Source: a virus. From it: DNA of 23,022 bases. Location: positions 1-23,022 of IMG/VR virus record IMGVR_UViG_3300024999_000415; one strand, written 5' to 3'. The notes below the pieces were generated by a model. That model was not told where the DNA came from, did no database searches, and saw nothing but the letters and a program-made list of their open reading frames with translations. Below are positions 1-23,022 of the stretch, one piece after another (position 1 is the stretch's first letter; each line of letters starts with the position of its first letter). A program made the position numbers and the translations under genes.

Positions 1-18
1 ACAATTATAAATATTCAT
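1..18 (-). CDS. 5' end of a leftward gene, cut by the window edge
   Basis: On the minus strand an ATG (16-18) follows an AAAAAGGAG ribosome binding site at about 26-33 with an 8-nt spacer, and opens a frame MNIYNC that runs off the window. Only six codons are visible, so nothing can be said about function. It is divergent from the zinc-ribbon/HTH gene and has its own promoter-like signal just upstream. Confidence 0.6.
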
Positions 19-47
19 TGTTAACACTCCTTTTTAGACATAGAAAT

Positions 48-84
48 AGAGAGGGTATTATATTTACCCTCTCTTAAAACACAA
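48..84 (-). promoter_or_regulatory. Leftward promoter overlapped by a 10-bp palindrome (possible operator)
   Basis: On the minus strand TTGTGT (79-84) and TATAAT (57-62) are separated by 16 nt, facing the leftward gene at position 18. A perfect inverted repeat, AGAGAGGGTA (48-57) and TACCCTCTCT (65-74), encloses the -10 box. That arrangement fits an operator better than a terminator, because no real T tract follows on the plus strand. A weak terminator for a gene arriving from the left cannot be excluded. Confidence 0.5.
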
Positions 85-155
85 TTAATCAATATAAATT
101 TACTAGGAATACATACTTTTATTGGATTATATAAAAACTTATAATTTTATCCAAT

Positions 156-184
156 TTGAACAAAAACCCTAAATATGCTATAAT
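156..184 (+). promoter_or_regulatory. Sigma-A type promoter of the zinc-ribbon/ART operon
   Basis: TTGAAC (156-161), a 17-nt spacer and TATAAT (179-184), preceded by TG as in an extended -10. Transcription would start near 191 and give a leader of about 28 nt before the ATG at 219. Confidence 0.8.
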
Positions 185-218
185 ATAATCATCATTGTCG
201 AAATGGAGGTTATCACAA

Positions 219-1082
219 ATGACACAAGATACAATTAAGCAAACACTAAAAAATACAAACATCATAAACCCAACACACTCAATCAGAAAGAAACTTCGTC
301 TCTGTTTTAAATGTTGTGAACCTCTATCACCTGAAGAAACAAAAATACACTGTGAAAAATGCAGATTAATTATAAAACAAGATTATCAAGCAAAAAAAGA
401 AAACTGTAAACAATTAAGAATCTGTTTTATTTGTGGCACAAGATTAGATTCAATAGAATATTTTAAGTGCCATAAATGCTATGAAAAAGCTCGCATGAAT
501 CAAAAACCATATAATGATAAAATAGATCGAAAATCAAAAGCACCCAAACTATGTCTAGGTGGTTGTGGAGTCCTTGTAGATCAATTCGGTAAATATTGTC
601 CTGAATGTAAAAAAGAAAGTATTAAAAGAAATACTAAAAATTCATATGATAAAAGTTTCTATAAGAACAATAATCAACAATCAAAACCAATTACCGAACG
701 TAAAAGTTATCAAGGAAAAACTCTAACCGAAAAGGAAAAGCAAATCAGCACAAAACAATTTTTTCTCCAATTAGAAATTGATCAAACTATAAAAACTGGT
801 AATTATATGGGATTCAATATTAAAAGAGTAAGAAAGTTAAAGAAAATATCTACATCTAACTTTATTAATAAAACTGGTCTTAAAATTGATGAAATATACA
901 ATATTGAGAAAGGTAAAAAGGAAATCAATCTACAACAATTTAAGGAGATTGTCATTACTCTAGGAGTTGATTCATCTATGTTTGAAATCGAAGCAGATAA
1001 ATTATGTAAAAAGTTATATTCTAAATTTAATACTGAAATTGTTAATATTGATTTTATAATCAAAGGAGAATACAGAATATGA
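219..1082 (+). CDS. Three-zinc-knuckle protein with C-terminal XRE-like HTH
   Basis: 287 aa. The start is the ATG at 219, not the upstream TTG at 195, because a GGAGGT ribosome binding site (205-210) lies 8 nt before it. The N-terminal half carries three Cys4 clusters: C29xxC32 with C45xxC48, C69xxC72 with C84xxC87, and C112xxxC116 with C127xxC130, each resembling a zinc ribbon. A lysine-rich linker follows. Residues about 198-258 read like an XRE/Cro-type helix-turn-helix (RVRKLKKISTSNF, then a TGLKIDEIYNIEKGKK stretch). This suggests a DNA- or RNA-binding regulator. The stop overlaps the start of the next gene as ATGA, so the two are translationally coupled, and the pair has its own promoter. 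It may autoregulate the operon or act as partner to the ART-like protein. The exact family is not recognised; the zinc and HTH calls come from motif reading. Confidence 0.75.
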   Translation: MTQDTIKQTLKNTNIINPTHSIRKKLRLCFKCCEPLSPEETKIHCEKCRLIIKQDYQAKKENCKQLRICFICGTRLDSIEYFKCHKCYEKARMNQKPYNDKIDRKSKAPKLCLGGCGVLVDQFGKYCPECKKESIKRNTKNSYDKSFYKNNNQQSKPITERKSYQGKTLTEKEKQISTKQFFLQLEIDQTIKTGNYMGFNIKRVRKLKKISTSNFINKTGLKIDEIYNIEKGKKEINLQQFKEIVITLGVDSSMFEIEADKLCKKLYSKFNTEIVNIDFIIKGEYRI

Positions 1083-1894
1083 AAACAAATAATATGAACA
1101 ATCTATTCCAATTATCTCATCAAAATATTAGCAAAGATAAACTAATCCCTTTAATTCTTTTTCATGATAATAAATTTAGACAAAAAATCATAAAAGAAAC
1201 TAAATATGATATTCCAACATATGCACTCATTGAAGAAGGCATAAAATATCTTAATAAACCAATAATTAATTTCTACTTTTCTGACAATCCATTTAGTCCA
1301 TTCATTTATCTGAACAATCATACAATGATGGATATCTCTATATGGAGCATGGAATTCTTCAAAGAAATACAAATGAAAAGTAGAATTGAAAAAGTTGAAA
1401 CTCATTTAGACGATCTTGTTAAAACCAAACAATACGAAAGATTATTCTTCATGATAGACAAAAGAATCGCTCTAGACTTCTATATTCAATCATTCAATGA
1501 TATACCTGATGACCAGAAATATGATTGCTTTGAGGATATCTACAGTCGTTCTGAATATGGTTTCTCAAGTCTTAACAAAAAGTTCTTTCTAAACATTTTC
1601 AAATACAAATCTAAAGAAAACCTAAGTGAAAATATTAAACCAGATGCTAATGGTCTAGTTAAAATATATCGAGGTCAAAATACCAAATCCACACATTATA
1701 AAAAAGCATTCTCATGGACAATTGATAAAGAAAAAGCAATATTCTTTGCTACAAGATTTGATGAATATGGTGGAGAATTATATGAAGCAATGGTTAAATT
1801 TGAAGATATTCTTGCTTATATTGATCGTAGAGGGGAGTCAGAAGTTATTATTGATCCTGTTTGTTTAATTGATGTTAAGAAGATAAGATTATAA
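1079..1894 (+). CDS. ADP-ribosyltransferase-like protein (R-S-E class)
   Basis: 271 aa. The C-terminal third carries the three signature elements of arginine-type ADP-ribosyltransferase folds in order: an IYRG strand with Arg198, a SWT strand (Ser212-Trp-Thr214) followed by KEKAIFFATRF, and a GESEV loop giving an E-x-E pair (Glu253, Glu255). Proteins with this layout transfer ADP-ribose from NAD+ to protein or other targets, either as toxins or as phage host-takeover enzymes. Residues 1-180 are not recognised and could specify the target. No signal peptide is visible, so it is probably intracellular. It is co-transcribed and translationally coupled (ATGA) with the zinc-ribbon/HTH protein, an arrangement reminiscent of toxin-antitoxin or toxin-regulator pairs. 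The ART assignment is inference from motifs; NAD-binding activity is untested. Confidence 0.65.
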   Translation: MKTNNMNNLFQLSHQNISKDKLIPLILFHDNKFRQKIIKETKYDIPTYALIEEGIKYLNKPIINFYFSDNPFSPFIYLNNHTMMDISIWSMEFFKEIQMKSRIEKVETHLDDLVKTKQYERLFFMIDKRIALDFYIQSFNDIPDDQKYDCFEDIYSRSEYGFSSLNKKFFLNIFKYKSKENLSENIKPDANGLVKIYRGQNTKSTHYKKAFSWTIDKEKAIFFATRFDEYGGELYEAMVKFEDILAYIDRRGESEVIIDPVCLIDVKKIRL

Positions 1895-1920
1895 TAAATA
1901 TATTGATTAAATTATATTTA

Positions 1921-1956
1921 GAACTCCTAACCACATCAGCAGTTAGGAGTTCTTTA
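1921..1956. terminator. Terminator between convergent operons
   Basis: A perfect 11-bp stem, GAACTCCTAAC (1921-1931) and GTTAGGAGTTC (1942-1952), is followed by TTTATT on the plus strand. It lies between the stops of the rightward ART operon and the leftward operon, so it may serve both. The arm sequence recurs in the 3' ends of two homing endonuclease genes (see findings). Confidence 0.75.
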
Positions 1957-1967
1957 TTACAACTATA

Positions 1968-2480
1968 TCAACCTTTTCTACTAACCTCTAATTCCATAAC
2001 CTTCAAATCTCCAAATTCAATAAGATACTCATATAAACTCATTCCAAAACCTTGAGTATTTACATATATCTCATATTCATTTTTAAAAGCAATATCGTGA
2101 ATCATATTAGCATAGCTCTTTATGCTTATTGGTTCTTGATATCTTCTAGAATCAAAGGTAACTAATTTCTTGTCAACATATATTAATACTTTATTACTAT
2201 CTCTACCTTCAGTCCAAATGCAATCAACATACATTGGTTCAGTGCATTTAATTTGTGGTTTTAATCTTGTACTTTGACTAATTTTATGAATCATATCTAG
2301 AATATCCTTTTTAGTTTTTACATCTTCCTGCGGAGTCGTTATAAATTGATATTCTAATTCAAACATTGATCTTATCATAAATCCCATATCACACGGAATA
2401 AGATAAATATCGTTCCATAGTTTGCATTTTTCCTCAATATATTCTTCTTTTGTTTGTTGTTTATATAATACATCTCTCAT
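1968..2480 (-). CDS. Unrecognised phage protein
   Basis: 170 aa from the ATG at 2480. The longer TTG frame from 2498 contains the AGAAGGA ribosome binding site itself, so it is not used. The product is acidic to neutral and mixed alpha/beta in appearance, with no transmembrane segment, no signal peptide and no motif I recognise. It is the last gene of the long leftward run and sits just before the convergent terminator. The 40-nt gap to the upstream gene suggests the same transcript. Confidence 0.75.
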   Translation of the reverse strand: MRDVLYKQQTKEEYIEEKCKLWNDIYLIPCDMGFMIRSMFELEYQFITTPQEDVKTKKDILDMIHKISQSTRLKPQIKCTEPMYVDCIWTEGRDSNKVLIYVDKKLVTFDSRRYQEPISIKSYANMIHDIAFKNEYEIYVNTQGFGMSLYEYLIEFGDLKVMELEVSRKG

Positions 2481-2520
2481 TATTAATCCTTCTTTCAAAT
2501 TATATTTATTAATTAATTCC

Positions 2521-3396
2521 CTAAATATTCTTTACGCTCTTATACAACTGTCCAATCATTTCTAATAAATTCTTTCTTGTTAAAACAGTATCTTTAGTTT
2601 TAGCAATATCATCATATTCCTCTTGGAGTCCAATTAATGAATCCATTAAGAATTTATTAGCAGGAGTAACTTGAAAGGATTGATATAATTCATATTTCCT
2701 ATTAATATCTTCCTCTGAATCTTTCTCTTTATTATTCTCTTCTGGCCTACTCATGATTGCATGTTCTTCATACCATTTCTTTTTATCACAATTCTCTTTA
2801 ATTTTATCCATCATACCTTGATTAAACATCCCAACGTCTATCCCAGTTTTATAATCTTCATTTAATATATTAGTTGTGGAATTACCATATAATTTTTCCA
2901 AATGAAAGTCATAATTATTAGTTGTAACAAATGAAATTGTTCTATTTCCAGTAATGTTTTTTAATGATGTCGGCAATATTCCATCAAAAAATATGTAATC
3001 AAAATTCATTACATTATGGTCAACAGGAATCGTATGCCAATTAACAATATTTATAACTTTAAAATCATGAAAGACAATTCTCATATCTTCTTTAGTCATG
3101 TGAATATCCTTAATTGAGTTCTTTAAATCGTTATTCATTTTAAGTATTTCATCTAATTTATTCTTTAAGGAATTTAACCAATCATGTTTTCCTCTAAGAT
3201 ATAAAACATTTTCTGGTCTATTTTTAAGTATTGTTGCTAAAATAGTATATGTTGCTCCCAACCCTCTAGACCAATTACAGATTAACGTATCTCTTCCTGA
3301 TTTAATTTGAATTGCTTTTTGATAATCAAACATTGTAATATTAATATCTTCCCATTTTACTCCGTTATTTAAATTATAATTATTAAACTTTGTCAT
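2521..3396 (-). CDS. Degenerate P-loop ATPase-like protein
   Basis: 291 aa; the start has an AGAAGGAATTAAAAA leader. Residues 18-52 follow the layout of the N-terminal ATPase of terminase large subunits and superfamily 2 helicases: a DYQKAI Q-motif-like stretch, then a hydrophobic strand ending in RGLGATYT (44-51) where a Walker A would be. The invariant Lys of GKT/GKS is replaced by Ala. A hydrophobic strand YIFFDG (134-139) occupies the Walker B position but lacks the Glu after Asp. The protein stops at 291 aa with no nuclease domain and an acidic K/E-rich segment near 215-235. It therefore looks like a non-hydrolysing relative or a re-purposed structural copy. This is inferred from motif layout only; it could be an unrelated fold. 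Confidence 0.55.
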   Translation of the reverse strand: MTKFNNYNLNNGVKWEDINITMFDYQKAIQIKSGRDTLICNWSRGLGATYTILATILKNRPENVLYLRGKHDWLNSLKNKLDEILKMNNDLKNSIKDIHMTKEDMRIVFHDFKVINIVNWHTIPVDHNVMNFDYIFFDGILPTSLKNITGNRTISFVTTNNYDFHLEKLYGNSTTNILNEDYKTGIDVGMFNQGMMDKIKENCDKKKWYEEHAIMSRPEENNKEKDSEEDINRKYELYQSFQVTPANKFLMDSLIGLQEEYDDIAKTKDTVLTRKNLLEMIGQLYKSVKNI

Positions 3397-3443
3397 TTTT
3401 TAATTCCTTCTTTCTCTCACATTTCACACAATTTTTTGTTTTT

Positions 3444-3473
3444 GAGAAGACATATATTTTCATATGTCTTCTC
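3444..3473. repeat. 12-bp inverted repeat in a 147-nt intergenic gap
   Basis: GAGAAGACATAT (3444-3455) pairs perfectly with ATATGTCTTCTC (3462-3473) around a 6-nt loop. On the minus strand, where the flanking genes lie, it is followed by A-rich rather than T-rich sequence, so it is not a standard terminator for them. It may be an RNA processing or stabilising hairpin. The rest of the gap 3397-3543 shows nothing recognisable. Confidence 0.55.
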
Positions 3474-3543
3474 CATGTTTGTTCTTTTAATGACCAGAAT
3501 TAACTGTTCTTTATATAGCTATCCAAAGAGTATTGATTTGCTA

Positions 3544-4191
3544 TTATAAAGTTATATAAAGGCGATTACTTGGTTCATTGTTAGAAATATAAACTCCATG
3601 CAAATATTTAAATATATCTGGATATTTCTCACTCAAAATTTTTGCTTCAAAAACTGAATCATCTGTGATTTCAACATAATATGTTTGTTGTTTTGAATCT
3701 AAAGACTTTAATTTCTCATTTATTTTGTCTTCTTCATATTCTATTGCTTTATCTAACTTTTTTAATTGTTCCTCCTGCTTATCTCTAGGTCTATCCCTCT
3801 CAATTCTATTTATTTTATCAGCTAATTTCACATAAGAATCACTTAAACATCTAAACTGATTGTAATCACTTTTACATTTTTTCATTAATATGTGTAAATC
3901 TTTAGACTCAATAATCAATCTATTTAAAAATTCTTCCGCAAATTCTGAATCATACTTAAATAAACTATAATCGAACATTTTATTTAAGACATCATAGCTC
4001 TTCAGGAGTGTATCTACCATGCCTCTATATGGTCTAAAATCTTTAACATAATTAACGAAATCTGAAGATGCAGAGTCTATTCCTGCTAATTTTTGCTCTT
4101 CATTTCTAATATCCTTCATCTCTTCTTTATTTTTTATAACCCATAATTCATCTAAAATATACTCAATATGGTTTTTAATTGTATTAATCAT
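3544..4191 (-). CDS. Unrecognised coiled-coil-rich protein
   Basis: 215 aa, starting at an ATG with AGAAGGAG about 10 nt upstream; the ribosome binding site lies within the last codons of the preceding gene, whose stop is 4 nt before this start. The product is highly charged and helical, with a likely coiled coil near residues 115-170 (repeated K/E/L heptad-like stretches such as EEQLKKLDKAIEYEEDKINEKL). No catalytic motif, membrane segment or signal peptide is seen. The close spacing to the 4196-4738 gene, also helical, suggests they work together, possibly as a complex. Confidence 0.75.
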   Translation of the reverse strand: MINTIKNHIEYILDELWVIKNKEEMKDIRNEEQKLAGIDSASSDFVNYVKDFRPYRGMVDTLLKSYDVLNKMFDYSLFKYDSEFAEEFLNRLIIESKDLHILMKKCKSDYNQFRCLSDSYVKLADKINRIERDRPRDKQEEQLKKLDKAIEYEEDKINEKLKSLDSKQQTYYVEITDDSVFEAKILSEKYPDIFKYLHGVYISNNEPSNRLYITL

Positions 4192-4195
4192 TGTT

Positions 4196-4738
4196 TTATT
4201 TCTCCTTCTTGACGTTTAGTTCGTCACCTTTTTTATTTAAATCTTCAGAAACACTTTTCAAAGCTTCGCTAACTTTTCTGCCTGTATCTTTGGTTTGTTT
4301 CCCTGTAACATCTAATGCATCAACTACATTCCAAACTTTATGTTTTCTAATTAACCCTTCACCATTTTGCTCCCAAATAGCAACTTGTTTAACTTCTCCT
4401 GTACAATACTCTGAGTGCATAATCTTCCAATCATACATTTCAAGTAAATTCAATATCTCTTTAACCATTTTTATTTCATTAAATGCCTTATTCTCATCAG
4501 AACTAGGATATTCTCTAAAATGATCTAGCCTAAATTTAAGTTTATCTACAACGGTTTCAACACTACTTTGATTCTTAAAAACAAATTTTAATAGATTATT
4601 TTTTAAATCCCTTAGTTCATTATTTGTTTTAGAAACATTATCATAGTTTTCATCACTTCTTATTTCTCTCCATATGTTAATATACTCCTCATTAATTTTT
4701 ACTAATTCCAAATATCTCTCAAAATCTTTAACTTCCAT
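4196..4738 (-). CDS. Unrecognised helical protein
   Basis: 180 aa, preceded by a near-perfect AAAGGAGG ribosome binding site. The N-terminal 100 residues are predicted helical from composition. A central segment, LEMYDWKIMHSEYCTGEVKQ with GVWNVV-like strands after it, looks like a small globular part. The C-terminus is a Lys/Glu-rich tail that gives the ribosome binding site of the next gene. I do not recognise a family. Confidence 0.75.
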   Translation of the reverse strand: MEVKDFERYLELVKINEEYINIWREIRSDENYDNVSKTNNELRDLKNNLLKFVFKNQSSVETVVDKLKFRLDHFREYPSSDENKAFNEIKMVKEILNLLEMYDWKIMHSEYCTGEVKQVAIWEQNGEGLIRKHKVWNVVDALDVTGKQTKDTGRKVSEALKSVSEDLNKKGDELNVKKEK

Positions 4739-4758
4739 TATAATTTCCTCCTTTATTA

Positions 4759-4774
4759 TAGTGGTCGGTCACTA
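4759..4774. repeat. Short imperfect palindrome upstream of the 4196-4738 gene
   Basis: TAGTG and CACTA flank GGTCGGT to give a 16-nt imperfect dyad. On the minus strand it sits directly upstream of a TATAAT-like string (4754-4759 region) and the AAAGGAGG site. It could be an operator or a small hairpin; no convincing -35 box is present. Confidence 0.3.
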
Positions 4775-4820
4775 CCCATTTTGTTTTACAAATAATACTC
4801 AAAGGTTCACCCATGATATT

Positions 4821-5033
4821 TTAATGTTGAATTGCACAAAGTATATGGGTTGCTGGCACATTCACAATCTTATAATTTCCTTTTTCGTTTTTGTAGATTA
4901 TCTCTGCAATTTCTTTACATTGGATAAGATCACATGATTGTTCTTTTACTTGTAAAACATATCCTTCTTGCTGTTGGTTACTTTTAGCATCTACAAATAC
5001 TACTTGTTGATTTAACAACATATCTTTTACCAT
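4821..5033 (-). CDS. Small unrecognised protein (70 aa)
   Basis: 70 aa from the ATG at 5033; a longer GTG frame from 5054 encodes the AAAGGAGGTGA ribosome binding site itself and is rejected. Sequence such as NQQVVFVDAKSNQQQEGYVLQVKE followed by CDLIQCKEIAEIIYKN suggests a small beta-rich domain. There are no motifs for a known enzyme, and two Cys (near 39 and 44) are too close to the rest to call a metal site. It belongs to the leftward run. Confidence 0.7.
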   Translation of the reverse strand: MVKDMLLNQQVVFVDAKSNQQQEGYVLQVKEQSCDLIQCKEIAEIIYKNEKGNYKIVNVPATHILCAIQH

Positions 5034-5094
5034 TTTATTATCACCTCCTTTCACCTAAATTTATATAAAACACTCGAATGAAAAGTGTTAAATA

Positions 5095-5757
5095 TTAAAC
5101 CCCAAGCATCCCTACGCCTATTTTCATATAGAAACACAATCCATTTTCTTTTTTAATTAGAATAAAACAATTGTCAAATCCAATCTTGATTGGTTTTTCT
5201 TTAATCACATTAGTCATTAATGTATGTTGTTGTAGAATCTCAATTTGACTTTTTAGATATTTTTCAATATCTTTTAAGATAGGGTTAACCAATTCTTTTA
5301 AAGTAAGTTTATTTCTCCTAAACCTACGTAGGTTGCTTTCTAAATCAAAATATACTATTTTTGTTTCTAAAACAATATTACCGTCAATTATTTCCCTTTT
5401 GTAAACACTACCATCTTTACTTAGCATATTTAGAGTGCATGGTTGTGAATTAGAAACACGGAAATTTAGATTATTTTTCCAAGCTGAATTTCTAAATTCA
5501 ACAATATTAGGAAGATATGAAAAGAATTTATATGGAATAATTTTTTCTAATATTTCTTCTAATATCTCATGTATTGTATATTCGTAATTCAAAATGTGTG
5601 GAATATTAATATTATCCCAATTGTTTATATTGGATTGCATTTCATCTATTAATAATTGTCCAACCATTTGTCTAAATTTTAATTCACTATAATTAGTATT
5701 ACCATCACTTAAAATATCTTCTGCTTCTTTAACTATATCGTTGATTTTATCAGACAT
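5095..5757 (-). CDS. Unrecognised phage protein (220 aa)
   Basis: 220 aa with a GGAGAAGTG ribosome binding site 8 nt before the ATG. The N-terminal 90 residues look helical (KINDIVKEAEDILSDG, then EILEEILEKIIPYKFF) and the C-terminal half mixes strands and helices. No membrane segment, zinc site or catalytic signature is seen. It lies directly downstream of the GIY-YIG endonuclease, so it may be the gene the endonuclease cluster inserted next to. Confidence 0.75.
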   Translation of the reverse strand: MSDKINDIVKEAEDILSDGNTNYSELKFRQMVGQLLIDEMQSNINNWDNINIPHILNYEYTIHEILEEILEKIIPYKFFSYLPNIVEFRNSAWKNNLNFRVSNSQPCTLNMLSKDGSVYKREIIDGNIVLETKIVYFDLESNLRRFRRNKLTLKELVNPILKDIEKYLKSQIEILQQHTLMTNVIKEKPIKIGFDNCFILIKKENGLCFYMKIGVGMLGV

Positions 5758-5839
5758 GTTATCACTTCTCCATTCATTTTATAAATTTTGTTTAAATATA
5801 GAAATTAGTTATGTAAAATTTATTTATGTATTTAGTTAG

Positions 5840-6592
5840 TTATATAGCGGTTAGGAGTTCTGGGTTTGATTTATAACCACCCTGAAAATTAATAATCCTC
5901 ATAATTGTATATCTTGACACAGAATATTCTTTCGCTAATAGGACTTGTTTATATTTACCTGAATTATATTTTTCTCGTATTTCTTTCACTTGCTCTCTAT
6001 TCATTAACCTTCTTGCTTCACTACATTTCTTTATAGACTCTTCTGAAAATACTCTGCCTTTACCTGCGTTTCCAATATTCCGTTTATGTTGTTCAGATAA
6101 TTTTCTCCCAATTTGCCATTTGCTCATTTTATGCTTAGACTCCTCTGACATTTTTTTACCCTTATTAAAATCACTAAGTTTTTTCTTGTGTTCCACTGAT
6201 TTTGGTTTACTCATATTTTTTCTTACTTCATCTGAACATTTATAACCTTTTGACCTGCCAAAATGATCACCGCCTTGGCTAATATTATAATAATCATCAT
6301 TTGTAACTGCATCATATTCTTTTATAAATTTAATTTCTAAGTCATTGAGTTCTTCTTTAGAATAAGCAATAGCAATTATCAGTCTATTAAAATTATCTTT
6401 CCCATATTTATTTAATGCTTGTCTTAATAATTTTCCACTACCTTTATAAGTTTTCCATTGATTGTTAAATTTCTTCTGACCTATGTATTTTCTTTCATTT
6501 ATATCATTAAAAGTTATGTAAACAAATCCATATGCACTTTTATCTAAACCATTCTCAATTATGTATTCAACTGTAAAAACATTCTCTTCCAA
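5840..6592 (-). CDS. GIY-YIG homing endonuclease with NUMOD3 repeats
   Basis: 250 aa. The start is a TTG at 6592 with AAAGGA about 9 nt upstream; the nearby ATG at 6600 is out of frame. Residues 21-110 carry the GIY-YIG nuclease core: GFVY (22-25), KYIGQ (35-39), the KYGKDNF segment (62-68), a candidate catalytic Glu in LNDLEIKFI, and NISQGGDH (103-110). Residues about 128-195 hold several NUMOD3-type DNA-binding repeats (SEESKHKMSKWQIGR, LSEQHKRNIG, FSEESIKKCSE). The C-terminus has an HTH-like segment (LLAKEYSVSRYTIMRI) for DNA recognition. Such enzymes cut an allele lacking the gene and spread by gene conversion. It is the downstream member of a three-endonuclease nest and ends in NPELLTAI, nearly matching the tail of its neighbour. 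Confidence 0.9.
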   Translation of the reverse strand: MEENVFTVEYIIENGLDKSAYGFVYITFNDINERKYIGQKKFNNQWKTYKGSGKLLRQALNKYGKDNFNRLIIAIAYSKEELNDLEIKFIKEYDAVTNDDYYNISQGGDHFGRSKGYKCSDEVRKNMSKPKSVEHKKKLSDFNKGKKMSEESKHKMSKWQIGRKLSEQHKRNIGNAGKGRVFSEESIKKCSEARRLMNREQVKEIREKYNSGKYKQVLLAKEYSVSRYTIMRIINFQGGYKSNPELLTAI

Positions 6593-6628
6593 AATATCAT
6601 TTCCTTTACTTAAATTTTATTTATTTAA

Positions 6629-8152
6629 TTACTTTGCAGTTAAGAGTTGTGGATTTTCTTTTATGTATTCATCATAGTATTGCCATCTGAGTGGTTCATT
6701 TGTAATTGGATGTTTACCTGCTGATCTCTGAGGGGTTTTACAACTTCTACCTATATTTCCTCTACATATATTATATTTCCCTTCAGCTTCAATTTGAGAA
6801 TCAAATATTTCACCAGTTGTTAAACATATTATTTTCTTTTTATTGGAATCTTGAGCCTTTTTAATTCGTTCTAATTTACCTTTTTTAATATCATAATCGC
6901 ACCATCCCAATTCTGACCCTTGTTTGAGATATTTAGACATTGTACTTGAATGTAATTTTAATATATTGCCTATTTTAATTGTAGAGCGAATTCCTTTGTT
7001 CCATAAATTACATACTATTTTAACAAGATTTGAACATGCATATTCATGACATTTCAGCCAATCTATATCTATATCTTTAAAATTAAGTAATTGTGGTAAC
7101 TTTGATTGTAACATATTATTTCTTATCCATTCCATTTCAGACTTGTCACAATTAATTCTTATAATTTCAATATTATGCTCTGCACACAACCTATCTTTTT
7201 CATCATCAATAAATTTACTTTCTTCTTTAGTTTGTCCACTCAAACTATTGTCTCTATTATGCCAACCTCCATCCATTTCAACACCATATTCTTTACCATT
7301 TATCGAAAAGTAAAAGTCTATAGATCCTTTTCGTATTTTACCTTTAAATTCATATATTAACCAATCATAATATTTTTCTGCTTCAAAATCTTCAATTGTT
7401 TTTAGATCCTTAATTTGATCTAAAAAATTAAATCCAAATTTATTTGGATAACTCATTCCATCCCCACATTTATTACATGTAAAACCAAGTCTATTTTTAT
7501 TTGTTAAATTTCTAATAATCATAGGTTTAATATAGCCACATTCTGGACATTTGCACTTTACAGATTCTCCTGAATCTTTCGAATGTTTATATGCATCATT
7601 TATATCTACAAAGTAGCTTATATACTCTGAGGCAGTTGTCGCTACATCGTTAATACCTTTAATTATAATTTTATTACGACATACTGGACAACCTTGTTTT
7701 TTTATCAAGTTTCCTTCTGATGTTTTATTAATGCAACCACAACCTAGGCAGATATATTCGTAACCTTTGTATTTATGATCATCTCCTTTATAAAATTTAC
7801 CACGTATTTGTTTTAGTATCCTAAGAAAATTATTATACTTTACTTCTACTAATTGGTCAACTTCATATTTAAACGAACTTTCATAATAATTTGGTTTAAC
7901 TTTTAAAATTTTACCAAATTTACATTTTAATAAATTTCCGGTTAATATTTCGAATGGTTCATTTTTATATGTAATATTTAAAGTTAATACATTATTTGTA
8001 TTATTTTCATAGCAATCGATTATTTTGATATATCCTTCTACTTCTTCATAGATAAATCTAATATCAAGACCAATACATTCTTTCCACTTTATACCCCTAT
8101 AACTACTTCCACTTTCCCATCTTGGCAAATCATCTAAAAATACTTCTCTCAA
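6629..8152 (-). CDS. Vsr/EDxHD-like homing endonuclease with zinc ribbons
   Basis: 507 aa, beginning at a TTG. A GGAGG site lies 12 nt upstream inside a hairpin. The N-terminus (YEEVEGYIKIIDC, LTLNITYKN) matches the beta-rich module common in phage homing endonucleases. Zinc-ribbon Cys pairs follow: C135xxC138, C155xxC158, C202xxC205 and C226xxC229. The nuclease core is PD-(D/E)XK/Vsr-like: Asp279 in SIDF, then VEMDGGWH with Glu292, Asp294 and His298, as in I-Bth0305I-type enzymes. Residues about 380-415 look like an HTH. Residues 438-495 form a NUMOD1-type DNA-binding module (IICLTTGEIFDSQIEAE, ending RWQYYDEY). It is likely an active free-standing homing endonuclease. The terminal NPQLLTAK echoes the neighbouring GIY-YIG gene. 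Confidence 0.85.
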   Translation of the reverse strand: MREVFLDDLPRWESGSSYRGIKWKECIGLDIRFIYEEVEGYIKIIDCYENNTNNVLTLNITYKNEPFEILTGNLLKCKFGKILKVKPNYYESSFKYEVDQLVEVKYNNFLRILKQIRGKFYKGDDHKYKGYEYICLGCGCINKTSEGNLIKKQGCPVCRNKIIIKGINDVATTASEYISYFVDINDAYKHSKDSGESVKCKCPECGYIKPMIIRNLTNKNRLGFTCNKCGDGMSYPNKFGFNFLDQIKDLKTIEDFEAEKYYDWLIYEFKGKIRKGSIDFYFSINGKEYGVEMDGGWHNRDNSLSGQTKEESKFIDDEKDRLCAEHNIEIIRINCDKSEMEWIRNNMLQSKLPQLLNFKDIDIDWLKCHEYACSNLVKIVCNLWNKGIRSTIKIGNILKLHSSTMSKYLKQGSELGWCDYDIKKGKLERIKKAQDSNKKKIICLTTGEIFDSQIEAEGKYNICRGNIGRSCKTPQRSAGKHPITNEPLRWQYYDEYIKENPQLLTAK

Positions 8153-8164
8153 TTCTCTTCTTCT

Positions 8165-8210
8165 CCTCCTGATCAGGGAGGCGTAGCTACGCTATGTAAA
8201 CTTGCAAGTT
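8165..8210 (-). promoter_or_regulatory. Palindrome cluster with RBS-sequestering hairpin
   Basis: In the minus-strand transcript CCTCC (8181-8177) can pair with the GGAGG ribosome binding site (8169-8165) of the 507-aa endonuclease around a 7-nt loop. Immediately 5' are two perfect 12-bp palindromes, GCGTAGCTACGC (8181-8192) and AACTTGCAAGTT (8199-8210). The core CCTGATCAGG (8168-8177) is itself a 10-bp palindrome. The block is much GC-richer than its surroundings. Hairpin masking of the ribosome binding site is known for phage homing endonuclease genes such as I-TevI; its use here is inference. Confidence 0.6.
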
Positions 8211-8248
8211 CTCACCTGTTATATATTTTATTTATTACTTATTAATAT

Positions 8249-8929
8249 TTAAACAGCAACCAACAATGAATATTTATAACTTATGTATTCATAAAACTTA
8301 TTCATTTCCTCTTCGATTGCCCCTTTGTACATATTCATAAACACAGTTGGACTATCTTTATAACTTTTTAGATTGTATAAGCCATTTAAATATGTATATC
8401 CAGATTTTATAAAACCAAAACTTAAACTAGTGCTTCCTAGATAAGCCAAATAATCACAAGCTTGATAGCAATATTTCTCTATATGTTCTAGTGGATTCAT
8501 ATGTAAGATATCATGAGTTGTTTTACTAACATAAATTAGATTTAATAATTTATTGCTACCTCCATACACTAAAGGGAAAATATGGTGAATATCTTGTACG
8601 GAGAACAATAATGGAATCAATCTGTCTTCTTTTAACTCTGTATATCTCTCGGCAAACTTAATAAATCTTCCTTTTTGTTTATTATTAAAATATTTCCTTG
8701 AAAAATCATCTTTTTCACTAGGTGGATTATCTCTATCATATTGATCATAAACGTTTGCATCTCCATTCCAAAAGTTTCCGTGTTTTAATTCAAATTCATT
8801 TATTTCTTTTGTAATATCTAAGTTATAATTATCTTTGGTATATTTAATCATCATACTTCTGCCATAATTCCTAAGATCCAGATTCCTAATATAAGCATCT
8901 ATATGTATTAATCCTATTCTATCTAACAT
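8249..8929 (-). CDS. HNH endonuclease
   Basis: 226 aa with an AAAGGGG ribosome binding site 10 nt before the ATG. Residues 113-143 carry an HNH motif: DIHHIFPL (His115, His116), GGSNKLLNLIYV (Asn130) and SKTTHDILH (His139/His143), in the usual order and spacing. There is no flanking CxxC zinc pair, so the fold would be of the metal-only HNH type. The N-terminal 100 residues are charged and helical and the C-terminal region is Tyr-rich, probably for DNA contacts. As the first gene of the three-endonuclease nest, lying in tandem with the Vsr-like and GIY-YIG genes, it is most likely a homing endonuclease. A host-directed nuclease is the alternative. Confidence 0.8.
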   Translation of the reverse strand: MLDRIGLIHIDAYIRNLDLRNYGRSMMIKYTKDNYNLDITKEINEFELKHGNFWNGDANVYDQYDRDNPPSEKDDFSRKYFNNKQKGRFIKFAERYTELKEDRLIPLLFSVQDIHHIFPLVYGGSNKLLNLIYVSKTTHDILHMNPLEHIEKYCYQACDYLAYLGSTSLSFGFIKSGYTYLNGLYNLKSYKDSPTVFMNMYKGAIEEEMNKFYEYISYKYSLLVAV

Positions 8930-8998
8930 ACAATAATTCCCCTTTAATTATATTTTATTTTATCAGTTTTGTAATAATATATACATCTAAAATATTAA

Positions 8999-9385
8999 CT
9001 AATCAAAATAAACAATCTGTTCTTCCTTTGGTAATCTAGATGAACATAAATGTGGTTTAATAGTTTGATTTAAAAAATCTAAACTTATAGCACTATCAAC
9101 AAATACTCTGTCACATCTATGCCCATTACAACCATCCGTAGCAGGTACGACTCGATATGTATCACCATTTACCATTTCAACTTTAAATTCATTTTCATTT
9201 CTTTGAATTATTTTAATTTCCTTGTACTTAAACTCACTAATCATTCCATTAAGATATTCATTCGCTTTTTCGATGGTTGTTGCAAATACTAAATTTCTAA
9301 TAGGAGATTTATCATCCTTAGAAATACTCGATAGTGCTTTTAATGCTTTCTGTCTCAGTTCTTTATTACGATCAACCTTTTGCAT
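8999..9385 (-). CDS. Conserved-looking small phage protein, Walker-B-like C-terminus
   Basis: 128 aa, with a GAGGTGAGAG ribosome binding site and a strong promoter about 30 nt upstream. The region NGDTYRVV (73-80), then GHRCDRVFVDSAIS (88-101) and a SRLPKEEQIVYF end, resembles the part of terminase/SF2-like P-loop proteins running from the strand before motif II to motif II. There is no Walker A in this protein, so it is not an ATPase on its own. It could be a relic or a dedicated small family. It is the promoter-proximal gene of the long leftward operon, suggesting early expression. Function unknown. Confidence 0.75.
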   Translation of the reverse strand: MQKVDRNKELRQKALKALSSISKDDKSPIRNLVFATTIEKANEYLNGMISEFKYKEIKIIQRNENEFKVEMVNGDTYRVVPATDGCNGHRCDRVFVDSAISLDFLNQTIKPHLCSSRLPKEEQIVYFD

Positions 9386-9414
9386 TTATTCTCTCACCTC
9401 GCTTTCTTGTCCTT

Positions 9415-9444
9415 ACTATATCACTAGCAAATTATATTGTCAAG
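9415..9444 (-). promoter_or_regulatory. Sigma-A type promoter of the long leftward operon
   Basis: Minus strand TTGACA (9444-9439), a 17-nt spacer, and TATAGT (9420-9415). It starts about 30 nt upstream of the ATG at 9385 and downstream of the terminator at 9473-9503, so it opens a new transcription unit. Confidence 0.85.
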
Positions 9445-9472
9445 GATAATTTTATTTTTATATTTGTAGGAG

Positions 9473-9503
9473 ATTAAAAGAGGAAGGGAATTTTACTTCC
9501 CTT
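9473..9503 (-). terminator. Terminator of the 9.5-11.8 kb operon
   Basis: AAGGGAA (9484-9490) and TTCCCTT (9497-9503) form a 7-bp stem with a 6-nt loop. On the minus strand a CCTCTTTTAAT tract follows. The hairpin overlaps the stop codon of the 34-aa gene and lies just before the next promoter. Confidence 0.7.
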
Positions 9504-9597
9504 TATTCAATTTCTCTCGGTATTTATCTTTAAGATATTTATAGCACCAAGCTCTACCTTGCTCGGTATATTTACCTTGAATGAATGTGATGCTCAT
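9493..9597 (-). CDS. Tiny ORF, 34 aa
   Basis: The frame MSITFIQGKYTEQGRAWCYK continues for 14 more basic residues and ends in NKGK. Its ATG overlaps the stop of the 100-aa gene as ATGA, so it is probably translated by coupling rather than from its own ribosome binding site. The composition (Lys/Arg/Tyr-rich) is protein-like. It is the last gene before the operon terminator. No family recognised. Confidence 0.55.
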   Translation of the reverse strand: MSITFIQGKYTEQGRAWCYKYLKDKYREKLNKGK

Positions 9598-9896
9598 CTA
9601 CTTTTCCTCATTTCTTCAAATTCATTCATGCAATCAGATTTTACATATAAAATAATTTTGTTTATAAACTCTTCAGTTAAATCAATGCTAATTGTAAGGT
9701 CTTCCTCATCTTCATCATAAACTCCAATATCATTTTCAGATATAATATACTTAGTTTTTCTAATAAAATATTCTTGTGGTATTTTACTTTTGGTTGTTAA
9801 CTGAGCTTTTTGCCATCCACTAAAATAAAAATCTACACTCTCAATATTTCCATTTAAAACCTTGTTTAATACATTCAATATAATAGTTTTTAACAT
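9594..9896 (-). CDS. Unrecognised small protein (100 aa)
   Basis: 100 aa with an AAGGAGAATGATTAA leader before the ATG. The ribosome binding site lies in the short gap after the upstream stop at 9912. The N-terminus is hydrophobic and helical (LKTIILNVLNKVLNG) but too polar for a clear transmembrane segment. The middle is strand-rich with an acidic EDEEDL cluster. No known motif. It is part of the operon driven by the promoter at 11830-11858 and is translationally coupled to the 34-aa ORF. Confidence 0.7.
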   Translation of the reverse strand: MLKTIILNVLNKVLNGNIESVDFYFSGWQKAQLTTKSKIPQEYFIRKTKYIISENDIGVYDEDEEDLTISIDLTEEFINKIILYVKSDCMNEFEEMRKSR

Positions 9897-9911
9897 ATTT
9901 AATCATTCTCC

Positions 9912-10514
9912 TTACCCCTTAAATCTAAATAAAAATTCTTTTTCTGTAGGTAATTTATCTAAATCAAAACCAACAATTAATTTTACAGGATAATACACAG
10001 AATCTAAAACGGTAACTGGTTTTAAATTCTCTTGCAAGAAGTAAAATCTTTCATTTTCTTCTAATGGATCTTGATTAAATCCTTTATATACCTCAAACGT
10101 GTTTTTATCTAAATCAATCACATATGCCCATTCACATGATAATGAATTATTAGCAAAACTAAGACTATTATTTAGTTTCAATTGTCTATTGGATTCTTGA
10201 ATCAATTGAAGAATTTTAGAACTAGTATCTCTTGAATCTTCAGGATATAACTCTTTATGCTTATTCGAGACTTCCATATTTACAAGTTTTTCATTTGGAG
10301 CTAATCCTGATTCAATCCACATTTGTTTTAACTCTTCTTCTGTAGCAAAACTTAATGTGTCAATCTGATTTTCAAACTTTGATCTATCCATATCATTTCG
10401 TAAGAAATCTAATATATCTACTCCTTGACCACTTGGTTGACCATCCCATTGACCATATTGAGCAACTTTGTATTCACCATTATTAACTACACAAATTAAA
10501 TGTCTTGTTCCCAT
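9912..10514 (-). CDS. Conserved MGTRHLI-type protein
   Basis: 200 aa with an AAAGGAG ribosome binding site. The N-terminus MGTRHLICVVNNGEYKVAQY, followed by GQWDGQPSGQGVDIL, matches a recurrent uncharacterised family found in phages, bacteria and fungi that begins MGTR-LI-VV-x-GEYKVAQYGQWDG. The family's biochemical role is unknown to me. The rest is mixed alpha/beta with no transmembrane segment or catalytic signature. It sits in an operon with two transglutaminase-like proteins. Confidence 0.75.
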   Translation of the reverse strand: MGTRHLICVVNNGEYKVAQYGQWDGQPSGQGVDILDFLRNDMDRSKFENQIDTLSFATEEELKQMWIESGLAPNEKLVNMEVSNKHKELYPEDSRDTSSKILQLIQESNRQLKLNNSLSFANNSLSCEWAYVIDLDKNTFEVYKGFNQDPLEENERFYFLQENLKPVTVLDSVYYPVKLIVGFDLDKLPTEKEFLFRFKG

Positions 10515-10529
10515 TATTGCATTTCTCCT

Positions 10530-10742
10530 TTAATTACCCATCTCTGCTTCAGATTCTTTTTCCATTCTCAAAGACATTTCAGAAATCATTTCCTCAGATA
10601 TCTTTCTAATTTCAATCCATTTTTCTAAACCTTCATTTGCTCTAATCATATCAGAAATATCACCATTGGCAATAATTGAATAGAATCTACAATATCTTTT
10701 GTATTGTTCTTCTGTGTAAGAAAATTTGTTAGTTTCTTGCAT
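10530..10742 (-). CDS. Unrecognised small helical protein (70 aa)
   Basis: The start is taken as the ATG at 10742, because the GAGAGGAA ribosome binding site is only 2-3 nt from the upstream in-frame ATG at 10751 but about 10 nt from this one. The product is almost entirely helical and acidic at its C-terminus (EEMISEMSLRMEKESEAE). No motif recognised. It is tightly packed between its neighbours in the same operon. Confidence 0.65.
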   Translation of the reverse strand: MQETNKFSYTEEQYKRYCRFYSIIANGDISDMIRANEGLEKWIEIRKISEEMISEMSLRMEKESEAEMGN

Positions 10743-10757
10743 AATTATCATTTCCTC

Positions 10758-11129
10758 TCATTTATACTCATCCTTTAAATTACCATTCTCATCATAATAT
10801 TCTTCACTAGGACTTTTTACCTTATGCCAAGGCCCATACGTCTCAAACTTATTCATCATAGCAACCATTTTATCAAAAGTGTATTCTTTTACAGTCTTTG
10901 GATTAAATAAAGCATTATGCACTTCTACACTGAACTCATTTTCAAATATTTCATCTCTAATAATGTTCCCTTTTCTGCACCAAGCATGATCAATCATCTG
11001 AAATGGAGGATGTCTATTAGTAATATATCCATGGACCAAATTCCAATCGGGATGTCTTAACGCAAACTGTAAACTTAATTCATAGCATTCACCAATTTTA
11101 GAATGATTGATCTTAATATTATCGTTCAT
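10758..11129 (-). CDS. Transglutaminase-like cysteine protein with intact triad
   Basis: 123 aa from the ATG at 11129. The GTG at 11138 overlaps the GGGAGAG ribosome binding site, which also spans the stop of the upstream gene, so it is not the start. The layout GECYELS (Cys15), HGYI, IDHAW (His48) and NIIRDEIF (Asp59) follows the Cys-His-Asp order of the transglutaminase/papain-like fold seen in small phage proteins. Such proteins can be peptidases, amidases or crosslinkers. At 123 aa it is a minimal version. The adjacent 223-aa gene has the same layout without the cysteine. The fold call is from motif spacing and activity is not certain. Confidence 0.6.
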   Translation of the reverse strand: MNDNIKINHSKIGECYELSLQFALRHPDWNLVHGYITNRHPPFQMIDHAWCRKGNIIRDEIFENEFSVEVHNALFNPKTVKEYTFDKMVAMMNKFETYGPWHKVKSPSEEYYDENGNLKDEYK

Positions 11130-11134
11130 CTTAA

Positions 11135-11806
11135 TCACTCTCCCATTTCCTTATTAATTAAATTTTGTAATTCAGTTCTACCATTTGCCTCTCTTACCCC
11201 TTTACGAATATAAGAAGGATGATTAGGATATTTTGAAATTAATTCTCTAAATATCCTTTTTGCATTTTCAGAAGTATCTGGACTCCCAACATAATAAACC
11301 CAATCATAATTAATTTTACCGAAGAAACATGATTCAGAAAGAGGTTTTTCTTTCTTCCGTATTTCAGCAATTTTAACAGCAAGTTTTTCTTTAAAATTAG
11401 GTTCAGTCATATCAGTTTTCATCATTATGTCAATTTCTTCAGGGAATTGCATTACATCCACAACGCTGCTCCCATTGATTACTGTCCAAGCATGATGACT
11501 AGGAAATGTATTACTAAAAGGATAAATTAACCAACCAGAAAAGAATTTTGCTTCTAAACCTATTGCATCTGCAATTTGAAGAATAATATCGGAACTTGTA
11601 TAAGCATTGCCCATTTCAAATTTACATTGATCAACAAGTTTAGCAAATCGAAGTATATTAGGATCAGTTTTATCTAATTCTTCTGTATATTCAGAGTTAA
11701 ATACTTGTAATTTACTTTTTGATGAAACTGGGAATAATTTACTTCCAATAATATGTTTTTGTCTTTGTACAGTGAATTGTATTTTATTATCATCCAAAAT
11801 AATCAT
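11135..11806 (-). CDS. Transglutaminase-like protein lacking the catalytic cysteine
   Basis: 223 aa; GGAGAGTGATTAA precedes the ATG at 11806 and a consensus promoter lies 24-52 nt upstream. Residues 64-118 read MGNAYTSSDIILQIA, then FFSGWLIYP, then HHAWTVINGSSVVDVM. That is the GxCY...G...HAW...D plan of transglutaminase-like proteins, with His105 and Asp117 in place but Ala68 where Cys is expected. It may be a regulatory or structural partner of the neighbouring Cys-bearing protein, or the real nucleophile may be elsewhere (Cys61 is 7 residues earlier). First gene of its operon; the stop overlaps the next gene's ribosome binding site. Confidence 0.6.
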   Translation of the reverse strand: MIILDDNKIQFTVQRQKHIIGSKLFPVSSKSKLQVFNSEYTEELDKTDPNILRFAKLVDQCKFEMGNAYTSSDIILQIADAIGLEAKFFSGWLIYPFSNTFPSHHAWTVINGSSVVDVMQFPEEIDIMMKTDMTEPNFKEKLAVKIAEIRKKEKPLSESCFFGKINYDWVYYVGSPDTSENAKRIFRELISKYPNHPSYIRKGVREANGRTELQNLINKEMGE

Positions 11807-11829
11807 TTAATCACTCTCCTATTGTACTA

Positions 11830-11858
11830 ATTATAGAGGACGAGTATATGATTGTCAA
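11830..11858 (-). promoter_or_regulatory. Perfect-consensus sigma-A promoter
   Basis: Minus strand TTGACA (11858-11853), exactly 17 nt, and TATAAT (11835-11830). It drives the six-gene operon from 11806 down to 9493. It directly follows the terminator at 11863-11898, so the operon is insulated from upstream transcription. Confidence 0.9.
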
Positions 11859-11862
11859 AAGG

Positions 11863-11898
11863 TAAAAAATGAGGGAATCTTCATACAAAGACTCCCTC
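11863..11898 (-). terminator. Intrinsic terminator upstream of the consensus promoter
   Basis: Stem GAGGGA/TCCCTC plus TCTT/AAGA with one mismatch (11871-11898), followed on the minus strand by ATTTTTT (11870-11864). Confidence 0.85.
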
Positions 11899-11915
11899 TA
11901 AGGATAAAAGAAAGA

Positions 11916-11945
11916 GTGTAAAGTATGTGTAAAAATGTGTGTAAA
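11916..11945. repeat. Three phased GTGTAAA direct repeats
   Basis: GTGTAAA occurs at 11916-11922, 11927-11933 and 11939-11945, i.e. spaced 11 and 12 bp, close to one helical turn each. This phasing fits protein-binding iterons as well as repeats within the candidate sRNA. Confidence 0.6.
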
Positions 11946-11965
11946 ATGAATTACTTATATTTGTT

Positions 11966-11994
11966 ATGATATATTATTTTAGGTATTATGGCAA
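11966..11994 (-). promoter_or_regulatory. Candidate promoter of the small RNA
   Basis: Minus strand TTGCCA (11994-11989), 17-nt spacer, TATCAT (11971-11966); each box has one mismatch to consensus. Confidence 0.5.
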
Positions 11995-12046
11995 ATAAAT
12001 TTATTTATTACTTTATAAATAATAACAATAATTTAAAGAATATATC

Positions 12047-12287
12047 CCAAATTGAGCGTCAAGCGAAATTTGGTAAGGTAATCTTTTGGCACAAAAGTTA
12101 CCGCACGTTCCTTCTCTCGTTTCGTTCTTCTTTTCTTGTATCTTTTAAATTAATTTAATCATTTTTACCATCTCTCTTTCTTATTTGCTCTCCCAAAAGG
12201 TAATACTAGCAGGATAGGAGAGAGTATCCTTTAAATAATGAATGGCCTATCCATTACTCCTGCTAGTTTTGTGTATATTTCAACACA
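12047..12287. other. Structured, gene-free region
   Basis: No credible ORF is seen in 11899-12343. Within it lie a CCAAATT/AATTTGG stem (12047-12073); a long stem GGTAA-CTTTTG paired with CAAAAG-TTACC with one bulged T (12077-12102, 3-nt loop); a purine/pyrimidine-skewed stretch to about 12180; a perfect 10-bp stem ACTAGCAGGA (12205-12214) with TCCTGCTAGT (12258-12267) enclosing further short pairings; and a TTGTGT/ACACAA hairpin (12268-12287). This could be a non-coding RNA, an origin or a packaging/recombination site. The sequence alone does not decide. Confidence 0.5.
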
Positions 12288-12288
12288 A

Positions 12289-12323
12289 GAAAATCCCACT
12301 CCTTAAATTAAAAGAATGAGATT
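12289..12323 (-). terminator. Terminator after the 44-aa ORF
   Basis: Arms 12292-12301 and 12314-12323 form a 10-bp stem that is perfect in the minus-strand RNA only because two pairs are G-U (they are C/A mismatches on the plus strand). It is followed by ATTTTCTTGT. Confidence 0.65.
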
Positions 12324-12343
12324 CTATCTATTGAAATATTAAG

Positions 12344-12478
12344 TTATTTATTTATTTTAATGCTTATAACTCCATTTGAATTCTTAAATAACTCAGGATT
12401 ATTTTCAAATATTTTTGGTAAATTTTTAACCAATTTTTCAAATAGTAAAGATTGTTCTTTTGTTAATATTGTACACAT
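12344..12478 (-). CDS. Small ORF, 44 aa
   Basis: Starts MCTILTKEQSLLFEKL and ends GVISIKINK. The ATG at 12478 has a textbook AAAGGAGG ribosome binding site 9 nt upstream, which is the main reason to call it real, and a terminator lies 20 nt after its stop. The middle (KNLPKIFENNPELFKNSNG) looks like a short helical domain. No family recognised. Opposite-strand frames here are shadows. Confidence 0.65.
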   Translation of the reverse strand: MCTILTKEQSLLFEKLVKNLPKIFENNPELFKNSNGVISIKINK

Positions 12479-12510
12479 GATAATCTTCCTCCTTTATTGT
12501 GATTTGTTAA

Positions 12511-12540
12511 GGAGTCATCCAAAATTAATTGGACAACCCT
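12511..12540 (-). terminator. Hairpin, possible terminator after the Bro-N gene
   Basis: In minus-strand RNA GTTGTCCA (12537-12530) pairs with TGGATGAC (12521-12514) including two G-U pairs. It is flanked by GG/CC and followed by only a weak T stretch. Its core is closely related to the terminator at 14064-14093. Confidence 0.45.
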
Positions 12541-12570
12541 AGTGATTATAATAATATTATTTATGTATTA

Positions 12571-13761
12571 TTACTCAACATTCTTTATACAAATATATAT
12601 TTTTCCATCCCTATACTCCTCGACATCTTTATTTCTTTCAATAACTGTTTTATCTACTATATTATCGTTTTCTCCATAGAACTTGGTGAGAATGGTATCA
12701 GTAGCACTTTTCTCTAAATTATTTACATCAAATGCTTTCTTACAATCAAATTTATAAAGCAACATGATTGGTTTATCCCAATCTACATTTAATTCTTCTT
12801 TTGGAATTAAGCAATCATTAGGAAATTCTTGTAACCACTTTTTATATTGATATGTTTTTACAGTAATATCTTTCCCTGTATAATCATTTTTAACTGTTTC
12901 ATATAGAGAATTGTTCGATAAACCATGTACTGGAATGCACATATAATCATCAATAGATGGACACATGCTTGATATTTTATTCTCTAACTTAAACAACTCT
13001 TCATTTTTCTCATTAATCATTTTTACTTGATTGTTAATTACCCTTGTCTTCTGCGACATTTTACCACCACTAATTCTTGCTCTTAACTCATCTCTATCTT
13101 CTTTTATAATCTTAATCAAATCATCACATATTGTAATTAATGCAATATGTTTTGAGTCACCACTATAGATATCTATTCTATCTTTTAATCCTTGTTCAAT
13201 ATTTTTCATTACTTTTATTCTGAAATCTGTATCTCTGACCTTATATCTATAAAATTCCTTTACATCTTGGTACATAGTATGTATCTGTTCAATGTTTTCT
13301 GTTTTGAAAGTATATTTTAATTTAGGCAATGAATATTTAGTAAGTTTATCCACTTGAATTTCAGAAGCACCATCCTTAATATACCCACCATTTTGTCTAA
13401 TAGAGGGAAGGACTTCTGTAGTAACCCACTTTCTAAATATTCTTGCGTGTTTAGCTTTACTTTCCAAACAAAAATCATAAAAATCTTCTTCGTTAATATA
13501 TGTATTCTCAAAATCAATCGTTTTTGTGATTATATATTTCGTGTCACTTAGTGACACTCCTTTTATATCAAGTGTTTCACAGATATTTTCAATTTTATCT
13601 TTTCTGAGATGTAATTTACCATCACTATTCTTTTTGGTATATCCTAAACAAAAACAAACATCACTCAAATTAAAGGTATCCACTCCATTGATTTTTGTAA
13701 TTCTTAAATCTCCAAATTGCTCATTATTAAATACTGTTAAATTATTATTATTTTCCATCAT
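12571..13761 (-). CDS. Bro-N (antirepressor-type) protein fused to a RusA-like domain
   Basis: 396 aa; AGAAGGAATAATAA precedes the ATG pair at 13761. Residues 8-128 form a Bro-N domain (FGDLRITKINGVDTFNLSDV, then FRKWVTTEVLPSIRQNGGY), a DNA-binding module of phage antirepressors. A helical linker with a likely coiled coil (235-265) follows. Residues 272-396 resemble a RusA-type Holliday junction resolvase: IPVHGLSNNSLYE, TYQYKKWLQ, then KAFDVNNLEKSATD (Asp345, Asn347, Asp355), NIVDKTVI (Asp370) and a terminal GKIYICIKN strand. The usual DxDN is DxNN here, so the second metal-binding Asp is replaced. The protein may bind branched DNA or act as a regulator with an inactive nuclease fold. Bro-N is confident; RusA-like is inference. 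Confidence 0.7.
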   Translation of the reverse strand: MMENNNNLTVFNNEQFGDLRITKINGVDTFNLSDVCFCLGYTKKNSDGKLHLRKDKIENICETLDIKGVSLSDTKYIITKTIDFENTYINEEDFYDFCLESKAKHARIFRKWVTTEVLPSIRQNGGYIKDGASEIQVDKLTKYSLPKLKYTFKTENIEQIHTMYQDVKEFYRYKVRDTDFRIKVMKNIEQGLKDRIDIYSGDSKHIALITICDDLIKIIKEDRDELRARISGGKMSQKTRVINNQVKMINEKNEELFKLENKISSMCPSIDDYMCIPVHGLSNNSLYETVKNDYTGKDITVKTYQYKKWLQEFPNDCLIPKEELNVDWDKPIMLLYKFDCKKAFDVNNLEKSATDTILTKFYGENDNIVDKTVIERNKDVEEYRDGKIYICIKNVE

Positions 13762-13803
13762 TTATTATTCCTTCTTTCTTTTAATTATTTATTAAATTTA
13801 CTA

Positions 13804-14019
13804 TTAATTGTTATTGCTATTAAAAACATCTTTGTTTCTACTATGATCAAGCCAAATTTTATAAACATCCGCCGTATCTTCCCTATTAAACTTGTGCCAC
13901 ATCTTTTTTGTTACATAGTGAATTCCAACATCCTTGACTACCTTTCCATGTGATATATACAGTTGAGTTTGCAATAAGTTATAAACATAAACATACTTAT
14001 CCTTTGTATCAATTTCCAT
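13804..14019 (-). CDS. Unrecognised small protein (71 aa)
   Basis: 71 aa from the ATG at 14019; AAAGGAGGTGAGAGG lies just before it, and the longer TTG frame from 14037 would encode that ribosome binding site. The product is rich in Tyr, Lys and Asp with a YVYVYNLLQTQLYISHGK strand-like start and a C-terminal SNNN tail. No motif recognised. It is the first gene after the lysis-module terminator and precedes the Bro-N gene by 42 nt, so the two are probably co-transcribed. Confidence 0.7.
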   Translation of the reverse strand: MEIDTKDKYVYVYNLLQTQLYISHGKVVKDVGIHYVTKKMWHKFNREDTADVYKIWLDHSRNKDVFNSNNN

Positions 14020-14059
14020 CCTCTCACCTCCTTTCAATAAATTTAAATCTGGACATAGT

Positions 14060-14093
14060 AAAAGAGAGATTATCCAAAAATGGACAATCCCTC
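14060..14093 (-). terminator. Terminator at the end of the lysis module
   Basis: In minus-strand RNA GAGGGATTGTCCA (14093-14081) pairs with TGGATAATCTCTC (14076-14064) over 13 bp with two G-U pairs and a UUUU loop, followed by TTTTACT. The G-U pattern shows the minus-strand RNA is the functional one. Confidence 0.7.
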
Positions 14094-14104
14094 AAACCCT
14101 ACTG

Positions 14105-14275
14105 TTACACACTTTTACTTTTCTTGACTTCCATTAAAATTAGCATTTGATCCCAATTTATCACTCTAAAAACCCAATCATACCAACACTTTACGGCCCA
14201 CAATAAATTGATTCGCACAGAAATGGGTCTAGAATCAATTAGATTAGCTAATGTGATGGGGATTGTACCACTCAA
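14105..14275 (-). CDS. Small W-rich ORF, 56 aa, TTG start
   Basis: Read from the TTG at 14275, with AAAGG 10 nt upstream: it begins MSGTIPITLANLIDSRPISV and continues with INLLWAVKCWYDWVFRVINW and a basic end (KKSKSV). The length, Trp content and position, between the holin and a terminator that starts 12 nt after its stop, support a real gene. There is no ATG start, and the frame is open upstream to just beyond the holin stop, so a decayed longer gene is possible. It could be a small lysis-associated or membrane-peripheral protein. Function unknown. Confidence 0.5.
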   Translation of the reverse strand: MSGTIPITLANLIDSRPISVRINLLWAVKCWYDWVFRVINWDQMLILMEVKKSKSV

Positions 14276-14313
14276 TAAACTGATGCCTTTAAATAGGCTT
14301 CTAATTTGTTAAA

Positions 14314-14685
14314 TTATTGGTTATCTTCTTCTTTTGTTTCATTATTTCCATCAATTTTAAATTTTCCACTTATAAAACTAGATAATTTAACTAATACTTC
14401 CTTTCCATAATATAAATAACCGGACATCATAAGTAGATAAGTTGCATTTGATAAATTTATTTCTTTTCCATCTACACTAATTAGAAGTATGTTTGGATTC
14501 AACTGTCCTATGAAACAAACACAAACGAAAGAAATTGACACTATAAATCCTTTGAAAATTCCCTGCCATAACTTTGTTTTGTCAAATTGTTTTTGGAAGA
14601 GCGAATTTACTGAACCTAATAGGATATTCAAAATTATTAAACCTAACAAACTACCACCAAGCAATAAAGTATTTTGGTCAATCAT
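14314..14685 (-). CDS. Phage holin
   Basis: 123 aa with a TTAAGGAGAATG ribosome binding region. The N-terminal transmembrane segment is about 6-28 (LLLGGSLLGLIILNILLG), then a short amphipathic stretch KQFDKTKLWQGIFKG, a second segment about 44-64 and a weaker third about 80-97, followed by a charged C-terminal tail (NNETKEEDNQ). This topology and the FDxxKxxxGIxKG-like loop fit holins of Gram-positive phages. It sits in the lysis module with an XhlA-like protein and the endolysin. It would form membrane lesions that release or activate the endolysin. The exact holin class is not certain. Confidence 0.8.
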   Translation of the reverse strand: MIDQNTLLLGGSLLGLIILNILLGSVNSLFQKQFDKTKLWQGIFKGFIVSISFVCVCFIGQLNPNILLISVDGKEINLSNATYLLMMSGYLYYGKEVLVKLSSFISGKFKIDGNNETKEEDNQ

Positions 14686-14718
14686 TTAAATCATTCTCCT
14701 TAAATTTATTTATTTTAA

Positions 14719-15168
14719 TTACATAATTGCAGGAATAGTTACTCCATACTTTGCCATGAACATTCCAGCAAGGCAAGCTCCAAAAATAGCCAATACCTTA
14801 ATAATTATATCTTTCTTGTTATTATCCTTTGTTTTAATTACCTCAGTATCTTTAATATTTTCTGACTTAGTGATTTCTGTCTCTTTAATATCTTTTGATT
14901 TAATTATTTCTGTATTATTGTTACTAGTGTTTAAAACGAGTTGTGTCATTAAATTAGTCATCGAACTTGTTGTCTGTAGATAATTGTTCTCAAAACGAAC
15001 CAAAGTACCTTTAATGTCTTTAACTTGTTCTTCTAATCCAAACATTTTTTCTTTAGTTGTGGCAGTGTCAATCTCTAATTTAATAATCCTGTTTCCATGA
15101 TCGTCTAATATTTCCTTAACTTCATTATCATCCAAACTCATTTCTAACACCTCTTTCGCAATTGACAT
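14719..15168 (-). CDS. XhlA-like tail-anchored lysis protein
   Basis: 149 aa; AAGGAGGGC lies 10 nt before the ATG. Residues about 14-68 are a coiled coil (GNRIIKLEIDTATTKEKMFG onward). An imperfect repeated Lys/Glu/Ile-Thr segment (SKDIKETEITKSENIKDTEV) spans about 90-118, and one transmembrane segment near the C-terminus (IIIKVLAIFGACLAGMFMAKYG) anchors it. This is the plan of XhlA/haemolysin-type proteins that act with holin and endolysin in phage and PBSX-like lysis modules, although this one is longer because of the repeat-rich linker. The leader upstream carries an anti-Shine-Dalgarno hairpin. Confidence 0.75.
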   Translation of the reverse strand: MSIAKEVLEMSLDDNEVKEILDDHGNRIIKLEIDTATTKEKMFGLEEQVKDIKGTLVRFENNYLQTTSSMTNLMTQLVLNTSNNNTEIIKSKDIKETEITKSENIKDTEVIKTKDNNKKDIIIKVLAIFGACLAGMFMAKYGVTIPAIM

Positions 15169-15174
15169 TTGACT

Positions 15175-15276
15175 TTGCCCTCCTTTTTATGATATATTGT
15201 GTGTAAGACTACTTCACTCACAATGTCGTAGTCTAGGCAGATAAAAACTGAGGGCAATTCAGCAAAATTATCTGCC
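15175..15276 (-). promoter_or_regulatory. Structured leader with anti-SD loop before the XhlA-like gene
   Basis: In minus-strand RNA the stem GGCAGATAA/TTATCTGCC (15276-15268 with 15244-15236) encloses an inner CTGA/TCAG pair whose loop reads TTGCCCTC (15257-15250). That 8-mer is exactly complementary to GAGGGCAA (15182-15175), which contains the ribosome binding site of the XhlA-like gene. Between them lies a further AGACTAC/GTAGTCT hairpin (15206-15234) that would bring loop and ribosome binding site together. This suggests translational control by a loop-SD interaction; function is inferred. Confidence 0.6.
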
Positions 15277-15331
15277 ACCTATACATATGACTACTGAATA
15301 TATAAATAATAATTAATGAAACTTCCAGTTC

Positions 15332-15583
15332 CTATTTGCTTAAAAGGTAATTGTGGACTTTATTTGCCGTATCGTATTTATTACTACCACTCAAAATCAA
15401 CTCATTCTTATGTCCTGTTTTTGAACCTCCGACCACAATTAACTTCTTGCTATTCATAGCATCTTTAGGAACACTTTTATCTAGAGGTCTAATAAAAATA
15501 GCACAATTACCATTCTTTTCTGCTACATCAGTTCCACTCCAATAGTCCTCTTTTGAATATAAAAGTACACAAACATCTAACAT
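15332..15583 (-). CDS. Internal-start product: endolysin C-terminal domain
   Basis: Inside the endolysin gene AAGGAG (15597-15592) lies 8 nt before an in-frame ATG (15583-15581) exactly at the linker/C-terminal domain boundary. It would give an 83-aa free cell-wall-binding domain (MLDVCVLLYSKEDYW onward). The same device is known in CTP1L and CD27L, where the separately translated domain oligomerises with the full enzyme and controls its activity. Here it is predicted from sequence only. Confidence 0.7.
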   Translation of the reverse strand: MLDVCVLLYSKEDYWSGTDVAEKNGNCAIFIRPLDKSVPKDAMNSKKLIVVGGSKTGHKNELILSGSNKYDTANKVHNYLLSK

Positions 15584-16177
15584 ATCATTCTCTCCTTGAT
15601 TATTATTTTGTTCCTTAAATTCTATACCCAAGAAATTACAAATTCCTTTTGCTATAGCACTAGAAACTTTGTCATCCCATACAGAATCTTTCATTAATGC
15701 TTCTTCTTTAGGATTAGAAATAAATCCAATTTCAGTTAATATAGCAGGACAATCAGTCTCGCGTAAAACATGATAATTTTCTGATTTTAAACCTCTATTA
15801 TACAAACCAGTGGCAGGAATGAGTTCCTTATGTACTTTTTCTGCCAACATTCTTCCTTTTCCTGTTGATGCTAGTGAAAAAGTTTCTACTCCATGAGAAT
15901 CTGCTGAGAAAGAATTACAGTGTATGCTAATAAAATAGTCACTTTTCCACGCATTACTTTTATTTGTGACATCCCATAAATCACCATCTTGAATTACCAA
16001 TGTTTCAATTCCGTTGAATTTTAGTTTTGTAGATACTAAATCTGTAATTTCTTTTGTCTCAATGTATTCTTGATATCCTGATGGGCCAATTGCTCCTGGA
16101 TCAATTCCATTTGAACTTGAATTTCCTATTCCTTTATTACCATGACCAGCATTTATTGCAATTTTATATTTTCTCAT
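15332..16177 (-). CDS. Endolysin: N-acetylmuramoyl-L-alanine amidase (Amidase_3)
   Basis: 281 aa from the ATG at 16177 (AGAAGGTG about 10 nt upstream; the GTG at 16189 overlaps this ribosome binding site). The Amidase_3 zinc site is complete: His12 in NAGHG, Glu40 in YIETK, His86 in SIHCNS and catalytic Glu149 in LTEIGF. The enzyme cleaves the amide bond between N-acetylmuramic acid and L-Ala. A Gln/Asn linker (188-197) leads to a C-terminal domain (about 199-281: LDVCVLLYSKEDYW, KKLIVVGG, LSGSNKYDTANKV) resembling those of the clostridial phage endolysins CD27L and CTP1L. There is no signal peptide, so release depends on the holin. An internal start precedes the C-terminal domain. Confidence 0.93.
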   Translation of the reverse strand: MRKYKIAINAGHGNKGIGNSSSNGIDPGAIGPSGYQEYIETKEITDLVSTKLKFNGIETLVIQDGDLWDVTNKSNAWKSDYFISIHCNSFSADSHGVETFSLASTGKGRMLAEKVHKELIPATGLYNRGLKSENYHVLRETDCPAILTEIGFISNPKEEALMKDSVWDDKVSSAIAKGICNFLGIEFKEQNNNQGENDMLDVCVLLYSKEDYWSGTDVAEKNGNCAIFIRPLDKSVPKDAMNSKKLIVVGGSKTGHKNELILSGSNKYDTANKVHNYLLSK

Positions 16178-16206
16178 ACATGTTTTCACCTTCTTGAATA
16201 TATTTT

Positions 16207-17277
16207 TTAATAATACACAACAAAATTATTTATTCCCATATCATTAATTCTTTTAGATTCTTTTCTGCCATTTGATTCAATTGAGTAACATCCTAATTGA
16301 ATTTTCCATAAATTATTAATACAAATTAAATATGTCTCTAATCCTAATATTTTTAATCGAATTTGTTCAGTTAAAGCATTATTTTTCACTGAGAAACTAC
16401 CACATTGTATTCTCCAATACTTTTTAACTTCTGGAATAGGAGTTAAAATAGGAGGATTAATAACTATTGGTTTTTCTTTAAGCAAAGTCTTTTCTAATTC
16501 TTCTAAATTGGGCAAAACAAATAAACCATAACCTGACTTATTATCTCGCCCTACATCTTCAATATCAACACAATTATTTTTTACAAATTGCATTGTTTCT
16601 TCTGGAGTTAATTTTGACAATCCATTTTTCTTTCTCCAATCAGCATATAAAGCTAATAATCCTACTGCAACAGGACTTGCGAAACTCGTGCCTGATGGAG
16701 ACCAAATCATACCATCAGAATTTCTTATATATGTATGACTTGGGCAAGTTGCAATTATCATTGACCCTTTATTACTATAAGAATCCACAGAAGTGCCTAC
16801 TCTATTTGTGGCTCCTATCGCAATAGTAAAAGGATATTGTGCAGGATAACTTATATGATCTGTAAAAGAGTCATTTCCACTAGCAGCACAGATTACTAAA
16901 TTTAACTCTTGATATTTTAAATAGTCATCAGTTGGCATACCATTTATACCTGCCAAAGAAATATTCACAATATCAATTTTATCTTTGTTATTTTTAATCC
17001 ATTCAAATACTGCATCTTTGTTTCTTGTATTATCAAAATATAGTATTTTAGTTGATGGAGATATTTCGTGAAGAGTTTGTGCTACATTTGTTGGATGACC
17101 AGATTCAATAGCATTTCCAAATACATCAGTATAATATAAATTCATAAATGGGAGAGATTTACCTTTTGAACTGTCTAAAATTATGACTGTAGTATTTTCG
17201 CCTGTTATGTTTTTCTCATGCCATTGTGTAACATTTAATAATTTGCGAATTGAATTATTTTCTTTAAGAATTGTCAT
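16207..17277 (-). CDS. Subtilisin-like (S8) serine protease with C-terminal SPOR domain
   Basis: 356 aa; GGAGGTG lies upstream of the ATG with a longish 11-12 nt spacer. The subtilase triad is visible: Asp35 in VIILDSS, His61 in GHPTNVA (variant of HGTHVA) and Ser198 in GTSFASP, with the oxyanion Asn135 in AASGND. After a Pro-rich linker (267-284), residues 287-355 match a SPOR peptidoglycan-binding domain with two halves (YWRIQCGSFSVKNNA and LWKIQLGCYSIES). No signal peptide or propeptide is apparent. It sits directly upstream of the endolysin (gap under 30 nt), so it may be a second lysis enzyme, a processor of lysis or tail proteins, or a virion-associated protease. The SPOR domain targets it to denuded glycan strands in known proteins. 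Confidence 0.85.
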   Translation of the reverse strand: MTILKENNSIRKLLNVTQWHEKNITGENTTVIILDSSKGKSLPFMNLYYTDVFGNAIESGHPTNVAQTLHEISPSTKILYFDNTRNKDAVFEWIKNNKDKIDIVNISLAGINGMPTDDYLKYQELNLVICAASGNDSFTDHISYPAQYPFTIAIGATNRVGTSVDSYSNKGSMIIATCPSHTYIRNSDGMIWSPSGTSFASPVAVGLLALYADWRKKNGLSKLTPEETMQFVKNNCVDIEDVGRDNKSGYGLFVLPNLEELEKTLLKEKPIVINPPILTPIPEVKKYWRIQCGSFSVKNNALTEQIRLKILGLETYLICINNLWKIQLGCYSIESNGRKESKRINDMGINNFVVYY

Positions 17278-17315
17278 TAATTATTTTTCACCTCCAATGC
17301 AAAATCACAATGAAC

Positions 17316-17359
17316 ATAAATAAATAAAATGAGAAATAACATAAAGCAACTTCTCATTT
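17316..17359 (-). terminator. Terminator after the small membrane protein gene
   Basis: AAATGAGAA (17327-17335) and TTCTCATTT (17351-17359) form a 9-bp stem. On the minus strand TTTTATTTATTT follows. It lies between the 57-aa gene and the S8 protease, which therefore may be read through or have its own weak promoter; I see no convincing one. Confidence 0.6.
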
Positions 17360-17395
17360 CATCTCATCATAATTTCATCATCATCATAATAATCG

Positions 17396-17569
17396 TTAAT
17401 TCTCTTTTAATTTCCTCTTGTTTTCCTTTCTCTCATTCCATTTCCTAAAATACTCCATTTGTTCTTTATCATCATTTTCTTGATTTTCTTGATTCATATG
17501 TCCTCCGCGATTAAACAATAGAAATATAATTACAACCAAAATATAGCCAAACAAGCATAAGTAAAGCAT
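17396..17569 (-). CDS. Small single-span membrane protein, 57 aa
   Basis: Starts MLYLCLFGYILVVIIFLLFN at the ATG 17569 with AAGGAAGTG upstream. One N-terminal transmembrane segment (about 2-19) is followed by RGGH and a highly charged, helical cytoplasmic tail (DDKEQMEYFRKWNERKENKR). An N-out/C-in orientation is likely from the charge distribution. Its position between the tail module and the S8/endolysin genes makes a lysis accessory or small holin-like role plausible. No family recognised. Confidence 0.7.
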   Translation of the reverse strand: MLYLCLFGYILVVIIFLLFNRGGHMNQENQENDDKEQMEYFRKWNERKENKRKLKEN

Positions 17570-17663
17570 TATAAATCACTTCCTTATTAGTTATACGATT
17601 TGGGAGGAAGAATTGTGTGGGTTTAATATCCTAGCAAATCAAGTATTAAGGGATAATGTAAAT

Positions 17664-17700
17664 AAAAACGAGTGTAATAATTTAACTTACACTCGTTTTT
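17664..17700. terminator. Strong bidirectional terminator after the tail module
   Basis: A perfect 14-bp stem, AAAAACGAGTGTAA (17664-17677) and TTACACTCGTTTTT (17687-17700), with T tracts on both strands. It closes the tail-fibre transcript. Of the 17570-17745 gap, the remainder shows only a weak TAGGAT-type -10 near 17625. Confidence 0.9.
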
Positions 17701-17745
17701 ATTAATCTTATTTATGTCGCATAATGCTGTCTACTACGACATTAA

Positions 17746-18909
17746 TTAAGTCTCTAGGATATGTCTTAGTATCCCCTTTGCTTGATCCGCGTGACCTTTA
17801 TTAGTAGGATGAGCCGTATCGGCCATTAGCCCCAGTGAATTAGCGGTAGTATAATTCTGCCACCTATCATACATGGACAGAAAAGCACAGTTATATTGTT
17901 TGGCTAATTCTATTAATGTCATTTCATAATTTTTCTGTGGTATAACACCAACGTCATTTCTTTGGTTAGAACTAATAAGCAAGATACTGCCGTATGGCTG
18001 TGCTTTTTGAATAATTAATTCTGCTCGTGATTTATATGTCGCTAAAGCGGTTTGCGTATAATAATCGTTTACTGTGTATGCCAATATAGTTAGGTCAGGG
18101 TTTATAGGCACAATAAAGTCTTTTTTATAACTATAAGCTATATCACCTATAACTCCACCCGATTTTGCTACATTATGCACTCTACAACCAATTGTACCAA
18201 TATTAGCAGAGACACCTAATAAATAAACATAACCAGATACAGGAGCCGTTATAACTATGGTATGTGTACCATTGCTCAAGGCAGTAACATTGTGCTTTTC
18301 AGTGACATTTAATGTTGTTGGTGTAATTTGTACAGGATCTTCTGCATCGACTTGAACTGTAAAGGTGCCTCTATTGCTTGCACCCTGTACATAAATATCA
18401 AAATTATCACCATCTAATGTAACACTGCAGGTGTTCCCAGTTCCTGTTGCATATTTACAACTTCCGTGAGGCCCCAATTCCGTTAGTGCTACCCATGTAC
18501 CAACAAAAGAAAAATCACTTTTAAGTAAGTGGTAAAATCCCTTACCACCATCGCCATAGATTGACTGTAGTTTAGTTTTAATTAATGCTACATAACCCTC
18601 CGTGTCTCTATTTGTTGCGTTGTAACCTTCCGAAATCGAGTCTCCTAGAATAAGCACATTTAATAACTCATTACTTGAATTTACTCTCCATTTCCTTAAG
18701 CCTTCATCGATATTAAAGCCATATCCATTTTTTTGATACATCGCATTCTCAGCCTTATTGTTATCAAAGGCTGATTTGATTTCTTGCAATGCACCTTCTA
18801 CATCCGTCGCATTTATAATGTTTCCATTATCAATTAGAGTTACCTTGTTTGCGCTTGCCCCTACTTCTTGCCATGCTGTACCATCCCAATATTTATTTTT
18901 TGCTACCAT
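17746..18909 (-). CDS. Tail fibre/tip protein with SGNH hydrolase domain
   Basis: 387 aa; GAGGAGG lies 8 nt before the ATG, within the last codons of the upstream endonuclease (TAATG overlap). Residues 1-50 are a typical fibre attachment segment (YWDGTAWQEV, then NATDVEGALQEIKSAF). Residues 84-387 are an SGNH/GDSL hydrolase: LILGDSIS with Ser91, an AKSGG block near 248-252, TVND with Asn281 and DTAHPTNKGH with Asp364/His367. A beta-sandwich-like insert lies at about 140-235. The likely role is deacetylation or de-esterification of a cell-surface polysaccharide during adsorption. The gene is visibly GC-richer, with different codon use from its neighbours, suggesting recent acquisition. Confidence 0.88.
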   Translation of the reverse strand: MVAKNKYWDGTAWQEVGASANKVTLIDNGNIINATDVEGALQEIKSAFDNNKAENAMYQKNGYGFNIDEGLRKWRVNSSNELLNVLILGDSISEGYNATNRDTEGYVALIKTKLQSIYGDGGKGFYHLLKSDFSFVGTWVALTELGPHGSCKYATGTGNTCSVTLDGDNFDIYVQGASNRGTFTVQVDAEDPVQITPTTLNVTEKHNVTALSNGTHTIVITAPVSGYVYLLGVSANIGTIGCRVHNVAKSGGVIGDIAYSYKKDFIVPINPDLTILAYTVNDYYTQTALATYKSRAELIIQKAQPYGSILLISSNQRNDVGVIPQKNYEMTLIELAKQYNCAFLSMYDRWQNYTTANSLGLMADTAHPTNKGHADQAKGILRHILET

Positions 18910-19721
18910 TATACTTCCTCCTCTACTATTAATTGTTTAAGATTATCTGGAATATCTTTTAAATAATAAAATTTATAATTACCTGCACGACTTCTTTTAT
19001 TATTTAAACAATTACTTATACTACCTTTTGCAACTTTTAAATCTTTTGAACATGTTGTCTGGTTGCTGTATTTATTTATGAAATTATCATCTGTATCAAA
19101 AACATAAAACTGTTTATAATTAACATGACTCAATTTATCCAATAATTTCTCTTGAGTAAACTCATCCTTAAATATCAATATTCTTTTCTTAACTGATATT
19201 TTTCCTATTTTATTATGTAATGCATCGTTTACAGATTGAACACAACATCCAATCTCTTGAGCAAAAACATTTTGCATAATTCTCTCACCCAATAAATTAC
19301 CATCCAAATCAAACACAAGAAATTCTTTACCTCCGTGTGCTATACTATGTTTCATTTTCTGATCATCACTTTGTTTAATTCCAGCATTGACAGAATCTCC
19401 ACCAAAGGTTACGTTATAACCATCACCTTTGTAAGAGTCATAAAATCCAATCCAATACATCTCTTTTTCGTTTAATTCTTCTTTCGTTTCTGATTCATCA
19501 ATTATTTCCCACGTAAAATTATCCTCGCCATACTTCCTGATTGCTCTGTGAAAATATAGAGAACTTTGACTTCCAAATGCGTTTGATATATGTCCTGCTT
19601 TCCTCGTATCTAATCCTTGAATTGTTTGACCGATATAAATTAATCCATTTTCAATATTAGTTGCTTTATAAATTATTCCATACAATATATAATCACTGTT
19701 CCTTTCATTCTCTAATTTCAA
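18909..19721 (-). CDS. GIY-YIG homing endonuclease with two NUMOD1-like modules
   Basis: 270 aa in the longest frame from TTG 19721. An alternative TTG at 19685 would start LYGIIYKATN, the usual beginning of this family, but neither has a well-spaced ribosome binding site, so the start is uncertain. The nuclease core has GIIY (15-18), YIGQ (29-32), Arg40, the KYGEDNF segment, a Glu in LNEKEMYWI and GYNVTFGGDS. Two DNA-binding repeats follow (about 134-185 and 205-253), each a strand pair plus helix as in NUMOD1. The gene lies between a terminator and the SGNH fibre gene, with its stop overlapping the fibre start. It therefore separates two tail genes and probably homes into the tail locus. 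Confidence 0.85.
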   Translation of the reverse strand: MKLENERNSDYILYGIIYKATNIENGLIYIGQTIQGLDTRKAGHISNAFGSQSSLYFHRAIRKYGEDNFTWEIIDESETKEELNEKEMYWIGFYDSYKGDGYNVTFGGDSVNAGIKQSDDQKMKHSIAHGGKEFLVFDLDGNLLGERIMQNVFAQEIGCCVQSVNDALHNKIGKISVKKRILIFKDEFTQEKLLDKLSHVNYKQFYVFDTDDNFINKYSNQTTCSKDLKVAKGSISNCLNNKRSRAGNYKFYYLKDIPDNLKQLIVEEEV

Positions 19722-19741
19722 AACTTCTTAAATTACACATC

Positions 19742-19768
19742 AAAAAAGACAGATAATTAAATCTGTCT
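19742..19768 (-). terminator. Intrinsic terminator between the 309-aa tail gene and the GIY-YIG gene
   Basis: AGACAGAT (19747-19754) and ATCTGTCT (19761-19768) form an 8-bp stem, followed on the minus strand by TTTTTT. It would uncouple the endonuclease and SGNH fibre genes from the upstream tail genes, yet no clear promoter follows it. Confidence 0.85.
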
Positions 19769-19802
19769 CCAAGCAAAAACTATTTTACCAATCACAACAT
19801 AT

Positions 19803-20732
19803 TTACACGCCTAAATCTATCCATACATCATTTAAATTAGGACTTAATGGTGCAATAGAACTTACAGTTACCTTTTTTACCAAAGTATCATATACGTTAG
19901 TATTCAAAGTATCAATCCATTCCCATGAATCACCATCATATCTATATAATTTCCCATCATCTATTGTTCTTACAGTCCAATAAATTACAGGGGATGAATA
20001 TGTAATTACTATATCATTATAAGTTGCAACAGGGTTTTTCAGTATCATTTTTGATGTATTTATCATATCTTGATATCCTGATATCCTACTAACTTCATTA
20101 GAAACTCTTGTCGCTTCGCTTTCCATTATTGGCAAAATACCATTTGCTACATCTTTTAGTGTTTGAGTTACATTATTGTTCCCATCTAATTGTGTATAAA
20201 CCCTATTAGCAGGAGTTAAAATAACCCCCCGACCTTTATATGATGCAATAACTGTATTTCCATTTTCCGAAGAATTAAATGTAACTATTGAATTTAAATA
20301 ATTAACATAAAAAGAATTTATAGATAAACCTATATTTGTTTTTGATTCATTGTAACAAGCAATAGAATAAATAGAGGTTGAGTCTGGATTTATTGTCCAT
20401 GCCGAAGATACGGTTGCTATTTTAGTAGTACCATTATAATCAGTTATTACTTTACTTTGTCCTGCACCAGTACCTCCTGTAATAGAAATCGTAAAATTAT
20501 TATATCTATCATCTGTAATAGAAGCAGAACTTGTTAAAGTAATTGTATCAGAAGATCCTGCTTGCGCCGTTCCTATTAATGTAATAACTACCCCATAAAA
20601 ATTACTAGCTAGTTCATCAAGGATAATTTCATTATTTATTATCGGTCTTGAATCAGTTTTATCTACATATGATGAGTCTGAAGTACCTGCACGAAGTTCA
20701 TATAAAAGTGGATCATTAAATTCAAAAGCCAT
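19803..20732 (-). CDS. Phage tail/tip structural protein
   Basis: 309 aa; AAGGAGGAAATACAA precedes the ATG. The N-terminus (MAFEFNDPLLYELRAG) and the Ser/Thr/Gly-rich beta-strand composition are typical of tail tip or fibre proteins. Residues about 87-124 carry the recurrent virion motif GAGQSKVITDYNGTTKIATV with AWTINPDSTSIYSI. A helical stretch about 205-240 may trimerise, and the C-terminus (YRYDGDSWEWIDT, then SSIAPLSPNLNDVWIDLG) resembles short fibre/carbohydrate-contact repeats. No enzymatic domain seen. The next structural gene downstream is the SGNH fibre. Confidence 0.75.
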   Translation of the reverse strand: MAFEFNDPLLYELRAGTSDSSYVDKTDSRPIINNEIILDELASNFYGVVITLIGTAQAGSSDTITLTSSASITDDRYNNFTISITGGTGAGQSKVITDYNGTTKIATVSSAWTINPDSTSIYSIACYNESKTNIGLSINSFYVNYLNSIVTFNSSENGNTVIASYKGRGVILTPANRVYTQLDGNNNVTQTLKDVANGILPIMESEATRVSNEVSRISGYQDMINTSKMILKNPVATYNDIVITYSSPVIYWTVRTIDDGKLYRYDGDSWEWIDTLNTNVYDTLVKKVTVSSIAPLSPNLNDVWIDLGV

Positions 20733-20861
20733 TTGTATTTCCTCCTTATTATTTAATATTTTTTAGAATTAATACTCTTTAAAGTCATTCCATCTCATTT
20801 AAGTCTTTCTTGATATATTTATCTTTCTGCTTGAGTTTTTTGATTCATTATATTCGTCAAT

Positions 20862-20906
20862 ACTGAAACTCCCACTCCTAAAGGCATGGGCTTTCCGCAC
20901 ACGGTT
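20862..20906 (-). mobile_element. IS605/TnpB omega-RNA-like right-end remnant
   Basis: The minus strand reads ACCGTGTGCGGAAAGCCC, then ATGCCTTTAGGAGTGGG and AGTTTCA. This has the plan of the IS200/IS605 right end and the 3' part of TnpB omega-RNA: a stem CCCATGCC-TTTA-GGxxTGGG followed by AG(G/T)TTCA, immediately before the guide (in ISDra2 the equivalent ends AGGTTCAA). No tnpB or tnpA is present in the window. The stem has two mismatches. It overlaps the end of the 50-aa gene. A chance resemblance, or a frameshifted phage gene, cannot be excluded. Confidence 0.5.
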
Positions 20907-21030
20907 GTAATGGACTTTGTAATGCATTTATAATTTCTATGTAATAAGGAACCTCTGACCCCTTTAAATCAACTCTATTCAAAAATGCCAATAGATTATT
21001 TTTCACTTGATCTGATATTTCATATTTCAT
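20878..21030 (-). CDS. Small phage protein, 50 aa, probably with altered 3' end
   Basis: Begins MKYEISDQVKNNLLAFLNRV and continues DLKGSEVPYYIEIINALQSP, the pattern of a small helical protein common in Gram-positive phage tail/fibre regions (FLNRxxLKGxEVxxxxEIxxAL). GTGAGGAAAATAAATA precedes the ATG. The last residues (PCAESPCL) are encoded by the IS605-like right end, so the original C-terminus seems replaced. The -1 frame continues in a protein-like way (MPLGVGVSVLTNIMNQ, then KTQAER), which would also fit a frameshifted longer gene. Function unknown. Confidence 0.65.
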   Translation of the reverse strand: MKYEISDQVKNNLLAFLNRVDLKGSEVPYYIEIINALQSPLQPCAESPCL

Positions 21031-21093
21031 TATTTATTTTCCTCACTTTATTTTTATTTATTTATTTATTTACTTAATTACTTATTAATATTA

Positions 21094-21399
21094 TTATTTT
21101 GACAAAGATATGGTTATTGAATTGGAATTGTAACTTTTACTCACTGACCTTACATTTGCATAACTAATAAGCGTAGCACCTAAATATTCTTCTGATATAT
21201 CATCATTTTTCATATATATTTTTATTTCATTTGCAAATGAAGAAAAAGAAGTGTTAATTGCATTAATATCCACCTCAATATCACTTTTTAGAATAATATT
21301 TGCCATTGACATTGTGCCAATATTATTATTAATAACTTCATAAACATCTGAAATGTTATTAAACTCTTCTCCATTAGATAATACAATTTTACTAATCAT
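21094..21399 (-). CDS. Unrecognised small tail-module protein (101 aa)
   Basis: 101 aa with GGAGGAAAATAAAATA before the ATG. It starts MISKIVLSNGEEFNNISDVY and alternates short strands with a central helix; the C-terminus is Ser/Asn-rich (SKSYNSNSITISLSK). No transmembrane segment or cysteine. Position between two structural genes suggests a virion or tail-assembly role. Similar small proteins beginning with a KIxLSNGEEF-like strand are common in such modules, but I cannot name a family. Confidence 0.7.
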   Translation of the reverse strand: MISKIVLSNGEEFNNISDVYEVINNNIGTMSMANIILKSDIEVDINAINTSFSSFANEIKIYMKNDDISEEYLGATLISYANVRSVSKSYNSNSITISLSK

Positions 21400-21442
21400 T
21401 ATTTTATTTTCCTCCCTAATATTTTATTAATTTATTTATTAT

Positions 21443-22423
21443 TTAATTAGTAGTATAATTCAAAGTGACAACATAAGCGTAATAATAAGTTGTTGCACCA
21501 TAGACAGTTCCAGAATAATCTTTCCTCCAAATTCTTGTATCTGGTTTAAAAAGTGTAGAATTATAATCAAATGAAAGATTTCCACTCCAAGATGTACCAT
21601 TAGCTGTTGCATAAGTGTACGCATTCCAATTATCAATTGTACTAGCTGATGGCTCATATATTTCGATCCAACCCTCATATGTTCCATCATAATAATATAT
21701 AGAATTAGGCCATTGTGTATCACTAACTCCATTTACAACATTAAATGTAGAACTCCAAGTCCCTGTACATTCTTGGCTTCCTGCTGGACTTCCAGATAAA
21801 ACATAAGCAGTACCAGGATATAGATATCCAGTGTAGCCTCCATAATCATAATAAACAGAGGATGGTAATGTTGCAGGATCTCCACCTGCTACCGTATCTC
21901 TTGAAGTATTACCTGTGCCTGTTGGAGTATATGATCTTACCGCACTTCCTGAACTTGTATTTATTGTTATATCTGTACCATTTATGCTGTAAGATACTGA
22001 TCCTGTATTGACTGTACAGCTAATTACACTTTGTAGATTTGCGATAGAAATAATTCTAGATTGAGATTGAGATGTGCTGTCTCCTGTGGAGGGAATGTAG
22101 ACTGTTAGGGTTAGAGTAATATAAATACTATTTAAATCAGAAACTAATTGATTGAAATAACTTGCATATAATGTATTACCACTTGAAACAGATGGTACAC
22201 TTGTAGAAATCATTTCTGATATTTTATTGCGTCCTTGATTGAAAATTATTGCCGAAAAATCCATCCCACTAGAGACAGACATAAAAGAATAAGTTGAAAG
22301 TCCTTTATAAGTTAGAAATTCATTTATTCTATTTGTAAAACTATTCCATTCATTTGCTGTAATGTTAAAACTTTGTCCAGAAACTTTTGGATATGTCCAT
22401 GCAAAGTTTGATGGTCTTGTCAT
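21443..22423 (-). CDS. Tail/fibre structural protein with YDG-type repeats
   Basis: 326 aa; AAAGGAAACGTAAA precedes the ATG. The N-terminus (MTRPSNFAWTYPKVSGQSFN, then ANEWNSFTNRINEFL) is typical of phage minor tail proteins. Residues 186-203 (LPSSVYYDYGGYTGYLY) and 238-256 (WPNSIYYYDGTYEGWIEI) are two copies of a short P-S-I/V-Y-Y-D-G-Y-x-G repeat seen in surface and phage proteins. The C-terminus is rich in Tyr, Thr and Ser. No enzyme motif. It is the first gene after the promoter at 22490-22518. Confidence 0.75.
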   Translation of the reverse strand: MTRPSNFAWTYPKVSGQSFNITANEWNSFTNRINEFLTYKGLSTYSFMSVSSGMDFSAIIFNQGRNKISEMISTSVPSVSSGNTLYASYFNQLVSDLNSIYITLTLTVYIPSTGDSTSQSQSRIISIANLQSVISCTVNTGSVSYSINGTDITINTSSGSAVRSYTPTGTGNTSRDTVAGGDPATLPSSVYYDYGGYTGYLYPGTAYVLSGSPAGSQECTGTWSSTFNVVNGVSDTQWPNSIYYYDGTYEGWIEIYEPSASTIDNWNAYTYATANGTSWSGNLSFDYNSTLFKPDTRIWRKDYSGTVYGATTYYYAYVVTLNYTTN

Positions 22424-22489
22424 TTTACGTTTCCTTTCATTATTTTAATTTAATTTTAAATATGTAAAAACGACTTTTAATATTTGAAC

Positions 22490-22518
22490 ATTATGACAAA
22501 TACTGTCGAATTACTCAA
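22490..22518 (-). promoter_or_regulatory. Leftward promoter of the tail module with GACA/TGTC dyad
   Basis: Minus strand TTGAGT (22518-22513), 17-nt spacer, CATAAT (22495-22490). An inverted repeat GACA-5-TGTC lies in the spacer and could be an operator. Confidence 0.6.
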
Positions 22519-22525
22519 ACTATGT

Positions 22526-22544
22526 CTATTTTGTAGTAAAATAG
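22526..22544 (+). promoter_or_regulatory. Inverted repeat over a rightward -10-like box
   Basis: CTATTTT (22526-22532) and AAAATAG (22538-22544) are perfect inverted repeats enclosing TAAAAT (22537-22542), a possible -10 for the rightward gene at 22566. The -35 is poor, so the promoter call is weak and may depend on an activator. Confidence 0.35.
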
Positions 22545-22565
22545 AGTAGAGGAGGTGGAATAAAT

Positions 22566-22820
22566 ATGGAAATCATACAAGAGTTCCATGGTGAAGTATT
22601 AATTAAACATCCTACTGAACAATATGAAGTTAATGAGATAAAACTAAATAATGGAAATGTAAACATTGTTAAATATTCTAATGATACTGTAATTGTTATT
22701 ATAACTGAACAAAATCAACCAAGAACTATCTGGTGTAATAGACCAATTTATATTAACAAGGATACCGATGAAGTTTCTATAATTAGCCAACAACAATTTG
22801 ACCAATTAAAATTCCGTTAA
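22566..22820 (+). CDS. Unrecognised small rightward protein (84 aa)
   Basis: 84 aa with GAGGAGGTGGAATAA before the ATG. It appears to be a beta-rich small domain (EFHGEVLIKH, EVNEIKLNNGNVNIV, DTVIVIITEQ, RPIYINKD) with no catalytic signature. It is the only rightward gene in this half of the window. It is divergent from the tail module, and its own terminator follows 28 nt after the stop. A regulator of the divergent promoter region is possible but not supported by any DNA-binding motif. Confidence 0.75.
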   Translation: MEIIQEFHGEVLIKHPTEQYEVNEIKLNNGNVNIVKYSNDTVIVIITEQNQPRTIWCNRPIYINKDTDEVSIISQQQFDQLKFR

Positions 22821-22848
22821 CTAAAATTCCTTCTTTAGTTATAAAATC

Positions 22849-22878
22849 AAACTGTTCATTTTGAGCAGTTTCTTTTTT
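22849..22878 (+). terminator. Terminator of the rightward 84-aa gene
   Basis: AAACTGTTC (22849-22857) and GAGCAGTTT (22863-22871) form a 9-bp stem with one U-G pair, followed by CTTTTTT. Confidence 0.85.
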
Positions 22879-22920
22879 GTTAATTTCCATTTTTTTCACC
22901 TACTTTCTTTATGTTTTAAT

Positions 22921-22951
22921 AACAAAAAGAACCCATATTACTATGGATTCT
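22921..22951 (-). terminator. Terminator for leftward transcription entering from the right
   Basis: In minus-strand RNA AGAATCCATA (22951-22942) pairs with TATGGGTTCT (22937-22928) over 10 bp with one U-G pair and a GUAA tetraloop, followed by TTTTGTT. It insulates the tail promoter region from the next module. The remaining bases to 23022 show no gene. Confidence 0.8.
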
Positions 22952-23022
22952 TAAAATATTCACAAAAACAAAAACATAAATTTATTTATGTATATGCAAT
23001 ACTAATCAATCATCCAAATCAG

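What the first reader, a model, noticed from the sequence alone, without database searches (positions are those of the whole stretch)
219..1894. Operon of a three-zinc-ribbon/HTH protein with an ADP-ribosyltransferase-like protein
Seen: a private promoter, an ATGA overlap, a terminator, three Cys4 clusters plus HTH in the first gene, and R/SxT/ExE motifs in the second. Known: ART-fold proteins paired with HTH proteins occur as toxin-antitoxin modules (e.g. RES-Xre), and phages use ARTs for host takeover. Inference: this is either a toxin-regulator or defence pair, or an early takeover module. A Cys4x3-HTH partner for an ART is not one I recognise.
Basis: partly seen in the sequence, partly recalled or inferred. 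Interest (0 to 1): 0.65.

Follow-up and report, generated by a model that had tools for sequence, protein, structure and literature searches.

The report
Phage ADP-ribosyltransferase with zinc-ribbon regulator
A group of uncultured phages carries a small, exchangeable, self-contained gene cassette in which a probable DNA-binding zinc-ribbon protein sits in front of an enzyme of an unrecognised phage ADP-ribosyltransferase family; more than a hundred sequenced phages carry relatives of that enzyme, nearly all labelled 'hypothetical', so the finding gives many blank genes a testable function.

Summary
In detail: a two-gene operon (219-1894, + strand) with a conserved promoter, ATGA overlap and terminator. 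Gene 1 encodes three Cys4 clusters plus a Cro/Xre-type HTH. Gene 2 encodes an R-S-E-type ART with R198, S212, E253 and E255 invariant or nearly so across its family.

The ART belongs to phrog_4776 (no assigned function, no Pfam match). Its profile aligns with T4 ModA/ModB in register on all three motifs, scoring above 100 of 100 permuted controls. AlphaFold gives a confident ART-like core. Foldseek's top PDB hits are mostly ARTs, but with weak E-values.

The pairing is real but narrow. It occurs in three variants of one uncultured phage group. In all other ART loci examined the ART has no such partner, and the zinc-ribbon/HTH protein also occurs without the ART. The exact promoter pattern occurs once per phage contig, always before the zinc-ribbon/HTH gene. 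A related contig has a homing-endonuclease gene at this site instead.

Best reading: a moron-like cassette in which the HTH protein controls its own promoter and the ART modifies host (or rival phage) macromolecules. An obligate toxin-antitoxin pair is disfavoured. No activity or target has been shown.

The parts
156..184 (+). promoter: TTGAAC, 17-nt spacer, TATAAT with an extended TG before the -10 box
   Evidence: the pattern TTTGAACA-N12-14-TGNTATAAT occurs exactly once in each of 7 contigs, always upstream of this gene; control 0; aligned
205..209 (+). ribosome-binding site GGAGG, 9 nt before ATG 219
   Evidence: sequence
219..1082 (+). zinc-ribbon/HTH protein, 287 aa, probable regulator
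   Evidence: pairwise dN/dS about 0.27-0.32; homologues L002-L007
303..362 (+). Cys4 cluster 1 (residues 29-48, CxxC-x12-CxxC)
423..479 (+). Cys4 cluster 2 (residues 69-87)
552..608 (+). Cys4 cluster 3 (residues 112-130)
816..974 (+). Cro/Xre-type helix-turn-helix (residues 200-252)
   Evidence: weak Pfam match in the window; family search places it at 819-974; over the cut-off in homologue L006
1062..1068 (+). ribosome-binding site AAAGGAG of the ART gene
   Evidence: sequence
1079..1894 (+). R-S-E-type ADP-ribosyltransferase-like protein, 271 aa, phrog_4776 family
   Evidence: dN/dS about 0.16 in the core, about 0.3 over the whole gene
1079..1636 (+). N-terminal mainly helical domain (residues 1-186), partly low-confidence in the model
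   Evidence: conserved over the full length in Bacillus/Paenibacillus plasmid homologues
1637..1891 (+). ART core (residues 187-271): R198 (1670-1672), S212 (1712-1714), E253 (1835-1837), E255 (1841-1843)
1920..1953 (+). intrinsic terminator hairpin closing the operon
   Evidence: -16.8 kcal/mol, z = -7.0; equivalent hairpins in L002, L003 and L006

Best explanation
This is a moron-like phage cassette carrying its own promoter and terminator on the strand opposite its neighbours. Gene 1, the zinc-ribbon/HTH protein, binds the unique promoter and controls its own transcription and that of its cargo (inferred). Gene 2 is a mono-ADP-ribosyltransferase of the R-S-E clade that uses NAD+ to modify a macromolecule of the host or of a competing phage, reprogramming or blocking it (chemistry inferred from motifs, fold and similarity to T4 Mod; target unknown). 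Shown here: the operon anatomy, the one-per-contig conserved promoter, conservation of the catalytic residues, purifying selection, and cargo exchange at the site. Not shown: DNA binding, enzyme activity, target, or the stage of expression.
For: Catalytic motifs in order YRG / SWT-xDxxxAxxFAxR / RGExE; E253 and E255 invariant and R198 and S212 at least 90% conserved across 21 divergent homologues, all four invariant in 10 full-length homologues. The predicted core (most blocks pLDDT 90 or more) has the ART strand order, with R198 on a first strand, SWT on the second and ExE opening a late strand. Profile comparison with T4 ModA/ModB aligns R, S and E in register; score 25.8 against a null mean of 12.5 and maximum of 19.0, 0 of 100 permutations as high. 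ModB R73, in the equivalent YRG motif, is known to be catalytic (PMC10468400). Top PDB fold matches are Rhs ART toxins (9gco probability 0.96, 8s2n 0.85), with further ARTs lower. The promoter pattern is unique per contig and tied to gene 1. The cassette is opposite in strand to both neighbours in L002, L003 and L006, and to its downstream neighbours in the window. Cargo varies: ART alone in the window, ART plus a small zinc-ribbon gene in L002 and L006, the small gene alone in L003. In L060 an HNH gene occupies the site, and homology to the window resumes at 1923, inside the terminator.
Against: Foldseek E-values against PDB are no better than 0.077. hhalign probability with Mod is low (7-16%) despite the null test. 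No conserved palindromic operator was found in the promoter region, so autoregulation is only inferred. The zinc-ribbon/HTH model is poor (pLDDT 49). Temperate lifestyle is unproven: an integrase-family gene is present in G005 but not detected in its near relative G006. The L002 copy of the ART has a frame break.
Confidence: 0.55

Rival explanations
1. Type II toxin-antitoxin or abortive-infection pair: the ART is a growth-stopping toxin, the zinc-ribbon/HTH protein is its antitoxin and autorepressor, and the module stabilises the element or defends against other phages.
For: Regulator-first order with ATGA overlap; Xre-type HTH with weak similarity to HipB-like antitoxin and control-protein models; own promoter and terminator; rare ART toxin-antitoxin pairs are known in phages (PMC9503650).
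Against: ART homologues lack this partner in every other locus examined. The regulator occurs without the ART in L003/L004 and in a second copy in L002. No known toxin-binding antitoxin domain was found. No PADLOC model matches the ART.
Confidence: 0.2
2. Early host-takeover module, as T4 ModA/ModB: the ART modifies host RNA polymerase or ribosomes soon after infection, and the zinc-ribbon/HTH protein is an early transcription switch.
For: Mod-like motif spacing and profile similarity. The Lysinibacillus phage homologue sits among many small hypothetical genes. The Catdawg homologue gp78 was detected by mass spectrometry in an unpurified lysate, with 2-4 peptides (PMC4351075).
Against: The promoter pattern is single-copy and private rather than a shared early-promoter class. 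The module is absent or exchanged in close relatives, so it is not core takeover machinery.
Confidence: 0.2
3. The two genes are neighbours by chance in a hypervariable site: an ART effector next to an unrelated DNA-binding gene of selfish or homing type.
For: The site also hosts an HNH gene in L060; the phage group carries many homing-type genes; partners are exchangeable.
Against: ATGA overlap in the window; adjacency kept between window and L006 although the ARTs are only 68% identical; both genes under purifying selection; the promoter stays attached to gene 1 and not to other genes.
Confidence: 0.05

Closest known systems
phrog_4776 (unnamed phage protein family, function unknown)
   Same: all 21 aligned homologues match it, and the window protein matches at E = 1.2e-17
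   Different: the family has no assigned function; the zinc-ribbon/HTH partner was found only in this phage group
T4 ModA / ModB (R-S-ExE phage ARTs)
   Same: YRG, S-x-S/T-xDxxxAxxFA and ExE in the same order and register; profile score above all 100 permuted controls
   Different: low hhalign probability; different N-terminal region; T4 modA and modB lie next to each other with no HTH regulator annotated in the stretch examined
TreX / TreTu Rhs ART toxins
   Same: best PDB fold matches
   Different: E-value 0.077 at best; those are C-terminal toxin domains of Rhs proteins with dedicated immunity proteins, whereas this is a stand-alone phage protein
RES-Xre toxin-antitoxin modules
   Same: Xre-type HTH gene upstream of an ART-superfamily gene
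   Different: no RES domain match, no Xre toxin-binding domain match, R-S-E rather than RES motif, no obligate pairing
phage morons / lysogenic accessory cassettes
   Same: own promoter and terminator, opposite strand to neighbours, exchangeable at a fixed site
   Different: expression from a prophage not shown

Membership tests
R-S-E clade ADP-ribosyltransferases | catalytic Arg in a YRG-type motif on the first core strand | tested here: met
   R198 on strand 193-200; at least 90% conserved in 21 homologues, invariant in 10 full-length homologues
R-S-E clade ADP-ribosyltransferases | S-x-S/T motif on the second strand | tested here: met
   S212-W-T214 on strand 212-214
R-S-E clade ADP-ribosyltransferases | ExE motif | tested here: met
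   E253 and E255 invariant in 21 and in 10 homologues
R-S-E clade ADP-ribosyltransferases | ART fold | tested here: inconclusive
   confident core with ART element order; PDB top hits mostly ARTs but E no better than 0.077
R-S-E clade ADP-ribosyltransferases | NAD+-dependent ADP-ribosylation | not testable with these tools
   needs an enzyme assay
T4 Mod family | sequence-profile homology to ModA/ModB | tested here: inconclusive
   0 of 100 permuted profiles reach the score, motifs in register, but probability only 7-16%
RES-Xre toxin-antitoxin | RES domain in the toxin | tested here: not met
   no Pfam match at E <= 1 for gene 2; R-S-E motif instead
RES-Xre toxin-antitoxin | Xre antitoxin with HTH plus toxin-binding domain | tested here: not met
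   HTH present but no toxin-binding domain match
Type II toxin-antitoxin pair (general) | conserved co-occurrence of both genes | tested here: not met
   each gene occurs without the other
Type II toxin-antitoxin pair (general) | toxicity neutralised by the partner | not testable with these tools
   needs expression experiments
DarTG | DarT ART with a macro-domain DarG | tested here: not met
   no DarT or macro match in either gene
phage moron | own promoter and terminator, opposite orientation, absent from near relatives | tested here: met
   for the window itself only the downstream neighbours are visible
phage moron | expression from a prophage | not testable with these tools
   no transcriptome; integrase-family gene only in G005

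The most novel reading that the evidence does not exclude
A new regulatory architecture in phages: a zinc-ribbon/HTH protein with a private promoter forms a cargo-exchange cassette whose cargo is an unrecognised ART family, with the zinc ribbons acting as a sensor or target adaptor for the ART.
Probability: 0.2. Interest if true: 0.75.

Novelty: new variant of a known kind. Interest (0 to 1): 0.5.

Why it matters
The ART family appears to be unrecognised: 108 isolated-phage records, mainly well-studied mycobacteriophages of the Faith1 and Catdawg/Firecracker groups, carry it, almost all listed as hypothetical. Giving it an R-S-E ART assignment with named catalytic residues makes the function testable in an existing laboratory system (M. 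smegmatis mc2 155). Phage ARTs are known routes to host reprogramming and to unexpected chemistry such as T4 ModB RNAylation. The cassette also offers a case in which the regulator and promoter stay fixed while the effector gene changes.

Tried and rejected
Single-protein scan of viral contigs with the ART found nothing; the family alignment found 29 loci. The first genome-contig query failed because A1 was too divergent; a narrower alignment gave 3 loci. PDB sequence searches gave no relevant match. Pfam, NCBIfam and PADLOC do not recognise the ART. AlphaFold of the zinc-ribbon/HTH protein was too poor to use. Inverted repeats as an operator: none conserved among the four promoters. Rfam and tRNA scans of the window: nothing. 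RES-Xre and DarTG were considered and rejected by domain content. Virion packaging as for T4 Alt was considered: Catdawg gp78 appears in an unpurified lysate, and the gene at the equivalent position in Corndog is not in the list of virion proteins (PMC4351075; Corndog equivalence inferred from gene order, not checked), so packaging is disfavoured but not excluded here. A toxicity screen paper (PMC7474061) does not mention the Corndog, Faith1, Crossroads, Catdawg or Firecracker phages.

Full report
OBSERVATION. The window is a 23-kb IMG/VR virus fragment, GC 28%. ORFs 219-1082 and 1079-1894 lie on the + strand with an ATGA overlap. The terminator hairpin 1920-1953 folds at -16.8 kcal/mol, z = -7.0, and an equivalent hairpin ends the cassette in L002, L003 and L006. 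The genes downstream from 1968 to 4191 are on the - strand; what lies upstream of the cassette is cut off by the end of the contig.

GENE 1. It has Cys4 clusters at residues 29-48, 69-87 and 112-130. Homologues keep two or three clusters and one or two HTH domains. Pfam sees the window's HTH only weakly (HTH_19 E = 0.007), but the two-HTH homologue in L006 passes the HTH_3 cut-off. Relatives at 87%, 58% and 65% (over the HTH) identity were found only in contigs of the IMG series 33000250xx and 3300025309. A second, profile-based scan found the same contigs and no others, and isolated phages gave no match. The structure prediction was poor (mean pLDDT 49).

PROMOTER. Sigma-70-like matches are no more frequent than chance in this AT-rich DNA, so the claim rests on conservation. 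TTTGAACA-N12-14-TGNTATAAT is present once, and only once, in each of seven contigs from 20 to 230 kb. Each time it lies directly before gene 1, with no control matches (alignment). The second copy of gene 1 in L002 (11162-11874) lacks this exact promoter, although a related AT-rich box precedes it. No palindromic operator is shared by the four promoters.

GENE 2. It has no Pfam match, but matches phrog_4776, of unknown function (E = 1.2e-17). All 21 members of a diverse alignment match that family. In those 21, E253 and E255 are invariant and R198 and S212 at least 90% conserved. All four are invariant in ten full-length homologues from phages, bacterial genomes and Bacillus/Paenibacillus plasmids. 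The AlphaFold model has mean pLDDT 75, with most of the core from residue 190 at 90 or more. Its elements are E193-200 (R198), E212-214 (SWT), H217-225, E233-240, E244-250, E253-258 (ExE) and E264-269. Against PDB the best matches are the Rhs ARTs TreX and TreTu, with other ARTs lower, but none has E below 0.001. To test the link to a known phage ART family I aligned T4 ModA, ModB and three relatives. hhalign scored 25.8, against a mean of 12.5 and maximum of 19.0 in 100 column-permuted controls, and placed YRG, the S motif and ExE in register. Mutating ModB R73 (made together with G74A) abolishes activity (PMC10468400). I take the ART assignment as about 0.9 likely. Placement within the Mod family is not established.

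SELECTION. Pairwise dN/dS is about 0.16 in the ART core (window versus L006), about 0.3 over the whole gene, and about 0.27-0.32 for gene 1. Both genes are therefore maintained. The L002 ART is split by a frame break around residue 73, with the catalytic part still open. Whether that is real or a sequencing error cannot be told; intact copies exist in the window and in L005-L007.

PAIRING. The two genes are adjacent in the window, L002 and L005-L007. The last three records carry the same cassette sequence (equal scores and identities), so there are three distinct variants. The ART is missing in L003/L004, where a small CxxC/CxxC gene follows gene 1 directly; the same small gene follows the ART in L002 and L006. 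A profile search of every fetched locus found gene 1 near no ART outside this group: phages (L008-L011), other viral contigs (L016-L040), genomes (L041-L043) and plasmids (L069-L073). Neither gene is therefore an obligate partner of the other.

MOBILITY. In L060, a relative sharing the neighbouring gene at 91.6% DNA identity, homology to the window runs from 1923, inside the terminator, rightwards. On the other side of that point L060 has an HNH-type gene where the cassette would be, followed by sequence related to the DNA upstream of the L002 cassette. The HNH assignment is my reading of the sequence, not a family search. This is the pattern of a cassette exchanged at a fixed site.

MECHANISM. 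Most likely gene 1 binds its own promoter and sets the expression of whatever cargo follows, and the ART, when made, ADP-ribosylates a host or rival-phage macromolecule. The anatomy, conservation and exchange are shown; regulation, activity and target are inferred. Toxin-antitoxin (0.2) and early takeover (0.2) remain open. Against toxin-antitoxin stands the lack of co-occurrence; against core takeover stand the private promoter and the exchange of the cassette in relatives.

KNOWN CONTEXT. A survey of viral NAD+/ADP-ribose systems lists T4Alt/VIP2 and Mod as the frequent R-S-E viral families and reports few ART toxin-antitoxin pairs in phages (PMC9503650). A word search of that paper for zinc-ribbon partners and novel ARTs found none; its supplements were not read. 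The family is carried by 108 isolated-phage records, mostly mycobacteriophages annotated 'hypothetical protein'. One of them, Catdawg gp78, was detected in an unpurified lysate with 2-4 peptides (PMC4351075).

VERDICT. New variant of a known kind, interest 0.5.

Noticed in passing
L072:3504-5024 (Paenibacillus polymyxa plasmid pSC2): The ART-family domain is joined to a C-terminal HD-type phosphohydrolase-like region (Pfam HD E = 0.002, below the curated cut-off). The annotation 'HD domain-containing protein' of some plasmid homologues may derive from such fusions.
   Followed up: partly
plasmids L069-L073: The ART family occurs on large plasmids of Bacillus, Paenibacillus, Aneurinibacillus and others (33 places in 27 records), without the zinc-ribbon/HTH partner in the five examined.
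   Followed up: partly
L002 11162-11874: A second zinc-ribbon/HTH copy, split over two reading frames, with no ART after it.
   Followed up: partly
L003:6848-7087, L002:7746-7994, L006:7674-7922: A small CxxC/CxxC protein in the same cassette, weakly like MqsA-type or FmdB zinc ribbons; absent from the window.
   Followed up: partly
L060 4523-5668: An HNH/NUMOD-like gene (by eye) occupies the site where the cassette sits in relatives.
   Followed up: partly
L008 4695-5495 (Lysinibacillus phage LysYB1): The ART homologue is annotated 'mRNA catabolic process', which nothing seen here supports.
   Followed up: no
G005:206665-207132 versus G006: A phage-integrase-family gene is found in the 227-kb contig but not in the related 230-kb contig; lifestyle unclear.
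   Followed up: no
window 48-74: A strong hairpin (10 pairs) just before the promoter, called as a terminator on the - strand; it may insulate the cassette.
   Followed up: no
window 6629-8152 (-): A long zinc-ribbon protein whose C-terminal repeat recurs in several places of related phages, reminiscent of homing-type proteins.
   Followed up: partly
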